Origin: Alistipes sp. CHKCI003
Lineage (GTDB): Bacteria > Bacteroidota > Bacteroidia > Bacteroidales > Rikenellaceae
Length of the DNA: 64,000 nt
Assembly (NCBI RefSeq): GCF_900021155.1
Contig: NZ_FCNT01000012.1
Span: 124,001-188,000 of the forward strand
Reading direction: 5' to 3'
This document shows positions 1 to 64,000 of the stretch, one piece after another. A program made the position numbers and the translations under genes. Positions within the stretch are counted from its first letter, which is position 1; each line of letters starts with the position of its first letter. The notes beneath the pieces were generated by a model. The model was not told the origin of the DNA and searched no databases. It saw only the letters and a list, made by a program, of their open reading frames with translations.

Positions 1-733
1 ATTCGTTGCTGCAACCTTTGCCGGGGACCTCGATGGCGAGGTGCGAAAACCAACTGTCGGGTGCCGCTCCGTGCCAATGCTTCACACCAGCCGGAATATA
101 GACCGCATCGCCCGGGCGCAGTTCGACCGCCTCTTGGCCCCACAACTGATAATACCCGCGACCGCCCACGCACACGAGCGTTTGCCCGCCCCCTTCGTCC
201 GCCTCGTGCACATGCCAATTGTTGCGGCACCCCGGCTCGAAAGTTACGTTGACTACGGGTGCGCCCCCGGCCGCGACGGGCGCCAGATAGCTCCGGCCCA
301 CGAAATACTCGGCATAGGCATCGTTCGGGCGGCCCACCGGAAAAAGGAGGGTCTGCGCATACGCTTCGAGCGAACCGGGAGCCGCACCGTCCGTCTCGTC
401 CGCCCACACCTCCTTGGCCATGCGGAAAGCCGCCCAAGCTTTGGGCCAACCCGCATAAAATGCGGCATGAGTGAGAATTTCGGCCATCTCGGTTCGCGTT
501 ACCCCGTTCTTCTTCGCCGATTCGAGATGGTATTCGAACGAGGAATCGGTCAACCCCTGCGACATGAGGGCGACCACCGTAACGACGGAGCGGTCCCGCA
601 GCGAAAGCAGGTCGTTGCGGCTCCACACCTCCCCGAACAGCACATCGTCGTTCAGACGCGCGAATTCGGGTGCAAACGCTCCGAGCGCATCGCGTCCGGC
701 GGTCTGCTTGATTTTTACTTGAGATTTTGCCAT
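1..733 (-). CDS. Carboxymuconolactone decarboxylase-cupin fusion protein (3' end cut by window)
   Basis: Translating the minus strand from the ATG at 733 gives 244 uninterrupted residues up to the window edge. Residues about 20-110 look like a carboxymuconolactone decarboxylase (CMD) fold, including EILTHAAFYAGWPKAW, but there is no CxxC pair, so an AhpD-type peroxidase role is unlikely. Residues about 150-244 form a cupin, with a His-x-His (NNWHVHEADEGGG) and a later PAGVKHWHG that would supply metal ligands. CMD-cupin fusions occur widely in gut Bacteroidota, and their substrate is unknown. The gene lies downstream of an AraC regulator on the same strand, about 440 bases away, so co-regulation is possible but not shown. 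The C-terminus lies outside the window. Confidence 0.85.
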   Translation of the reverse strand, partial: MAKSQVKIKQTAGRDALGAFAPEFARLNDDVLFGEVWSRNDLLSLRDRSVVTVVALMSQGLTDSSFEYHLESAKKNGVTRTEMAEILTHAAFYAGWPKAWAAFRMAKEVWADETDGAAPGSLEAYAQTLLFPVGRPNDAYAEYFVGRSYLAPVAAGGAPVVNVTFEPGCRNNWHVHEADEGGGQTLVCVGGRGYYQLWGQEAVELRPGDAVYIPAGVKHWHGAAPDSWFSHLAIEVPGKGCSNE

Positions 734-1175
734 GATCGGAAAAAATAAAGTCAACAATAGCATGAATGAAGTCATCTGCGGTTTCATACGACACGATTTA
801 CAATTCGACATTTCCGGGCACCCCGACCGGTCCTCCGTTTCCGATACGAAGATACGGACAAACTCACGCGGATATTTTGCCCCAAGGCTCAAATTTCTTT
901 GTCCCGAAGATCAGTCCGCCGCCACCTTTCGGCCGGATGCCATTTTACCGGCATCACGGATGCCGCCGCCGTAACCGGCGGAGCATCGGCAGCGACCGCA
1001 GATCCACTCCCCGAGCAGCGGTCAGCATAACCTAAGCCGGATGACCGCAGCCCGAGCCGACGTCTGCGGCGCCGAATTCGGCAAAACGACCGTCAGCGCG
1101 GCAACGACGGCCGAAAACAACGCATGATAGTTCCGCAGCCCCTACGGCAACTTCACGTTCGCCGGCGGCAGCGCG
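734..1175. other. Gene-free interval
   Basis: This 442-base stretch lies between the CMD-cupin start and the AraC stop. The open frames across it are short and show no recognisable family. The half nearest the AraC gene (about 1,040-1,175) keeps a coding-like GC-rich composition and could be decayed coding sequence, but I cannot name a parent gene. Confidence 0.4.
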
Positions 1176-1988
1176 CTACCGCGACGGGGCGACGCCGTAG
1201 GTCTTCTTATATATTTTGGAAAAGTGCGAGAGGTTCTTGAATCCCACGTCGAAACAGACCTCCGTTATTTTCCGTCCGCCCGATTCGATCAGGTCGTGCG
1301 CAGCCTCCAGCCGGCGACGGATGATCCACTTTCGCGGCGTCAGGTCGCTGATTTTGGCGAAATCGCGCTTGAAAGTCGCCAAACTGCGCCCCGTGTAACC
1401 CGCGATCTCCTCCATCGACAGGTCGCACATGTAGTTCTCATTCAAAAAGTCGAGAATGTCTATCTTCCACGGTTCCACGAAATCGAACAACGAGGCATAA
1501 AGATTCCTGTCGGTGCGGAGCAATACGTACACGCCTTCGGTCATCTTCAGCTTCAGCACCTCATCGGACGGCTTTTCACCCGCCTCGAAGTAGGGTGCGA
1601 CCGACTCGAACAGCGACCGGATGTCCGGCCTGCTGCCCGGCAACACACGAAGGGCGCCCCTCTCGCGCCGGGAATCGGACGGAACAAGCCGCCGGTCGAG
1701 CCTCCGGTAAAACTCCCGCAGAAAAGGTCTCGAAAATTTCAGCACGACGGAGCGGTACGGCTTCCCGTCCGCGGGTTTCTTGTGCAGCCACATCCGGTTG
1801 TCGCGCCGCATGAAAGCGCACTCGCCCGCATGCAAAAGGGTTCTCCGGCCGCGCTCTTCGATCTCCAGCTCGCCCGAACACAGATAGACGAGCGTATGTT
1901 CCCTGTTTTCGTGAACACACCTCCGGTCATCGGTGAAATAACACGCAATAAGCACATTCGAGCAATCGAAAACATGGGACTGTTCCAT
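1176..1988 (-). CDS. AraC-family transcriptional regulator
   Basis: The 270-residue product has an N-terminal cupin-like sensing half (about 1-130; HTLVYLCSGELEIEERG) and a C-terminal AraC/XylS DNA-binding domain (about 165-268). The latter has two helix-turn-helix motifs: MEEIAGYTGRSLATFKRDF and the signature ITEVCFDVGFKNLSHFSKIYK. Length and architecture are typical for the family. A -7 promoter element lies just upstream at 2011-2018. Its target is unknown. The nearest candidate is the CMD-cupin gene downstream on the same strand, a pairing often seen for AraC regulators and small oxidoreductase-like genes. The gene is divergent from the dapB operon. Confidence 0.9.
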   Translation of the reverse strand: MEQSHVFDCSNVLIACYFTDDRRCVHENREHTLVYLCSGELEIEERGRRTLLHAGECAFMRRDNRMWLHKKPADGKPYRSVVLKFSRPFLREFYRRLDRRLVPSDSRRERGALRVLPGSRPDIRSLFESVAPYFEAGEKPSDEVLKLKMTEGVYVLLRTDRNLYASLFDFVEPWKIDILDFLNENYMCDLSMEEIAGYTGRSLATFKRDFAKISDLTPRKWIIRRRLEAAHDLIESGGRKITEVCFDVGFKNLSHFSKIYKKTYGVAPSR

Positions 1989-2010
1989 ACCATCAGCATT
2001 TCATCAACTG

Positions 2011-2018
2011 CAAATATA
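2011..2018 (-). promoter_or_regulatory. Bacteroidota -7 element for the AraC gene
   Basis: TATATTTG on the minus strand matches the TAnnTTTG consensus of the Bacteroidota primary sigma factor, 22 bases ahead of the AraC start codon. No clear -33 TTTG was found at the usual spacing. Confidence 0.6.
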
Positions 2019-2150
2019 GCACATCGTATCCGGATTTTGTTTGCCGTCAGGCTCAATTCGGAGTTCTTCGCGTTTTTCGACGGCCGCGACGGCTTCGCCC
2101 GCACGCGGCTCTTCTTGTCTTCCGGCGCTCAAAATTTCAATTTTTATCCG

Positions 2151-2158
2151 TATCTTTG
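2151..2158 (+). promoter_or_regulatory. Bacteroidota -7 element for the dapB operon
   Basis: TATCTTTG matches TAnnTTTG, about 100 bases upstream of the dapB ATG. It is the only convincing promoter before the packed gene series ending at 10,908. Confidence 0.65.
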
Positions 2159-2258
2159 GCCGGAAAAAACGAGACTTCGGCGCGGACGGGCGGTGTTCCC
2201 CCGATTACGACAACCGGCTCGCAGGGCCGCTCCGCGAATTATAAATATAATGTAACTT

Positions 2259-3014
2259 ATGAAAGCTGCCATCATCGGATACGGCAAGATGGGCCGCGAA
2301 ATCGAAAAGATACTCGCCGAACGGGGGCATGAGACCGTGCTCATCGTCGATGCGGACAACGCATCGGAGCTCGATGCCGCCCATCTGAGCCGAGCGGACG
2401 TCGCACTCGAATTCACGACGCCCGCGACCGCCTACCAAAATATCCGCCGCTGCCTCGAAAGCGGCACGGCCGTCGTGAGCGGCACGACGGGGTGGACCGC
2501 TCGTCTGGCGGAACTGGAGGCACTCTGCCGCGAAAAGGACGGCGCCTTCTTCTACGCTTCGAATTACAGCCTCGGCGTGAACCTGCTCTTCCGCATCAAC
2601 CGCCGGCTCGCCGCGCTGGTAAATCGCGTGGGCGGCTACGACGTCTCGATCGAGGAGATCCACCACCTCCAGAAAAAGGATGCGCCGAGCGGCACGGCGA
2701 TCACCCTCGCCGAAGGGATTCTCGCCGAATCCGACACATGGAAAGGGTGGGTGGGCGACGTCTCCGCCCCGGAGAATGCCGGCGAGCTCCCGGCCCCTCC
2801 GGCGGCAGCCGCTCCGGAGCGGATCGAGATCCGCTCCCTGCGCGAAGGCACGGTCCCGGGTATCCACACCGTTACCTACGAATCCGAGGACGATATTCTT
2901 CAGCTCCGGCATACGATCAAGCATCGCCGGACGTTAGCTATGGGAGCAGTGATCGCCGCCGAGTTTCTCTGCGGCAAACGGGGCGTCTATACGATGGATG
3001 ACCTTTTGAAATGA
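2259..3014 (+). CDS. dapB: 4-hydroxy-tetrahydrodipicolinate reductase
   Basis: DapB reduces hydroxytetrahydrodipicolinate with NAD(P)H in the diaminopimelate/lysine pathway, feeding peptidoglycan synthesis in the cytoplasm. The 251-residue product has the dinucleotide-binding GYGKMG at residues 7-12, EFTTP and SGTTGW, then the catalytic and substrate-binding signature [16 protein letters not shown]. The length fits the short Bacteroidota form. It is the first gene of the operon, with a leader of roughly 95 bases after the -7 element. Its stop codon lies upstream of lepB. Confidence 0.95.
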
Positions 3015-3088
3015 CACAACCGCCCGGCGAAACGGGCCGGCCGGCGGAGAACGATCCGCTGCGGAAGAACTTTCGAAAACACGAAACT

Positions 3089-4441
3089 ATGAAAAAAATA
3101 AAGGCTTTTTTATCCAATAGATGGGTGGGCTTCACGCTCGTCGCTGTGCTCTATACGCTCTGGTTCGTCGTCTGGACGGGCAATCTGTGGATGCTGCTGG
3201 GATTGCCCGTAATCTTCGATCTTTACATCAGCCGCCTGTTCTACCGCTACGTCTGGCACCGCAATGCCGAACTCTGCAAGCGCAGCAAGACCTATAAAAC
3301 GGTCTACGAATGGATCAACGCCGTCCTGTTCGCCACGGTCGTCGCTTCGCTGGTCCACATCTTCGTGTTCCAGATGTACGTGATCCCCACCTCGTCGATG
3401 GAAAAGTCGCTGCTCATCGGCGACTACCTCTACGTGAGCAAGGTCGCCTACGGTCCTCAGATGCCCAATACGCCGTTGTCGTTCCCCTTCGTGCACCATA
3501 CGATGCCCTTCTCGCAAACGAAAAAATCGTTCTCCGAAGCCGTCAAGTGGCCCTACCACCGGCTGAAAGGTCTGGGCCGCATCCGCCGCAACGACGTGGT
3601 GGTCTTCAACTTCCCGGCGGGCGACACCGTGCTGCTCGAAAACCAGAACGTTACCTACTACGATGTCCTGCGCAGCTACACCGAGACCTACGGTCCCGCG
3701 GAGGGACGCCGCCGGCTCAACGACGACTACACGGTCATCACGCGCCCCGTGGACAAACGCGAGAACTACATCAAACGCTGCGTCGCCGTCGCGGGCGACT
3801 CGCTGCGGATCATAAGCGGCGACGTGTGGGTCAACGGCGAGAAGCAGGAGCCCATCCCCGGTTTGCAGTACTCGTACATCGTACAGACCTCGTCGCCGCT
3901 GACCCAATACGCGATCGAAAAACTCGGCATCACGGAGTACAGCGGCAACGGCGCGGGCTACTACATGATGCTCACCGACGAAGCGGCCGAGCGGCTGCGG
4001 GCGCTCGACAACGTGCTCTCGGTCCGCAAATACGTCGCCGCCCCGAACGCGGAGGTCTACCCCCACCGCTCCTTCCCCGCATGGAGCCAAGACAATTACG
4101 GTCCGATCTGGGTACCTGCGCGGGGTGCGACGATCACGCTCACGGAGGATAATCTGCCGCTCTACCGCCGGATCATCGAGGTGTACGAAGGCCACCGGCT
4201 CGAAGAGCGGGACGGCGCGATCTACATCGACGGCATCCGGACCGACACCTACACGTTCGCGATGGACTACTACTGGATGATGGGCGACAACCGCCACAAC
4301 TCGGCCGACTCGCGCTTCTGGGGTTTCGTGCCCGAGGACCACATCGTCGGCAAAGCTTCGTTCGTATGGCTGTCGCTCGACCCGAACAAGAGCTTCCCCT
4401 CGAACATCCGCTGGGAGCGTCTGTTCAGCAAGGTACGCTAA
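3089..4441 (+). CDS. lepB: Signal peptidase I (long Bacteroidota form)
   Basis: This is the membrane-bound serine protease that removes signal peptides from exported proteins. From the ATG at 3089 the product is 450 residues, with hydrophobic segments near residues 12-45 and 75-97. The catalytic serine lies in [10 protein letters not shown], the general-base lysine in [14 protein letters not shown], and the C-terminal signature is [15 protein letters not shown]. The protein is much longer than E. coli-type enzymes because of insertions between the catalytic boxes, as is usual in this phylum. An in-frame ATG at 3011 overlaps the dapB stop and would add 26 hydrophilic residues. I prefer 3089 because the MKKIKAF start runs directly into the first membrane segment. 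Confidence 0.93.
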
Positions 4442-4445
4442 CGCC

Positions 4446-5054
4446 GTGGAGACGCCCGAAGACAGCTATCTGACACTCGCGGCTCCGGCCGAGGCTTCGC
4501 TGCGGGAGCGGAGCAGCAGGTTTTTGGCCTATGCCTATCCCGTGTGCAGCGAGGAGGAGATCCGCGAACGGCTCGATGCCCTGCGCAAACGTTACTACGA
4601 CGCCACGCACCACTGCTATGCGTGGCGTCTCGGTCCCCGCGGCGAGCGGTTCCGCGCCAACGACGACGGCGAACCCTCGGGAACGGCCGGCCGGCCGATC
4701 CTCGGACAGATGCTCTCGCACGGGATCACGGAATGTCTCATCGTCGTGGTCCGCTACTTCGGCGGCACGAAACTGGGAGTCCCCGGCCTGATCGCCGCCT
4801 ACAAGGAGGCGGCCGCCGCGGTCATCGCCGCAGCCGGGATCACGGAGCGCACGGTCGACCGCACATTCCGCGTGCAGTTCCCGTACGAAGCGATGAACGA
4901 CATCATGAGAATCGTCAAAGACGAGCAGCCGGCCGTCCGCTCGCAGGAATTCGGCAACCTTTGCACCGTAACGCTCACCATACGGGCCGGCCGTGCGGAA
5001 GCCCTGCTCGGCAAACTGCATAAAGTCGGGGGCGCGATCCCCGAGGAGGAGTGA
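4446..5054 (+). CDS. YigZ/IMPACT-family protein
   Basis: The 202-residue product starts at GTG 4446, four bases after the lepB stop. The N-terminal UPF0029/IMPACT domain (about 15-125) shows the family signature: DATHHCYAWRLG, NDDGEPSGTAGRPIL, then VVVRYFGGTKLGVPGLIAAY. A C-terminal YigZ-type domain follows. Proteins of this family are conserved, small and cytoplasmic, with a poorly defined function; eukaryotic IMPACT acts on GCN1/eIF2 signalling. The stop overlaps the start of uvrA by one base, so the two are probably translationally coupled. Confidence 0.9.
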   Translation: METPEDSYLTLAAPAEASLRERSSRFLAYAYPVCSEEEIRERLDALRKRYYDATHHCYAWRLGPRGERFRANDDGEPSGTAGRPILGQMLSHGITECLIVVVRYFGGTKLGVPGLIAAYKEAAAAVIAAAGITERTVDRTFRVQFPYEAMNDIMRIVKDEQPAVRSQEFGNLCTVTLTIRAGRAEALLGKLHKVGGAIPEEE

Positions 5055-7855
5055 TGGAAGAAGAAAAGAGCATTCATATCAAAGGTGCGCGGGTCCACAA
5101 CCTCAAGAACATCGAGGTCTCGATCCCGCACGACACGCTGACCGTAATTACCGGGCTCTCGGGCTCGGGCAAATCGACGCTGGCCTTCGACACGATTTTC
5201 GCCGAGGGGCAGCGCCGCTACGTCGAATCGCTGTCGGCCTATGCGCGGCAGTTTTTGGGCAAGGTCAACAAGCCCGACGTGGACCTCATCACGGGCATCG
5301 CGCCGGCCATAGCCATCGAACAGAAGGTCAACACGCGCAATCCGCGCTCGACCGTAGGCACGACCACCGAGATCTACGACTACCTGAAGCTGCTCTTCGC
5401 CCGTGCGGGGCACACCTTCTCGCCCGTGTCGGGGCGCGAGGTGAAATGTTACGGCGTGGACGAGGTCGCAGCCCGCATCCTCGCGCTGGAAGAGGGCAGT
5501 CGGGTGGTGATCGCCGCACCGCTGGTGCTGGCCCCGGGACAGGGCATCATCGAAAAACTCACGTTGCTCGTCGGCGACGGCCTCCAGCGCGTCTGCGTCG
5601 GCGGCGAAACACGGTTCATCGAGGATTACCTGCCGACGGTCGGCCCCGAGACCCGTGCGGAGGAGATCGCGGTGGTGGTCGACCGCGCCCGCGTCGCTCC
5701 GGACGACGATACCGCCACGCGCCTGCGCGACTCGGTGGCCCGCGCCTTTTCCTACGGCGACGGTGTCTGCACGATCCTGACCGACCGCGGGGCCGAGAGC
5801 TTCTCGTCGCGGTTCGAAGCCGACGGCATCCGCTTCGAACCTCCGACCGAACACCTCTTCGGGTTCAACAATCCGCTGGGCGCCTGCCCCCGCTGCGAAG
5901 GCTACGGGAAGGTGATCGGCATCGACGAAGATCTGGTGATCCCCGACAAGAGCAAAACCGTCTACGAAGGGGCCGTGGCCTGCTGGCGCGGCGAGACGAT
6001 GGGGCAGTGGAAGGACCAGCTGGTGCAGAACGCCGGCAAGTTCGGATTTCCGATCCATACGCCCTACCACGAGCTGACGCCCGCGCAGCGGAGACTGCTG
6101 TGGCGCGGCAACGAATATTTCGACGGACTGGACGACTTTTTCGCCTACATCGACTCGCAGCGGCACAAGATCCAGTACCGCGTGATGAAGGCCCGCTACA
6201 CGGGCAAAACCGTCTGCCCCGACTGCGGCGGCTCGCGCCTGCGGCCCGAGGCGCTCTACGTCAGGGTCGGCGGCCGGACCATTGCCGAGCTGGTGGCCAT
6301 GAACGTGGAGGCGCTCATCGGATTCTTCGACGGGCTGCGGCTCGACGAACACGACACGAAAACCGCGGCTCGCATCCTCGTGGAGATCCGCAACCGGCTG
6401 CAATACCTCGCCGACGTCGGGCTGGGTTACCTCACGCTCGACCGGCTCTCGGCGACCCTTTCGGGCGGCGAGAGCCAGCGCATCAACCTCGCCACGTCGC
6501 TCGGCAGCAACCTCACGGGATCGCTCTACATACTCGACGAACCTTCGATCGGCCTCCATCCGCGCGATACGAACCGGCTGATCAAAGTCCTCCGGCAGTT
6601 GCGCGATCTGGGCAACACGGTGATCATCGTCGAGCACGAAGAAGAGGTGATCCGCGCCGCGGATTACATCGTCGACATCGGCCCCGCAGCGGGCGAACAC
6701 GGCGGCGAGGTGGTCTTCAGCGGATCGTTCGAAGCGCTGCTCGGAAGCCGGAAAAGCCTCACGGCCGACTACCTCACGGGCCGTCGCCGCATCGCGTGTC
6801 CGTCCGCGGAACGGGGCTGGAGCAACTCCGTCGTGATCCGCGGAGCGCGCGAGAACAACCTCCGGAACATCGACGTCCGCATTCCGCTCGGCGTGATGAC
6901 CTGCATCACGGGCGTCAGCGGCTCGGGCAAATCGTCGCTGGCGAAGGGCATCCTCTACCCCGCGCTGCGGCGCATGCTCTTCGACACGGGCACGAAACCC
7001 GGAGATTTCGACCGCATCGACGGCGATGTCCGGCTGCTCAAATCGGTGGAGATGGTGGATCAGAATCCCATCGGCAAATCGTCGCGTTCGAATCCCGTTA
7101 CCTACATCAAAGCCTACGACGAAATACGCAAACTCTTCGCCGACCAGCCCCAAGCCAAACACACGGGGCTCAATCCGTCGCACTTCTCGTTCAACATGGC
7201 GGGCGGGCGCTGCGAAGAGTGTCAGGGCGAAGGCGTCATCAAGGTCTCGATGCAATTCATGGCCGACGTCGAACTCGTGTGCGACGCCTGCGGCGGCAAA
7301 CGTTTCAAGGACGAGATTCTGGAAGTGAAATACCGCGACAAGTCGATCTCCGACGTACTGGACATGACCGTGGACGACGCCGTGGAGTTTTTCGCGGCCG
7401 ACCGGAAGGATGCGACCTGCCGGCGCATCGTCGAACGCCTCAAACCGTTGCAGGATGTGGGACTGGGCTACATCCGCCTCGGTCAATCCTCCTCGACCCT
7501 CTCGGGCGGCGAAAGCCAGCGCGTGAAGCTCGCCTCGTTCCTCACCAAGGACAGTCCGGCGGACGGCAGCGTGATGTTCATCTTCGACGAGCCGACCACG
7601 GGGCTCCACTTCCACGACATCGCCAAGCTGCTGGCCGCTTTCGGAGCCCTGATCGAACGGGGGCACACGATCGTGGTCGTGGAGCACAACATGGACGTCA
7701 TCAAATGCGCCGACTGGGTCGTGGACCTCGGCCCCGAAGCGGGCGGCGAGGGCGGGCGCATCGTCTACGAAGGCACCCCGCGCGGACTGGCCGCCTGCCC
7801 CGAGAGCCACACGGGCGCATTTCTCCGCAAAAACCTCGATTTGCACAAAAAATGA
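5054..7855 (+). CDS. uvrA: Excinuclease ABC subunit A
   Basis: UvrA recognises bulky DNA lesions with UvrB in nucleotide excision repair. The 933-residue product has two ABC ATPase modules. Walker A motifs are [12 protein letters not shown] (about 36) and [12 protein letters not shown] (about 620). ABC signatures are [11 protein letters not shown] and [11 protein letters not shown]. There are CxxC zinc modules at [24 protein letters not shown] and CDACGGKR. The length is normal. A GTG at 5051 directly precedes the ATG chosen here; the ATG overlaps the yigZ-like stop by one base. The last bases overlap the following ATG. Confidence 0.96.
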
Positions 7856-8445
7856 CCGGAAAAACGTTTTTCAGATACACGTCGCCGAGCTGGCCGCTGT
7901 CCGGTACAGATTCCCGTTCTCTCATGCAGGGAACACGGTGGAAAGCCACTCATCCACGGTACGGCGTGCGGAAACCCACCCATCCGACCGCAGGGCGCGA
8001 AGTCGTCTTCGTGCCGATGCAGCACACGAGTTCCGCCGAAGATCATGCCGAGACGCGCCTCTACCTCGACAGTCTGAAAGCCGGAGGGTACGTAACTTTT
8101 TCCGAAGAAACGATCCCCGCTCCGTTTCACGTCGATACGATCCGCGAAACGGACATCGTAAAACTCGGCGCCGATCCGGCGAACGGCATGCCGCCGGCGG
8201 ACTCGATGCACATGGACGCATCGCTTCGGAAATACCGCCGCAAGCTCGGCTTCACGATCGGAGCAGACGGTTGTGCCGATCCGAAAAACGCCTCGATCAA
8301 AGGCAGCGGCGAAAAGCGAAACCGGCGTCCCAAGATCGCCGTCGTCTACGGAAAAGTCCGTTCGTCCGGTATCGTCTACTCTCTCGCAAAAGATCACGGA
8401 TTCCGGATCGACCGGCGCTACAAAGCTCAAAACGACTATCGATGA
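7852..8445 (+). CDS. Degenerate TraB/GumN-like protein
   Basis: The 197-residue frame starts at an ATG overlapping the uvrA stop and ends overlapping the next ATG. The block REVVFVPMQHTSSAEDHAET resembles the opening strand and helix of TraB/GumN-like proteins of Bacteroidota, as do LRKYRRKLGFTIG and the closing IAVVYGKVRSSGIVYSL. In that family the last block usually reads close to GAGH; here it is GKVR. The protein also appears much shorter than the usual roughly 300 residues, because the middle is missing. I read it as an internally deleted, probably inactive relic still held in frame inside the operon. The family assignment is from memory of motifs and is uncertain. Confidence 0.5.
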   Translation: MTGKTFFRYTSPSWPLSGTDSRSLMQGTRWKATHPRYGVRKPTHPTAGREVVFVPMQHTSSAEDHAETRLYLDSLKAGGYVTFSEETIPAPFHVDTIRETDIVKLGADPANGMPPADSMHMDASLRKYRRKLGFTIGADGCADPKNASIKGSGEKRNRRPKIAVVYGKVRSSGIVYSLAKDHGFRIDRRYKAQNDYR

Positions 8446-9659
8446 ACGAATTCACAACCTACCGCCTCCCGAACGGCATTCGGGGCATACACCGCTGCGT
8501 GCGGAGCAACGTGGCTCATTGCGCGCTGATCGTCAACGCCGGTTCGCGCGACGAGCTGACCGCGGAATACGGCCTCGCGCACTTCACCGAGCATGCCTTT
8601 TTCAAAGGCACGCAGCGCCGCCGGGCATGGCAGGTCAACTGCCGGCTGGAAAACCTCGGCGGCGAACTCAACGCCTTCACCACCAAGGAGGACACCACCA
8701 TCCATGCCACGACGCTGCGCGGCGATTTCCCCAAGGCGGCCGAACTGATCGCCGACATCGCCTTCCGCTCGACCTTTCCGGACCGGGAGCTGGAACGCGA
8801 AAAGGAGGTGATCTGCGACGAGATCAACACCTACAAAGATTCGCCCGCCGACCTCATCTACGACACCTTCGAGGACATGCTCTTCGAAGGTTCCGAACTG
8901 GGACACAACATCCTCGGCGGCAAAAAGGCGCTCGCCCGTTTCGACGGGAACGCCATCCGCCGCTTCACGGCCCGCACGCATACGACCGATCAGATGGTTT
9001 TCTCGTCGATCGGCAACATCGCGCCCCAAACCGTCGAAGCCGTCGCCGACCGCTATTTCGGACGGCAACCCGCCACGGTGCGGACGACGCACAGGACAGC
9101 GCCCGACGTGCGGCCGCCGTTCGAGCGGACCATCACGAAGCACACCCACCAAACCCACTGCATCATCGGCAGCCGCGCCTGCGGGATCGACGATCCCCGC
9201 CGTCTGCCGCTGGCGCTGCTGGTGAACATACTGGGCGGTCCGTCGGCCAACTCGCTCCTCAACGTCGTCGTGCGTGAAAAACACGGGCTCTCCTACAACA
9301 TCGAAGCCTCCTACACCCCCTACACCGACTGCGGTATCGTGGCGACCTACTTCAGTTGCGACCACGGCAACACGGAGCAGTGCATCGAGCTGATCGAAGC
9401 GCAGATGCGGCGTCTGCGGACCGAGACGCTCACCCCGCGGCGCCTCTCGATGGCCAAGAAACAGTTCATCGCCCAACTGGCCATATCGCTGGAGAGCAAC
9501 GAAGGCTACATGCTCGGCACGGGCAAAAGTTTCCTGCTGCACGAGGAGGTGGACACCATGGAGCAGGTCTACGCCAAAATCGAAGCCCTCACGGCCGCAC
9601 AGCTTGCCGAAGTGGCCGAAGAGGTTCTCGGCGTCGATTCCAAACTGATATACCGATAA
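8442..9659 (+). CDS. M16-family zinc metallopeptidase
   Basis: The 405-residue product is a pitrilysin/processing-peptidase-like enzyme. The inverted zinc motif HFTEH (HxxEH) lies at about residues 46-50 in GLAHFTEHAFFKGT. The distal glutamate is in EREKEVICDEINTYKDSP, about 75 residues later. The C-terminal inactive-fold half (NVVVREKHGLSYNIEASY) is also typical. No signal peptide is visible, so it is probably cytoplasmic. Start and stop are tightly spaced to the neighbours (ATG overlap upstream, 5 bases downstream), placing it in the dapB operon. Confidence 0.92.
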   Translation: MNEFTTYRLPNGIRGIHRCVRSNVAHCALIVNAGSRDELTAEYGLAHFTEHAFFKGTQRRRAWQVNCRLENLGGELNAFTTKEDTTIHATTLRGDFPKAAELIADIAFRSTFPDRELEREKEVICDEINTYKDSPADLIYDTFEDMLFEGSELGHNILGGKKALARFDGNAIRRFTARTHTTDQMVFSSIGNIAPQTVEAVADRYFGRQPATVRTTHRTAPDVRPPFERTITKHTHQTHCIIGSRACGIDDPRRLPLALLVNILGGPSANSLLNVVVREKHGLSYNIEASYTPYTDCGIVATYFSCDHGNTEQCIELIEAQMRRLRTETLTPRRLSMAKKQFIAQLAISLESNEGYMLGTGKSFLLHEEVDTMEQVYAKIEALTAAQLAEVAEEVLGVDSKLIYR

Positions 9660-9664
9660 ACCCT

Positions 9665-10261
9665 ATGAAGAAAAAAACAATGATCGTCCTGTTGGACGCC
9701 TTCGCCGATTGGGAAGCCGCATTCCTCGCGCCGGCGCTGCGGGAGGGGCTCATGCCCGGCTGCGAAGGCCGGTTCGAAACTCTCTACGCCGCGCCGCAGG
9801 GACGCACCGTCCGCTCGCTGGGCGGCCTCTCCGTCGTGCCCGACTGCGACCTTGCGGCGCTGCCCGACGATTGTGCGGGTCTGATTCTCACGGGCGGCAT
9901 GAGCTGGCGAAGCCCCGAAGCGGAGCAGGTCGCACCGCTGGTCGCCCGGGCGCTCGAACGGGGTCTGCCCGTCGGAGCGATCTGCAACGCGACGCTCTTT
10001 CTGGCAGCGCACGGGTTCCTCAACACCGTGCGCCACACGGGCAACACGGTCCGACTGATGAAAGAGTGGGGCGGCGAACGCTATACGGGCGAGTCGCGCT
10101 ACGAAGAGCGGCAGGCCGTGAGCGACGGCGGAATCGTAACGGCCAACGGCACGGGTTATCTCGAATTCACGCGGGCCTATCTGCTCGCGCTCGGTGCCGA
10201 TACGCCCGAGGCCATCGAAACCTCCTACCGGTTCAACAAACAGGGATTCTACCCAAACTGA
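9665..10261 (+). CDS. DJ-1/PfpI-family protein (class I glutamine amidotransferase fold)
   Basis: The 198-residue product has the DJ-1/PfpI nucleophile elbow GAICNATLFLAAHG with Cys107, and a conserved acidic residue near the start (DAFADWEAAFL, Glu17). LILTGGMSW is the preceding strand. Members include glyoxalases, chaperones, proteases and amidases, so no specific reaction can be given. The start MKKKTMIVLLDAF is unambiguous. The stop overlaps the start of the methyltransferase (TGATG). Confidence 0.85.
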   Translation: MKKKTMIVLLDAFADWEAAFLAPALREGLMPGCEGRFETLYAAPQGRTVRSLGGLSVVPDCDLAALPDDCAGLILTGGMSWRSPEAEQVAPLVARALERGLPVGAICNATLFLAAHGFLNTVRHTGNTVRLMKEWGGERYTGESRYEERQAVSDGGIVTANGTGYLEFTRAYLLALGADTPEAIETSYRFNKQGFYPN

Positions 10262-10908
10262 TGGACGCACTCGAACGCTACATCCACGACTTCTCGGCAC
10301 CCGAGGAGGAGCTGCTGCGCGAATTGGACCGCGAAACGCATCTGCGGGTCGTGGCTCCGCGGATGCTCTCGGGGCATATTCAGGGCAAACTGCTCGAGCT
10401 GCTCGTGCGGATGCTCCGCCCGCGGCGCATCCTCGAAATCGGCACCTTCACGGGGTATTCGGCCCTCTGCATGGCGGCCGGGCTGGACGCGGAAGGCGAG
10501 CTGCACACCACCGAGGTGGACGACGAACTGGAACCGTTGGCGCAGTCGTTCTTCGACCGCAGCCCCCACGGGAGCAAAATCCGCCTGCACATCGGTTCGG
10601 CACTCGCCATAGCGCCCGCTCTGGGCGGCGTATTCGACCTCGTGTTCATCGACGGCGACAAGCGCGAATACCCCGACTACTACCGGATGCTCATGGGCGA
10701 CGACGGGCGACGGCCGCTCGTAAGAAGCGGTTCGGTGCTGATCGCCGACAACATCCTCTGGTCGGGCAAAGTCGTCGAGCCGGTCGCCCGCAGCGACCGC
10801 CACACGCAGGCATTGCTGGAGTTCAACCGCATGGCAGCGGCGGATCCGCGGGTCGAGAACGTGATCCTACCCCTGCGCGACGGACTGAACCTCATCCGGG
10901 TGAAATAG
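10261..10908 (+). CDS. SAM-dependent O-methyltransferase (caffeoyl-CoA OMT-like)
   Basis: The 215-residue product is a class I SAM methyltransferase of the O-methyltransferase family 3 type. Motif I is ILEIGTFTGYSALCMA (about 57-72). LHTTEVDDEL provides the acidic ribose-binding residue, DLVFIDGDKREYPDYY is the metal/substrate loop, and VLIADNILWSGKV follows. The bacterial substrate is generally unknown. It is the last gene of the dapB operon, sharing a base with the preceding stop codon. Confidence 0.9.
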   Translation: MDALERYIHDFSAPEEELLRELDRETHLRVVAPRMLSGHIQGKLLELLVRMLRPRRILEIGTFTGYSALCMAAGLDAEGELHTTEVDDELEPLAQSFFDRSPHGSKIRLHIGSALAIAPALGGVFDLVFIDGDKREYPDYYRMLMGDDGRRPLVRSGSVLIADNILWSGKVVEPVARSDRHTQALLEFNRMAAADPRVENVILPLRDGLNLIRVK

Positions 10909-11351
10909 CAGTGCGACGGAAGCCGGAACGACCGCATCCTCCAAACGCCGATTGCGGCCCCGGACGGAACCGCAATCGAATCTCCGGCACGCATGCCGGA
11001 GCGCCCGGCGCAATCCCATAGCGATCGCGCAATCGACGCCGGCCCCGGACCGGCAGGCAAACGATCGGGCGAAAGGGCGGATTCGCCGAAACCCGCTTCG
11101 AAATTCCCTTTGTGAAGGGTGCAGGAATATGAAGCGGGAACGCCGTTTTTCGTCGGGCGCCTCCTGCCACTCGCCCCAATGCGATCGTTCCCGCCCGAAG
11201 GACACGGGCAGGAGCGAGGAAATACGGATTCGTAAACGCAGATTCCGGCGGCAAAGACCGGAAGTTTCCGCACCGGATGCAGAGGGCGATATTCGGGGAA
11301 GAGGGGGGGGGAGGAAAAATTCGGAATGACCGAAAACAAAAAAATCGCACA
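10909..11351 (+). other. Gene-free interval with a stem-loop and a poly-G run
   Basis: No gene is supported here. A perfect inverted repeat with 8-base arms (CTCCGGCA ... TGCCGGAG, 4-base loop) lies at 10,982-11,001 shortly after the methyltransferase; it lacks a T-tract, so it is only a possible processing or termination site. A run of nine G residues occurs at 11,303-11,311, about 40 bases ahead of the MazG-like gene. Confidence 0.5.
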
Positions 11352-11672
11352 ATGGAGATCAAAGAATTGCAGGAGCGTGTAGACGCATGGATCAAGGAAT
11401 ACGGTGTCCGCTATTTCAGCGAACTGACGAACATGGCCGTCCTGACGGAAGAGGTAGGCGAGCTGGCCCGCGTCGTGGCCCGCAAATACGGCGACCAGTC
11501 GTTCAAGGCGGGCGAGGCGTGCAACCTCGCGGACGAAATGGCCGACGTGCTGTGGGTGCTGGTCTGCCTTGCCAATCAGACGGGCGTGGACCTCACCGCG
11601 GCTCTCGAAGCCAACTTCGCCAAGAAAACCTCGCGCGACAAGGAGCGGCACCGCAGCAATCCGAAACTGTAA
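11352..11672 (+). CDS. MazG-like nucleotide pyrophosphohydrolase
   Basis: The 106-residue product has the two metal-binding helices of the all-alpha NTP pyrophosphatase superfamily: TEEVGEL (ExxE type, about 32-38) and NLADEMADVLW (ExxD type, about 58-68). It is a single-domain form, about the size of YpjD/RS21-C6-like proteins, so it probably hydrolyses noncanonical or excess (d)NTPs to NMP and PPi as housecleaning. A strong bidirectional terminator follows about 20 bases after the stop. Confidence 0.88.
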   Translation: MEIKELQERVDAWIKEYGVRYFSELTNMAVLTEEVGELARVVARKYGDQSFKAGEACNLADEMADVLWVLVCLANQTGVDLTAALEANFAKKTSRDKERHRSNPKL

Positions 11673-11693
11673 TCTCCAAGACCCTGCAAATAC

Positions 11694-11730
11694 AAAAAAG
11701 GATCCGCAAATTCAGCACGGATCCTTTTTG
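11694..11730. terminator. Bidirectional intrinsic terminator between the MazG-like gene and the polysaccharide operon
   Basis: The GGATCCG / CGGATCC arms with an 11-base loop are flanked by A6 on the left and T5 on the right. The hairpin therefore has a U-tract in both directions and can end both the plus-strand MazG-like transcript and the long minus-strand polysaccharide transcript. Confidence 0.88.
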
Positions 11731-11747
11731 TCTCTCTTGATAGAGAT

Positions 11748-12743
11748 CTATTCTGTCTTGAACGTAATACCATCCTTAGGCGGATCGATAAACTCGAATC
11801 GCAACGTACGCGCTAATCCCTCACTCAACGAATACGGTGCCGCGAACCCAGACTCCCAAGCTTTCTTTGCATCGAACTGTGTCGTCGCACAGAATTTCTT
11901 TACCCGCACGCTGCTGATAGTCATTTTTCGATTTGTAACCCAAGCCAAAAGATCGAAACAGCGACCGCCCAACATCCCCAACCAATATGGAAGGTGGATT
12001 GTGGGGATATGTTTATCCAAAACCTCACCAACATGTTTCACCAGCATGTTCATCGTAAAATCAGGCTGATCCACATAGTTGTAGACATTGTATCCAATAC
12101 GTCGCGTCTCAATCAGGAAACGAATGAACGAAACGATATTACCCACATATGCCATCGATTTTTTGTTCTGTCCAGAACCAACCATCAAAAACTTGCCTGA
12201 AGAAATTTGTTGCAATAGATTGAAAACATTTCCACGATTTCTCTCGCCGAAAATTACCGTAGGCCGAAGTATATTGATATTCCAGTCCGGATGTTTTTCA
12301 TACCACGCCTGAAGGACCTGCTCGGCCTCCCATTTACTTTTACCGTAATGGTTGAACGGATCTACCGGATGATCCTCCGACGGATTTTGCTTATTCAGAC
12401 CATAAACAGCGACTGACGAAGTAAAGACAATACGATGAACCCCTTCCGCTTCCATGGCATTGAGTACCGTGCGCATGCCGTTCACATTAACCTCATAATA
12501 GAGCGATGCAGGAGACACATCGTCACGATGTTCTGCCGCAAGCAATACGACAACATCGGCGCCTGATACGGCTCGACGCATCGCTTCTGGATCACGCACA
12601 TCACCCAATTCGGTAATTTTCGGAAAAAATTCACTTTGACGTTTGTCAATATTGCGCAACGTGTAATCCTCCTCGTGTTCCGACAGAAGCCCCAACAAAC
12701 GGGTTCCCACAAATCCGGAGCCACCCAATAATGTTATATTCAT
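11748..12743 (-). CDS. NAD-dependent epimerase/dehydratase (extended SDR), last gene of polysaccharide operon
   Basis: The 331-residue product has the extended-SDR cofactor motif GGSGFVGTRLLG at residues 7-18, the acidic residue after strand 2, and a YGKSK active-site Tyr/Lys pair preceded by FTSSVAVYG. It therefore probably epimerises, dehydrates or reduces a nucleotide sugar; the exact product cannot be told. It is the promoter-distal gene of the operon, separated from the glycosyltransferase upstream by about 96 AT-rich bases. Base composition is AT-rich compared with the flanking chromosome. Confidence 0.88.
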   Translation of the reverse strand: MNITLLGGSGFVGTRLLGLLSEHEEDYTLRNIDKRQSEFFPKITELGDVRDPEAMRRAVSGADVVVLLAAEHRDDVSPASLYYEVNVNGMRTVLNAMEAEGVHRIVFTSSVAVYGLNKQNPSEDHPVDPFNHYGKSKWEAEQVLQAWYEKHPDWNINILRPTVIFGERNRGNVFNLLQQISSGKFLMVGSGQNKKSMAYVGNIVSFIRFLIETRRIGYNVYNYVDQPDFTMNMLVKHVGEVLDKHIPTIHLPYWLGMLGGRCFDLLAWVTNRKMTISSVRVKKFCATTQFDAKKAWESGFAAPYSLSEGLARTLRFEFIDPPKDGITFKTE

Positions 12744-12839
12744 ATCCTCTTTCTATTTAAACCCCTTCATAAATTCTCATATAAATAAAGCCTTCAAAAG
12801 AACTCTTTTATCATCTGCACATTGTTCATCATTATTTAC

Positions 12840-13643
12840 TCAATGATCGAAACGTTTCAAAACCGCTTTGTTCGCCCTACGTCGTTCGCGGTCGAAAAAC
12901 CAACCCCATTTATTGAAATAAAGTACGATATTGCGAATATGGACGTAAAGCATTCGCCTGTTTTTGTAAGATGCGCCCTCATGAGCATGAACGATTGATA
13001 CGGCCGGATAGTAAACCGTCCGGCTCATTGCATGCATCCGACGCGACAAATCGATGTCTTCAGCATACATGAAGAACTGTTCATCGAAAAGCCCTGTTTT
13101 ACATAAGACCTCCGTCCGTAAAAACATGAAACATCCCGAAAGGTAAGGTACATCTACCTCTGTATCATAGTCTAAAAACCGCATTTCGAAGCGTTTTTGG
13201 CTTTTCGGAAACCAACTTTTAGGAAAAAAACGCCGTAATATCAAATCTGCAGGTGTTGGCAACAGCTTACAAAGATATTGCAATCGACCGTCGGGATAAA
13301 TCACTTTGGGCATCACCCATCCGACATCCTCGTGAGCTTCCATATAGTGGATCAATTCATTGATCGTTTCAGGCTCGAAACTGATATCTGGATTCAGCAC
13401 GGCGTGGTACTTAGCCCCGAGTGCCATCGCCTCGCGAATAGCGATATTATGCGCAATATAACCGGTATTGAGATTATGAATGTACCGGATTTTGGGCGAT
13501 CGATGTTCCAGAATACGCAATGAATCGTTACATGAGTTATCGACAATATAAATCCATTCAAACGGACTGCGCAATGCACAATTTAACACAGTCTCGATCT
13601 CCGGCAGAGGATTATGATAGATAACCAATGATGCAGTTAGCAT
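12840..13643 (-). CDS. Glycosyltransferase family 2 (rhamnosyltransferase-like)
   Basis: The 267-residue product shows the GT-A layout of RfbF/WbbL-type transferases: SLVIYHNPLPEIETVLNCAL at the start, YIVDNSCNDS, NTGYIAHNIAIREA, the donor-binding LNPDISFEP, then FMYAEDIDLSRRMHAMS carrying the ED acid/base region. No signal peptide is visible, but a basic, amphipathic C-terminus could associate with membrane. It probably adds a deoxyhexose or similar residue to the lipid-linked repeat unit; the sugar is not predictable. AT-rich composition. Confidence 0.88.
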   Translation of the reverse strand: MLTASLVIYHNPLPEIETVLNCALRSPFEWIYIVDNSCNDSLRILEHRSPKIRYIHNLNTGYIAHNIAIREAMALGAKYHAVLNPDISFEPETINELIHYMEAHEDVGWVMPKVIYPDGRLQYLCKLLPTPADLILRRFFPKSWFPKSQKRFEMRFLDYDTEVDVPYLSGCFMFLRTEVLCKTGLFDEQFFMYAEDIDLSRRMHAMSRTVYYPAVSIVHAHEGASYKNRRMLYVHIRNIVLYFNKWGWFFDRERRRANKAVLKRFDH

Positions 13644-13706
13644 AATATAAATGAACTATAAAAAAAGGTTTCTATATTTTTTCCAAATAAATCTTCCGAG
13701 ACTCTT

Positions 13707-14774
13707 TCAACATCCGGAAGTCTTGGCAAGCAGATTCTCATACAAGTTGAAATACCTGTCAGCCATGCAACTTCCGGCAAATTTCTCGCATGCGGTCGCA
13801 TACGCATGCTCGCTTTGCTTCTCCATGCGGGCAATGCAACGATCCACAGCAGACGAAAGACTGTCGATATTTTCCAACTCGAAAAAGGCGACGTCTTTTT
13901 CGTCGAATAATTCATGAAAGACGGGAATATCCGAACAAACAACCGGCGTGCGGGTGAAAGCCGCTTCGACATGAGCGAGTCCGAATCCCTCGGAACGACT
14001 CGGCATAGCATATATATCTATATACTCCAAATAATTATACGGTGCACGCAGATAGGGTAGGAATAATATTCGATCCTGTACGGATAATCTCTTTGCAAGA
14101 CGCTTCAGACGGACCGTCTCATCGCCTTCGCCGATGATTACGAGTTTCAGTTCCGGGCGTACCGCCAATAACCGGATCAACTGATCCAATCCCTTACGGC
14201 GCGTAATGGCGGCATAGCTTCCGATGACATATCCACCCGTCTCTTTCATTGTCTGAATCCGCTCATTTATTACGGGTTCTGCCTTCTCGGGCTCATAGCG
14301 GATGTCCACCCCATTATAAATCACCGGAGTGATATTCGGCAATCTGCGACGGTAAAGCCGGTACAACTCCTCGGAAATCGGTACCGCTGCATCGAAACTG
14401 CGCATACAAGGAAGCCAAATCTGCATCAACGCCCAACCTACGACCGCTCCATGACTGTACTTTATATTCGCATAGATATTCTGATGAATCGTTGTAACGG
14501 TCTTGACACCAGCTTCCCGAATCTCCCTGCGCCACTTATGCACATACTTATCTGGACGATACATGTGTGAATGAATCACATCATACGCACGAAAATCGAT
14601 CGGCTGGTCCATTCGAATCCGGTGAGTTGGGCATGGAAAATTCATCCCTTCGGATTCATCGAAGTAATATACATCCGCCCGTTCCAAACGAGACACGAGA
14701 TGGGTCAAAAGAGTGTGGGCAACAATGATCGGCCCCTTGTTCACGAGAGAAGGGAGAATCAATGCGAGTTTCAT
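13707..14774 (-). CDS. Glycosyltransferase family 4 (GT-B fold)
   Basis: The 355-residue product has a GT-B layout. The N-terminal acceptor domain begins MKLALILPSLVNKGP, and the C-terminal nucleotide-sugar domain has GSYAAITRRKGLDQLIRLLA, LVIIGEGDE and the Ex7E-type motif SRSEGFGLAHVEAAFTRTPVV. It is likely a retaining transferase acting at the cytoplasmic face on the undecaprenyl-linked glycan. It lies 6 bases from the preceding gene of the operon. Confidence 0.9.
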   Translation of the reverse strand: MKLALILPSLVNKGPIIVAHTLLTHLVSRLERADVYYFDESEGMNFPCPTHRIRMDQPIDFRAYDVIHSHMYRPDKYVHKWRREIREAGVKTVTTIHQNIYANIKYSHGAVVGWALMQIWLPCMRSFDAAVPISEELYRLYRRRLPNITPVIYNGVDIRYEPEKAEPVINERIQTMKETGGYVIGSYAAITRRKGLDQLIRLLAVRPELKLVIIGEGDETVRLKRLAKRLSVQDRILFLPYLRAPYNYLEYIDIYAMPSRSEGFGLAHVEAAFTRTPVVCSDIPVFHELFDEKDVAFFELENIDSLSSAVDRCIARMEKQSEHAYATACEKFAGSCMADRYFNLYENLLAKTSGC

Positions 14775-14780
14775 ACGAAG

Positions 14781-15956
14781 TTATTTTAGCAGCCTTTTCA
14801 GGATCGGCAGCAGATGCATACGGAACAATATCGGCTTTACAAGGAAAAGTACATGTCGGAACAGAGACGACGGCACATATTTCTTCATCAGCATCGGAAC
14901 ACTCAACCGATCCATATCCGCGAAAAAGGAGGATCTCGCCGGATGAGAAGGTATGGAGGCAACAGCCATATCACCGTCCGTAGCAACGGCAGCCAATGCA
15001 TCCACTAAACAATAACGCAATTCGGGCATCAGTTTTTCGAACAGATCGCGCCCTTTGGAGGTGTGGATCAAAACGAACGTCGTCCCTTTGTCGTCGTCCA
15101 TTTTCCTGTTCCAATTTCCGATATGCCAGCAATCGAATAGGGTGAAATCCGAAACACGTCCAGCGGTCTTGAAAGGGCAGGCATAACAAGAAGGACGAGT
15201 TGATAGATTCCGGAAAAAAGTATCTTTGAAGAATTGCAATTCCCGTCCGTTAGAAATCGTCCGCCCACTTGTAAAACGCAGTGCCATAGTCGATCCGGCA
15301 TACCCATAACTTTTATCTCGGAAGTAAATCCCCTTCAAAGGTCCGTACTTATCCTGTTGGTAGTTGAGATATTTTCGGAAGAGTTTGGGAGAAGGTACGC
15401 CGTGACAGACAACATCGACTGCGATCAAATTATCGTACGGTTTTCCCAGATATTGCATCAAACCTTCGATTTGACAGGGAGTACCGCTGAAGCACACGTA
15501 CATACCAGCTAACAAAGCTTTTTTCACCTCAGCATAGGTGGTACCGATCCTGCTCTGCACGTATTTCGATCCTCGAAACCGCGACAACTCATCGGAAGCG
15601 GAGACCGATATATGCACGACCTCAAATTTCGGATCGAAAGCCGCACCGAAAACGAGGCCCCCTTGCCGGAGCACCTCCTGCGCAATCGCTGTAAAGGCAC
15701 CACCCGAACTGCTTTCGCGACGCACGCATTCGTCTTTATTTTGTACCGCATAAGCTACGATAGGTCGCCCGACACACCGTTCGACCAAAACTGGACATCG
15801 TTTTACACATAGCCCGCATTCTACACAAATCGACTCATCCACAGTGGGATACAGAAAACCCTCCCGGTCCGGCAACATGGTAATAGCCTGCACGGGGCAA
15901 ACATTCGCGCACGCCTCACAACCGGTACAACGTTTTTTATCGGTAATACGGATCAT
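14781..15956 (-). CDS. Ferredoxin-domain protein with coenzyme F420 hydrogenase/dehydrogenase beta-like domain
   Basis: The 391-residue product begins with two 4Fe-4S motifs (CTGCEACANVCP and CVECGLCVKRCP, residues about 9-56). An FrhB-like domain follows: SSSGGAFTAIAQEVL, the FSGTPCQIEGL cysteine motif, and VCHGVPSPKLFRKYL. Such proteins are common in Bacteroidales polysaccharide loci next to pyruvyl transferases. They are presumed to carry out a redox step on a sugar or cofactor, but the reaction is not established and F420 itself is not expected here. The start overlaps the stop of the pyruvyl transferase gene by four bases. Confidence 0.87.
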   Translation of the reverse strand: MIRITDKKRCTGCEACANVCPVQAITMLPDREGFLYPTVDESICVECGLCVKRCPVLVERCVGRPIVAYAVQNKDECVRRESSSGGAFTAIAQEVLRQGGLVFGAAFDPKFEVVHISVSASDELSRFRGSKYVQSRIGTTYAEVKKALLAGMYVCFSGTPCQIEGLMQYLGKPYDNLIAVDVVCHGVPSPKLFRKYLNYQQDKYGPLKGIYFRDKSYGYAGSTMALRFTSGRTISNGRELQFFKDTFFRNLSTRPSCYACPFKTAGRVSDFTLFDCWHIGNWNRKMDDDKGTTFVLIHTSKGRDLFEKLMPELRYCLVDALAAVATDGDMAVASIPSHPARSSFFADMDRLSVPMLMKKYVPSSLFRHVLFLVKPILFRMHLLPILKRLLK

Positions 15957-17113
15957 GACCTATTATGAATAAGTGTCGCCAATTTGTGCAGATAATCGAC
16001 CGACTGGGAACGGAATAGGGACAAATTGCGGTTCACGGAGTCGTAATCGATCGTAAGTTCGTCCAAATGCTTCATATCGACTTCAACATCGATTCTCCGT
16101 TCGGGAATTCCCAAAACCTGCAACAGAGAACTGATTCGGGAATTCATCGACCCTTTCCCTTCCTGCCGAAAACGGTTGAACGTAAAAAACGATTTTTCAT
16201 ACACCACGGAGAAAACCGTACCGTGAAACGAGTCGGTAAGTACATAAGTCGCATTCGCGATAAGATTGACGAACTCGGCTGGTCCTACGTCGAATAATTG
16301 CACATCTCCGAAATCAGCGTCCGCCGTTACATATTCGTCTATGTGGGGAAGGGAGGCGATCCGCAGGCCTGTCTTACGACCGAATTCCTTCGCATAAGCG
16401 CGTATATCGGGACGCGGACCGATGAAATAACAGAAAATGTAATCCCCCTCTATCAAGGGCTTCTCCCCTTTGATTCCGTCCCAGAAAGTGCGGTCTACGA
16501 GCATCGTCGGATCGCAAACGACCGGAACATCGCGTCCTGCAATCTCACGGATCAGGCTTTGCCCAGAGTGCTCGCGTGTCGAAACTTCGTCGAAGCGCTG
16601 CAAATAACGCCGATATGTCGCAGTCAACGATGCAGGAATGCGATCAACGCCGAAACTGGTCGCATACGAAAGTTTGAGCCGATGATCCGGAACGAAGTTC
16701 AATGTGAAAAAATCCGTTCCCACATTTACGGGATTCCATAACTGATCGCTACCGACGATGAAAACATCGTAGCGATCTGGACACAGTAATAATTGTGCTC
16801 GGTCGGCAATCGGAGCTGCAATATGCAAGTAGTCTTTTCGGAATCTCTCGAACTGCCGGGCACGACATTGAAAGCGCCTTTGTAATTCGGGCCGGAACAA
16901 TTTACAACTCACCTCCCGATATACCGATTTGGTTTTCATCCGCAGCAAGGGCAAATTAAATAACCTGAGTATTTGCTTCAGAAAAGGCCGACCGGTATAT
17001 ACGATGATTTCTGCGTCGATCCCGAGCATAGCCAGATAATGCTGGAATGCGCAGGACTGCAGCAAACTACCATAATTATCATTGCAGGCGGATAGTAAAG
17101 CGATCTGTTTCAT
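15953..17113 (-). CDS. Polysaccharide pyruvyl transferase family protein
   Basis: The 386-residue product resembles WcaK/CsaB-type enzymes that transfer pyruvate from phosphoenolpyruvate as a ketal to a sugar. Visible features are NDNYGSLLQSCAFQHYL near the N-terminus, DVFIVGSDQLWNP, VCDPTMLVD, YVLTDSFHGTVFSVVYEKSFF (the conserved DSFHG histidine), and SRISSLLQVLGI. A pyruvate ketal would place an acidic group on the capsule repeat. It is paired with the FrhB-like gene by a four-base overlap. Confidence 0.9.
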   Translation of the reverse strand: MKQIALLSACNDNYGSLLQSCAFQHYLAMLGIDAEIIVYTGRPFLKQILRLFNLPLLRMKTKSVYREVSCKLFRPELQRRFQCRARQFERFRKDYLHIAAPIADRAQLLLCPDRYDVFIVGSDQLWNPVNVGTDFFTLNFVPDHRLKLSYATSFGVDRIPASLTATYRRYLQRFDEVSTREHSGQSLIREIAGRDVPVVCDPTMLVDRTFWDGIKGEKPLIEGDYIFCYFIGPRPDIRAYAKEFGRKTGLRIASLPHIDEYVTADADFGDVQLFDVGPAEFVNLIANATYVLTDSFHGTVFSVVYEKSFFTFNRFRQEGKGSMNSRISSLLQVLGIPERRIDVEVDMKHLDELTIDYDSVNRNLSLFRSQSVDYLHKLATLIHNRS

Positions 17114-17116
17114 GTA

Positions 17117-18151
17117 TCAATAGAATAACTGGAAATCGAAATTGTAGGGCACACTCCAATGCATTTTTAACGTTACAGTCAGAAACAAGAGTACGATCAA
17201 CGGCGTTAGAAGCATCCTTGTCCGCGGCGCAAGAACATCGGTGAGCATCGGGATCAGAATGAAAAGAAACACTACAAGATAAAACATTCCACGCATGAAT
17301 ACCTGAATATCAATGAATACAAAATACCACATCAAGGCCATTAAAACTGCATTGATGTACAGATAACCGGTTGCATAACGTTTTGTCAAATAAGGAGCCA
17401 CAGCAAGAATGCCGCACCCGACAAAAAAATAAAAAAGTTTTAAAAAACCGGAATAATCTTCCAATATAATACGATCCGCATAAAATCCGTAAGTTGGAAT
17501 AAACGGAATGACATAATTCAAAAAAACGGTTAATAACTGCCGTCCGAAAAAAAATAAGGTACAAAATACTATCCATAATAGCCAGATGGGATAGCGGATT
17601 CGCATAAGCAAAAGAAAGGGCAACATAAGTAGAGCACTCAAATGAAAACATGCCGCAAGAACAATGAAGAGAAGATATTTCCATACCTTATTTTCTGTAA
17701 CGTAATGGAATGTAGCGAAGAGAATACCGATTGCCACATATTGCCGGACCATATTAAATGTTTCAACATATCCGAACGACATGACCACGTATAGCAACAA
17801 CGACAAATATGGATTTACGGACATACGTTTGATTCCGTAATACATTAATAAATTAATCGCCGCAGAGGTCAGAATGAACCACATACGAGAGGCAAAACCC
17901 ATATCGCGAAGCCACTCGGAAAAAAAAATCCAAAACGGTTCGAACGCAAGGGCTCTAATATCCGAAGGAGAATCGTAAACCTCTCTGTAAACAGGGTAGT
18001 CAACCCCAACGTCATATCGCAAGCCGGATACAGCCGTAAGCACCAACAGTATCACCAGTGGGAACAATTCCGTTTTTCCTGCGGCTTTACGCACAGCCGA
18101 CAAAAAAAGGATCGTAAACAACAAGCATACGATTATGAAACCCACAGTCAT
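17117..18151 (-). CDS. EpsG/Wzy-like polysaccharide polymerase (integral membrane)
   Basis: From the ATG at 18151 the product is 344 residues and almost wholly hydrophobic, with about ten membrane segments. LRYDVGVDYPVYREVYDS, between helices 2 and 3, is the loop typical of EpsG-family O-antigen/exopolysaccharide polymerases, and MSFGYVETFNMVRQYVAIGIL is another family block. It probably polymerises lipid-linked repeat units at the periplasmic face. An ATG at 18217 would add 22 residues lying inside the upstream glycosyltransferase; I prefer 18151 because it overlaps that gene's stop (ATGA). Strongly AT-rich. Confidence 0.85.
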   Translation of the reverse strand: MTVGFIIVCLLFTILFLSAVRKAAGKTELFPLVILLVLTAVSGLRYDVGVDYPVYREVYDSPSDIRALAFEPFWIFFSEWLRDMGFASRMWFILTSAAINLLMYYGIKRMSVNPYLSLLLYVVMSFGYVETFNMVRQYVAIGILFATFHYVTENKVWKYLLFIVLAACFHLSALLMLPFLLLMRIRYPIWLLWIVFCTLFFFGRQLLTVFLNYVIPFIPTYGFYADRIILEDYSGFLKLFYFFVGCGILAVAPYLTKRYATGYLYINAVLMALMWYFVFIDIQVFMRGMFYLVVFLFILIPMLTDVLAPRTRMLLTPLIVLLFLTVTLKMHWSVPYNFDFQLFY

Positions 18152-19146
18152 AAAAACCAGCGTTTTTTGGTAAAGTTTACAAGAGTGAGAATAAACACCG
18201 CAAGCGGCATCATGCAATGATTAGCGGCCCAAAGTGCGATTCTGTAATACAGGCGAACGGTATCCTGCCGAAGAATATATTTTGTCGTATCGGGGTAAAA
18301 TCGTTGTAATTCACGTCGTTTTAAACCACGAGTATGCAGTAGAAAAGCTCTTTTAACATTTAGTTTGAGTAAAACAAGTTCCTCATTGACAATTTCAAGA
18401 GCTTTCTGCTCTTCAAAAAAACGTTCAAGCACACTCACCACTTTCTGAAGGTTTGCGATGATTCGGTCCGAATAGTTAACAGCCGCTGTATACGATCCCG
18501 CATTTTCCTGGTTGTAGTGGTAACAAGCTTTGGATAGATGAACGACTTTTTTGGCAAAAAAAGCACACCTCACACTTAAAATCACATCTTCCCACATATT
18601 TACGTTCGGTTCCGGCAAAAGCTTATTATCCTTAAATATTACACTCTTAATCAATTTGTTACAAACCGAGCAATGTAGCTTTCCACTCAACAGCTGTTTA
18701 GTAACATCCAATCCGGTTCCCTCCCCCCGTTGCGACACATAAGACTCTCTGTTCTCATAATTTACATAGTAATCGGCTACGACCATATCCGCACCCGTTC
18801 TCCGTGCCAGTTCATACATGGCTTCATACGCATCGGGCTCGACCCAATCATCGCTATCGCAACCAATCACGAACTCGCCGGTAACGGCACGATAGGCTGT
18901 CGTTCGTGCTCCTGAAATACCTTGGTTTTTGGTATGGCGAATCAATCGAACTTGGGATTTTCTGTGCGGATATTCATCCAAGACCCGTAATAAAATATCC
19001 ACGCTGTCGTCCGGAGACTTATCGTCGACGAATATATATTCCAAATCTTCCAGAGTCTGTTCGAAAAGCGAACGGGCACAACGTTCGATAAACGGTGCGA
19101 CATTATAGATCGGAACATAAACCGAAACTTTCGGAGTCGATGACAT
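18148..19146 (-). CDS. Glycosyltransferase family 2
   Basis: The 332-residue product has the GT-A start KVSVYVPIYNVAPFIERCARSLFEQT, then FVDDKSPDDSVDIL, NQGISGARTTAYRAVTGEFVIGCDSDDWVEPDAYE with the DxD-type metal site, and NMWEDVILSVRCAFF in the acceptor half. It ends with basic and hydrophobic residues. It probably adds one sugar of the repeat unit. Its stop overlaps the polymerase start. Confidence 0.9.
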   Translation of the reverse strand: MSSTPKVSVYVPIYNVAPFIERCARSLFEQTLEDLEYIFVDDKSPDDSVDILLRVLDEYPHRKSQVRLIRHTKNQGISGARTTAYRAVTGEFVIGCDSDDWVEPDAYEAMYELARRTGADMVVADYYVNYENRESYVSQRGEGTGLDVTKQLLSGKLHCSVCNKLIKSVIFKDNKLLPEPNVNMWEDVILSVRCAFFAKKVVHLSKACYHYNQENAGSYTAAVNYSDRIIANLQKVVSVLERFFEEQKALEIVNEELVLLKLNVKRAFLLHTRGLKRRELQRFYPDTTKYILRQDTVRLYYRIALWAANHCMMPLAVFILTLVNFTKKRWFL

Positions 19147-19194
19147 AATGAATTATTTGAATTAAATACAGGATAATGCTCACCAACTTTATTA

Positions 19195-20151
19195 TCATTT
19201 TCGGAAAGTATGACGAGTACCGTTACGAAAGAACTTGCGAATATGATCGTAACATTTTCTCACGCCCCATCCGATGCAAGAACCGAGATAACGAAATCCG
19301 TACGATTCGAATCCTTTGCATACGGTCTGTCGTAACTCAGGATCGAAACGACAAAATTGCAGAAGCGTAAGTAAACCATAGAAAGAAACGATCTTATGGT
19401 CGAAAATACAGGCAGAAATCATCGGAAAACAGACTTTCATCGCTTCGTAATGACGTATGAAATCCTTAGCCACTTTCTGGGTGGACTGACTGGTCCAACC
19501 TCCGGCATTACGTCGGTAAACCCCCATTTTCTCATTCAGACAATATAACTTGCCGCAGGATGCACAAGTCAGGAACAATACATTATCACCGATCTTAAAG
19601 TCAGGGTGGTTCGGCAATCGGTCAAGACACGATTTACGGAAAACCACCGAACAGGTCGGTACCGTCCAACGCGAAATGATCTGCTCACCCGTAAAATCTC
19701 CGTCCCGCAAATGGGCATAAATATCGGTTTCCGCACGGCATCCCTCTTCCGCGATGACCTTCACATTATGAAAGCACATCGCATATTCCGGATGCGCTTC
19801 GAGGAAATCGACCTGTTTCTGCAACTTCAGCGGATCGGTCCAGTAGTCGTCGCCCTCGCACAGTGCGATATACTTACCTTTTACCCGAGGCAACAAAATC
19901 TGGCGCAAGGGCGATATACCTTGAGAAAACTGATTTATTTTCTGACATATCGGCTTAACAACTTCTGAATCGTATTTCGCTGCAAACTCTAAAATCACAT
20001 TTTGCGTATCGTCCTGAGACGCATCGTCATGAATCAATATTTCAAATGGAAAATTCGTTTTCTGGCAGGCAAATCCTTCCAAACATTGTCCGACATACTT
20101 CACGTGGTTGTATGTCAGACAACACACACTGACCAAAGGCTCTGTAATCAT
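19195..20151 (-). CDS. Glycosyltransferase family 2
   Basis: The 318-residue product starts VSVCCLTYNHVKYVGQCLEGF. It carries ILIHDDASQDDTQNVI and the donor site ALCEGDDYWTDPLKLQKQVDFLEAHP, followed by CFHNVKVI, a common capsule/O-antigen GT2 subtype. The gene shares its first base with the stop of the upstream SDR gene. A 48-base gap separates it from the next glycosyltransferase. AT-rich composition. Confidence 0.9.
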   Translation of the reverse strand: MITEPLVSVCCLTYNHVKYVGQCLEGFACQKTNFPFEILIHDDASQDDTQNVILEFAAKYDSEVVKPICQKINQFSQGISPLRQILLPRVKGKYIALCEGDDYWTDPLKLQKQVDFLEAHPEYAMCFHNVKVIAEEGCRAETDIYAHLRDGDFTGEQIISRWTVPTCSVVFRKSCLDRLPNHPDFKIGDNVLFLTCASCGKLYCLNEKMGVYRRNAGGWTSQSTQKVAKDFIRHYEAMKVCFPMISACIFDHKIVSFYGLLTLLQFCRFDPELRQTVCKGFESYGFRYLGSCIGWGVRKCYDHIRKFFRNGTRHTFRK

Positions 20152-21149
20152 TATTTCAAACGAAGTTCAGCAAAACGATTGAGGCTCATCTCATACTTAT
20201 AGTCCTCGAACAGTTTACGACAATCATACTGCGGTTCATACCCGAGCTCATGTTTTGCATTGTCGATATTCATCAGAAAACCTCCGCCACAAACTTTTTC
20301 CGGTCGATAGACGATTTGTGAAGGGTGATCCTTAGGTGAGAATACATCAATAATCGTCCGTATCTGCTCTTCAATAGTAACAGGGATTCCGGTTCCCACA
20401 TTGTAAAAGCCCATCTCCCGATCCACCTCGGCTGCTTTGCATAGCATCTGGCTGAAGTCGTAGACGTGTACCATATCTTTGGCATAATGCGGATCACCCC
20501 ATATTTCAATCGGACTCCCGTCCATCGCCTTTTCAATCATCTGATAAACAGGTCGTTTCGTCTTAACGCCATTGGGATAATAATATGGATAAGGACTATA
20601 AGAGTAGATCGTAGGTAATCTGAAGATGAATTTTTTCAACCCGTATTCCTGTCGATAATGCTCCATCAATTCCAACATTGTATTCTTTGCAATCACATAA
20701 ACGGCGTGATCTCCGACATAGCTGAAGTTAGGCTTGGCATCCGCCTTCAACACGATGTCGTGAGGATAAGAGGAGACATCGAAAACTGTTTGGGTATAAA
20801 TAATCCGATCGACATGATATTTACGACAAAATTCCAAAACATTATATCCTCCGACCACAATGGAATCGATATATTTTTTAGGTTGATAGGTATCCATATA
20901 CGACGGGATCTGAGCAGAAAGGAGCATCACCGCATGAATATTATCCGTTGGCAGTTTATCAAAATCAGCCTCGCAGGTCAAATCCACAGCATGATATTCC
21001 ACACCCATTTTATCGAAAAAATCGGTTTTGCGTCGTCCCGATGCAATGATGTCGTATTTGCTGCGGGGAAAATAGTCCAATGCATACTTCAATAAATAGG
21101 AACCCACATTTCCTGTTGCACCGAAAATTATAATTTTCTTTTTCATCAT
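20151..21149 (-). CDS. NAD-dependent epimerase/dehydratase (extended SDR)
   Basis: The 332-residue product has the cofactor motif GATGNVGSYLLKYA (about 9-22) and an active-site YVIAK (YxxxK) within DHAVYVIAKNTMLE. FRLPTIYSYSPYPYYYPNG is a substrate-loop region, and VGTGIPVTIEEQIRTIIDVF is typical of nucleotide-sugar enzymes. It is likely a 4-epimerase, 4,6-dehydratase or reductase step for a capsule sugar. It is tightly linked to the aminotransferase-like gene upstream (1 base apart). Confidence 0.88.
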   Translation of the reverse strand: MMKKKIIIFGATGNVGSYLLKYALDYFPRSKYDIIASGRRKTDFFDKMGVEYHAVDLTCEADFDKLPTDNIHAVMLLSAQIPSYMDTYQPKKYIDSIVVGGYNVLEFCRKYHVDRIIYTQTVFDVSSYPHDIVLKADAKPNFSYVGDHAVYVIAKNTMLELMEHYRQEYGLKKFIFRLPTIYSYSPYPYYYPNGVKTKRPVYQMIEKAMDGSPIEIWGDPHYAKDMVHVYDFSQMLCKAAEVDREMGFYNVGTGIPVTIEEQIRTIIDVFSPKDHPSQIVYRPEKVCGGGFLMNIDNAKHELGYEPQYDCRKLFEDYKYEMSLNRFAELRLK

Positions 21150-21150
21150 A

Positions 21151-22107
21151 TTATTTTTTTATACATTCGATAATAGTTTGCATATCTGTTTCATCATATC
21201 GTTGGTCTACAGGCAACGGACAAAGATCGCACGCAAGCTCATGCTCAAATGCCAACTCTCCGTTCAGCCAATCCGTTACATTTCTCCAAAAGCGAGGAAC
21301 ATAGATCCGCTGCCCGATCAATCGTTGCCTCAGTTCCGGTCTCCTACTGAGAAAAGGGTAACACATCGGAACATCCCGCGTATCATCCATATCGATCTTC
21401 AATTCGTTGGTCGCTTGTAACGCTTCATGAAGACAACGATAATTCGAACGCCTACTCTTTGCAATTCGATTATAGTCCAACGATCGCAAAATACGATCGC
21501 TTAATAGAGACATCCGGTGAATATCCAAATTTGAAAATTCAGCCTCGCATGCTGTGAATTCACTATAATGCTGTTCTGCAGAGTGTGTCAATCGTCCTGT
21601 CAAATATGAAATATGAGATTGCGGATCAAACAGGGGATAATCCGTCATCGGAATTGGAAAACAGTTCGTATAGAGATAAGCTCCGTCGGGTACACCGAGA
21701 AACTTTCGTGCAGAATAGAATGTGTCTGCCCCATCAATCGGCTTTGCAAAGAAAGCCTGAGAGTTATCGACAATCAAATTTCGGAAACGACGAGCAAGTA
21801 ACTCCGCCGTTTTTTGTTTCAATCCCCAATAATTCGTATAAAGAAAAACCTCATCTTCCTCAATCGCTCTATCGAAAACAGGCTCAAAGTTTTTATCTAT
21901 ATGATAAAATTCATAAGAAATACCCAATTTCAAAATTGGCTCAAGAATAGCGTCGCAAGTATAAAAAGGAACATATATCTTATTATAACACTTTGCACGC
22001 AGCACATATTCTAAACATTGACGTGCCGTACTCAGTTTCAATGCCGTTTCATGATATTGAACCCCTTCACGGAATTCGAGCTCAAAATAGCCACCGATCG
22101 ACTTCAT
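21151..22107 (-). CDS. Divergent PLP-dependent aminotransferase-like protein (DegT-like fold)
   Basis: The 318-residue product is shorter than DegT/DnrJ enzymes (about 370) and diverged, but it keeps their order of elements. TARQCLEYVLRAKCYNKIYVPFYTCDAIL is the substrate and phosphate region, LIVDNSQAFF has the cofactor-contacting Asp, and YSARKFLGVPDGAYLYTN carries the probable Schiff-base Lys. It may transfer an amino group to a keto-sugar, or act as a sugar dehydrase-like PLP enzyme. It overlaps the wbqC-like stop by four bases. It is the first gene of the AT-rich part of the operon. Confidence 0.7.
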   Translation of the reverse strand: MKSIGGYFELEFREGVQYHETALKLSTARQCLEYVLRAKCYNKIYVPFYTCDAILEPILKLGISYEFYHIDKNFEPVFDRAIEEDEVFLYTNYWGLKQKTAELLARRFRNLIVDNSQAFFAKPIDGADTFYSARKFLGVPDGAYLYTNCFPIPMTDYPLFDPQSHISYLTGRLTHSAEQHYSEFTACEAEFSNLDIHRMSLLSDRILRSLDYNRIAKSRRSNYRCLHEALQATNELKIDMDDTRDVPMCYPFLSRRPELRQRLIGQRIYVPRFWRNVTDWLNGELAFEHELACDLCPLPVDQRYDETDMQTIIECIKK

Positions 22108-22796
22108 AACAACGCATAAGCATTCAACAAATCGTTCGTCTCCCGCACCGAGTTGTTCATCAGCACGTCGAGTATCGACAAGGCGGGTACGAACTCATGC
22201 GTCTTGAGCTGCGGATAGGGCAGCAGACAGCTCGACAGAAATTTCAGTTCGATACCGTTCGCCGCAAAAGTCTCCGCATCGTAGAGTTCGCGGCCGCCGA
22301 CGGCGTTGTAATAGGTATCGGCCCGAAGCAACCGGCAGATGTGGATCACCTTGTCCTGCCCGCACAGCGAATTGTCCTTTTCCAGCTCCGAGGAGACGAC
22401 GAACTGCGTGTCGAATCCGAGATAGGAGGCGAGCTCGTGAAAACTGTTGGCAATGAACCGCGCAAGATTCCTGTCCCCGAATCCGGCGATCCGCTCCAAC
22501 ACGGGCATGAACGCCCCGAAACAAGGGGCTTTGGAATAGTTCATGCGCACGGTCCGCAGAAACTTCGAGAAGTCGTCCTTGATCCGTATCTCGTTGATTT
22601 TCTTGTTGGGGCTGGCGCCTTCCAAAGCGATCGTAAAAAGCTGTTTTCGACCGTTGACAAGCAAATTGTTGCGGTTGATCCATCCTCCCTTGATGTAATT
22701 CACATCGTCGTAAATCACATACCGATCCACCGCTTTCATCAACTGAAAGTAACCGATATACGGCAGGAAGTAGGGTTGCATGATACCGAGGATCAT
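22104..22796 (-). CDS. WbqC-family protein
   Basis: The 230-residue product begins MILGIMQPYFLPYIGYFQLM and continues YVIYDDVNYIKGGWINRNN, the hallmark of the WbqC family found in O-antigen and capsule clusters. Such proteins are thought to act in amino-sugar modification, with a possible thioester or acyl-carrier role, but the reaction is not established. GC content is like the chromosome, in contrast to the genes just downstream. The five-base gap from the DegT gene upstream suggests coupling. Confidence 0.9.
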   Translation of the reverse strand: MILGIMQPYFLPYIGYFQLMKAVDRYVIYDDVNYIKGGWINRNNLLVNGRKQLFTIALEGASPNKKINEIRIKDDFSKFLRTVRMNYSKAPCFGAFMPVLERIAGFGDRNLARFIANSFHELASYLGFDTQFVVSSELEKDNSLCGQDKVIHICRLLRADTYYNAVGGRELYDAETFAANGIELKFLSSCLLPYPQLKTHEFVPALSILDVLMNNSVRETNDLLNAYALL

Positions 22797-22800
22797 CTCT

Positions 22801-23910
22801 TCAGCGGATTAAGTTCAACACACGCTCCACATCCCGCTCGCTCAACTCGTGATGCAGCGGCAGGCAGATCACCTCGTCGGCCATCTTCGTGGCGACGGGC
22901 AGATTCGAAGCCGCGGCCGACGGCAGACTCCGGTAGGTCGAAAAGGTGCTGATGAGCGGATAGAAATAGCGCCGTCCGAGCACGCCCGCCTCCTTCATCC
23001 GAAAATAGAGCTCGTCGCGCGTCGTGCCGTACCTCTCCGCATCGACGAAGATCGGGAAATAGGAGTAGTTGTGGCGCACGCGGGGCACGTCGTCGAAAAA
23101 CGTGATGCCGGGCACGCCGCGCAACGCGCTGCGATAGCGGACGGCGACTTTGCGGCGGGCTTCGATGGCTTCGTCGACGTAGCGGAGGTTGAGCAGTCCG
23201 TAGGCGGCCCGCACTTCGTCCATCTTCGAATTGATCCCGGGCGCCACGACCTCGGTCTCGCCGGCGAATCCGAAGTTCTTGAGGTAGTCGATCCGCTGTT
23301 TGGTCCGGGCGTCGTGGCAGACGAGCGCCCCGCCTTCGACCGTATTGTAGGTCTTGGTCGCATGGAAACTCAGCGTACTGATGTCGCCGGCCTTCAGCAC
23401 GGACTCGCCGCCGACCCGTACGCCGAACGCATGAGCCGCATCGTAGATCACCTTCAGTCCGTATTTGTCGGCAATCTGCCGGATACGCTCCGTGTCGCAC
23501 GGGTTGCCGTAGACATGCACCGGCAAGATGGCCGTCGTCTGCGGCGTGATGGCCGCCTCGATCCGGTCGGGATCGAGGTTGCCCGTCCGCGGATCGACGT
23601 CGACGAATACGGGGCGGATGCCGTTCCACCACAGCGAATGGGTCGTGGCGACGAAACTGTAAGGCGTCGTAATCACTTCGCCCGTGATGCGCAGCGCTTG
23701 CAAGGCCGTAATCAGAGGCAGCGTCCCGTTGGTGAAAAGACTGATATGCTCCACGCCCAGATAGGTGCAGAGCGCCCTCTCCAGCTCCCGATGGTAGTGC
23801 CCGTTGTTGGTGATCCATTTACGGTCCCAGATGTCGCGCAACAGGGAGTCGAATTCCTCGATCGGCGGCAGCAGGGGAGAAGTTACCGTAATCGGTTTCG
23901 AATTGTCCAT
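22801..23910 (-). CDS. DegT/DnrJ/EryC1/StrS aminotransferase
   Basis: The 369-residue product is a full-length sugar aminotransferase. It shows FTNGTLPLITALQAL, the PYSFVATTHSLWWNGIRPVFVD region, YDAAHAFGVR with the PLP-contacting Asp, and SFHATKTYNTVEGGALV with the Schiff-base lysine. It likely aminates a 3- or 4-keto nucleotide sugar, whose acylation could then be carried out by the adjacent acetyltransferase. GC-rich, host-like composition. Confidence 0.94.
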   Translation of the reverse strand: MDNSKPITVTSPLLPPIEEFDSLLRDIWDRKWITNNGHYHRELERALCTYLGVEHISLFTNGTLPLITALQALRITGEVITTPYSFVATTHSLWWNGIRPVFVDVDPRTGNLDPDRIEAAITPQTTAILPVHVYGNPCDTERIRQIADKYGLKVIYDAAHAFGVRVGGESVLKAGDISTLSFHATKTYNTVEGGALVCHDARTKQRIDYLKNFGFAGETEVVAPGINSKMDEVRAAYGLLNLRYVDEAIEARRKVAVRYRSALRGVPGITFFDDVPRVRHNYSYFPIFVDAERYGTTRDELYFRMKEAGVLGRRYFYPLISTFSTYRSLPSAAASNLPVATKMADEVICLPLHHELSERDVERVLNLIR

Positions 23911-23922
23911 ATGTGATAATTG

Positions 23923-24606
23923 TTAAAACAAGGCTTCGCGGGTCCAATGCACCTCGCTCCGAACGACCCGTGCGGGAGCTCCCGCAGCCAGCGCATGCGG
24001 AGGCACGTCCTTCGTAATCACGGATTGATAGCCGATGACCGCGCCGTCGCCGACCTCCACCCCCTTCATCACGGTCGCTTTCGCACAAATCCACACATGA
24101 TTGCCGATGTGCACGGAAGCCGCCGGATTCAAGCGACGGTTTTCCCGGTCGAACATCGGATGGGAATCGCTCGTCCGGATGGTGATATTGTTCGAAAGCA
24201 TGCAATCTTCGCCGATCACGACTTCCGTATCATGCTCTTGAACGCACAGGTGTGCGGATACCACACTGGTTCCCGCACCGATCTCGATCCTGCCGTTCTC
24301 TCCTTCGAGCCAAAAGCTCCCGCCCGCACAACTGCTCCCTTCGCCGAGGCGGATCGTATGATTGTTCCCACGGATGTAAAACAGGGTATTGCTGATCTGC
24401 GCGCCGCTTCCGACGAAGATCGTATTGCCGTTGCCTGCAATATCCTTTTTCACGCGGTAAAAAATTCCCCCCCCCTCGAAAATAATACGGTTGTCCTTGC
24501 CGCGTACCGGACAAAGCGCAAAATACATTCGGCGCAGCGACTGCACGGCGCTGAACAGAAAATTCGATTTTCGGGCGATCGCACCGATTTTCTTTTTAAG
24601 ATTCAT
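23923..24606 (-). CDS. Left-handed beta-helix (hexapeptide repeat) acyltransferase
   Basis: The 227-residue product has the hexapeptide-repeat pattern through residues about 60-205 (for example GNTIFVGSGAQISNTLFYI, GAGTSVVSAHLCV, IGNHVWICAKATVMKGVEVGDGAVIGYQSVITKDVPPHALAAGAPARVVR). The end is the classic CoA-binding coil of galactoside/maltose-acetyltransferase-like enzymes. It probably O- or N-acetylates a capsule sugar. The N-terminus is basic without a signal peptide. Confidence 0.9.
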   Translation of the reverse strand: MNLKKKIGAIARKSNFLFSAVQSLRRMYFALCPVRGKDNRIIFEGGGIFYRVKKDIAGNGNTIFVGSGAQISNTLFYIRGNNHTIRLGEGSSCAGGSFWLEGENGRIEIGAGTSVVSAHLCVQEHDTEVVIGEDCMLSNNITIRTSDSHPMFDRENRRLNPAASVHIGNHVWICAKATVMKGVEVGDGAVIGYQSVITKDVPPHALAAGAPARVVRSEVHWTREALF

Positions 24607-24643
24607 AGAAAAAAAGATTGGTTCCGGTCCGGCTGCCGGATTC

Positions 24644-26071
24644 TTATTTGCGGCGGAACAGCAGCCACAGCTCCTTCAGGTCGTCCGACCCGGTCAGAAA
24701 TGCCGTCAGGCCGTAAACGAAGGCCCCGCCGAGCGTCCCGGCGAACAGTTTCGCCGCGTCCGAATCGAAGCACCGCGCGATGCCGCAGACGGCCGCGCCC
24801 ATGACGGCCACCTGACCGAGCGTCGGCAGCAGATCGCGCATCTGCCTGAGAAACCCCATGCCGATCAGCTTTCCGGTGTAGTACGTGTTGATGAACAAAC
24901 CCACGTAGGAGGAGACGACCGACCCCCAGCACATCGCTTTCACCCCCAGAGGGATCGTTACGCACAGGATGCAGATTCCGATCGCCTTCTTGATGATTTC
25001 GAGGCGCAGGAACAGATCGGAACGTCCCTTGACCTGCAACAGATTGAGGTTGATCGCATGGATCGGATACCACATGCAGCTCAGACACAGGATGCTGAGC
25101 AGCCCGGCCGCAGGCAACCACGAATCGTTGAGCAGCACGGCGACCACCGGTTCGGCGAGTACGGACAACCCGATCATCAGCGGAAATACGACGAATGCCG
25201 ACAGCCGCAGGAATTTGCGATAGATCGTGCGCAGCCGGTCGTCCTCCTGTTGGATCGTACTCAGCACGGGAAAAGTTACGCGCTGCATGATGCCCGTGAG
25301 GTTGGCGCTCGGAAACTGTGCGAATTGGTCGGCCCTCGTATAGTAACCGAGCTCCGCAGCGGCGAAGCGTTTGCCGATCACGAGCGTATAGATATTTTTA
25401 TAAACGGTGTCGATCAGTCCGGAGACCATCAGTTTGGAACCGAATGCGAACAGCTGTCGGAACGAGGCGCCGGAAAAGACCCTCAGCGGACGCCAGCGCA
25501 CGAACAGCCACAGCAGCACCGTATTGAGACCGACGTTGGAGACATTGTAAAGTACGATGGCCCACACGCCCCAGCCGGCATAGGCGGCGGCGATGCCGGC
25601 CGTGCCGGAGACGACCGTCGCAAGTATCGAGGCTTTGGCCTGCGTGCGGAAGTCGATCCGCACACACAGAATGGCCCGCGGCACGACCGCCAGTGAATTG
25701 AGAAACAGCGTCAGGGCGACGACCCGCGTAACCTCCGTAAGCTGGGGCTGGCGGTAGAACCATGCGATGGCGGGTGCCGCGGCGAACATCGCCAAGTAAA
25801 GCAGAATACCGACCGCAATGTTGAAATAGAAAACCGTGGAGTAGTCCGTCTGCGTGCGGTCGGTCTTCCGGATGAGCGCCGACGAGAAACCGCTGTCCAC
25901 GAGCGACTGCGAGATCGCCAGAAAAATCGCCAGCATACCAACCATGCCGTAGTCGGTCGGTGTCAGGATGCGTGCCATGACCACGAGGATCAGGAATTGG
26001 ATTCCCTGCACCGAAAAACGCTCGACTCCGCTCCAGATCGTGCCGCGGACAGTTTGCTGTTTGAGCGACAT
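24644..26071 (-). CDS. Polysaccharide flippase (Wzx/WzxC-like, MOP superfamily)
   Basis: The 475-residue product is highly hydrophobic with about 12-14 predicted membrane helices. It starts MSLKQQTVRGTIWSGVERFSV, then ARILTPTDYGMVGMLAIF and DSGFSSALIRK, which are typical of the WzxC/polysaccharide-synthesis exporter family. It would flip the undecaprenyl-linked repeat unit to the periplasm. It follows upxZ by 17 bases, so it is the first structural gene of the locus. Confidence 0.92.
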   Translation of the reverse strand: MSLKQQTVRGTIWSGVERFSVQGIQFLILVVMARILTPTDYGMVGMLAIFLAISQSLVDSGFSSALIRKTDRTQTDYSTVFYFNIAVGILLYLAMFAAAPAIAWFYRQPQLTEVTRVVALTLFLNSLAVVPRAILCVRIDFRTQAKASILATVVSGTAGIAAAYAGWGVWAIVLYNVSNVGLNTVLLWLFVRWRPLRVFSGASFRQLFAFGSKLMVSGLIDTVYKNIYTLVIGKRFAAAELGYYTRADQFAQFPSANLTGIMQRVTFPVLSTIQQEDDRLRTIYRKFLRLSAFVVFPLMIGLSVLAEPVVAVLLNDSWLPAAGLLSILCLSCMWYPIHAINLNLLQVKGRSDLFLRLEIIKKAIGICILCVTIPLGVKAMCWGSVVSSYVGLFINTYYTGKLIGMGFLRQMRDLLPTLGQVAVMGAAVCGIARCFDSDAAKLFAGTLGGAFVYGLTAFLTGSDDLKELWLLFRRK

Positions 26072-26088
26072 AGGTATCTACCGGAGGG

Positions 26089-26550
26089 TCAGATCTTTTC
26101 GCAAACGGGATACTGCATGAGTTCACACAGCGTTTCCCGGATTTCGGTCTCCTCGGCGGAGAGGGGGCGCCCCTCCCAACTGCGGAAGACGGACAGCGCC
26201 TCTGCGGCCAGCCTTTCGTCGAACACCTCGCCGTAGGCGAAGGTCAGCAGCCGGCACTTGAGCAGCGAAGCCGGCAGCTTCGGCAGCACCCGTTCGATAC
26301 GGTCGAGCACCGCCTGTTTCCGGCATGTTTCGGCACCGTCGTCGCAGACCGATGCGCAACAGCCCATCAGCAGGGCAAGGCACAACGCACCTTCCGTCTC
26401 CGGCGTCGAACCGCGCCGGACGATCAACTCGTCGGACAGTTCGGACACGCGCCGTTGCAGAGCGGTCAGATCGTCGTCGAAATACGCCTGCGAAAAATCC
26501 GGGTACAGCAACCGGTGGGCCGCATCGTACAATTCTTTACACTTATCCAT
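26089..26550 (-). CDS. upxZ: UpxZ-family transcription regulator of capsule loci
   Basis: In Bacteroides fragilis, UpxZ proteins are encoded right after UpxY and inhibit the UpxY antiterminators of other capsule loci, so that one locus dominates. The 153-residue product shows what I recall as the family pattern: AAHRLLYPDFSQAYF at the start, TEGALCLALLMGCCASVCDDG, and LPASLLKCRLLTFAYGEVFDERLAAEAL, followed by SWEGRPLSAEETEIRETLCEL. Size and position (second gene, 9 bases after upxY) fit exactly. Confidence 0.85.
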   Translation of the reverse strand: MDKCKELYDAAHRLLYPDFSQAYFDDDLTALQRRVSELSDELIVRRGSTPETEGALCLALLMGCCASVCDDGAETCRKQAVLDRIERVLPKLPASLLKCRLLTFAYGEVFDERLAAEALSVFRSWEGRPLSAEETEIRETLCELMQYPVCEKI

Positions 26551-26559
26551 AGTTAGCCT

Positions 26560-27099
26560 CTATTCCTTCCTGACTCTCAAGTAACTGCGCGGAATGCGCA
26601 CCGTGGCCGACAAAATCTGCGGGATACGGATCCGCACATGGGTACGGTTTCCCTCACCGACCAGCTCGCCCTCCACGCCGCAAAGCTCCCCTTTGACGAC
26701 CAATACCTTGCAACCCACGGCGAGCGGACACTCGCCGATAGCGACCTGCTGCTGCATCACACGCATCACGAGCATGAAATCCTCCATCTGCTTGTCGGGC
26801 ACCACGAGCATCGAGCGCGTGTGGAGGTCCCGGACGTAATAGAGCGGTATGCCGTAGTCGTTGGCGGCGGCGCATGCCTCGGCTTTGGCCGCGTGCACGA
26901 AGATCAGATTGCGGATCACGGGCACCTCCACCTGCATGCGACGGTTGCGCAATTCACGGATTACCGGGCGGGTCGGGATATAACATTCGATGCCGAATTT
27001 CTGCAAGGCGTTGCGTACGGCGAACTCCTGACAGTGTTTGACCCGCGCAGCAAACCAAAAACGCTGCTGCTCAGCGGAAAAAGTTACCGGAAAATTCAT
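26560..27099 (-). CDS. upxY: UpxY-family transcription antiterminator (NusG paralogue)
   Basis: UpxY proteins prevent premature termination in the long leader of their own capsule operon. From ATG 27099 the product is 179 residues. An N-terminal NGN domain has FWFAARVKHCQEFAVRNALQKFGIECYIPTR and VEVPVIRNLIFVHA. A C-terminal KOW-like segment has CPLAVGCKVLVVKGELCGVEGELV. An upstream in-frame ATG at 27234 is excluded because the -7 element (27,222-27,229) would place transcription start downstream of it. Homology begins just after 27,099. This leaves a leader of roughly 115 bases. Confidence 0.9.
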   Translation of the reverse strand: MNFPVTFSAEQQRFWFAARVKHCQEFAVRNALQKFGIECYIPTRPVIRELRNRRMQVEVPVIRNLIFVHAAKAEACAAANDYGIPLYYVRDLHTRSMLVVPDKQMEDFMLVMRVMQQQVAIGECPLAVGCKVLVVKGELCGVEGELVGEGNRTHVRIRIPQILSATVRIPRSYLRVRKE

Positions 27100-27221
27100 C
27101 GGGGAGAAGAAGGGAATGCACCGTTCCGGGTGCGCTTCGCGGTTTGGAACCGACATCGCTGCACGGCCAAACCGATCATCTGCAACGGGTTCCGAATCAT
27201 ACGGGAGACCGTTTGCGGGTG

Positions 27222-27229
27222 CAAATATA
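27222..27229 (-). promoter_or_regulatory. -7 element of the polysaccharide operon
   Basis: TATATTTG on the minus strand fits TAnnTTTG about 120 bases before the upxY ATG. No flanking inverted repeats of the kind that make B. fragilis capsule promoters invertible were seen, so this promoter looks fixed. Confidence 0.6.
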
Positions 27230-27234
27230 ATCAA

Positions 27235-27654
27235 AAAAAGATCATCCGAGCATGCGACACGCTCTTTTTACCGGATTCGAACGACCGGGCGGATGCCTTT
27301 CGCGTAAAACGGACCGCGCGGAATCAGGATTCGCACCGCCTCTGGCAGCGAATCGCCGGGCGCGGGATTCGCTCGGCGACGGCGCGTATCCGGGCAGGAC
27401 CGGGCGGAATCCTACTTCGCCTCCGGAGCGTGCGCCCGGTCATGCGGTTCGCCGCGCCCGACGGTCGACGGCGCCCGCTGCGTCAAGCACCTCCTGTCGG
27501 CTGCGGAGACATACCGACCGGACCGCCGGCAACGCGGCCGACGGGCGCATCGGGACATTGCCGTGCAAACGGAACGATCGGCCTCCCGTATGGAGGGAAG
27601 GTAGGGGAGCCGACCGCACCCCGCAGGCAGGGCATCGAAGCATAAAATAAAGAA
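27235..27654. other. GC-rich gene-free interval upstream of upxY
   Basis: No supported gene occupies this 420-base stretch. Open frames are short, arginine- and proline-rich and unlike any family I know. The interval separates the capsule promoter from the pgm side and ends at the first copy of the palindromic repeat. Confidence 0.45.
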
Positions 27655-27757
27655 GCTGTCTAACAAGTTTCAGACACCCCTTTCCCATTTCGTACTGCTA
27701 TTCGGGAACTTTTCCCAATACGCAATTCTCAGAGGGTTAAAAAACTTGTTAGACAGC
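27655..27757 (+). repeat. Palindromic interspersed repeat, copy 1
   Basis: This 103-base element has perfect 16-base terminal inverted repeats: GCTGTCTAACAAGTTT at 27,655-27,670 and its complement at 27,742-27,757. The core (TTCGTACTGCTATTCG ... AATACGCAATTCTCAGAG) is almost identical to copy 2 at 31,266-31,372. A small internal hairpin (ATTCGGGAA / TTCCCAAT) is present. It could be a MITE-like or REP-like element. It also lies downstream of pgm, where the hairpin plus a T-run on the minus strand could terminate transcription. Confidence 0.85.
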
Positions 27758-27857
27758 CTCGCCGACTTACCTCGGAAAGGGAGAGGGGAGGGCGACGAAC
27801 GGCTTCCGGCCCTTCGGCCCCCCCCGTCGCCGCACACGCTTCTCCTGCGACTTCGGA

Positions 27858-29600
27858 TTACTCCAGCTTCAGCTCTTTTTTGATCGTTTCGATCCGCCCG
27901 TCCAGCTCGGCCGACACACGGTCGTAATCGTCCACGGAGGGCAGAGCGGCCTTCACGCCGAAATAGAACTTGATCTTCGGCTCCGTACCCGACGGGCGGA
28001 CCGACACGATCGTACCGTCTTCGGTGAACCACTGGAGCACGTTGCTCGCATCCTGCTCGATCGGGCTCTTGCACCCCGTCTTCACGTCGAGCGATTCGAG
28101 CGACTTGAAATCGTTGATCTTCACCACGGGCGAACCGAGAATCGTCTTGGGGGGCGCGGCGCGGAAATCGACCATCATCCGCTGGATCTGTTCGGCGCCC
28201 TCCTTGCCTTTGCGGACCACGGACACGAGCCCTTCGCGGTAGAAACCGTACTTCACGTAAAGGTCCTGCAACCATTCGAAAAGCGTCATGCCCAACGTAT
28301 CCATCGCCCATGCGGCCGCCTCGGCCGCCAGCGAGCAGGCCGACACGCCGTCCTTGTCGCGCACGTAGTCGCCGGCCAGATAGCCGAAGCTCTCCTCGCC
28401 GCCGCCGATGTATTTCATCCGGCCTTCCAACTCGCGGATGATCTTGGCGATGTACTTGAAACCCGTCAGGCATTCGAAGCACTTTACCCCGAAGCGGCCG
28501 GCCACGGCATTGGCCATGAGCGACGTAACGATGGTTTTCACGACATACTGCTTCCCGTCCAGACGCCCCAGCTCCGACCAGCGGGTCAACTGATAGCTCA
28601 GCAGCAGCACGAGGGTCTGATTGCCGTTCAGGAGCACGTATCCGCCTTTCCTGTCGCGCAGCGCCACGCCGATGCGGTCCGAATCGGGGTCCGTCGCCAG
28701 CACCAGATCGGCTTCCACCTTCCGTCCCAGTTCGATCGCCATCGACATCGTCTTGCGCTCCTCGGGATTGGGCGATTCGACCGTGGGGAAGTCGCCGTCG
28801 ACGACGGCCTGTTCGGGCACGACCGTGATGTTCGTGAAACCGAACTTGCGGAGCGAGGCGGGCACCAGCCGCACGCCGGCGCCGTGGAGCGGCGTATAGA
28901 CGATCTTCAGGTCGTGGCGGCGTGCGACGCTCTCGGGCGAAAGCGAGAGTTCGTGTATTTTATTAAGGTATCGCTCGTCGAACTCCTCGCCGAGCGGGCG
29001 GATGTTCTCCGCATGCTCGCCCGTGCGGATCATGCGGATGTCGGTGATCTTCGCCACCTCCTCGATGATGTTGCGGTCGTGGGGCGCCGTAACCTGTGCG
29101 CCGTCGGTCCAATAGGCTTTGTATCCGTTATATTCCTTCGGATTGTGCGAAGCCGTTACGACTACGCCGGACTGGCATTCGAGCTCGCGGATGGCGAAGC
29201 TCAGCTCGGGCGTCGGACGCAGCGCGTCGAACAGATAGACCGTGAAACCGTTCGAAGCGAAAATGTCGGCCACGCGCTCGGCGAACATCCGCGAATTGTT
29301 GCGGCTGTCGTGCCCCACGGCCACCCGGATCGGCTCCCCGGCGAAACACCTCTTCAGGTAGTTCGCAAGCCCCTGCGTGGCAGCGCCCACCGTATAAACG
29401 TTCATCCGATTGCTGCCCGCGCCCATGATGCCCCGCAGACCGCCCGTACCGAATTCGAGATCCTTGTAGAAACTCTCCACGAGTTCATTCATATTATTCT
29501 CCATCAGGTATTTAACCTGTTTCTTCGTATCTTCGTCGTAAGGACCGTCGAGCCACGTCTGCGCCTTTCGGAGCACCAATTGTTCCAATTCGTTTTCCAT
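27858..29600 (-). CDS. Phosphoglucomutase/phosphomannomutase (alpha-D-phosphohexomutase)
   Basis: The 580-residue enzyme interconverts hexose 1- and 6-phosphates, supplying sugar-nucleotide and storage pathways. It shows the N-terminal FGTGGLRGIMGAGSNRMN, the phosphoserine loop VVTASHNPKEYNGYKAYW, the metal site ATDPDSDRIGVA, the sugar-specificity loop GGGEESFGYLAGDYVRDKDG and the phosphate-binding SVRPSGTEPKIKFYF. The length matches the long PGM2-like Bacteroidota form. It is monocistronic with its own -7 element and is divergent from dnaA. It may feed the capsule pathway encoded next door, but its position outside the operon suggests a housekeeping role. Confidence 0.94.
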   Translation of the reverse strand: MENELEQLVLRKAQTWLDGPYDEDTKKQVKYLMENNMNELVESFYKDLEFGTGGLRGIMGAGSNRMNVYTVGAATQGLANYLKRCFAGEPIRVAVGHDSRNNSRMFAERVADIFASNGFTVYLFDALRPTPELSFAIRELECQSGVVVTASHNPKEYNGYKAYWTDGAQVTAPHDRNIIEEVAKITDIRMIRTGEHAENIRPLGEEFDERYLNKIHELSLSPESVARRHDLKIVYTPLHGAGVRLVPASLRKFGFTNITVVPEQAVVDGDFPTVESPNPEERKTMSMAIELGRKVEADLVLATDPDSDRIGVALRDRKGGYVLLNGNQTLVLLLSYQLTRWSELGRLDGKQYVVKTIVTSLMANAVAGRFGVKCFECLTGFKYIAKIIRELEGRMKYIGGGEESFGYLAGDYVRDKDGVSACSLAAEAAAWAMDTLGMTLFEWLQDLYVKYGFYREGLVSVVRKGKEGAEQIQRMMVDFRAAPPKTILGSPVVKINDFKSLESLDVKTGCKSPIEQDASNVLQWFTEDGTIVSVRPSGTEPKIKFYFGVKAALPSVDDYDRVSAELDGRIETIKKELKLE

Positions 29601-29656
29601 AAGTCTATTAGTTTTATTTATAGATATACAACTCGTTCCGTCAAAAATTTTATACG

Positions 29657-29664
29657 CAAATATA
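29657..29664 (-). promoter_or_regulatory. -7 element for the phosphohexomutase gene
   Basis: TATATTTG on the minus strand lies 56 bases upstream of the pgm-type gene start and matches TAnnTTTG. Confidence 0.6.
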
Positions 29665-29719
29665 GCTAAAAAATTCGAATCTTCACTATCAGCGAGTTAA
29701 AAAACCGCCCTCGAAAAGC

Positions 29720-29747
29720 CTTGTTTTTCTATATATAAAAAAACAAG
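29720..29747. promoter_or_regulatory. AT-rich palindrome upstream of dnaA
   Basis: CTTGTTTTT and its complement AAAAACAAG flank a TATATAT core in the divergent pgm-dnaA intergenic region. It could be an unwinding-type or regulatory element. It also resembles a terminator in form, but nothing upstream needs one. Confidence 0.45.
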
Positions 29748-29782
29748 ATTTGCAACTCGATTCGGGGAATTTTTTTACAATT

Positions 29783-29791
29783 TTATGCACA
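29783..29791 (+). promoter_or_regulatory. Candidate DnaA box ahead of dnaA
   Basis: TTATGCACA fits the TTATNCACA consensus exactly, 36 bases upstream of the chosen dnaA start. Only one exact match was seen in the intergenic region, with a poorer TTATACGCA at about 29,649. This suits autoregulation better than a full origin cluster. Confidence 0.5.
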
Positions 29792-29826
29792 ACTTTGTCT
29801 CGTCAAAATCGAGTACAACCCCCACT

Positions 29827-31239
29827 ATGCTGAACAACGCGCAGACATATAGCGATATGTGGCAGAGCTGCCTTGACCGCATCAAAACGCAGACCTCCGA
29901 AGAGGAGTTCGTCAAGTGGTTCCAGCCCATCGTTCCGCTCGAATTCGACGGAACGACTTTGCGCCTGCGCGTGCCCAATGCCAGCTACGTCTACCAGATC
30001 GAGAAGAACTACATCCCGTTCCTGCGTCCGATCATCTCGCAGCTCTACGGACAGCATACGCGGCTGCACTACGCCGTCCCCAAGTCCGACGCACAAAACA
30101 TGCCGGTCGCAGGGGAGACGGACAACACCGCCATCTCGCGGTTCAATACCCGGACCGACACGGCGAATATAAAAAATCCCTTCGTCATTCCCGGATTGAA
30201 GAAGATCGTCATCGATCCGCAGCTCAATCCCAACTACACGTTCGGGACCTTCATCGAGGGCGAATGCAACCGTCTGGCGCGTTCGGCGGCGATGTCTGTG
30301 GCGGTGAACCCGGGCAACAACCCGTTCAACCCCTTATATATATACGGCAATTCCGGACTGGGCAAAACCCACATCGTCCAGTCCGTAGGCCACGAAGTGC
30401 GGCAGCGCCATCCCGAGTTGCAGGTGCTCTACGTCTCGATGAACAAGTTTCAGGCGCAGTTCCAGACCGCCTACAAGAACGGCGAAATTCCCGATTTCAT
30501 CCATTTCTACCAGATGATCGACGTCCTGATTATCGACGACATTCAGGAATTGACGGGAAAAACCGGTACGCAAAATGCGTTCTTCAACATCTTCAACCAC
30601 CTGCAACTCGCCGGCAAACAGTTGATCCTCACGTCGGACAAGCCTCCCGTCGAGCTCAAGGACATCGAGCAGCGTCTGCTCACGCGATTCAAATGGGGCC
30701 TTTCGGCGCAGCTCGATACGCCCGATCACGACACCAAAATCAAGATCATCCGTGCGAAGTCGCTCAAACTCGGCGCCCAGATCTCGGACGAGGTGATCGA
30801 ATTCCTCGCGGAGAACATTTCGGCCAATGTGCGCGAAATCGAGGGGGCTCTCTCGTCGCTCGTGGCGAACGCCTCGTTCCTCGGCCGGAAGATCACCATT
30901 TCGCTGGCCAAGGAGATTCTGAAGGTGTACGTGCAACTTTACCAGAAAGAGATCACGATCGACCGCATCATCGAGGTGGTCTGCCAATACCTGAACCTCG
31001 ATTTCGCGCGCTTCAACTCCTCGGAGCGCACCCGTGAAATCGCACAGGCCCGCCAGATCGCCATGTATCTGGCCAAGCAGCACACCAAAGCGCCCCTCAC
31101 GACGATCGGCGCCTCCATCGGCGGCCGCAACCACGCCACGGTGCTCCATTCGTGCAAAGCCGTGTCGAATCTGATCGAGACCGACAAGGCTTTCCGCCGT
31201 CAGGTCGAAGAGATCGAGAAACTCGTCTTGGCCCAATAG
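29827..31239 (+). CDS. dnaA: Chromosomal replication initiator protein DnaA
   Basis: DnaA is the AAA+ ATPase that opens the replication origin. From ATG 29827 the product is 470 residues. Domain I starts MLNNAQTYSDMWQSCLDRIK. The ATPase domain has NFNP-like NPNYTFGTFIEG, Walker A GNSGLGKTHIVQSVG, Walker B VLIIDDIQ and the sensor region LTRFKWGLSAQL. Domain IV carries the box-recognition signature IGGRNHATVLHSC. An upstream ATG at 29785 would add 14 residues; it lies inside the candidate DnaA box, and domain I begins naturally at 29827. Flanked downstream by repeat copy 2. Confidence 0.95.
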   Translation: MLNNAQTYSDMWQSCLDRIKTQTSEEEFVKWFQPIVPLEFDGTTLRLRVPNASYVYQIEKNYIPFLRPIISQLYGQHTRLHYAVPKSDAQNMPVAGETDNTAISRFNTRTDTANIKNPFVIPGLKKIVIDPQLNPNYTFGTFIEGECNRLARSAAMSVAVNPGNNPFNPLYIYGNSGLGKTHIVQSVGHEVRQRHPELQVLYVSMNKFQAQFQTAYKNGEIPDFIHFYQMIDVLIIDDIQELTGKTGTQNAFFNIFNHLQLAGKQLILTSDKPPVELKDIEQRLLTRFKWGLSAQLDTPDHDTKIKIIRAKSLKLGAQISDEVIEFLAENISANVREIEGALSSLVANASFLGRKITISLAKEILKVYVQLYQKEITIDRIIEVVCQYLNLDFARFNSSERTREIAQARQIAMYLAKQHTKAPLTTIGASIGGRNHATVLHSCKAVSNLIETDKAFRRQVEEIEKLVLAQ

Positions 31240-31265
31240 GGCATACCGCGATACGAACAGAGAAG

Positions 31266-31372
31266 GGGCTGTCTAACAAATCTTAGACAGCTTTTTTCAT
31301 TCGTACTGCTATTCGAGACTTTTTTCCGAATACGCAATTCTCAGAGCGTTGAAAAAACTTGTTAGACAGCCC
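31266..31372 (+). repeat. Palindromic interspersed repeat, copy 2
   Basis: This 107-base element is in the same orientation as copy 1, with ends GGGCTGTCTAACAA and TTGTTAGACAGCCC. Its left end also forms a local hairpin (GCTGTCTAA / TTAGACAGC, 6-base loop) followed by T6, which would terminate dnaA. The inner hairpin is ATTCG / CGAAT where copy 1 has ATTCGGGAA / TTCCCAAT: the primary sequence differs but pairing is kept. Confidence 0.88.
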
Positions 31373-31487
31373 TTTTTTCGTCTCGGATACTCACACCCGA
31401 TAATACGCAAATGAAACCGTCTGCGCACCCGGTTTATTCGCCCTCTTCGGCACGAGCGCTTCCGCCCGGCAAAAGCAAATAAATTCG

Positions 31488-31495
31488 TACCTTTG
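31488..31495 (+). promoter_or_regulatory. -7 element for the WYL regulator
   Basis: TACCTTTG matches TAnnTTTG 52 bases ahead of the chosen start. It overlaps an upstream in-frame ATG at 31493, which excludes that ATG as a start. Confidence 0.65.
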
Positions 31496-31546
31496 CACCG
31501 AATCCGCCGGCTGCCGCACAGCCGCACGAAACGCACACTCGACCGC

Positions 31547-32449
31547 ATGGACCAACCCAAACTCGAAAGACTGCTGCGTCTGATGAAGATGCTCACGGCC
31601 AATACCACCTACACGGTGGACGACCTCGCCGAGCGGCTCGCCATGTCGCGGCGCACGGTCTACCGCTATATCGACACCTTCCGCGCAGCGGGCTTCGTCA
31701 TCAAGAAATCGGGCGACTGCATCCGCCTCGACAAGGAGTCGCCTCATTTCCGGGAGATTTCGCAGCTCGTACATTTCACCGAAGAGGAAGCCGTCATTCT
31801 GCGGCGGGCGATCGAGAGCATAGACGACACGAATCTGCTCAAACAAAACCTCAAACGCAAGCTCTACTCGGTCTACGACAACAAAACGCTGGCCCAGACC
31901 GTCGTCCGCGGACGCCATGCCCCCAACATCCATGCGCTGATCGGGGCGATCGAACAGCGGCGGCAGGTCATCCTCAAGAGCTACCAGTCGGCACACGGAA
32001 ACGCCGTGCGCGACCGCCGGGTGGAGCCTTTCGCCTTCACGACCAACTACGTGCAGGTGTGGTGCTACGACACGGAGGACGATGCCTGCAAGCTCTTCAA
32101 AACATCCCGCATCGGTGGGGTAGAGACGACCGAGGTTCCGTGGCAGCACGGTCCGGAACACCGCGAAGGGTACATCGACATCTTTCGCATGCACGGCGAA
32201 CACCGGCACCGCGTGAGGCTCGAACTGGGCATACGGGCCTATAATTTGCTCACCGAGGAGTATCCGCTCGCCGAACGGGACATCCGCGAAACCGGACCCG
32301 ACAAGTGGCTGCTCGACACGGAAGTGGCCGGCTATGCCGGAGTGGGACGTTTCGTGGCGGGGCTTCTGGACGACATCCGGATCGTCGAATCCTCCGGGTT
32401 GCGGCAATACGTACGCGACTATCTCTCGGCGAATATGCCGCACCTGTAG
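31547..32449 (+). CDS. WYL-domain transcriptional regulator with N-terminal HTH
   Basis: From ATG 31547 (MDQPKLERLLRLMKML) the product is 300 residues. An HTH_11/DeoR-like winged helix occupies residues about 5-60 (YTVDDLAERLAMSRRTVYRYIDTFRAAGF). A WYL domain lies at about 130-215 (VILKSYQSAHGNAVRDRRVEPFAFT...VWCYDTEDDACKLFKTSRI), and a WCX-like C-terminus follows. WYL regulators sense nucleic-acid or nucleotide ligands and often respond to DNA damage or phage. The target here is unknown and no defence genes are adjacent. The gene stands alone between repeat copy 2 and a gene-poor stretch. Confidence 0.9.
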   Translation: MDQPKLERLLRLMKMLTANTTYTVDDLAERLAMSRRTVYRYIDTFRAAGFVIKKSGDCIRLDKESPHFREISQLVHFTEEEAVILRRAIESIDDTNLLKQNLKRKLYSVYDNKTLAQTVVRGRHAPNIHALIGAIEQRRQVILKSYQSAHGNAVRDRRVEPFAFTTNYVQVWCYDTEDDACKLFKTSRIGGVETTEVPWQHGPEHREGYIDIFRMHGEHRHRVRLELGIRAYNLLTEEYPLAERDIRETGPDKWLLDTEVAGYAGVGRFVAGLLDDIRIVESSGLRQYVRDYLSANMPHL

Positions 32450-33988
32450 ACCGTCGCCCCTTTCCCGGCCGCGGCAAACCGTCATCCCCGCCGTTCGCCG
32501 AAACGATAAGCCGCGAAACCAATATCCCGGCCGACTGCGCGCTCCGCAATTTCACTCCTCGCTGCAAACGCTTGCGGCCGACAGATTCCCGCTCCGCAGA
32601 CGTCGGCCGCCTCCGCCGAGTTGCTCCTGAAAGATACGGCGCAGACCGACCGTCCTCGACATCGGACCGGATGCGCCGGCAAACTTGCACTCGGCGCTGC
32701 GGACAGGTTCCGACCTTCGGGGTTGCGCACCTGCCGTCCCCGCAGAAGACATTAGGGATGGAAATAGCCGCGCAAGACGTAGCGGGTGAGTATCCGTCGG
32801 AGAGGCGGGAGAATCTCGATACGGCGACCGAAATGCCGCAATACGAGTTGCGCGCAAGGGGTGGCACGGTATCGAATCGGTCAGCGTGCCGTCCAGATCG
32901 AAGATAAACCGACGATAGGTTCCCATAGGACGACAAGTTTGCACAGGATGAATTTTTCCTGCCAAAAGCAACCTCCCAACTCCGCGGTCGGACGGCCGGT
33001 TTTCGGTATTCGTGTATTTTCTACGAACAAAGGAGGAGGACCCGAATCATGAGACGGTTTGCGGATGTCGGCGGAAGTGTGTACCGTCGCTTTTTCCTTG
33101 AAGCGCCGTCTGCTTGCGGGACAGCCGTTCGGGCGGTTGCGGTCTTTCTGCGAAAACAGGGCGCTGCGAAAGCCTTAAAAAATTCCGACATATTTCCGAG
33201 ATAATTCCGAATTCCGACACATTATTTAACATAATATAAATATTATATCATTATTTATTATGCTGATCTCTTGCACTCTGCGCCATCGTTATGCCATACA
33301 TACGTCGTATCCGTCGAACGGCTCCTCTCTGCGGCCATTCCGCAAAATGTTTATCGGCTGCGGTCTTTCAGGAAAAAATACATCGCCGGGATATGCGCCG
33401 ATTCAGACGACGGCGATCTTCCCGTCGCACATCATAGCCCGATCAGTTGCAAGCTTTGTCTTTAGGCTGCCGGTCTGCGACGCCGACGGGAAAAAGCGCC
33501 GTATCGACCGATCATTCGCTGCCGAGCGTCGCGCTCCCGTACCGAAACGTGTGCTGTTTCCATTCATCCCCGGTGGCATTCGATAGCCGCCGATTCCTTT
33601 TCTATCTTGGCCGCAGGCTCCGCCGGATACGACGGGGAGCTTCCGCAGTCTTCAGCAACGGTTCGCAGCAGCGTCTCCGGACGATGCGCATGCACACGGT
33701 ATAGCAGACTGCCAATCCTCGGAGGAATCGACCGTTTGCGGAAGAGCTATTTTGTCGGTCGTGCTTTTTACTGCGAAAAAGAGGCTCGTTACGCATCCGT
33801 ATTTTCGCACGGTATTCGCCGCCGGGAACAGGGACAAGGACGAAGCATTTTCGGAGATATATTCGCAGCTCACGGACATGGGGAGCGGTTCCGATTTGCT
33901 GCGTCGACACCGGGATGCGGATATTCAGATTTTGCGATTGCGCGGTTTGTCATTCCGCGCTCCGCTTGTCGTTCGGCCGCGGAGGCGG
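32450..33988. other. Gene-poor interval, about 1.5 kb
   Basis: No intact gene is supported. The only recognisable coding signal is the HAD-phosphatase start at about 32,926 on the minus strand. The other frames are short, rich in Arg, Ser and Cys, and mutually overlapping. An AT-rich pocket lies at about 33,180-33,260. The interval probably consists of decayed genes. Confidence 0.55.
32800..32926 (-). pseudogene. HAD-family phosphatase remnant
   Basis: From the ATG at 32926 the minus strand reads MGTYRRFIFDLDGTLTDS, a perfect HAD motif I (DLDGT, nucleophile Asp) as in phosphoglycolate phosphatase-like proteins. Immediately afterwards the frame turns into low-complexity Pro/Arg/Ser sequence with no HAD cap or motifs II-IV in any frame. 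I read it as a gene that lost its body by frameshift or deletion. The downstream limit of the remnant is arbitrary. Confidence 0.6.
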
Positions 33989-34456
33989 CTATTTCTTCAT
34001 CACGAAACTGTCGAACGTGTGGTCGCTGTAAAACAACACGATTCGCTCCACGTCGCCGCGGAGCTGTCGGCCGATTGCAGTCGCCGCCTGTTCGCTCGCT
34101 CGCTCCGGCGGGTCGGATTCTCGGTCGGCTTCCGTCCGAATATCGGACCGAGGAGCCGTTGCGAACAGATTCGGTTCGTCCGTATCGGAGGCTCGTGGGC
34201 CGACGGACGCCATAACACCGGTCGCCGGTGCTTTTGCAGGAGGTTCGGCACGGTACATTTGATCGGAGTCGAGCAGCAGCCAGTCGGGATTGATCCGCGG
34301 GAACCGACGCAAAATTTTTTGCAGCAAATCGAATCCGGGTTTGTTGCGTCCGGATAGCAGATGGGAAATGCCGGACGGTTGGATTTCCAGAATCTCGGCA
34401 AGCCGGCTGGAGGTCAAACCTTCATCTTTCATCAATCGCTGCAATTTTTCCTTCAT
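33989..34456 (-). CDS. XRE-family helix-turn-helix regulator
   Basis: The 155-residue product has an N-terminal Cro/C1-type HTH (residues about 3-60; LTSSRLAEILEIQPSGISHLLSGRNKPGFDLLQKIL) followed by NPDWLLLDS, a common XRE continuation. A low-complexity linker (about 70-125) and a conserved-looking C-terminal tail (VERIVLFYSDHTFDSFVMKK) complete it. It has a full promoter with both -33 and -7 elements. An imperfect copy of the local TTACA-NN-TGTAA palindrome covers the -7 box, which suggests autoregulation (inference). Confidence 0.85.
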   Translation of the reverse strand: MKEKLQRLMKDEGLTSSRLAEILEIQPSGISHLLSGRNKPGFDLLQKILRRFPRINPDWLLLDSDQMYRAEPPAKAPATGVMASVGPRASDTDEPNLFATAPRSDIRTEADRESDPPERASEQAATAIGRQLRGDVERIVLFYSDHTFDSFVMKK

Positions 34457-34471
34457 TCGAATATTTTTTTA

Positions 34472-34502
34472 CAAATATAAACATTTTTCTTTTGTAAAAC
34501 AA
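34472..34502 (-). promoter_or_regulatory. Complete Bacteroidota promoter of the XRE gene
   Basis: The -7 TATATTTG (34,472-34,479) and a -33 TTG (34,500-34,502) are separated by 20 bases on the minus strand, close to the known TTTG-N19-21-TAnnTTTG layout. The sequence TTACAAATATAA at 34,469-34,480 overlaps the -7 box and is one base off the palindrome repeated further upstream. Confidence 0.7.
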
Positions 34503-35043
34503 GCAAATTTCACACCTGTAAATTATCGACAGCGATCAAAGTTGTTTACATTTGTAACTTCATGTATACTGTTAAATAGCGGTCCACATTCTCATCTCAT
34601 ATATTATATGATATAATTGAATATATAAATATGATTAACAGTAATATATAACAAAATATTACGGTTTGCATACCCGATCGATATTCTTCGAATCCCTTGA
34701 AGATATTCTATCGAATCAAAACTTTAGGTAATTATTTCAATCATCTGATATACTATGATATATTCGGTAATAATTCAACGATTGAATTCGTTCGAATCGC
34801 TGCTTGCAGAGGGTTTGTCCGCTCCCCTATTGTGAATTTACAACTTTAAACTATCAACAGAGATAAAGACTCGAATGCAATTACATGTGTAACATCAAAT
34901 TTCATTTTACAAGATTTCTTCTGTTTACATTTGTAAAACACCCTACCCTGAACAGACCGAAATATTCGTTTTTCACCTATTCGGATTTCTATCGGACGAA
35001 AATTTTCAACAATCCCGCTTTGCAGCTATATTATGTTAAAACA
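34503..35043. promoter_or_regulatory. AT-rich regulatory interval with repeated TTACA-NN-TGTAA palindromes
   Basis: This gene-free stretch is far more AT-rich than the surroundings. It holds three exact TTACA-NN-TGTAA palindromes, at 34,546-34,557, 34,881-34,892 and 34,925-34,936. Single half-sites occur near 34,517, 34,837 and 34,910. The middle (34,600-34,700) is nearly pure A/T. The palindromes look like operators; the XRE regulator beside them is the obvious candidate binder. Confidence 0.6.
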
Positions 35044-35086
35044 AATCGAATAGGATGACTTGCAGTGCAAGTCATCCTATTCGATT
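35044..35086 (-). terminator. 43-base near-perfect palindrome, probable terminator of the HIT gene
   Basis: Two 21-base arms are exactly complementary around a single central G. Read on the minus strand it lies about 30 bases after the HIT stop and is followed by TTGTTTTAAC, so it can act as an intrinsic terminator. Perfect pairing over 21 bases is longer than usual for a terminator. Confidence 0.7.
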
Positions 35087-35116
35087 CCAAGGATTTATAA
35101 TTTTGTAAACCGCCTT

Positions 35117-35503
35117 TTAGCGACTTAGTTTACGGGCTGTTTCCGCAAACTCTTCCGGAGTGAAAGAACGCTTTTCCCGTCGGAAATCGACGTCTTCCTC
35201 GCTGTTCATCGGGATCAAATGAATGTGGGCATGGGGCACCTCAAGCCCCAGAACGACGGTTGCCACCTTTTTACAGCCGGTTTCGCGCCGGATCTTGTCC
35301 GCAACGTGCTTGGCGAAAACCATCATCTCCCCCAGTGTCCGGTCGTCGAGGTCGTAGAAATAGTCCACCTCCTGTTTCGGTACGACCAGCGTATGCCCTT
35401 CGGCGAGGGGATGGATGTCGAGGAATGCGTAGAATCGTTCGTTCTCCGCCACTTTGTAGCTCGGAATTTCTCCGGCAATGATGCGTGAAAATACTGATGC
35501 CAT
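35117..35503 (-). CDS. HIT-family nucleotide hydrolase/transferase
   Basis: From ATG 35503 (MASVFSRIIAGEIPSYKVAENE) the product is 128 residues. It has the histidine triad VPHAHIHLIP at about residues 95-104 and the typical FLDIHPLAEGHTLVVPKQEVDYFYDL. It is Hint/HinT-like and probably hydrolyses AMP-linked compounds. An ATG ten codons upstream is less likely because family members begin at this Met. It follows the C39-like gene by 23 bases on the same strand, so the two may be cotranscribed. Confidence 0.92.
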   Translation of the reverse strand: MASVFSRIIAGEIPSYKVAENERFYAFLDIHPLAEGHTLVVPKQEVDYFYDLDDRTLGEMMVFAKHVADKIRRETGCKKVATVVLGLEVPHAHIHLIPMNSEEDVDFRREKRSFTPEEFAETARKLSR

Positions 35504-35526
35504 ATCGTTTCGATTATTTTTGGGTG

Positions 35527-36063
35527 TTAGCAATGGTTCGTGATCTGTGTAAGACGCAGACGGCGCCCGTTCGTTATCGGCAACTCTCCGGCAGTGCTTG
35601 CGTGAGGCTTATGGCGGCCTCCGGCTCGAACCTTTGCCAGCAGCCGGCGCACGCAGTAACTTGCCCTTCGCCTTTGTCGCATCCGGTCGGTTTTCTCGGC
35701 CGCCAGCACGATCCCCCTCCACAGAGGTTGGAATTGTTCTTGCGAAAAGCGGAGTTTTTTCCCTTGCGGCGTGCGGAGTACGACCGTATCGGGCGTAGTC
35801 CGCACGATCTCGCCGATCGGGTCGTCGATCGTGCGGAGCTGCACCAGACAGGGCGTTTCGATTTCGAGCAGTTGTTCCCACGTCAATCCGCAGGCCATGT
35901 GGTCTATGCCGAACCGGTCCAGCATATCGCTCACGCACCGGAGATTGTGCCGCATGGGATGGCGGTCGACATACTCCCGCAGCGTCAGCCGGTCGAGCCG
36001 GATGCCGATGCGGTGCAGGTAGTGTTCCAGCGTTCGGGCCGTATTTTCGATATAGGGTTCCAT
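35527..36063 (-). CDS. C39-peptidase-like domain protein, apparently truncated
   Basis: The 178-residue product begins MEPYIENTARTLEHYLHRIGI and has REYVDRHPMRHNLRCVSDMLDRFGIDHMACGLTWEQL and PCLVQLRTIDDPIGEIVRTT. This pattern matches my memory of the N-terminal C39-like domain of Bacteroidota proteins that continue into a VKOR and a thioredoxin domain. Here the protein stops after a basic tail (MRQRRRASYCVRRLLAKVRAGGR) with no VKOR membrane helices. The catalytic Cys motif of active C39 peptidases is absent. It is adjacent to a TlpA-like lipoprotein, 20 bases downstream of its stop. Function is unknown; the truncation reading is moderately confident. Confidence 0.6.
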   Translation of the reverse strand: MEPYIENTARTLEHYLHRIGIRLDRLTLREYVDRHPMRHNLRCVSDMLDRFGIDHMACGLTWEQLLEIETPCLVQLRTIDDPIGEIVRTTPDTVVLRTPQGKKLRFSQEQFQPLWRGIVLAAEKTDRMRQRRRASYCVRRLLAKVRAGGRHKPHASTAGELPITNGRRLRLTQITNHC

Positions 36064-36083
36064 GAGGCGTGGGATTCGGGCCT

Positions 36084-37316
36084 TTATTTGCCGGTCAGCT
36101 CCCGCATCTTCCGGTCGAGGGCGTCGCCTCGGAGGTCGACGGCCACGATCCGCCGCTCGGCATCGAGCAGGAAGTTGTGCGGGATGGCTACGGCGCCGAA
36201 GCGGGCCAGCACTTCCGGTTTGCGCGGATCGTCGTTCGTAACCAAAGCGTGCACGAAATCATCGAGGCCGTGCTCGGCAATATAGTTGCGCCACGTGTCG
36301 GCGTAGTAGTCCAGCGAGAGGGCGTAAACGTCCAGCAGGTCGCCGTATTTCCGTTTTGCTTCGACGATGTGCGGGATCTCTTTGAGGCAGGGCATGCACC
36401 ACGTGGCCCAGATGTCGAGCAGCACATAGGGAGCCTTGCACTGCGCGAGCGAAGCGTCGGTGCCGTCGAGGCCCGGCAGCGCGAAGTCGGCCACCTTGTC
36501 GCCCGTCTTGTAGGCTTCGATCCCTTCGGCGGGCTTCGCGATCCGGCGATCCGAAAGAGGCTGGAGAGGCGGCAGCCCTGCTATCTTACGGCGAAAATTG
36601 TGTGCGAGGGTATCTTCGTGCGTACTGTATCGGATTTTCTCGATATCATTTTCCAATTCCATGCGGACGTCTTCCGAATGAGGAAACTTCCGTCGGAGGC
36701 TGTCCGTAACGAATGCCGCATAGACCGAATCGGTGCCCATCTTCATCATCAGGTACCGATTCGTTGCGGCTACATAAGGATTGTTCTGTGCGATAGCCGC
36801 GTCTCCGAATATTTTGGTTACATAGACTCCATCGTAATATTCGATGCTGTCGCGCATAAGCTGCTGTTTCCGGGGGTCTGAGGTCCGCCACAGACTGTCT
36901 TGGAGGATTTTGCTCCGTATGATACGCTGGCGATTGAGTTCCGACATGCGTATTTGCAGAGCGATGTCGGGGGAGCCGGACACGGTGAGAGGGACCCTTC
37001 CCCGTCCTTTTCGATACGTTATGTCGATCCGGTCGTTCGGAGACAATGCGAAAAGCATGAACATGTATCCGGGTTCGACGATAATCTCTCCATCGTAATA
37101 TTCGTCGATAAAGGCGGAAAAACGACACTCCCCCTCTTCGATCCGGCAGGAATCGAGCAGTTTCATCCGATTGTCCTTTGCAGCAAAAAGATAGGCCATT
37201 TTTTCATTCAGTTCGGGGCGGTCGATAAAATGTGCCCGAATACGGAGGTTGTCGGAAGGGCCGCAGCCGCAGAGCACTCCGAGGAGACAGAATAACGTGA
37301 AATAGGGATACTTCAT
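36084..37316 (-). CDS. TlpA-like thioredoxin-fold lipoprotein
   Basis: From ATG 37316 the product is 410 residues. A lipoprotein signal peptide (MKYPYFTLFCLLGVLCGC) is followed by an N-terminal beta-rich domain of the kind seen before TlpA domains in Bacteroidota (DUF4369-like, about 25-140) and a helical middle. The C-terminal TlpA/AhpC-like thioredoxin fold has WATWCMPCLKEIPHIVE; the CxxC lies at about 307-310. It probably reduces or isomerises disulfides at the periplasmic side. It is clustered with the C39-like gene. Confidence 0.88.
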   Translation of the reverse strand: MKYPYFTLFCLLGVLCGCGPSDNLRIRAHFIDRPELNEKMAYLFAAKDNRMKLLDSCRIEEGECRFSAFIDEYYDGEIIVEPGYMFMLFALSPNDRIDITYRKGRGRVPLTVSGSPDIALQIRMSELNRQRIIRSKILQDSLWRTSDPRKQQLMRDSIEYYDGVYVTKIFGDAAIAQNNPYVAATNRYLMMKMGTDSVYAAFVTDSLRRKFPHSEDVRMELENDIEKIRYSTHEDTLAHNFRRKIAGLPPLQPLSDRRIAKPAEGIEAYKTGDKVADFALPGLDGTDASLAQCKAPYVLLDIWATWCMPCLKEIPHIVEAKRKYGDLLDVYALSLDYYADTWRNYIAEHGLDDFVHALVTNDDPRKPEVLARFGAVAIPHNFLLDAERRIVAVDLRGDALDRKMRELTGK

Positions 37317-37409
37317 GATCGTGATTATTATCGGATTGTCATAATGTTTACAAGTGGATAGGTAACGGTGCACGTATAGAACCGGGCACGTCGTGCAGAA
37401 TGACACGGG

Positions 37410-37805
37410 TCAGTCCTCACCGAATTTCGGTTTGAGGATCTCGGACCAGACGACCGCTTTGCGCAGGTCGCAACCGGATAAGATACCGCTCTCGGTGCAA
37501 CTCTCCGGCTGTCCGGCCGACGAATCGTGCAACGGCCCACGATATAGCGCATCCGCGGATGCGGTCTCGGCCTTCGTGTCGGCGGCCGCCTTCGTGTCGG
37601 CAGAGGGGATTTTGCAGCTGTTTCCGCCGTTCGGACGGAATTTCGCAGCTGCCTCTCTGCCCGGTCGGACCGATTCCGACGCCTTCGGCTGCGGCGGAGA
37701 GGCAGAGGCGGTTTTGCGCCTGTGCTCTTTGGCCTTCGTCGCCATGGATACCGCCGCCGATCCGACGAGTATCAACAACCATAAGATGTTCGAAAAATCC
37801 TCCAT
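37410..37805 (-). CDS. Small single-pass membrane protein downstream of relA/spoT
   Basis: The 131-residue product has one N-terminal membrane helix (FSNILWLLILVGSAAVSMATKAK, residues about 4-26) and a low-complexity Ala/Ser/Lys middle. It ends DLRKAVVWSEILKPKFGED, which looks like a conserved motif. It starts one base from the relA/spoT stop on the same strand, so it is in the recA-relA transcript. Function is unknown. Confidence 0.75.
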   Translation of the reverse strand: MEDFSNILWLLILVGSAAVSMATKAKEHRRKTASASPPQPKASESVRPGREAAAKFRPNGGNSCKIPSADTKAAADTKAETASADALYRGPLHDSSAGQPESCTESGILSGCDLRKAVVWSEILKPKFGED

Positions 37806-37806
37806 A

Positions 37807-40029
37807 TCAATTCAGACTGCGTTTGACGCTTTCGATTCCCTTGATTTTCCGGATTTTGTCCATAATATCGTGCAAACCTTCCGCGTCTTTGACATAGAGA
37901 CTTATATTCCCTTCGAAGATACCGTCGTGGCTCTGGATGTTCACTTCGCGCATGTTGATGCTGAAATCGTCCGTAACGACCTTCGCCAAATCGAGCAGCA
38001 GCCCCATGCGGTCGATGCCGCGGATGAGCACGGTCGACAGATAGGACATGGCCTTGTGCTGCGACCATTTGATCTCCTCCTTGACGATGTTCCGTCCGAA
38101 CTGCGCCCCCAGACGGTTCAGCTCGTCGCACGTCGATTTGTGGACGATGATTTTGCCCGAAGCCGGATCCCGATAGCCGACGACGCTGTCGCCCGGGATC
38201 GGTTTGCAGCATTCCGCGATGACGAATCGGGGTTCGGCATCGCCCTCCGCGCCCGGCCGGGGGGCGATCTCCCCGGCGTTCGCCGGTTCGTCTTCGTCGC
38301 CCTTCTCTTTTTTCGGAATAAAAAGCGTCCAGAATTTCAGTATCTTACTCTTCGAATTGACTTTCAGTACTTTCTCCAGATCGTCGAGGCGGACGATTCC
38401 CGCGCCGATTTTGCTGTACAGCTCCTCCTTGTTATTGCTTTCGTAGATCGGAATGATCTTGCGGAGCACGCGGCCGCTGAGCGGAATATTCAATTCGCGC
38501 ATTTTCTCTTCGAGGGTCTGCTGCCCCCGTTCGATGTTGTGCTGCCGTTCCCCTTTGAGGAAGCTCTTGATGGCCTGCTTCGCCTTGCTCGTGGTGATGA
38601 TGTCGAGCCATTCGGGCTTGGGGCGCGCCGTATCCGAGGTGATGATCTCGATCTGGTCGCCGCTGTTGATGCGAGCCGTGATCGGCTCGATCTTGTGGTT
38701 GATCTTGGCGCCGATGGCGCTGTTGCCGATCTTCGAGTGAATCTCGTAGGCGAAGTCGAGCGCCGTGGCGCCGAACGGCATTTTGCGCGCTTCGCCTTTG
38801 GGGGTAAACACTACGATCTCAGAGGTATACAACTGCAACTTGAAGTTATCCAAGAAGTCGACAGCACTCTCCGTCGGACTGTTCAGTGCGTCGCGTATCT
38901 GTGCCAGCCACTTGTCGAACTCGTCTTCGTTCTGCGAAATGGTGGCGTGTTTGTACTTCCAGTGGGCTGCGAATCCCCGCTCGGCGATGTCCTCCATGCG
39001 CTGCGTGCGGATCTGCACTTCGACCCAGACGCCGTCGGGGCCCATCACCGTCGAGTGGAGCGCTTCGTAGCCGTTGGCTTTGGGCATCGAGATCCAGTCG
39101 CGCAGGCGATCGGGCTTGGGGGTATAGATGTCGGTGATCGTAGAGTAGATTTGCCAGCACTGCGTCTTTTCCGAAGGGAACGGAAGCGGTTGGAAGACGA
39201 TGCGGATGGCGAACAGGTCGTAGATCTCCTCGAAGGGAATCTGCTTGCGCTGCATCTTCGACCAGATCGAATAGATGCTTTTCACACGGCCCGATATTTC
39301 GTACTTGATATGGTCGCGGTCGAGCGCGGCGATGATCGGGGCGTTGAACTTGTTGATGAACTCCTGACGCGAAGCCTCCGTTTCGTTCAGCTTGCGGGTG
39401 ATCTCCTCGTATTGCTTCGGAAAGCGGTATTTCATGCAGAGGTCCTCCAGTTCGCTCTTGATCGAGTAGAGCCCGAGGCGGTAGGCCAGCGGCGCGAAGA
39501 GGTAGATCGTTTCGCTCGTGATCTTGATCTGCTTGTTCATGGGCATCGACCCCAGCGTACGCATGTTGTGCAGGCGGTCGGCGATCTTGATGAGGATCAC
39601 GCGCACGTCGTCCGAAAGCGTCAACAGCACTTTGCGGAAGTATTCGGCCTGCTCCGACGTGTCGGCGTTGAAGACGCCGGACATCTTGGTCAGCCCGTCG
39701 ACCATCGAGGCGATCTTGGGACCGAAGATGCGCTCCATGTCCTCCACGGTATACTCCGTGTCCTCCACCACGTCGTGCAGCAGCGAAGCTACGACCGACT
39801 TCACGCCCAGTCCGATCTCCTCGATCACGATCTTGGCCACGGCGATCGGATGCAGCAGGTAAGGTTCGCCCGAACGGCGCCTTACCCCCTGATGAGCCTC
39901 TTTCGCAAGGAAGAACGCACGTTTGATGAAGTTCCAGTCCTCGTCGTTCTTACAGATCTTGGTACACGAGTAGAGCAGGTCGTCCCACTTTTCCTTGATC
40001 AGTTTTTCGTCCTCCGCAGTATAATCCAT
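37807..40029 (-). CDS. Bifunctional (p)ppGpp synthetase/hydrolase (RelA/SpoT)
   Basis: From ATG 40029 (MDYTAEDEKLIKEKW) the product is 740 residues and mediates the stringent response. The HD hydrolase domain has EAHQGVRRRSGEPYLLHP and LLHDVVEDTEYT, so the metal-binding His/Asp are kept. The synthetase domain has GRVKSIYSIWSKM and YDLFAIRIVF. TGS (VVFTPKGEARKMPFGATALDFAYEIH) and C-terminal ACT (INMREVNIQSHDGIFEGNISLYV) follow. Both catalytic halves look intact. An ATG at 40173 would extend 48 basic residues into recA and is unlikely. Eleven bases from the recA stop. Confidence 0.94.
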   Translation of the reverse strand: MDYTAEDEKLIKEKWDDLLYSCTKICKNDEDWNFIKRAFFLAKEAHQGVRRRSGEPYLLHPIAVAKIVIEEIGLGVKSVVASLLHDVVEDTEYTVEDMERIFGPKIASMVDGLTKMSGVFNADTSEQAEYFRKVLLTLSDDVRVILIKIADRLHNMRTLGSMPMNKQIKITSETIYLFAPLAYRLGLYSIKSELEDLCMKYRFPKQYEEITRKLNETEASRQEFINKFNAPIIAALDRDHIKYEISGRVKSIYSIWSKMQRKQIPFEEIYDLFAIRIVFQPLPFPSEKTQCWQIYSTITDIYTPKPDRLRDWISMPKANGYEALHSTVMGPDGVWVEVQIRTQRMEDIAERGFAAHWKYKHATISQNEDEFDKWLAQIRDALNSPTESAVDFLDNFKLQLYTSEIVVFTPKGEARKMPFGATALDFAYEIHSKIGNSAIGAKINHKIEPITARINSGDQIEIITSDTARPKPEWLDIITTSKAKQAIKSFLKGERQHNIERGQQTLEEKMRELNIPLSGRVLRKIIPIYESNNKEELYSKIGAGIVRLDDLEKVLKVNSKSKILKFWTLFIPKKEKGDEDEPANAGEIAPRPGAEGDAEPRFVIAECCKPIPGDSVVGYRDPASGKIIVHKSTCDELNRLGAQFGRNIVKEEIKWSQHKAMSYLSTVLIRGIDRMGLLLDLAKVVTDDFSINMREVNIQSHDGIFEGNISLYVKDAEGLHDIMDKIRKIKGIESVKRSLN

Positions 40030-40040
40030 ACCATAGGCTT

Positions 40041-41054
40041 TTATTCTTTTTTCGTTTTCATCGCCTCGCGCACCTTCTCCTCGATCTCGGCGCTGAGAGC
40101 CGCGTCGTTTTTCAGCAGCTCTTTCACCGCGTCGCGCCCCTGACCGATCTTGCGTTCGCCGTAGGAGAACCACGAACCGGCTTTCCTGATGACGCCGTAA
40201 TCCACGCCGAGGTCGATGATCTCGCCGATCTTCGAGATGCCCTCGCCGAACATGATGTCGAACTCGGCGCGTTTGAACGGAGGCGCCACCTTGTTTTTCA
40301 CGACCTTGACCTTCGTGCGCGTGCCGAGCTGCTCTTCGCCGTCCTTGATGACCGAGACGCGGCGGATGTCGATCCGCACGCTGGCATAGAACTTCAGGGC
40401 GTTGCCGCCCGTCGTGGTCTCGGGGTTGCCGTAGACGACGCCGATCTTGTCGCGGAGCTGGTTGATGAAGATGCAGACCGTCTTCGTTTTCGAGATGCTG
40501 GCCGTGAGCTTGCGCAGCGCTTGCGACATCAGGCGTGCTTGCAAGCCCATTTTCGCGTCGCCCATCTCGCCTTCGATCTCGGCCTTGGGGGTCAGGGCCG
40601 CCACGGAGTCAATCACGATGATGTCGATGGCGCTCGACCGGATCAGCGAGTCGGCGATTTCGAGCGCCTGCTCGCCGTTGTCGGGCTGCGAGATGAGGAG
40701 GTTATCCACATCCACCCCGAGTTTCTGGGCATAGTAGCTGTCGAAGGCATGCTCGGCGTCGATGAACGCTGCGATGCCGCCCGCCTTTTGCGCTTCGGCG
40801 ATGGCGTGGATGGCCAGCGTCGTCTTGCCCGACGACTCGGGGCCGTAGATTTCGACCACGCGGCCTTTGGGATAGCCGCCGACGCCGAGCGCCATGTCGA
40901 GGGTGATCGAACCGGTCGGTATGACGGGCACGTCGTTCACCTCCTGCGAGTTCATGCGCATGATTGACCCCTTGCCGAAGTCCTTCTCTATTTTTTCCAT
41001 CACCGCGTTCAGCACTTTGAGCTTGTCGGGATTCGCCTGTACTTTTTCTGCCAT
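40041..41054 (-). CDS. recA: Recombinase RecA
   Basis: RecA forms filaments on single-stranded DNA for homologous recombination and SOS induction. The 337-residue product has Walker [16 protein letters not shown] at about 66-80, [15 protein letters not shown], Walker [15 protein letters not shown], loop region [23 protein letters not shown] and [29 protein letters not shown]. It heads the recA-relA/spoT-membrane protein series on the minus strand. No LexA-like box was evident upstream. Confidence 0.97.
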
Positions 41055-41379
41055 TGGTTTATGCGTTATTATTTGTTTGAATCGTTTTCAGTTCCATTCG
41101 GCCCGCGTTGTCCGTGAGGGGAGGGGCGGTTCGTCGTATCCGTCATCACTCCTGTCCCCGGGTCCATTCGGGCCGGTGTTTTCCCGTAGCAAGTACGGTT
41201 TTGTCGTTTCTGTTTTATGCGCTGCACTCCTCCGAAGCGCCTGTTCCGCGAGGCGCTACGATCCCGCATTCCCGTTGCATCCTCATACGTTCGGCCGCAG
41301 CCGAGAAAATGGCCGCAACCGGCCTGCCGGAGGTGCGAAAACCACTGCCGCCTCGCCGCATCCGGCGCCGGCGCCCGCG
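41055..41379. other. Gene-free interval upstream of recA
   Basis: No gene is supported in these 325 bases. A perfect inverted repeat AGCGCCT-N8-AGGCGCT lies at 41,236-41,257; it could be a structure ending the upstream minus-strand transcript or a regulatory palindrome. No TAnnTTTG element was found close to recA. Confidence 0.4.
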
Positions 41380-41775
41380 TCATTTCCGCGGAAGCGGGAA
41401 TTTGATCGTCCGCGCGTCCAGATAACGGTCCGGATAGGGGCTCCAGTTCTTTGCCGCAGAGTTGCCGACGGTGGCTTTCCAAAAACCGCTTTCCCGATTC
41501 AGATCGCGTTTCGTGCCGCTGCTCCGCCTGTGCAGAACGGATTCCGATCGGCGGTCGTCGAGCCAGCGCCGGATCTGCATCCGTTCGCGCCTCACGGGAT
41601 CGAGCCGCTCGCGCAGTTGCCGTGTCGAATAACCGACCGGAGCCCCGACGGGACTTTGCAGCGCGGAGGGGGCGATACGATGTTCGATCGGGCGGTTCTC
41701 GGGCCGTTCCTGTGCGTGCAGCGCACAGGCGCAGCCGAGGAATCCGACGCAGGCTATGGTCCGCAAACCGTTCAC
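41380..41775 (-). CDS. Small exported protein of unknown function
   Basis: The 131-residue product has a clear signal peptide (MNGLRTIACVGFLGCACALHAQ, probable cleavage after AQ), a charged Arg-rich middle, and the ending NWSPYPDRYLDARTIKFPLPRK, which looks conserved rather than random. No known domain was recognised. It lies 7 bases after the bcp stop, so it is likely cotranscribed with bcp. Confidence 0.6.
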   Translation of the reverse strand: MNGLRTIACVGFLGCACALHAQERPENRPIEHRIAPSALQSPVGAPVGYSTRQLRERLDPVRRERMQIRRWLDDRRSESVLHRRSSGTKRDLNRESGFWKATVGNSAAKNWSPYPDRYLDARTIKFPLPRK

Positions 41776-41782
41776 GACAACC

Positions 41783-42244
41783 CTATTTATATGAATCGAG
41801 AATCTGCCGGTAGTGGTTTTTCGTGTCCACCTTGTCGAATATCTTTTCGATCCGCCCTTCGGCGTCGATGATGAACGTCGTGCGCAGGACGCCCATGTAT
41901 TTGCGGCCGTACATCGACTTCTCGGCCCAGACGCCGTAGGCCTCGCACACGCTGTGGTCGGTGTCCGCGAGCAGCGTGAAGCCGAGTTCGTTCTTTTCGC
42001 AGAAGTTGCGGTGCGACTTTTCGCTGTCGGGGCTCACGCCGATGATCCGGAATCCCATCCGTGCCAGTTCGGCCTTGCCGTCGCGCAGACTGAGGGCTTC
42101 GAACGTACAGCCCGAGGTGTTGTCTTTCGGATAGAAATAGAGGATCGTGCGCTGCCCCGAGAGGTCGGCGAGCGTTACCGTCTTTCCGTTTTGGTCCGTC
42201 GATTTGAAATCGGGGGCACAGTCCCCTGCGGCTAATTTCGTCAT
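41783..42244 (-). CDS. bcp: Thioredoxin-dependent peroxiredoxin (Bcp/PrxQ)
   Basis: The 153-residue product reduces hydroperoxides using thioredoxin. It has PKDNTSGCTFEALSLRD with the peroxidatic Cys (about residue 46), GVSPDSEKSHRNFCEKNELGFTLLAD with a possible resolving Cys, and RTTFIIDAEGRI. The loop reads TSGCT where the family usually has TPGCT; the Pro-to-Ser change is tolerated in known relatives. It has its own -7 element 29 bases upstream. Confidence 0.93.
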   Translation of the reverse strand: MTKLAAGDCAPDFKSTDQNGKTVTLADLSGQRTILYFYPKDNTSGCTFEALSLRDGKAELARMGFRIIGVSPDSEKSHRNFCEKNELGFTLLADTDHSVCEAYGVWAEKSMYGRKYMGVLRTTFIIDAEGRIEKIFDKVDTKNHYRQILDSYK

Positions 42245-42272
42245 AATGTAGCGATTCGTGTGGTTTACTTCT

Positions 42273-42280
42273 CAAAGGTA
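42273..42280 (-). promoter_or_regulatory. -7 element for bcp
   Basis: TACCTTTG on the minus strand matches TAnnTTTG, 29 bases before the bcp start. Confidence 0.6.
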
Positions 42281-42326
42281 CGAAAAATTTCGTGTCCGGA
42301 GGTGCGTTCGCGGCACTTTTTTCGGT

Positions 42327-42539
42327 TCAGTCCCACAGGTAGGTTACCTCGATCTGCTCGTAGAACTCCTCCTGTGTGGCGTTGAGTTTGTGCCGGCAGG
42401 CCGGACAGCGGATCGGAAGTTCGGTCTCGACATAGTCGCAGCAGCCCACGCAGGGCTGCATGAAACCGTAGCCGGCGTCGGCATGATGATCGAATCGTGC
42501 GCCGCAGTGTTTGCAGCGGATTTTGTAAGCGGTTCCCAT
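42327..42539 (-). CDS. Small zinc-ribbon protein
   Basis: The 70-residue product has three Cys pairs: CKHC at 9-12, CVGCC at about 30-34 and CPAC at about 45-48. Spacing suits one or two zinc sites. It ends EEFYEQIEVTYLWD. It is likely a small cytoplasmic zinc-binding protein or nucleic-acid-associated ribbon; no specific role is known. An imperfect -7-like TTCCTTTG lies at 42,571-42,578 on the same strand. Confidence 0.75.
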   Translation of the reverse strand: MGTAYKIRCKHCGARFDHHADAGYGFMQPCVGCCDYVETELPIRCPACRHKLNATQEEFYEQIEVTYLWD

Positions 42540-43139
42540 GATCGGTTTTTTTTCGTTTCGTACTACGATGCAAAGGAACAGCGCCCCAGTGTCAACTTAT
42601 GACACAGAACGAAATATTTGTTTCGCAGGGCGCGTTCCGCACGATCTGTTCCATTTCGTGCCGTGCGTGCCGTTCGGTTCCGGATCGTCGGCAACAGACT
42701 GCCCCGCCGTGCGCGAACGAACGGAAACAGCGGACGTTTGCCGCACGGACGACAGCGAAATCCCCTGTCTGCCAAAGGGGATTTCGCCGCCTCGGAAAGG
42801 TGCGTCTTCTATTTCTATAGCGCTGCGACGGACGGGTCGGAGGTGCAGCGATCGCGCCCGGCCTGCACGGCCCCTCTTCGGACGCCCGATGAATCGCAAC
42901 CTCGGGGATGTATGGCGGAGCAGATGTTCAGCGGGCTGCCGCCGTGGCCGGCGCTGTCGTCCTTCCGTCCTCCGGTACGAAGACGGCGGCCTCCGCTTCG
43001 GCCCGACATACGGGAGGGGGCGAGCCGGCCGGCGGCATCGCCCGTCGGAATTTCCGCCGTCCGATCGGGCGAATATGTACGTCAAGAGGCCTCGGCATCT
43101 TTTCATGCGGGGATCGTGCGATTTACGGCCGTCTTTCAC
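42540..43139. other. Gene-free interval upstream of znuA
   Basis: No gene is supported in these 600 bases. GTGTCA-N5-TGACAC forms a short palindrome at about 42,590-42,606, upstream of the zinc ribbon and far from znuA. No clear Zur box could be assigned by eye. Confidence 0.45.
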
Positions 43140-43147
43140 TATCTTTG
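43140..43147 (+). promoter_or_regulatory. -7 element for znuA-znuC
   Basis: TATCTTTG matches TAnnTTTG 60 bases upstream of the znuA start. Confidence 0.62.
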
Positions 43148-43207
43148 TCCGCTGTTAACCGTAAATATGCCGCGAACGCCGGAAACACGGCCGCCGGCGC
43201 ACGAAAT

Positions 43208-44047
43208 ATGAAAAAAATCATCACGCTGTTTCTTGCGACGCTCTGCATAGCGAGCTGTTCTACGCGACACGAATCGCGTAAGCCGGCCTTAGCCGTCTCG
43301 ATCCTGCCCCTGCGGCCGATCGTGGAGGGGATCGTTGGCGACGACTTCCGGATCGACGTGCTCGTACCGGCCGGTGCGAGCCCCGAAACGTTCGAACCCA
43401 CGCCGAAGCAACTCAACGGGCTGAACGATGCCCGCCTGATATTCGGCGTCGGACTGCTCGACTTCGAACGGTCGCTCCTGTCGAAAACGGCCGATACGGC
43501 GAAAATCGTCGCTCTCAGCCGCGGCATCGTCCCCATCGCGGGCGACTGCGCCCACGACGGCCGAACCCACGGCGTCGATCCGCACGTCTGGACCTCGCCG
43601 CGCGAACTGAAAACGATGGCAGCGAATGCCTACAGGGCCCTTCGCCTCGCATATCCCGACTCGACGAAATATGCGGCCAACTACGAAATCCTGCGTAACG
43701 AGCTGGAACGTCTGGATGCACGGGTCGCGGCAAAAGTCTCGCAAAGCGGCGTCCGCAGCTTCATCGTCCACCACCCTGCCCTCACCTACTACGCCCGCGC
43801 CTACGGCCTCGAACAGATCGCCGTCGAAGACGAGGGCAAGGAGCCGTCGGCCAAACGGCTCTCCCGCCTGATCGCCCGCGCCCGTGCCGAAGGGATAAAA
43901 CGCATCTTCTATCAAGTGCAGTTTCCTGCTTCGGCAGTCGAAATCATCAGCCGCGACATCGGCGGAAAGTCCGTCGGCATCAACCCGCTGAGAGAGGACA
44001 TATTCGAGAATATCACGGAAATAACCGATCTGATCACCGCACCATGA
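43208..44047 (+). CDS. Zinc/manganese ABC transporter substrate-binding lipoprotein
   Basis: The 279-residue product has a lipoprotein signal peptide (MKKIITLFLATLCIASC). It belongs to the ZnuA/TroA cluster A-I binding proteins: LAVSILPLRPIVEGIVGDDFRIDVLVPAGASPETFEPTPKQL, then GVDPHVWTSPRELKTMA (metal His), FIVHHPALTYYARAYGLEQIAVEDEGKEPSA (second His region). The acidic/His-rich loop of high-capacity ZnuA is nearly absent. The stop overlaps the ATPase start (ATGA). The true start is at 43208; longer frames upstream lie before the promoter. Confidence 0.92.
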   Translation: MKKIITLFLATLCIASCSTRHESRKPALAVSILPLRPIVEGIVGDDFRIDVLVPAGASPETFEPTPKQLNGLNDARLIFGVGLLDFERSLLSKTADTAKIVALSRGIVPIAGDCAHDGRTHGVDPHVWTSPRELKTMAANAYRALRLAYPDSTKYAANYEILRNELERLDARVAAKVSQSGVRSFIVHHPALTYYARAYGLEQIAVEDEGKEPSAKRLSRLIARARAEGIKRIFYQVQFPASAVEIISRDIGGKSVGINPLREDIFENITEITDLITAP

Positions 44048-44814
44048 ACCCGCCCCTCGTCTCTCTGCGCAGCGTAGCCGTCGACTACGACGGCTGCGAA
44101 GCCCTGCAAAACGCCGACCTCGACATCTATCCCGACGATTTTCTGGGTGTAATCGGCCCCAACGGCGGAGGAAAAACCACCCTCATACGGGCCATTCTGG
44201 GCCTCGTCCCTCACAGCGGGGAGATCGTTTTCTCGCCCCGGCTCTTCCGGGGCCGGGAGCGGCTAATCGGCTACATGCCTCAAATCACCGAGTTCGACCG
44301 CTCGTTTCCGATCTCGATCGAAGAGGTCGTGCTTTCCGGCCTTCAGGGGCGGAAGGGTCTTTTCGGGCGCTACACGAAAAACGACAAACGAAAGGCGGCG
44401 GAACTGCTGGCCGCGGCCGGCATCGGCGAAGCGGCGCGCAAGGGCGTCGCGGAGGTCTCGGGCGGTCAGATGCAGCGGGCTCTCCTGTGCCGCGCGATCA
44501 TCTCCGATCCACGGCTGCTGATCCTCGACGAACCGGCGAATTTCGTCGACAACAAATTCGAAAACGAACTTTACCGCATGCTGTGCACGCTGAACGAACG
44601 CATGGCGATCGTGATGGTCTCGCACGACGTGGGGACCCTGTCGAGCGTCGTGAAGAGCGTCGTATGCGTCAACCGCCACATCCATCGCCACGACTCGAAC
44701 ATCATCACCGAAGAGCAGCTCCGCGAGTACGACTGTCCGATTCAGCTCATCGCGCACGGAGACCTACCCCACACGGTGCTGCAAAACCACACCTGCTGCC
44801 ACAAACACGAATAA
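44044..44814 (+). CDS. Zinc/manganese ABC transporter ATP-binding protein
   Basis: The 256-residue product is the cytoplasmic ATPase partner. Walker A is GPNGGGKTTLIRAIL at about 39-53, then YMPQITEFDRSFPISIEEVVLSGL, the ABC signature VSGGQMQRALLCRAI, Walker B LLILDEPANFVD, and the switch His in IVMVSHDVGTLS. The C-terminus is His/Cys-rich (HTVLQNHTCCHKHE), possibly metal-binding. No permease gene follows: the next gene is on the opposite strand, so the membrane subunit must lie elsewhere. Confidence 0.92.
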   Translation: MNPPLVSLRSVAVDYDGCEALQNADLDIYPDDFLGVIGPNGGGKTTLIRAILGLVPHSGEIVFSPRLFRGRERLIGYMPQITEFDRSFPISIEEVVLSGLQGRKGLFGRYTKNDKRKAAELLAAAGIGEAARKGVAEVSGGQMQRALLCRAIISDPRLLILDEPANFVDNKFENELYRMLCTLNERMAIVMVSHDVGTLSSVVKSVVCVNRHIHRHDSNIITEEQLREYDCPIQLIAHGDLPHTVLQNHTCCHKHE

Positions 44815-44817
44815 CAG

Positions 44818-44863
44818 TTGCGGCGCAGACCTCTCCCCGCGAGGAAAGAGGATTTGCGCCGCA
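44818..44863 (+). terminator. Stem-loop after the zinc ABC genes
   Basis: TGCGGCGCA and TTGCGCCGCA pair around an inner CCTCT / AGAGG stem just after the ATPase stop. There is no strong T-tract, so termination may be inefficient; it could instead be a processing structure. Confidence 0.45.
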
Positions 44864-44883
44864 TGCAGCCGTATATTTCGCTT

Positions 44884-45165
44884 CTACTTGTTGATCCCGC
44901 TCAACTTCTCGAACAGCTTGTCGTACGCTTCCGCCATCTCGCAGCGCAGTGCGGCATAATGCTTGCGCACGAGCGAGCGGTTATGAGGCTCGGCAGGGTT
45001 GTTCGCCTTTGCGAAAAGCGCGTTGCGCACGGCAACGGCCTCCTGCATCACCTCGAAAATCTCCTTCTCCTTCGAAGGCTGGAAGCACATCGCCATATCG
45101 CAGTCGAATACCACCTCTTCCAGACGGTAGTCGATCTCCTTTTTCAAATCTCTTAAATTCGCCAT
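44884..45165 (-). CDS. Conserved Bacteroidales protein of unknown function
   Basis: The 93-residue product begins MANLRDLKKEIDYRLEEVVFDCDMAM and ends HYAALRCEMAEAYDKLFEKLSGINK. It is predicted all-helical and has no membrane segment. I recall similarly sized proteins starting MANLRDLKKDI as conserved but uncharacterised in Bacteroides. It is monocistronic with its own -7 element. The longer frame reaching 45,756 runs through the promoter and is not real. Confidence 0.8.
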   Translation of the reverse strand: MANLRDLKKEIDYRLEEVVFDCDMAMCFQPSKEKEIFEVMQEAVAVRNALFAKANNPAEPHNRSLVRKHYAALRCEMAEAYDKLFEKLSGINK

Positions 45166-45193
45166 ATCGTAGAGTAATAAATTATTCCTGCGG

Positions 45194-45201
45194 CAAAGGT
45201 A
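45194..45201 (-). promoter_or_regulatory. -7 element for the conserved Bacteroidales gene
   Basis: TACCTTTG on the minus strand matches TAnnTTTG, 29 bases before the start codon. Confidence 0.62.
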
Positions 45202-45338
45202 GCAAAAGTTTCCGATTATCGAACAGCAGACCCCCTCTTTTTCTGCGGTGCATCGGTGCGCAGCCCGCCCGCAGGCCCCGCACCTGCAATCGAGCACCGC
45301 CGGCCGCATCCCGAAAAAAGAACCGCACTCAACGCAAG

Positions 45339-45374
45339 AAAAGGGATTTCTCTGCGGTGAGAAATCCCTTTTTT
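45339..45374. terminator. Intrinsic terminator after the OmpA-like gene
   Basis: Perfect 14-base arms (AAAAGGGATTTCTC / GAGAAATCCCTTTT) enclose a 6-base loop, with T-rich tails in both directions. It lies about 25 bases after the OmpA-like stop on the minus strand. Confidence 0.9.
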
Positions 45375-45398
45375 GCGAATTTTTGCGAAATTCCGTCG

Positions 45399-46217
45399 TC
45401 AGAAATCGACCGGTACATCGGGCATTTCGACAATCAGTCCGTTGACCGATTCCATCACCTCGACGCAGGCGCACGGATCGCAGCACACCTCTTCGACCTC
45501 CTCGACTACTACGACTTCGGGCTTCGGGATCAGCGTGCGCTGTACGACCTCCCGACCGCCGACATAGGCTATGGCGATCTCCGCATAACGCATCGGAGGC
45601 AGAATCCGGTCGGCAAGATACTTCCAAACCTCTGCGGGAAGCGCTTTCAAACGCTGTTCGACGGCCGTGCGGCCGCCGCGCCGGTCGATGATGCCGAGCA
45701 CGGTCTGCTTGTCGGGGACGTTCGATCGGGCGATGGCCTCGCGGGCGGCATCCCAATCCGACGCCACGGAAGCAGTCCTCACGTCGTATTTCTTCGAAAG
45801 GCCGAACTGCTTGTCTACATAGTTTTTAAGGCTCTGCGCACGGTTTTTGGCCAGTCGCTCATTGAGCGCCAGCGGTCCGTCCGGCGATGCGTAACCGGTG
45901 ATCGTTACCGACTTCACCTGCATGAGCGAATCCCGATCCATCGAGTTGATGAAGTCGGTAAGCCCCTGAATTTCCGAGGGGTTGCCGTCGAAATTCGTCG
46001 TCAGCGTCGACGAACTGATCTTGTAGCGAACCGTATAACCCGTGTCGGCATCGCTTCGAACCATGTATCTGCGAACGAGATAATCGCCGTCGGTCGTTTC
46101 CGACAGCATCACGGAATCCGCCTTCGGGGCGGACATCGTACTCTTGATCTGGGCCGTCGCTCCGTGAGCGGCACACAACGCAAGAGGGAGAGCGAAAGTA
46201 AAGAGTATTGTTTTCAC
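45399..46217 (-). CDS. Exported OmpA-like protein
   Basis: The 272-residue product starts at a GTG (46217), giving the signal peptide VKTILFTFALPLALCAAHGATAQ. No ATG fits: the next in-frame ATG upstream would put about 35 extra residues before the signal. Residues about 85-180 form an OmpA/MotB-like peptidoglycan-binding fold (VKSVTITGYASPDGPLALNERLAKNRAQSLKNYV, the NxxLAxxRA pattern). The C-terminus is acidic with a CCDPCAC cluster. It probably sits in the periplasm, tethered to the cell wall or an outer-membrane complex. Confidence 0.8.
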   Translation of the reverse strand: MKTILFTFALPLALCAAHGATAQIKSTMSAPKADSVMLSETTDGDYLVRRYMVRSDADTGYTVRYKISSSTLTTNFDGNPSEIQGLTDFINSMDRDSLMQVKSVTITGYASPDGPLALNERLAKNRAQSLKNYVDKQFGLSKKYDVRTASVASDWDAAREAIARSNVPDKQTVLGIIDRRGGRTAVEQRLKALPAEVWKYLADRILPPMRYAEIAIAYVGGREVVQRTLIPKPEVVVVEEVEEVCCDPCACVEVMESVNGLIVEMPDVPVDF

Positions 46218-46325
46218 GCTAAAATAGTGTTGGTTAAATTCCTGCACTACCCTATCGCAAGATTCGTACCACGACGATAGCAACCGCAGCGGCGAGACGG
46301 AATGATCCTGTACCTGAATCATATA

Positions 46326-46369
46326 TAAAATACGGCGGAGACCCGCCTCAGCCGCAGGTCTCCGTCGTA
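46326..46369 (-). terminator. Probable terminator of argS
   Basis: A 12-base stem (ACGGCGGAGACC with its near-complement, one G-T pair) lies about 20 bases after the argS stop, followed on the minus strand by ATTTTATAT. Confidence 0.7.
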
Positions 46370-46387
46370 AGCCGAGTCCGGACACGT

Positions 46388-48175
46388 CTACATCCGCTCC
46401 GGCACGTCGATGCCCAGCAGTTTCATCGCCGAACGGATCACGCGGGCGACCTGCTGCGCGAGTTGCAGGCGCATGCGGCGCACATCGGAATTTTCCTCCT
46501 TGAGGATCGAATGGTCGTGGTAGTATCCGTTGAACTGTTTGGCCAGCTCGTAGGCGTATGCCGCGACGATCGAGGGCGCGAAGTTCTCGCCGGCCGCAGC
46601 GACCGCCGAGGGATAGTCCGTCAGACTCTTCACCAGCTCGATCTCCTCCGGCACGTAAGGGACCGAGGGGATGTCGCCGCCGAAGTCGATGCCCGCCTCC
46701 GCCGCCTTGCGCAGCACGGAGCGGATACGCGCGTGCGTATATTGAATGAAGGGGCCCGTATTGCCGTTGAAGTCGATCGACTCGCGCGGATCGAAAAGCA
46801 TCGTCTTCTTCGGGTCGACCTTGAGGATGAAATACTTGAGCGCACCCAGTCCGACCATCTCCGAAACGGCCGCCGCCTCCTCTTCCGAGCAGCCGTCGAG
46901 CTTGCCCAGCTCGTCCGACATTTCGCGGGCGGTCTTCACCATCGCGGCGATCAGGTCGTCGGCATCGACCACCGTCCCCTCGCGCGACTTCATCTTGCCT
47001 TCGGGCAGCTCCACCATGCCGTAGGAGAGGTGGGTGATGTGATCGCTCCAAGCATAGCCCAGCTTCTTGAGCACGAGCTTGAGCACCTGAAAGTGATAGT
47101 TCTGCTCGTTGCCCACGACGTAGATCATGTCGTCGAGCCGGTTGTCCTCGAAACGGCGGAAGGCCGTTCCCAAATCCTGCGTCATGTAGACCGACGTACC
47201 GTCGCCGCGCAGCAGCAGCTTCTCGTCCAGCCCGTCGCCCGTGAGGTCGATCCACACCGAATTGTCCGGACGGCGGTAGAACACGCCCTTGCGCAGCCCC
47301 TCGTCGACGATGCTCTTGCCGAGCAGATAGGTCTGCGATTCGTAGTAGACCTTGTCGAACTCGACGCCGAGCGCCTTGTACGTAACGTCGAAACCGTCGT
47401 AGACCCAGCCGTTCATCGTCTGCCACAGGTCGTACACCTCTGGATCCTTGGCCTCCCACCGGCGCAACATCTCCTGCGCCTCGACCAAGATCGGGGCATT
47501 CTTTTTGGCCTCCTCCTCGCTCTGTCCGTCTGCCACGAGCTCCCGGATCTGGGCCTTGTAGCGTTTGTCGAACTCGACGTAGTATTTCCCGACCAGATGA
47601 TCGCCCTTCATGCCCGACGATGCGGGCGTCTCGCCTCCGCCGTAGAGTTTCCACGCCAGCATCGATTTGCAGATGTGGATGCCGCGGTCGTTCACCAGAT
47701 TGGCCTTGATGACCGTGTGGCCGTTAGCCTCAAGAATCCGCGCCACGGAGTAGCCGAGCAGATTATTGCGGACGTGTCCCAGATGGAGCGGTTTGTTGGT
47801 GTTGGGCGACGAGTATTCGATCATCACCGTCCGGCCCGTGGCAGGGGCCGTGCCGTAGGCGTCGTCGGCCGCGATTTCGGCGAAGCGGGCCTGCCAGAAC
47901 GCGCAGTCGAGCGTCAGGTTGAGAAAACCTTTGATGACGTTGAACGAACGTATCTCGGGCGTATGGGCGACGATGTGCTCCCCTATTTCGTTCGCGGTCG
48001 CTTCGGGCGACTTGCGGCTTCGTCGCAGCAGCGGAAAAGTTACGAGCGTATAGTCCCCCTCGAACTCCCTGCGGGTCTTCTGTATCTGCAACTGCCCCTC
48101 TTCGAGCCTGCCATAGAGTGCCTCCGCGGAACGGAGCACCGCATCCGAAACAAAGTTTTCGATCTTCATCATCAT
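46388..48175 (-). CDS. argS: Arginyl-tRNA synthetase
   Basis: ArgS charges tRNA-Arg. The 595-residue product has the N-terminal Add-1 domain (about 1-110), the HIGH-type signature SSPNTNKPLHLGHVRNNLLG, and GKMKSREGTVVDADDL (KMSK-equivalent loop). The C-terminal DALR anticodon-binding domain ends RSAMKLLGIDVPERM. Three consecutive Met codons (48175, 48172, 48169) are possible starts. A -7 element lies 17 bases upstream, so the leader is very short. Confidence 0.96.
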   Translation of the reverse strand: MMMKIENFVSDAVLRSAEALYGRLEEGQLQIQKTRREFEGDYTLVTFPLLRRSRKSPEATANEIGEHIVAHTPEIRSFNVIKGFLNLTLDCAFWQARFAEIAADDAYGTAPATGRTVMIEYSSPNTNKPLHLGHVRNNLLGYSVARILEANGHTVIKANLVNDRGIHICKSMLAWKLYGGGETPASSGMKGDHLVGKYYVEFDKRYKAQIRELVADGQSEEEAKKNAPILVEAQEMLRRWEAKDPEVYDLWQTMNGWVYDGFDVTYKALGVEFDKVYYESQTYLLGKSIVDEGLRKGVFYRRPDNSVWIDLTGDGLDEKLLLRGDGTSVYMTQDLGTAFRRFEDNRLDDMIYVVGNEQNYHFQVLKLVLKKLGYAWSDHITHLSYGMVELPEGKMKSREGTVVDADDLIAAMVKTAREMSDELGKLDGCSEEEAAAVSEMVGLGALKYFILKVDPKKTMLFDPRESIDFNGNTGPFIQYTHARIRSVLRKAAEAGIDFGGDIPSVPYVPEEIELVKSLTDYPSAVAAAGENFAPSIVAAYAYELAKQFNGYYHDHSILKEENSDVRRMRLQLAQQVARVIRSAMKLLGIDVPERM

Positions 48176-48192
48176 TTCAACGAATTTGGGGG

Positions 48193-48200
48193 CAAATTTA
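48193..48200 (-). promoter_or_regulatory. -7 element for argS
   Basis: TAAATTTG on the minus strand matches TAnnTTTG, 17 bases before the first argS Met codon. Confidence 0.6.
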
Positions 48201-48286
48201 ACGCTTTTCGGCGAAAAATCAATCCCGCCGGATCCCCTAATTCGGGGAAAGCTTCCGCAAACCGCATGAAAATCGCAAACAATGTG

Positions 48287-48294
48287 TATCTTTG
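48287..48294 (+). promoter_or_regulatory. -7 element for the CNNM/CBS gene and dus
   Basis: TATCTTTG matches TAnnTTTG, about 110 bases ahead of the start at 48405. It makes an ATG at 48282 impossible as a start. Confidence 0.63.
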
Positions 48295-48404
48295 TCTCCG
48301 AAATAACGACCCGTGATTACCTGCCCGTACGCACCTGCGGTCGGCCCTCCGGTCCGGATGGCCGGAAACTCCGGTGCGGCGGAGCATATAATTACCTGAA
48401 TACA

Positions 48405-49670
48405 ATGGAAATAATCATCATTCTGCTGCTGATTCTGCTCAACGGTCTTTTCGCCATGTCCGAAGTAGCGCTCATCTCGGCCCGCAAGTCGAACCTGAAC
48501 ACGCAGGCCAAACAGGGAAGCAAAACGGCACGGCAAGCCCTGCTGCTGGCCGAGGATCCCGACAAGTTCCTCTCGACGGTGCAGATCGGCATCACGCTGA
48601 TCGGCATCCTCACGGGTATCTATTCGGGCGACGCGCTGGCCGGGCGTTTCGGCGTCCTGCTCGCCGCCACGGGCCTGCCGCTGCGCACCGCGACGATGAT
48701 CGCGCAGGTGGTCATCGTCGTAGTCGTTACCTATATCACGATCGTCTTCGGCGAGCTGGTCCCCAAGCGCATCGGACTGAACGCATCGGAACGGGTGGCC
48801 AAGGCCGTGGCGCGTCCCATGCACATCCTCTCGGTGGCGGCCTCCCCCTTCGTATGGCTGCTTTCGCGGAGCATCGAAGCCGTAACGCGCCTCATGGGCC
48901 TCAAAGAGACGGAAAGCAAAGTAACCGAAGCCGAAATCCGATCGATCATACAGGAAGGCGCCGAAGACGGCGAAGTGCAGGAGGTGGAGCAGAAGATCGT
49001 GGGCCGCGTCTTTTCGCTCGGCGACCGCACGGTGGATTCGATCATGACCCACCGGAGCGAAATCGTCTGGATCGACCTCTCGATGTCGGCCGACCGCATC
49101 CGCGAACTGGTCGACGGTTCGCCGCACAACCGCTTTCCCGTCGCCGACGGCAATCTCGACCGCGTGGAGGGCGTGGTCTACCTCAAGGATCTGTTCACCC
49201 ACATCAACGATCCCGATTTCGCGGTGCGGAAGGTGCTTCGACCGGCCAAGTTCTTCCATGAAGAAACCGAGGTCTACAACGCGCTCGAACAGCTCCGGAC
49301 CGAGCATCTCGGCTACGGCATCGTGTGCGACGAATTCGGCATTACGCAGGGGATCGTTACGCTGCGCGACATTCTCGAAGCGCTCGTGGGCACGATGCTC
49401 GAAGAGCGCGAGGAGCCCGACATCGTGCCGCGCGAAGACGGCTCCGCACTCGTGGACGGCCAATGTCCGTTCTACGACTTTCTGGCCTACTACGGTTTGG
49501 AGGACGTTCTTCCGCACAACGAATACAACACCCTCAGCGGCCTGATCCTCGACGAGCTGGAGCACATCCCCCAGACGGGCGAACAGCTGCAATGGCAGAT
49601 GTTCCGGTTCGAAATCGTGGACATGGACGGAGCGCGCATCGACAAAATACTCGTAACCCGTCTGTCATGA
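48405..49670 (+). CDS. CNNM/CorC-type transporter (DUF21, CBS pair, transporter-associated domain)
   Basis: From ATG 48405 the product is 421 residues. The DUF21 membrane domain (about 1-190) has MEIIIILLLILLNGLFAMSE, TVQIGITLIGILTGIYSG and the conserved IVFGELVPKRIGL. Two CBS motifs follow (RTVDSIMTHRSEIVWIDL; KVLRPAKFFHEE...LEQLRTEHLGYGIVCDEFG). A CorC_HlyC C-terminus follows at about 340-421. Older names call these haemolysins; relatives act in Mg2+/Co2+ efflux. The stop overlaps the dus start (ATGA). Confidence 0.93.
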   Translation: MEIIIILLLILLNGLFAMSEVALISARKSNLNTQAKQGSKTARQALLLAEDPDKFLSTVQIGITLIGILTGIYSGDALAGRFGVLLAATGLPLRTATMIAQVVIVVVVTYITIVFGELVPKRIGLNASERVAKAVARPMHILSVAASPFVWLLSRSIEAVTRLMGLKETESKVTEAEIRSIIQEGAEDGEVQEVEQKIVGRVFSLGDRTVDSIMTHRSEIVWIDLSMSADRIRELVDGSPHNRFPVADGNLDRVEGVVYLKDLFTHINDPDFAVRKVLRPAKFFHEETEVYNALEQLRTEHLGYGIVCDEFGITQGIVTLRDILEALVGTMLEEREEPDIVPREDGSALVDGQCPFYDFLAYYGLEDVLPHNEYNTLSGLILDELEHIPQTGEQLQWQMFRFEIVDMDGARIDKILVTRLS

Positions 49671-50689
49671 AAATCGCCGGCATAGAGCTGGGCGACCGGC
49701 CCCTTTTTCTGGCGCCGATGGAGGACGTTACCGACCCTTCGTTCCGCTACATGTGCAAACGGTTCGGGGCCGATGTCGTCTACACCGAATTCATATCGGC
49801 CGACGGCCTGATCCGCGACGCGGCCAAATCGCTCGCCAAGCTGCGCTTCGACGACGCCGAACGGCCCGTCGGCATCCAGATCTACGGCAACCGGATCGAA
49901 CCGATGGTCGAAGCGGCGCGCATGGCCGAGGCCGCCGGACCCGATCTCGTCGACATCAACTTCGGTTGCCCCGTGAAGAAGATTGCCGGCCGCGGAGCCG
50001 GCTCGGGCATGATGCGCGACGTGCCGCTGATGGTCGAGATGACGCGCCGGATCGTCGAGGCGGTCCGTATGCCCGTAACGGTCAAAACCCGTCTGGGCTG
50101 GGACGACGAATCGAAAAATATCGAAGAGATCGCCCTCCGGCTGCAAGACACGGGCATCGCGGCCCTCACGATCCACGGCCGCACGCGCGCCCAGATGTAC
50201 CGCGGCGAGGCGGACTGGACGCTCATCGGCGCCGTGAAAAACAATCCCGCGATCCGCATACCGATCATCGGCAACGGCGACGTGGATTCGGGACCCAAGG
50301 CCCGGGAGATGTTCGACCGCTACGGAGTGGACGGGGTGATGATCGGCCGCGCGACCTACGGACGGCCGTGGATCTTCCGCGAGATCAAGCATTTCCTCTC
50401 GACAGGCGAAGTGCTTCCGCAGCCGTCGGTGCGGGAGCGTGCGGCCATCGCGCGCGAACATCTGGCCAAATCCATCGAAGTCAAGGGCGAATACGTGGGC
50501 GTGATCGAGATGCGCCGCCACCTTTCCAACTACTTCAAGGGGCTGCCCGACTTCAAATCCACGCGGCTCAAACTCGTAACGCTCACCGACATCGCGGAGC
50601 TGTTCGCCACGATCGACTCCATCGCCGAACGTTGGGGCGATTTCGATGCGTCGCAAGTCGTTCCGGCTCCCCTGTCGCACGATCTCTGA
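49667..50689 (+). CDS. tRNA-dihydrouridine synthase
   Basis: The 340-residue FMN enzyme reduces uridine to dihydrouridine in tRNA. It shows APMEDVTDPSFRYMCKRFGAD, the catalytic Cys in DINFGCPVKKIAGRGAGSGMM, VTVKTRLGWDDES, IHGRTRAQMYRGEADW, IIGNGDVDSG and MIGRATYGRPWIF (FMN phosphate site). It is DusB-like by these motifs. Translationally coupled to the CNNM gene by a four-base overlap. Confidence 0.95.
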   Translation: MKIAGIELGDRPLFLAPMEDVTDPSFRYMCKRFGADVVYTEFISADGLIRDAAKSLAKLRFDDAERPVGIQIYGNRIEPMVEAARMAEAAGPDLVDINFGCPVKKIAGRGAGSGMMRDVPLMVEMTRRIVEAVRMPVTVKTRLGWDDESKNIEEIALRLQDTGIAALTIHGRTRAQMYRGEADWTLIGAVKNNPAIRIPIIGNGDVDSGPKAREMFDRYGVDGVMIGRATYGRPWIFREIKHFLSTGEVLPQPSVRERAAIAREHLAKSIEVKGEYVGVIEMRRHLSNYFKGLPDFKSTRLKLVTLTDIAELFATIDSIAERWGDFDASQVVPAPLSHDL

Positions 50690-51091
50690 ACGGAGCGGCC
50701 GGCGAAGCGGGCACTCCCCGCCGCCCCACCCGATTGCCGCATCGCTCAACAATACGCGGCAAAACCGGCGAAGCTCACCCCGCCGCACGGAACGCTGCAT
50801 CGCATCATACGACACTTCGCCGCGCCCCACCACGGCAGCCCCACCACGACGGACGGTACCCCGACTTACCGCAGCACCGACGATACAACACTCCCGCAGT
50901 TCCCCGTTACACCGCAATGCACATCGCCCCGCCGTACCGCACGGCGTCGCCGCCATGCCGCACGACCGACGATGCACGACCTTTCGTCAGCCAGCCGGAC
51001 GGACGGAATATCCCGACGCTCCTCACGGACGGCCGCAGCGTTCTTTCCGAAACAAAATCGAATCCGCGGTACATTATCCCGAAAAAATGGT
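50690..51091. other. Gene-free interval after dus
   Basis: No gene is supported in these 400 bases. The composition is unusual on the plus strand: rich in C and poor in T, with many short CACCGCC- or CCGCAC-like strings. It ends at the promoter of the riboswitch transcript. Confidence 0.45.
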
Positions 51092-51099
51092 TACCTTTG
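51092..51099 (+). promoter_or_regulatory. -7 element for the cobalamin-riboswitch transcript
   Basis: TACCTTTG matches TAnnTTTG a few bases upstream of the riboswitch aptamer, so the aptamer would sit at the very 5' end of the RNA. Confidence 0.68.
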
Positions 51100-51106
51100 C
51101 CGCGCC

Positions 51107-51293
51107 AAGGTTTCCGAAGTAAGCTCAGGCTTACGGGAATCAATAGGGAACGCCGTGCAATTCGGCGACAGTACCTGCTGCTGTGAGTTCCGGTCCTCCC
51201 GACAGGGAGAGGACGACTCCGCCACACATAGCCACTGATCCTCGGCGATCGGGAAGGCGTCGGCGGAGAGGGGACAAGTCAGAAGACCTGCCT
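51107..51293 (+). ncRNA. Cobalamin (AdoCbl-class) riboswitch
   Basis: The stretch carries the conserved cobalamin-riboswitch blocks in order: AGGGAA-N2-CCGTGCAATTCGGC, then ACAGTACCTGCTGCTGTGA (the B12-box core region), a variable hairpin with CTCCC / GGGAG, GCCACTG, GGGAAGGCG, and the closing AAGTCAGAAGACCTGCC. It begins just after a -7 element and is followed by a terminator hairpin before the lipoprotein ORF. B12 binding is therefore expected to lower expression of that gene. The precise subclass cannot be assigned by eye. Confidence 0.9.
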
Positions 51294-51389
51294 TGCGCAC
51301 ATGCGTTACGCTCGCGGGTGTCGGGTCGTAATCGAACGGAAAGGTCTGTCGCTATTGTCGACGATTTCTCTTTGATTATCATCATACAG

Positions 51390-51419
51390 CCGCTTGTGTG
51401 CGAACGCAGGCGGTTTTTT
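51390..51419 (+). terminator. Terminator hairpin of the riboswitch expression platform
   Basis: CCGCTTGTG pairs with CGCAGGCGG (with G-U pairs) around a 6-base loop and is followed by T6, ending 28 bases before the lipoprotein ATG. It sits where a riboswitch-controlled terminator would be. Confidence 0.75.
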
Positions 51420-51447
51420 CGTGCACCTAACTTTAATTTTTATAAAT

Positions 51448-53325
51448 ATGATGAAGAAATTATTCGCTTTATGCTGCCTCGCGGCAGCCGCTTCCGGAGC
51501 TTGGAGCTGCTCGGACGATTACGACGACACGGCCCTCTGGCAGGAGATCGAACAGATCAAGACGGACATCGCATCGCTCAACCAGCAGGTTACGACCCTC
51601 CAGACGGCCATGCAGGACGGGGCGCTGATCACGCAAGTAACCGAAACGACCGAAGGCTACAAAATCGACTTCAGCAACAACACCTCGATCGTCGTCAAGC
51701 ACGGTACGAACGGCACGAACGGAACCGACGGTGCGAAGATCGGCGTGAAGGAGGAGAACGGCGTGCTTTACTGGACGCTGGACGGCGAGTTCATCACCGC
51801 ACCCGACTCGCAGGATAAGATTCCCGTAACGGGTGCCGCAGGCGCGACGGGTCCGGCCGGCACTGACGGGCATTCGCCCGTACTGGCCATCGACGACGAG
51901 GGATATTGGACCGTCGACGGCGAACGAGTAGAGTCGAACGGCGCCCCCGTGAAGGCACAGGGCGACTCGTTCTTCAGCGACGTGGATGAGACCGAGGACG
52001 CAGTGATTCTGACGCTGGCGGACGGTTCGGCCATCACGATCGCCAAATACAAGGAGAGCTCGCTGCTGTTCGCATCCGCCACGCTCTATGTTCCCGCAGG
52101 CCAGACGGCCGAAATCGCCTATACCGCCGCCCGGGTCGCTTTCGTGGAGCTGATGTCCGTACCCGAAGGCTGGACCGCCCGACTCGACGAGCAGACAGGC
52201 AAAGTAACCGTAACCGCTCCGGCAGCCGCAACGGCCGCCGCCAACGGCGAACGGCTGAAGATCGTCGGCACGGACCTCTCGGGCCACGCGATGATGGCGG
52301 CCGTGAAACTCTACTGCACGCTGCCCGAAGGCGGATTCTTCGTCTACAACGAAGGACAGCTCGGCAAGATGCCCGCTTCGGTCAACTACTACGTCGACGG
52401 CGAGTGGATCAGCCGCGTCTATGCCTCCGTCAATCCCGAACATCCGCTGGGCAACACGGGCGTTACGATGGTCCGCAACGCAACGAACGGTTTGACGTAC
52501 CTCACGGCCAAGGACGAGCACTTCATCGTCGAAACCGATGCGGACTTCAACTACAAGTCGGAGCTCTCCGGCGAAAATTACACCGACGAACTGCGACAAG
52601 TGATGGGCTTCACCGTATTCGACGCAACGACGGGTTACATCACCAGCGGCGGCGGCGTCTACAAAGTGGGCCTCAATCCGCTGACGCTCGACACGAACGA
52701 CCGCATTTTCGAAGGCTTCAACGGCGGTCGAGACCTCTGCGCCGCGGGCGGCAAACTCTACTTCATCTTCTCGAACAAGGTCTACTCCTACGATCCCTCG
52801 ACCGGCGGCGCCCCCACCGAACTCTGCGACGCCGCGACCGGTTTCGTTACGCTGAACGACGGTTCGGTATGGGCTGCCAACAACACGCAGATCGTTCGGA
52901 TCGACCCCGCAAACGACAAGGTAACGACCATCCCGACAGGCGATTACTCGCTCTATTTCAATTCGATGGCCTACACTCCCCGCTCCCTTGCAGCCGCTCC
53001 GGACGGCAGCAGCCTCTACTTCATCCAACAGATCGGAAGCGGCTGGAGCGTTTACGGCAAGGCACTGGGCAAATACGACGTCGCCACCGGCACATTCTCC
53101 GATCTGTGGTCTATGCCCGAGGGATATTCGGTATACGGTTCGGGCGTTGCGGTCGATCCCGACACCGGAAAGATTTACGTCAGCTACACCAAGGACGGCT
53201 GGGGCGCCAACTATCTGAAAACCTACATCGCGGTCCTCGGTGCCGACGGCACATTGGAGCAAACGATCCCCTACCTGAGCGAGAACGAAACCATCTACTG
53301 GTTCCCGTCGATGATCGTATTCTGA
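51448..53325 (+). CDS. Cobalamin-regulated surface lipoprotein with DUF5074/BtuG-like propeller
   Basis: From ATG 51448 the product is 625 residues. A lipoprotein signal (MMKKLFALCCLAAAASGAWSC) is followed by an acidic SDDYDD, which suits surface export. A coiled coil follows (LWQEIEQIKTDIASLNQQVTTLQTAM), as in DUF4988 proteins. Next come collagen-like Gly-x-x runs (GTNGTNGTDG; GAAGATGPAGTDG), each followed by a WT.DGE module. The C-terminal 330 residues begin GGFFVYNEGQLGKMPASVNYY and have blade-like repeats (SVWAANNTQIVRIDP; YGKALGKYDVATGTFSDLW), as in DUF5074/YncE-type propellers such as the B12-binding BtuG. The riboswitch upstream supports a role in capturing B12 or a relative. No BtuB gene is adjacent. 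Confidence 0.8.
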   Translation: MMKKLFALCCLAAAASGAWSCSDDYDDTALWQEIEQIKTDIASLNQQVTTLQTAMQDGALITQVTETTEGYKIDFSNNTSIVVKHGTNGTNGTDGAKIGVKEENGVLYWTLDGEFITAPDSQDKIPVTGAAGATGPAGTDGHSPVLAIDDEGYWTVDGERVESNGAPVKAQGDSFFSDVDETEDAVILTLADGSAITIAKYKESSLLFASATLYVPAGQTAEIAYTAARVAFVELMSVPEGWTARLDEQTGKVTVTAPAAATAAANGERLKIVGTDLSGHAMMAAVKLYCTLPEGGFFVYNEGQLGKMPASVNYYVDGEWISRVYASVNPEHPLGNTGVTMVRNATNGLTYLTAKDEHFIVETDADFNYKSELSGENYTDELRQVMGFTVFDATTGYITSGGGVYKVGLNPLTLDTNDRIFEGFNGGRDLCAAGGKLYFIFSNKVYSYDPSTGGAPTELCDAATGFVTLNDGSVWAANNTQIVRIDPANDKVTTIPTGDYSLYFNSMAYTPRSLAAAPDGSSLYFIQQIGSGWSVYGKALGKYDVATGTFSDLWSMPEGYSVYGSGVAVDPDTGKIYVSYTKDGWGANYLKTYIAVLGADGTLEQTIPYLSENETIYWFPSMIVF

Positions 53326-53347
53326 TCCACCGAACGCTCCCGAATGC

Positions 53348-53389
53348 AAAAGAGGCTGTCCGCGCGGTTTGCGCAGACAGCCTCTTTTC
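53348..53389 (+). terminator. Intrinsic terminator of the cobalamin-regulated gene
   Basis: A long stem (AAAAGAGGCTGTC with its complement, one mismatch, then GCGC/GCGC) ends in T4, 23 bases after the stop codon. Its GGCTGTC / GACAGCC core resembles the ends of the repeat pair around pgm-dnaA. Confidence 0.85.
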
Positions 53390-53517
53390 GTTCGACACGT
53401 CCGAAGATTCGCCCCCCAACCCTCGTTCTTGCGGAAGCGGAAGCATCCATCCGAAAAGAGGGGACCCCTCCTTCCGCACACGGGTCGGAGCATCCGCACC
53501 TTGCCGGGGCCCCGCGT

Positions 53518-54006
53518 CTATTCCAGCACCCGTTCGACGTAAGCCCTGTAATCCTTCACCACGGGTTCGTAATCGTCGTCGTCGAAGAGCGGTGACGAAA
53601 TGAGGAAATCGGCGGTCGAGCGGTTCACCGCCGTCGGTACATTGTAGAGCGTCGCCAGACGCAGCAGGGCCTTGACATCCACATCGTGCGGCTGGGCCGA
53701 CATCGGATCCCAGAAAAAGAACAGGGCGCTGATCTTCCCGTCCGCGATCATCGAGCCGAGCTGCTGGTCGCCGCCCAAGGGACCGGATTTGAGCAGTGTG
53801 ATTTCGAGTTCGAGCGCTTCGGGACAGTCGTCGAGGTCGTGCGTCTCACGATGGTCGAGCAACGTCTTTTCCACCATCTTACCGGTCGTTCCCGTACAAA
53901 CCAGCCGATGCCGGCTCAGTTTCCTGCAATTCCAGTCGACCCACTCCGCAAGGTCGTGTTTCATGTTGTCGTGCGCCACGAGCGCCATACACTTTCTTTT
54001 ATCCAT
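53518..54006 (-). CDS. mgsA: Methylglyoxal synthase
   Basis: MgsA converts dihydroxyacetone phosphate to methylglyoxal and phosphate, relieving sugar-phosphate stress. From ATG 54006 (MDKRKCMALVAHDNMKHDLAEW) the product is 162 residues. It has the phosphate-binding CTGTTG, KSGPLGGDQQLGSMI and the catalytic-Asp region FFFWDPMSAQPHDVDVKAL. Length and motifs are standard. A longer frame from 54201 runs through the promoter and is rejected. Confidence 0.95.
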   Translation of the reverse strand: MDKRKCMALVAHDNMKHDLAEWVDWNCRKLSRHRLVCTGTTGKMVEKTLLDHRETHDLDDCPEALELEITLLKSGPLGGDQQLGSMIADGKISALFFFWDPMSAQPHDVDVKALLRLATLYNVPTAVNRSTADFLISSPLFDDDDYEPVVKDYRAYVERVLE

Positions 54007-54067
54007 AGCTGCATCTCTTTTGCGAAAGCCTGCCGGCGGCCTTCTTTCGTAAATGAATCGAACGATA

Positions 54068-54075
54068 CAAATATA
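54068..54075 (-). promoter_or_regulatory. -7 element for mgsA
   Basis: TATATTTG on the minus strand matches TAnnTTTG, 61 bases before the mgsA start. Confidence 0.62.
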
Positions 54076-54232
54076 ATACAAATCGGACGCTTTGTAAATC
54101 ATGCCGAAAAAGTTCACCGAATCGTAACGACGGGAAACGGAAGACGATCCCGTTCCGCCGCTATTCCGAAAGGACCGGTGCTCCGCACATGCGGAACGCA
54201 CGCCTGCCGTCTGCGGACAGATCGCCCGCAGC

Positions 54233-54316
54233 GGAACCGAAACAGGAACCAGAACCAGAACCTAAACCGGAACAAGAACAGGAATCGGAACAGGAACCGG
54301 AACAGGAACCGGAACC
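54233..54316. repeat. Hexanucleotide tandem repeat
   Basis: Fourteen imperfect copies of GGAACC/GGAACA run without interruption. The tract lies between mgsA and the DUF5606 gene, in no supported gene. Read on the plus strand it encodes Glu-Pro/Glu-Gln alternation in an open frame, but no start or downstream domain supports a protein. Confidence 0.8.
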
Positions 54317-54403
54317 TCTGGTCCGAATGCCCCGAAAAAGGGAAAGGGGGTATCCGCCGCTTACACGACGGCTCCCCCCCCTCTGTAAGGCATCCGGCCC
54401 CTC

Positions 54404-54829
54404 CTACGCCTCCGCTTCGGTTCCGTCCTTCTCGTCTTTCGGCAGTTCGAACTTCGTGAAGCCTGCACCGACGAGGATGTTATACCATGCGAAACATTTC
54501 TTCATATCCGAGACATGCACGCGGTCGCGGTCGTATTCGGGAAGCACCTCGGCGAACGCCGCCTTGATTCGCTCGGGCGTCTCCCGGTGGCTGATCGCCT
54601 CCTTGCCGCCCGTCTGCACGTAAATCCGGTCGAACACCTCCGCGAGCGGAATATCGTCGCCTTCGGTAAACATCGAAATCTCGGTCAGCGCGCTGACCTT
54701 GGCATTGGCGGCGGCATTCATCCGTTTGCCGTCGAGAAGCGACTCCACGATCACGCCGCGCGTCGACTGCGCCACATATCTGTAAAGGCCGGGCTGACCC
54801 GAAATCGCCAAAATCTCTTTGAGTTCCAT
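54404..54829 (-). CDS. DUF5606 family protein
   Basis: The 141-residue product has the layout I recall for this Bacteroidota-specific family. An N-terminal MELKEILAISGQPGLYRYVAQSTRGVIVESL is followed by ISMFTEGDDIPLAEVFDRI and a C-terminal YDRDRVHVSDMKKCFAWYNILVGAGFTKF. The tail is acidic. It is probably cytoplasmic with unknown function. It starts 26 bases after the MscS stop on the same strand, so it is likely cotranscribed with MscS. Confidence 0.85.
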   Translation of the reverse strand: MELKEILAISGQPGLYRYVAQSTRGVIVESLLDGKRMNAAANAKVSALTEISMFTEGDDIPLAEVFDRIYVQTGGKEAISHRETPERIKAAFAEVLPEYDRDRVHVSDMKKCFAWYNILVGAGFTKFELPKDEKDGTEAEA

Positions 54830-54855
54830 CGTTCTGCGTTATATAAAGATTAGTA

Positions 54856-55770
54856 TCAGTTCCGTTTCACATGCACATCCATCTGCGGGAAAGGGAAGCC
54901 GATTCCCTTCTCGGGCAGTGTCTTGTACATTTTCTCGTTGTATTCGAAAAAGACGTTCCAGTAGTCGGCGTTCTTCACCCACGCCCGCACGGAAAGATTC
55001 ACCGCACTGTCCGCGAGCGCAGCCACCCACACCACGGGCGCCGGACTCCGCTCCACCCTCGGATCGGCTTCGAGCAGTTCGAGGATCGCCCGGCGGGCGA
55101 CGTCCACGTCGTCGCCGTAGGAGATGCCCACCGTCCATTCCACACGGCGCAACTCGGCCGTCGAGTAGTTGTCGATGATCGCCGTAGCGATGGTGTTGTT
55201 GGGAATATAGATCGTCTGGTTGTCCGCCGTAAGAATCACCGTCGAAAAGAGTTTGATCTCCTTCACGGTCCCCGACTGCCCCTGTGCGGAGATGTAGTCC
55301 CCCACGCGATAGGGTTTCATGAGCAGGATCATCACGCCGCCGGCGAAGTTCTGCGCCGTGCCGCTCAGCGCCATACCGACGGCCAACGTAGCCGAAGCGA
55401 AGAGCGCGATGATCGAGGTAACGTTTACGCCGAGTGTCTGGATCACGCTCAGAATCAGCAATAGCGAGAAGACCACGCGCATCGTATGACGCAGAAACGA
55501 GCGCAGCGACACGTCGATCTGCCGGCGTTCGAGCACGGCATCCAGCACCCGGACGATCCGTCGGATGATCCAGCGGCCCACGGCATAGATGAGCAATGCG
55601 AGCACGATCTTCAGCACGATCCACACGGCATCGCCGAGCATCCCCATGAAAAACGCTCTGTAATCCATGTGCACGACCTTGTCGATCGTCTCGGCGAGGT
55701 TCGCTTTTTGCACGCTGTCGGGCAGCATCAACGGCTGCAACCGGTCGGCCTGAAAAAAAAGAGGGTGCAT
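54856..55770 (-). CDS. MscS-family mechanosensitive ion channel
   Basis: From ATG 55770 the product is 304 residues. Hydrophobic segments lie at about 45-65, 85-105 and 110-135; the last is the Gly/Ala-rich pore helix (LFASATLAVGMALSGTAQNFAGGVMILLMKPYRVGDYI). A beta domain (GTVKEIKLFSTVILTADNQTIYIPNN) and a C-terminal alpha-beta domain follow. It releases solutes under hypo-osmotic stress. The ATG at 55800 or 55824 could add residues before MHPLFF. Confidence 0.92.
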   Translation of the reverse strand: MHPLFFQADRLQPLMLPDSVQKANLAETIDKVVHMDYRAFFMGMLGDAVWIVLKIVLALLIYAVGRWIIRRIVRVLDAVLERRQIDVSLRSFLRHTMRVVFSLLLILSVIQTLGVNVTSIIALFASATLAVGMALSGTAQNFAGGVMILLMKPYRVGDYISAQGQSGTVKEIKLFSTVILTADNQTIYIPNNTIATAIIDNYSTAELRRVEWTVGISYGDDVDVARRAILELLEADPRVERSPAPVVWVAALADSAVNLSVRAWVKNADYWNVFFEYNEKMYKTLPEKGIGFPFPQMDVHVKRN

Positions 55771-55874
55771 ATTCGTTTCCGTCGAATACCTTTTTTCCAT
55801 TTCCCGCCTCGGCAAAGCCCGCACTGGCCGTCCGGCTCTGCGCCCGGCTTAACGAAATGGGGCGATTCGCACGG

Positions 55875-55882
55875 CAAAAATA
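55875..55882 (-). promoter_or_regulatory. -7 element for mscS-like gene and DUF5606 gene
   Basis: TATTTTTG on the minus strand matches TAnnTTTG. It is back-to-back with the serB promoter, only 22 bases away. Confidence 0.55.
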
Positions 55883-55904
55883 ACCAAAAAAAGGAGAATA
55901 TCCC

Positions 55905-55912
55905 TATCTTTG
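55905..55912 (+). promoter_or_regulatory. -7 element for serB
   Basis: TATCTTTG matches TAnnTTTG, 29 bases before the serB start. Confidence 0.65.
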
Positions 55913-55941
55913 TGCTACAAAAGCGAATAAACGACCGTACA

Positions 55942-57162
55942 ATGGAAAGCAAAGTCGAAATCATCCAGATCAACATATCCGGCGAAGACAAGCCCGGCAT
56001 GACTTCGTCGCTCACCGAAATTCTGGCCCGCTACGACGCCTTCGTCCTCGACATCGGACAGGCCAACATCCACCAGTCGTTGACGTTGGGCATCCTCTTC
56101 CGGACGACCTCCGACAAATCGGGAAACATCATGAAAGAGTTGCTCTTCAAGGCATCGGAGCTGGGCGTGATGATCCGTTTCACCCCGATTTCCGAAGCGG
56201 ACTACAACGGTTGGGTCAGCCTTCAGGGCCGCAACCGCTACATCATCACCCTGCTCGGGCGGCAGGTTACGGCCCGCCACATCGCCGAAGTTACGCGCGT
56301 GGTGGCCGAGCACGGGCTCAACATCGACGCCATCCGCCGCCTCACGGGACGTGTACCGCTGCGCGAGGACGACCGCGCAGCCAAATCGTGCATCGAACTC
56401 TCGGTCCGCGGCTCGCTCGACGATGCGGCCAAGAGCGCCATGCAGGAGCGCTTCATGAACCTCTCGGACATGGGGCTCGACGTTTCGTTCCAGAAGGACG
56501 ACATCTACCGCCGCAGCCGCCGCCTGATCTGCTTCGACATGGATTCGACGCTCATCGAGACCGAGGTGATCGACGAACTGGCCGAACGGGCCGGCGTCGG
56601 CGACCGCGTGCGCGCCATCACGGCCAGCGCCATGCGGGGCGAGATCGACTTCCGCGAAAGTTTCACGCAGCGCGTGGCGCTCCTCAAGGGGCTGGATGTC
56701 TCGGTGATGGAGGACATCGCCCGCCGCCTGCCCATCACCGAAGGGCTCGAACGCATGATGACGATCCTCAAGCGTGTGGGTTACAAGACAGCAATCCTTT
56801 CGGGCGGTTTCACCTATTTCGGCAACTATCTGCGCCAGAAATACGGATTCGACTACGTCTATGCCAACGAACTGGAGATCGAGGACGGACGGCTCACTGG
56901 CCGCTTCACGGGCGAGGTGGTCGACGGACGCCGCAAGGCCGAACTGCTGCGGCTGCTGTGCCAGTTCGAGGAGATCAACCTCGCGCAGTCGGTGGCCGTG
57001 GGCGACGGTGCCAACGACCTGCCGATGCTGAGCATCGCGGGTCTGGGCATCGCATTCCACGCCAAACCCAAAGTGAAGGCCACGGCCCGGCAGTCGATCT
57101 CGACCATCGGGCTCGACGGCATCCTCTACTTTCTCGGTCTCAAGGACTCCCGCATCGAATAA
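55942..57162 (+). CDS. serB: Phosphoserine phosphatase with N-terminal ACT domains
   Basis: SerB performs the last step of serine synthesis. From ATG 55942 the product is 406 residues. Two ACT-like segments (IQINISGEDKPGMTSSLTEIL; IITLLGRQVTARHIAEVTRVVAEHGLNIDAI) are probable serine sensors. A HAD domain follows with motif I CFDMDSTLIETEVIDELA, motif II AILSGGFTYF and motif III AVGDGANDLPMLSIAGLGIAFHAKPKV. This long ACT-HAD form is usual in Bacteroidota. It is followed 11 bases later by the DUF5689 lipoprotein. Confidence 0.95.
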   Translation: MESKVEIIQINISGEDKPGMTSSLTEILARYDAFVLDIGQANIHQSLTLGILFRTTSDKSGNIMKELLFKASELGVMIRFTPISEADYNGWVSLQGRNRYIITLLGRQVTARHIAEVTRVVAEHGLNIDAIRRLTGRVPLREDDRAAKSCIELSVRGSLDDAAKSAMQERFMNLSDMGLDVSFQKDDIYRRSRRLICFDMDSTLIETEVIDELAERAGVGDRVRAITASAMRGEIDFRESFTQRVALLKGLDVSVMEDIARRLPITEGLERMMTILKRVGYKTAILSGGFTYFGNYLRQKYGFDYVYANELEIEDGRLTGRFTGEVVDGRRKAELLRLLCQFEEINLAQSVAVGDGANDLPMLSIAGLGIAFHAKPKVKATARQSISTIGLDGILYFLGLKDSRIE

Positions 57163-57173
57163 CCGGCAAAATC

Positions 57174-57974
57174 ATGTTTTGGCGCCTCTTCCGACACACC
57201 GTCATCCGCCGTCGCGGCCTGCTCTGCGGCGCGGTGCTCTCGCTGTTCTCCGCGGGTTGCTACGACGACGCCGGCACTCCCGCGACGACGATCGAAACTC
57301 CTCCGGCGACCACGACCCTCGCCGAACTGCACCGCCTCTATGCAGGTCGGACGGTCCGGATCGAAAGCGACATCTTCGTCCGCGGCCGTGTCGTTACGAG
57401 CGATCGCGCCGGCAATTTCTACCGCACGCTCGTCCTCGAAGAGCAGGGCGCTGCCGCGGAACTGATGGCCGGCATCGACGGTCTGCACAACGTCTACCCC
57501 GAGGGCTGCGAACTGACGGTCGGACTTCGGGGGCTCGCGCTCGGAGAAAGCTACGGCGTGCTGCAAATCGGCCGCCTCCCCGAAGCGGGCAGCGGCTATG
57601 CCACCGACTACCTCGGCTCGCGCGCCGCGCTCGATGCCCACGTCTTCCGCGGCGACACGTACTCCCCGCTGCGGCCGGCCGTCTGCACGATCGGCGAACT
57701 CACGCCCGACATGGCCGGACGGCTGGTCCGCATCGACGGCCTCCGCTACGCCCCCGAAACGGTCGAGGAGGCGACGTGGGCCGGATACAAACGCTTCACC
57801 GACGCCGATGGCAACACCATCCGCACCTACACGCGTGCGTATGCCGATTTCGCGGACCGGGCGATTCCCGAATGCGAGGTGCTCCTCGTCGGCATCCTCC
57901 AGTACACCTCGGGGGCGGACGACGCGCCCCGCTATCTGCTCAAACTGCGCGATGAGACGGATTGCTGGTATTAA
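57174..57974 (+). CDS. DUF5689-type lipoprotein, copy 1
   Basis: The 266-residue product has a basic start and lipoprotein signal (RRGLLCGAVLSLFSAGC). Then come LHRLYAGRTVRIESDIFVRGRVVTSDRAGNFYRTLVLEE, GLRGLALGESYGVLQIG and LGSRAALDAHVFRGDTY, which resemble the OB-fold-like DUF5689 domain (often seen as RGRV.S.D..GN..K.L.I.D). These surface or periplasmic proteins usually accompany TonB receptor systems; their role is unknown. It is probably in the serB transcript and directly precedes a paralogue. Confidence 0.8.
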   Translation: MFWRLFRHTVIRRRGLLCGAVLSLFSAGCYDDAGTPATTIETPPATTTLAELHRLYAGRTVRIESDIFVRGRVVTSDRAGNFYRTLVLEEQGAAAELMAGIDGLHNVYPEGCELTVGLRGLALGESYGVLQIGRLPEAGSGYATDYLGSRAALDAHVFRGDTYSPLRPAVCTIGELTPDMAGRLVRIDGLRYAPETVEEATWAGYKRFTDADGNTIRTYTRAYADFADRAIPECEVLLVGILQYTSGADDAPRYLLKLRDETDCWY

Positions 57975-58017
57975 GGCCCGGTCCAACCAGATCGGCATCC
58001 GGGGCAGTTCCGCGACG

Positions 58018-58914
58018 ATGTCTTCGCTGCGATCCTCCGCCGAGCGGCCGCGGCGGCAAACGCCCCGTTACCGTGCGATGCTGCGTGCGGCGGCCGGCAG
58101 CCTGCTGTTTGCGGCGGCTCTCGCAGGTGCGGCGTGCAACTCGGCCACACGCCTCGAATTCGACGATGAGAACGGACCCTTCGTCTCCATCGCCCATCTC
58201 AAATCGCTATGCCGGGGCTCATCCACCCGTCTGACACGGGAACTCAAAATCGAAGGGATCGTAACGGCCAACGACATACGGGACGAATTTCCCAAGACGC
58301 TCGTCGTGGAGGATGCCTCGGGCGGCATCGAAATCGCCGTGGACCGCACCGACCTCGCCAATCTTTTCCCATTGGGTGCGCGCGTCTCGGTCTACTGCTC
58401 CGGACTGGCGCTCGGCGACTACGGCGGCAAGGTGCAGTTAGGCGCCCCGCCCACGGGCGAATACAGCGTCGACCGCATTCCGGGCTCCGAGCTGGACCGC
58501 TACATCCGCTGCACGGCGCTCAATGCCGGCACGCGCCGTCCGCAGACAGTGCGGTTCGCCGAACTCACGGCCGGCGATGCGGACCGCTACGTGCGTTTCG
58601 AAACGGTCCGGTTCCTCGAAGCGGGCGAGCCGTGGTGCGGACGCGATCCCGAGACCGGAGCCTTGCAGACGACCGTGAGGACCCTCGCAGACTCCTCCGG
58701 CGGCAGATTTCCGGTGCGGGTCCTCCCCTCCTGCCACTATGCGGAGGAGCCCGTGCCGCCGGGCACAGGCTCCGTAAACGGGATCGTAGACTACTTCAAC
58801 GGAGAACTCTCGCTCCGCATCGTAAACTACGAGATCGACCTCGCTATCGCTGAAGCGCCTCCCAAAGCATGTCTTTCAGCTGCGGAATATTCAATCCCGA
58901 GACCGACGAGATGA
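58018..58914 (+). CDS. DUF5689-type lipoprotein, copy 2
   Basis: The 298-residue product is a diverged paralogue of the preceding gene. An Arg-rich lead is followed by a lipoprotein signal ([20 protein letters not shown]; an ATG at 58078 is an equally good start). Then [48 protein letters not shown] and [22 protein letters not shown], which repeat the OB-like pattern. Its last 71 bases overlap the 3' end of obgE on the other strand; the final residues after YEIDLAI look non-conserved. Confidence 0.75.
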
Positions 58915-59836
58915 AAAGAGCGGGTATCCCCTCGGGCAGATGGCCGCGCATCTGATCCATCAACTCTTCGTCGAGCATGTCGCACTTCGTAACGGCCAGC
59001 AAACGCTGTTTGTCGAGCAGTTCGGGATTGTACTGCGTGAGTTCGCCCAGCAGGATGTCGTAATCGCGGCGTATGTCGTCGCTGTCGGCCGGAATCATGA
59101 AAAGCAGCACCGAGTTGCGTTCGATGTGGCGCAGGAAACGGGTGCCCAGTCCGCGGCCTTCGTGCGCCCCCTCGATGATTCCCGGGATGTCGGCCATCAC
59201 GAACGACTTGTGGTCGCGGACCTCAACGATCCCGAGATTGGGTTCGAGCGTAGTGAACGCATAGTCGGCGATCTTGGGTTTCGCCGCCGAGACCACCGAG
59301 AGCAGCGTACTCTTGCCCGCATTGGGGAAGCCCACCAGCCCCACATCCGCCAGCACCTTGAGTTCGAGGATGAAAGCCCCTTCGGCTCCCTCTTCGCCGG
59401 GCTGGGCGTAACGCGGCGTTTGATTGGTAGCGCTTTTGAAGTGCCAGTTCCCGAGCCCGCCGCGGCCGCCCTTGAGCAGCACGAGCCGCTCGCCCTCGGC
59501 CGTTACCTCTCCGACGATCTCGCCCGTCTCGGCATTGCGCGCCACCGTCCCCAGCGGCACGGGTATCACGATGTCCTTCGCATCCTTGCCCGACGAGCGG
59601 GCGCCCGAGCCGTTCTCTCCGTCCCCGGCGAACTGGTGGCGCTGGTACTTGAGATGGATGAGCGTCCAATACTGACGGTCGCCCTGCAACACGATGCTGC
59701 CACCCCGACCGCCGTCGCCGCCGTCGGGACCTCCGAAGGCCACGAACTTCTCGCGCCGGAAATGGGCGGAGCCCGCACCTCCGTGCCCCGAACGGGCAAA
59801 AATCTTCACGTAGTCCACAAAATTGGAACCTGCCAT
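58844..59836 (-). CDS. obgE: Obg-family GTPase
   Basis: ObgE is an essential GTPase linked to late 50S ribosome assembly and stress signalling. From ATG 59836 ([22 protein letters not shown]) the product is 330 residues. It has the glycine-rich Obg fold ([28 protein letters not shown]), then G1 [12 protein letters not shown], switch [15 protein letters not shown]3 [16 protein letters not shown] and G4 TKCD. The C-terminal OCT domain of longer homologues is absent, as usual in this phylum. It has a complete promoter. Confidence 0.96.
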
Positions 59837-59857
59837 AAATCTGTCTGTTTTTACGGG

Positions 59858-59890
59858 CAAAGATACGAATAAGTCGGGCGCAAAAACAAA
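59858..59890 (-). promoter_or_regulatory. Complete promoter of obgE
   Basis: The -7 TATCTTTG (59,858-59,865) and -33 TTTG (59,887-59,890) are separated by 21 bases on the minus strand, matching the Bacteroidota consensus layout. Confidence 0.72.
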
Positions 59891-60019
59891 TTTATTCGCG
59901 TTTTACCGGACGGAAGCATCTGAGACGAAATCGAAGGTCAAGAAAATAGGTCGGGCGCAAGACCGCGTCCATTCGGTTTGCCGAAACGAAAAGCCGGGCG
60001 GTACGAAAAGCTATGCGGA

Positions 60020-60053
60020 ATGAAAAGCCGGATGCGGCTTTCGCTGCATCCGG
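60020..60053 (-). terminator. Probable terminator of ald
   Basis: CCGGATGC / GCATCCGG arms with a 10-base loop are followed on the minus strand by CTTTTCATT, about 115 bases after the ald stop. Confidence 0.6.
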
Positions 60054-60167
60054 ACGTTCCGACACCGCCCCGGCCGGCGGCCGTGATCCGACAACCGGCG
60101 ACACGGCGACCGACAAAGCTCCGAACTCTTTTTAGGCCATCGGCACCGGGCGCACGGCCCGAACCGT

Positions 60168-61274
60168 TTACAGGTTCAGCGCCTCGCAGGGAAGCCCCCA
60201 CGCATCGGCCACGGGCTTATAGACGACTTTCCCCTCCACGACGTTGAGCCCGAGCGCCAGTTCGCGGTTTTCCCGACAGGCGCGGCGCCATCCCTTGTCG
60301 GCCAACTGGAGCGCATAGGGCAGCGTGGCATTGGTCAGTGCGAGCGTCGAGGTATAGGGCACGGCCCCCGGGATATTCGCCACGCAATAGTGCAGGATAC
60401 CGTCGACGAAATAGACGGGATCCTCGTGCGTCGTGGGCCGCGACGTCTCGAAGCAACCGCCTTGGTCGATGGCCACATCGACCATCACCGTCCCGGGCTC
60501 CATATCACGGAGCATGTCGCGCGTAACGAGCTTCGGGGCCTTCGCACCCGGGATCAGCACCGACCCGATCACCAGATCGGCGTGCCGGAGCTCCTCGCGG
60601 ATGTTGTATTCGGACGACATCAGCGTCTTCACGTTCCCGGGCATCACGTCGGCCAGATAGGTCAGACGCGGCAGCGAAATATCGCAGATCGTAACGTCGG
60701 CACCCGTACCGGCTGCCGTTCGTGCTGCGGCGGTTCCCACGACGCCTGCGCCGATCACGAACACCTTGGCCGGCTTCACGCCCGGAACACCGCCCAGCAG
60801 CACACCCTTGCCGCCGTGGGGCTTTTCGAGGAAGTAAAGCCCCTCCTGCGTCGACATGCGGCCCGCGACTTCCGACATGGGAATCAGCAGCGGCAGCGAG
60901 CGGTCCGCACGTTCGACGGTCTCGTAGGCGCAGCAGACCGCCCCGCTGTCGATCATCGCCCGGGTGAGCGGTTCGCTGCTGGCGAAATGGAAGTAGGTGA
61001 ACACGAGCTGATCTTTGCGGATCAACCCGTATTCGGGGGCTATCGGCTCCTTGACCTTCACGATCATCTCCGCCTGCGCATAGATCTCCTCGATCGTAGG
61101 CAGTATCTCGGCACCTACGGCCGCATAGGCTTCGTCCGGAAATCCGGTGTTCGCGCCGGCCGAAGCCTGTATGCAGACGCGGTGGCCGTGCTTGATCATC
61201 TCGCATGCGCCCGAAGGCGTCAGAGCGACGCGGTTCTCGTTGTTCTTGATCTCTTTAGGAATACCGATAATCAT
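60168..61274 (-). CDS. ald: Alanine dehydrogenase
   Basis: Ald interconverts L-alanine and pyruvate plus ammonia with NAD(H). The 368-residue product begins MIIGIPKEIKNNENRVALTPSGACEM, has the catalytic Lys in MIVKVKEPIAPEYGLI and His in LVFTYFHFASSEPLT, the NAD-binding VIGAGVVGTAAARTA, and VDVAIDQGGCFETSRPTTH. Length and motifs match the family. It stands alone. Confidence 0.95.
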   Translation of the reverse strand: MIIGIPKEIKNNENRVALTPSGACEMIKHGHRVCIQASAGANTGFPDEAYAAVGAEILPTIEEIYAQAEMIVKVKEPIAPEYGLIRKDQLVFTYFHFASSEPLTRAMIDSGAVCCAYETVERADRSLPLLIPMSEVAGRMSTQEGLYFLEKPHGGKGVLLGGVPGVKPAKVFVIGAGVVGTAAARTAAGTGADVTICDISLPRLTYLADVMPGNVKTLMSSEYNIREELRHADLVIGSVLIPGAKAPKLVTRDMLRDMEPGTVMVDVAIDQGGCFETSRPTTHEDPVYFVDGILHYCVANIPGAVPYTSTLALTNATLPYALQLADKGWRRACRENRELALGLNVVEGKVVYKPVADAWGLPCEALNL

Positions 61275-61543
61275 ATGTCTGAAGTTTTAAGTGGATTTTC
61301 CGCCTCAATTTACAAAAATTATGGAAATCCGGCACTCACAACGCAAAAAATTCGTTCAAGACCGCTCGGGAAAGATTCTTATTTTAGTATATATCCCGTT
61401 TTCTGCCGTTCTCGGACAGGCGCGCCAGCCATCGTCGGCCGATGAGGAAGATCGTTCAACCCGCGACCACGGGCCTCGCACCGCCGCGGGCCGGACGACC
61501 GCGGCCGGATGAAACCACCCCATGCAACTTCGGCCCGTAAGGT

Positions 61544-62035
61544 TCAGCCGCAGGAGCAAAAGACACGGTTACGGAAAGGGTGCGGATCGGGCACACGAAA
61601 ACAGGAGCCGTTTTTCCGGCTCCTGTTTTCGTTCATATTTCGTTCGTTCTTCTTCTGCAACAGATGCAAGGCGTACAACAGCACTACGGTCGACAGCAGC
61701 GATGCGGCCGCGGAAAAGAGCGGCACGACATCGTCCGCAGCAGCCGGTATCGCCGACCTGCCGTACATAGCCGTAAAGCCCTGCAAAACCACGGAACAGA
61801 CCGCGGTCAGACCCGACAGATGGAATTTATCCTCCGCGAGCGTCCGCTCCGCCGCACAAGTCGCCAATCGCTTCTCCGCATGGAACTGGACGAGCAGAAT
61901 CGCCGGCGGCCACCAGCAGAACAGTGCAACCGCGACATAGACCCACAAAGGATAGTCGATCTTGCGCGTAATCAGATACACGGCGACGATCGCGAAATGC
62001 AATCCGGCCAGCGTCGTCAGAACAGCCAAATACAT
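61544..62035 (-). CDS. Small integral membrane protein of unknown function
   Basis: The 163-residue product has about four hydrophobic segments: near residues 2-22, 28-50, 75-92 and 103-123. It then has a basic tail KKNERNMNENRSRKNGS. No family was recognised. A strong hairpin (61,597-61,630) falls inside the last 30 codons, so the natural stop may have been lost and the last residues are probably not conserved. It lies 10 bases after the following low-GC gene's stop on the same strand. Confidence 0.6.
   Translation of the reverse strand: MYLAVLTTLAGLHFAIVAVYLITRKIDYPLWVYVAVALFCWWPPAILLVQFHAEKRLATCAAERTLAEDKFHLSGLTAVCSVVLQGFTAMYGRSAIPAAADDVVPLFSAAASLLSTVVLLYALHLLQKKNERNMNENRSRKNGSCFRVPDPHPFRNRVFCSCG
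61597..61630 (-). terminator. Intrinsic-type hairpin inside the 3' end of the membrane-protein ORF
   Basis: Perfect 14-base arms (GAAAACAGGAGCCG and complement) enclose a 6-base loop. The A/T-rich outer part gives a TTTTC tail on the minus strand. It lies about 55 bases upstream of the ORF's stop codon, which is unusual. Confidence 0.75.
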
Positions 62036-62045
62036 TATTACCTGA

Positions 62046-62507
62046 TTATTTAGTTCCCATACAATACAATCCAGAAGCTATGGCGCTGATCGTAGACATC
62101 GGCAACCAATCGTTTGCTATATCCATCCACATACCACCTTCTGTTTCCCGATATTTTCTCATTTCATTATATCGAGCTTGTGTACAAACCCACCAAAACC
62201 GTAACCCTCTCGTTTCAGGCAATGATTCAATAAATATATCCTCAATCATGAGATTTTCATTACATCGTATCGAGGCGATCAACCGTTTATCTTCAGTGTA
62301 ATGTTCCAATAAATATCCTCCGTCTATTTTATCAATGAACAGATACGAAATCATCGTTATGTCCATCTCGTCATTCGATGCAACAATTTTGTACTCTTTA
62401 CCGCTTAACGTTCGTGTACTTGAAGCAATGTTATTCAAACTGAATCGAATATCGTCGTAGACAACTGCATCATGTTGTGGTAACTTTGCCGTATAGTCCT
62501 GAGACAT
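62046..62507 (-). CDS. Hypothetical lipoprotein lacking a usable start at its signal peptide
   Basis: The ATG-initiated frame gives 153 residues (MSQDYTAKLPQHDAVV...), rich in Trp, Met and Tyr, with no known family. The same frame continues upstream without a stop for 27 codons as KRVCLFLIAVIGINLHGC-DEQS, a textbook lipoprotein signal with lipobox LHGC. The codon before it is TAG (62,589-62,591) and no ATG, GTG or TTG exists in the signal. Either the gene lost its start codon or it uses a rare start. The sequence is much more AT-rich than its neighbours, so it may be a recent acquisition. Confidence 0.6.
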   Translation of the reverse strand: MSQDYTAKLPQHDAVVYDDIRFSLNNIASSTRTLSGKEYKIVASNDEMDITMISYLFIDKIDGGYLLEHYTEDKRLIASIRCNENLMIEDIFIESLPETRGLRFWWVCTQARYNEMRKYRETEGGMWMDIANDWLPMSTISAIASGLYCMGTK

Positions 62508-62665
62508 AGATTTAATAGGAATTGATTGCTCATCACATCCATGCAGGTTAATACCGATAACGGCAATGAGAAATAAACAAACACGCTTCTACACCGCAAA
62601 AAAATATTGCAAAAAACACACAAAAACCTTATTTCGAATATATTATACGATAAACCACAAAACAT

Positions 62666-64000
62666 TCAGAACCGATACGAGACCGAAACGTAGAACGACC
62701 GCGGATAGGCATAGGTGCGGCGGGTCTCGAACGGCGCATAGGCGTAGGTGTCGCCGCTGCGCATCCGCCGCACGCGCAGCGATTCGTAGGCGGCGTAGAC
62801 CTGATCGCGGTCGTTGAGCAGATTGCGGAGCATGAGCGAAATCGTGAGACGCGATGCATCGAAATAAAAAGTCTTGAAGGCCGAGGCGCCGAGCGCGAAG
62901 GCATCGGCGAGCCGCTCCTGCTCCGTGAAACGGTCGAACGCCTCGGCCGTCGCGGCGGCCTGCCGCGCCACGCGCTCCGTGCGGCGCAGGAACGCGGGTT
63001 CGGCATAGCGGCCGCCGACATAGGCTGCCGTACAGCGGAAGCCCCACCCTTTCGGTCCGAAATAGACGATCTCGGTCAGGGCCGACCTCTGCGGCGCATT
63101 GCCCGTCCGGCAGCCGCCCATGTGGCTCACGGCGCCGACCTCCACGGGCGCATTGTCCGCATCGGCGAGGATCGTCAGACGCGGATCGCGGTCGTACTCA
63201 TAGCGCCCGACTGCCGCGGCCAGCGACAGCCGCCAGCGGTAGGAGAGCCGAATGGCGGCCGCCGCCTCGATGCCGTAAGCGCGCATTCCGATACCCGAAG
63301 CGGAGAGATCGCAGAAGAGACCGGCCAGATCGTCGTAATAGCGCCATGCCTCCATCCCGTCGCGGGAGAGCTGCACATAGGCAGCCGCCCGCAGGTCGAA
63401 CGTGCGGTCCGTGTAGTTGAAAACCAACTCTCCCGCCCAGCGTCTGCGCAGACGGGGGCGATCCGCCGTGCGGTTGTTGTACTGCGGCTGGAGGAACAGC
63501 GCCTCCGCATCGGGTCGTTCGGCGGCGGCCATCGCCGAGGCCCCGACATAGGATTTCGGCGAGAAGGCCCACCCCGCCGAAATCTTGAAAAGATAAGGTG
63601 TGAAACGGATTGCGGCCGAACAGCCGTAGGAACGTCCGCCCGAGAAGAGCTCCTTTTCGAAATAGCCTCTGCGCCGTACCGAGCTTTCGCGGATTTCGGT
63701 CCCGGCGTCGCAGCGGAAGCGGTCGGCGCGGTACTGGATCTGCACGCGCAGCCCCGCATCGAGCGTCGTGAGCGCGTAATCGTATCCGAAACGGTCGCCC
63801 ACGCCGATTCGGCGGTTCGGATGCCGCAGATCGTTTTGCAGAAGGTTGCCGTAGGTGTCGTCGTCTACGAGGTACTGGTCTATATCCGTCCGGTAGGCGG
63901 CACCGAGCAGATCGCGCATCTGTTTGTAGCTCCGGGTGCGGTTCCAGCGAACGGCCGCTCCGTAGTGCAGCGTCAGCCGTTCGCCGACACGGGTTGCGAA
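62666..64000 (-). CDS. TonB-dependent outer-membrane receptor, C-terminal part
   Basis: The minus-strand frame is open from the window edge (64,000) to the stop at 62,666, giving 445 residues that all read as alternating amphipathic beta-barrel strands (for example RVGERLTLHYGAAVRWNRTRSY, WRLSLAAAVGRYEYDRDPRLTI). It ends FYVSVSYRF, the C-terminal Phe signature of outer-membrane barrels. Loops such as LRNLLNDRDQVYAAYESLR are usual near the end of TonB receptors. The plug and TonB box are outside the window. The substrate is unknown; the B12 and DUF5689 lipoproteins earlier in the window make a metal-chelate or cofactor receptor conceivable but unproven. Confidence 0.82.
   Translation of the reverse strand, partial: FATRVGERLTLHYGAAVRWNRTRSYKQMRDLLGAAYRTDIDQYLVDDDTYGNLLQNDLRHPNRRIGVGDRFGYDYALTTLDAGLRVQIQYRADRFRCDAGTEIRESSVRRRGYFEKELFSGGRSYGCSAAIRFTPYLFKISAGWAFSPKSYVGASAMAAAERPDAEALFLQPQYNNRTADRPRLRRRWAGELVFNYTDRTFDLRAAAYVQLSRDGMEAWRYYDDLAGLFCDLSASGIGMRAYGIEAAAAIRLSYRWRLSLAAAVGRYEYDRDPRLTILADADNAPVEVGAVSHMGGCRTGNAPQRSALTEIVYFGPKGWGFRCTAAYVGGRYAEPAFLRRTERVARQAAATAEAFDRFTEQERLADAFALGASAFKTFYFDASRLTISLMLRNLLNDRDQVYAAYESLRVRRMRSGDTYAYAPFETRRTYAYPRSFYVSVSYRF

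Follow-up and report, generated by a model that had tools for sequence, protein, structure and literature searches.

A stand-alone transcription unit in Alistipes sp. CHKCI003 places a cobalamin riboswitch in front of a single gene for a 625-residue lipoprotein, in which a DUF4988 stalk is followed by a DUF5074 head with a predicted beta-propeller fold. Taking the evidence as a whole, we think it reasonably likely that B12 represses this unit and that its product is a BtuK-like lipoprotein for corrinoid capture. The supply of B12 in the gut is strongly contested, and Bacteroidota carry several surface binders for it; the protein is probably an architectural variant of this known scavenging kit, its parts, regulation and nearest relatives being known. 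We refer to the whole stretch of DNA that was analysed (64 kb) as the window, and published work is cited by accession.

The riboswitch and its terminators

At Rfam gathering thresholds, the only match in the window was the cobalamin aptamer RF00174 at 51091-51309 on the plus strand (90.6 bits against a threshold of 31.5, E 4e-21), which covered the full model from 1 to 189. A preliminary description of this DNA had placed a cobalamin aptamer at 51,107-51,293, and the match bears this out; its score, together with the recurring linkage found in relatives, rules out a chance riboswitch. The transcript probably starts near 51106, and reading of the sequence identified TACCTTTG at 51092-51099 (+), which fits the -7 element of Bacteroidota promoters.

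Terminator scanning and folding located an intrinsic terminator hairpin with a T-run at 51388-51419 (+). Its stem has 12 pairs and a loop of 4 nt (51388-51415, with the T-run after it), and the segment 51380-51430 has a folding energy of -19.1 kcal/mol (z -3.1). The minimum-energy structure computed for 51091-51450 pairs the 3' side of this terminator (51405-51419) with the 3' strand of the aptamer at 51281-51297 (+), B12 box included, which makes that strand the predicted antiterminator partner; the joint fold reaches -135.4 kcal/mol, compared with -130.5 when the aptamer and the downstream part are folded separately. In the predicted folds, the terminator and the B12-box pairing are mutually exclusive. 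When folding begins at the inferred start (51106), the mean probability is 0.52 for the terminator stem and 0.45 for the antiterminator, so the two states are near balance in silico in these folds, which leave out the aptamer pseudoknot. From this arrangement we infer an OFF switch, in which the ligand would keep the B12 box within the aptamer and free the terminator. With B12 scarce, the 3' strand of the aptamer would pair with the 3' arm of the terminator and the gene would be transcribed; with B12 bound, the terminator would form and transcription would stop. An OFF switch of this kind, acting through premature termination, has been proposed for B. thetaiotaomicron (PMC12751083).

Downstream of the gene lies a terminator-like hairpin (53348-53388, +), an inverted repeat (53348-53365 / 53371-53388) whose 18-nt arms are 94% complementary; it is absent from the output of the simple terminator scan, its T's lie inside the stem, and calling it a terminator is a judgement made by eye. 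Of the complete transcription unit that had been proposed, the aptamer, the terminator, the gene, the -7-like box and the downstream hairpin are all present; inspection by eye showed no -33 box.

A lipoprotein with a DUF4988 stalk and a DUF5074 head

The reading frame at 51448-53325 (+) encodes the lipoprotein. By eye, its translation begins, at 51448-51519 (+), with a putative signal peptide (residues 1-20) and a lipobox whose Cys21, the residue to be lipidated, directly opens an acidic export motif, C21-S-D-D (residues 21-24). In SusG, the motif CS(D/E)2 directs export to the cell surface and to vesicles (PMC6222051), and the CSDD signal would accordingly be expected to carry the window protein to the cell surface, perhaps also onto vesicles.

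The stalk includes a long helix (residues 28-56; 51529-51615, +), its coiled-coil part, modelled by AlphaFold2 with low confidence, and it matches DUF4988 (PF16378, residues 30-198; 51535-52041, +) at 113.3 bits against a cut-off of 30. The collagen-like Gly-x-x and WT.DGE stretches, which had been noticed earlier together with the coiled coil, fall inside this match and therefore belong to DUF4988. A Rib-like domain may follow at residues 231-280 (52138-52287, +), where both RibLong (24.6 bits, cut-off 27) and the YPDG repeat (30.8 bits, cut-off 40) match below threshold. The head, residues 296-625 (52333-53322, +), is DUF5074 (PF16819) at 138.1 bits against a cut-off of 27.2, as the preliminary description had recognised, and its predicted fold is a BtuK-like beta-propeller of the seven-bladed type. 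The AlphaFold2 model, built with 17 aligned proteins, has a mean pLDDT of 72.1; block means give about 78 for residues 291-625 and only about 60 for residues 1-200, the stalk half being poorly modelled. In such an arrangement, the DUF4988 stalk would hold the propeller away from the membrane.

A predicted propeller closest to BtuK1

The head had been described as BtuG-like. This is correct at the level of the superfamily that BtuG and BtuK share, but the closest propeller among solved structures, by sequence and by modelled fold, is BtuK1 and not BtuG. A single-sequence phmmer search of the PDB, taken up to E 1, returned two sequences of 9s6c alone (E 0.012 and 0.015), the entry titled "B12 Binding protein - BtuK1", while a profile of 12 propellers ranked 9s6c first (93.8 bits) and BtuG second (87.0 bits); apart from two weak, unrelated matches, every solved structure in that search was a BtuK1 or BtuG chain. 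In the fold comparison, made with Foldseek and with VIA-align, which re-ranks solely the chains already found by Foldseek, the head aligned with 9s6c at TM 0.79-0.81, normalised by target, and at Z 32.3, with 306 residues superposed at an rmsd of 2.4 and 24% identity. Comparison of the fold with BtuG2, which had been suggested earlier, did recover BtuG2 and BtuG3 chains (Z about 29.3), tied with 4r5o (BT1487, BtuK2; Z 29.2), but behind 9s6c, which came first by all four methods.

The identification of 9s6c as BtuK1 has independent support from gene order. A Bacteroides locus (L203, genome G577) contains a gene 79% identical to 9s6c, and its order (riboswitch, 462-aa propeller protein, 446-aa relative, BtuH-like gene, riboswitch, BtuB, propeller-BtuH fusion, DUF4465-like gene) fits that of operon 1 of B. 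thetaiotaomicron, reported as BtuK1, BtuK2, BtuH1, riboswitch, BtuB1, BtuGH and BtuJ1 (PMC12751083).

In a tree of 59 rows, the window head is sister to the head of L072, another Alistipes locus (100/99), and both sit inside a 20-row set (99/98) that holds the BtuK rows, together with 15 other rows; the BtuK2-type row has a long branch, and the BtuG clade (100/99) excludes the window head. Clade tests, picked post hoc after inspection of the tree, did not reject a grouping of the window head, L072 and three BtuK rows (p 0.378) and weakly rejected one that joined the window head with BtuG (p 0.032). Identity of the head to BtuK and BtuG is 20-24%, and about 24% to BtuK1; the five named pocket residues of BtuG2 are recognisable neither in the window head nor in BtuK1, which at about 20% identity is uninformative.

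With BtuK1 and BtuK2 (BT_1486/BT_1487; 9s6c and 4r5o), the window protein shares the DUF5074-type propeller, the lipoprotein nature, a cobalamin riboswitch and the side of the tree. The BtuK-type proteins of L203, however, have a short, weakly PKD-like N-terminus and belong to a btuH-btuB operon, whereas the window protein has a DUF4988 stalk and stands alone between dus and mgsA; on account of this position we call it BtuK-like rather than BtuK. BtuG (for instance BtuG2, BT1954; 8bmz, 8bmx and 3dsm) is DUF5074 by Pfam as well, and is likewise a surface lipoprotein under a cobalamin riboswitch, but it is a plain propeller on a short linker, adjoins BtuB and forms a separate clade, unlike the stalked window protein with no adjacent btuB. 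The protein might nevertheless be a BtuG with an added stalk that docks on a distant BtuB as a lid, given the common superfamily and the Z scores of the BtuG2 and BtuG3 chains. We regard this as very unlikely, since the tree separates the head from BtuG, the genome already has a canonical BtuG (696 bits to BtuG2) beside its BtuB, and the linker of BtuG2 is short and hinged on BtuB (PMC10404256), while here about 270 residues precede the propeller.

Affinity to BtuK leaves the matter of the ligand, where the relatives diverge. BtuK1 of B. thetaiotaomicron binds cobalamin, with a Kd by SPR of 8.9e-11 M in the table of the source, BtuK2 does not, and BtuL, which does not bind it either, promotes early release of vesicles (PMC12751083). 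That BtuK2, a relative of the same fold, did not bind is the main doubt about cobalamin binding by the window protein. By analogy with BtuK2 or BtuL, the unit might encode a B12-repressed surface lipoprotein that aids vesicle release, scaffolds other Btu lipoproteins or docks on a receptor with no corrinoid bound to itself; the good match of 4r5o to the model, and a locus (L082) in which the same stalk directly follows a cobalamin riboswitch without a recognised head, would fit this. We consider such a non-binding role rather unlikely, as the nearest structure is that of BtuK1, which does bind and exceeds BtuK2 by 3 Z units, and the BtuK2-type row is also the one on a long branch.

Still less probable, in our judgement, is that the head binds some other ligand (a siderophore, another cofactor or a glycan), the cobalamin riboswitch setting only the timing of expression. 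Other surface propellers of Bacteroides do bind siderophores, as in the case of XusB (PMC13142918), and the low identity of the head to BtuK and BtuG would leave room for a different ligand; against this, sequence searches led to no solved relatives other than BtuK1 and BtuG chains, apart from the two weak matches, and the DUF5074 loci sampled lie mostly in cobalamin-riboswitch operons. A siderophore propeller of the XusB type in particular was rejected: XusB is DUF4374, a different family and not one of the 13 that Pfam gave for the window protein with E values up to 1, and 9s6c is named BtuK1.

Stalks and heads in related genomes

A DUF5074 match occurs in 169 of the 180 genomes of the genus. 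The stronger ones, 20 matches of at least 115 bits, lie at 18 loci, window included, all 18 of which have a cobalamin riboswitch by motif, sometimes several genes upstream; Rfam, run on 11 of these loci, confirmed RF00174 in each. Among the relatives fetched, all 16 Rfam-scanned sources contained RF00174, riboswitches elsewhere in the fetched loci being calls of the motif scan. Scanning contigs with one pattern yielded 17 relatives, spread over Alistipes, Bacteroides, Phocaeicola, Dysgonomonas, Marinilabiliaceae, Chitinophaga, Pseudoflavitalea and other Bacteroidales, and 16 of them have a riboswitch by motif; the exception is a short contig (L143) with DUF4988 and DUF5074 pieces in separate open reading frames and no riboswitch in reach. 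At the level of the order, 19 of 393 genomes match the window head, its own included. Among the other 18 order-level loci, the motif scan detected a riboswitch in 12, and a BtuB-like or BtuH-like gene is present in 14; in six of the stretches no riboswitch was found by motif (L169, L170, L179, L180, L183 and L184), that of L179 ending just upstream of btuB, and four of them (L170, L180, L183 and L184) show no btu gene either within the stretch fetched.

The preliminary description had raised the possibility of a new architecture. The combination as such is not unique, for DUF4988 plus DUF5074 was found downstream of a cobalamin riboswitch at seven loci besides the window, with the same domain order and a lipoprotein start. 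At five of them (L075, L076, L077, L078 and L084), the stalked protein is the first gene after the riboswitch and is followed by BtuH-like, BtuB and BtuG-type genes; at another (L074, identical with L101), it is followed by a BtuH-like gene, with no BtuB within the stretch; and in Dysgonomonas (L140), it comes after BtuB, BtuG-type and BtuH-like genes. Each of the seven contains a BtuH-like gene, and six of them contain a BtuB-like gene as well, where "BtuH-like" means PKD_3 domains and/or similarity to the two PKD_3 lipoproteins of the window's genome, the equation of such lipoproteins with BtuH resting on PMC8941943. DUF4988 was assigned by similarity to the window stalk in L075, L076, L078, L084 and L140, while Pfam was run on L074, L077, L083 and L085; in the last two, DUF5074 occupies the same slot without DUF4988. 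The propellers of the seven loci, however, form another branch, with 20-24% identity to the window head, and what does stand from the earlier suggestion is that, among the loci examined, a DUF4988 stalk with a BtuK-side propeller occurs only in the window.

Heads other than propellers are found on the same stalk. In L081 and L109, DUF4988 is joined to DUF4465, the jelly-roll head of the BtuJ family in place of a propeller, as the first gene after the cobalamin riboswitch in full btu operons; DUF4465 proteins BtuJ1/2 bind B12 (PMC12751083). The stalk therefore resembles a platform on which B12-binding heads can be exchanged. It also appears to have been joined to the propeller, or parted from it, repeatedly, as the tree does not unite the 8 DUF4988-bearing propellers in a single clade (at least 4 changes, p 1.3e-37, in a test likewise chosen after the tree had been inspected). 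Within the genus, the window stalk is nearest to proteins of G087 (45% over residues 5-273; L079/L082) and G109 (40% over 2-341; L074), and the head to one of G023 (40% over 294-625; L072, no stalk). Since stalk and head have different nearest relatives, the gene looks like a recombination of genus parts. Outside B12 loci, an N-terminal DUF4988 region is common to hyaluronan lyases of the BT3328 family (NF058554), a model that the window protein matches at 63.8 bits over residues 2-282 against a cut-off of 1100; those proteins have a catalytic C-terminal part and, by the name of the model, are not cobalamin-linked.

Genomic position and the B12 genes of the genome

Five cobalamin riboswitches occur in the genome, which is 2.87 Mb long and 99.94% complete; they are located at the window gene, a btu operon, a lone BtuH-like gene, an AspT-type permease and nrdD. 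The btu operon, with DUF4465, BtuH-like, leucine-rich (Recep_L), BtuG, BtuB and BtuF genes, lies on another contig (BtuB on C92). The unit had been described as standing alone with no btu gene nearby, and for the families searched this was confirmed: genome-wide searches for DUF5074, PKD_3, divergent BtuB and FecCD found matches on other contigs, the exceptions being the window gene itself and one sub-cut-off FecCD match at C51:94741, outside the window. One FecCD permease in the genome scores above the cut-off. A B12-dependent MetH is also present, and, together with BtuB, BtuG, BtuF and the permease, it indicates that corrinoid uptake matters to this organism. Candidates for a second BtuB partner were rejected, as the divergent BtuB of L077, used as a query, recovered nothing beyond the C92 BtuB, split into two pieces, and a weak match on C22, and a TonB-receptor-like open reading frame on C4 has only 29 bits to the BtuB of the genome.

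The unit lies between dus and mgsA, which are 2.8 kb apart in the window; the gene is in the interior of a contig of 265,881 bases, which discards a contig-end artefact. Out of 26 mgsA loci fetched, one is the window's own, four also hold dus (L211-L214), and the other 21 have no dus in the stretch. In all four, dus and mgsA are adjacent with no gene between them, at distances of 64 (L214), 132 (L212), 179 (L211) and 241 bases (L213). For this reason, the unit looks inserted whole, and a remnant of a whole operon was rejected; no mobile-element repeats were recognised at the edges of the unit. L072, whose head is the closest, is likewise a lone gene preceded by a riboswitch but lies at a different place, and in its genome (G023) dus and mgsA are adjacent (L211).

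Proposed function

That no btuB, btuG or btuH lies beside the gene counts against the capture reading, as do the low identity to BtuK1, the near balance of the two RNA states, the order-level stretches in which neither a riboswitch nor a btu gene was found and the poorly modelled stalk. Capture at the surface, perhaps on vesicles, with delivery to the distant BtuB-BtuG pair is nonetheless the most likely role: the propeller would catch cobalamin or other corrinoids and pass them on, and the stalk would be a reusable platform that bears other B12-type heads in relatives. More tentatively, and as a possibility that we hold with less confidence than the capture role itself, DUF4988 may be a general, swappable display platform in the B12 scavenging of Bacteroidota, for DUF5074 heads of at least two branches and for DUF4465 heads, the window unit being an inserted, fully stand-alone "fishing rod" that catches corrinoids at a distance from the membrane or on vesicles and feeds a receptor encoded elsewhere; it would then represent a class of capture protein that can do without an adjacent transporter gene.

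Significance

In the literature searched, we found no description of the stalked DUF4988 plus DUF5074 form, and the main text of PMC12751083 makes no mention of "propeller", "stalk", "PKD" or "Alistipes". The case links BtuK, a recently introduced name, with the large DUF5074 family and shows that a head of this type can occur away from a btuB operon. It opens a direct question as to whether a protein of this kind delivers to a distant BtuB, works on vesicles or hoards the vitamin. It also suggests the picture of a modular kit, in which one stalk, exchangeable B12-type heads and one kind of riboswitch would be combined, and this picture is testable.

Stalks and heads in other combinations

The DUF4988 stalk also carries heads other than the DUF5074 propeller. 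In two btu operons among the fetched loci, the first gene after the cobalamin riboswitch encodes a fusion of this stalk to a DUF4465 (BtuJ-type) head (L081, 5617-7485, minus strand; L109, 5420-6697, plus strand). In a third locus, a gene run linked to a cobalamin riboswitch (L082, 8741-16342, minus strand) opens, directly 3′ of the riboswitch, with a 328-aa DUF4988 protein in which no head is recognised, followed by a 1402-aa repeat protein that appears leucine-rich by eye and a 764-aa DUF5074 protein.

DUF5074 propellers are also enclosed in large proteins of 929-1442 aa (L167, 3109-7398, and L169, 8400-11189, both plus strand; L171, 6238-10566, and L173, 7155-10472, both minus strand). Inspection of their four signal peptides by eye revealed no lipobox, and these proteins may use another secretion route.

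Other cobalamin riboswitch-linked genes and a possible lipoprotein pair

The dispersed btu lipoproteins of the Alistipes sp. CHKCI003 genome include a second member, a solitary BtuH-like gene with three PKD_3 domains and its own preceding cobalamin riboswitch (L011, contig C62, 6110-7855, minus strand). Separately, two adjacent plus-strand reading frames at window positions 57150-58914 contain stretches that, by eye only, resemble a tandem pair of related lipoproteins.

In the same genome, a cobalamin riboswitch precedes nrdD, encoding anaerobic ribonucleotide reductase (L009, 1732-4287, minus strand), and NrdD-like genes lie downstream of riboswitches in three more loci (L096, L112, and L118). 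Another cobalamin riboswitch of the CHKCI003 genome has as its first downstream gene an AspT/YidE-type permease (L008, contig C4, 10507-12544; PF06826 Asp-Al_Ex and TrkA_C), homologues of which occur in six further btu loci (L168, L177, L178, L179, L205, and L206). It is possible that this permease is a corrinoid-linked inner-membrane transporter.
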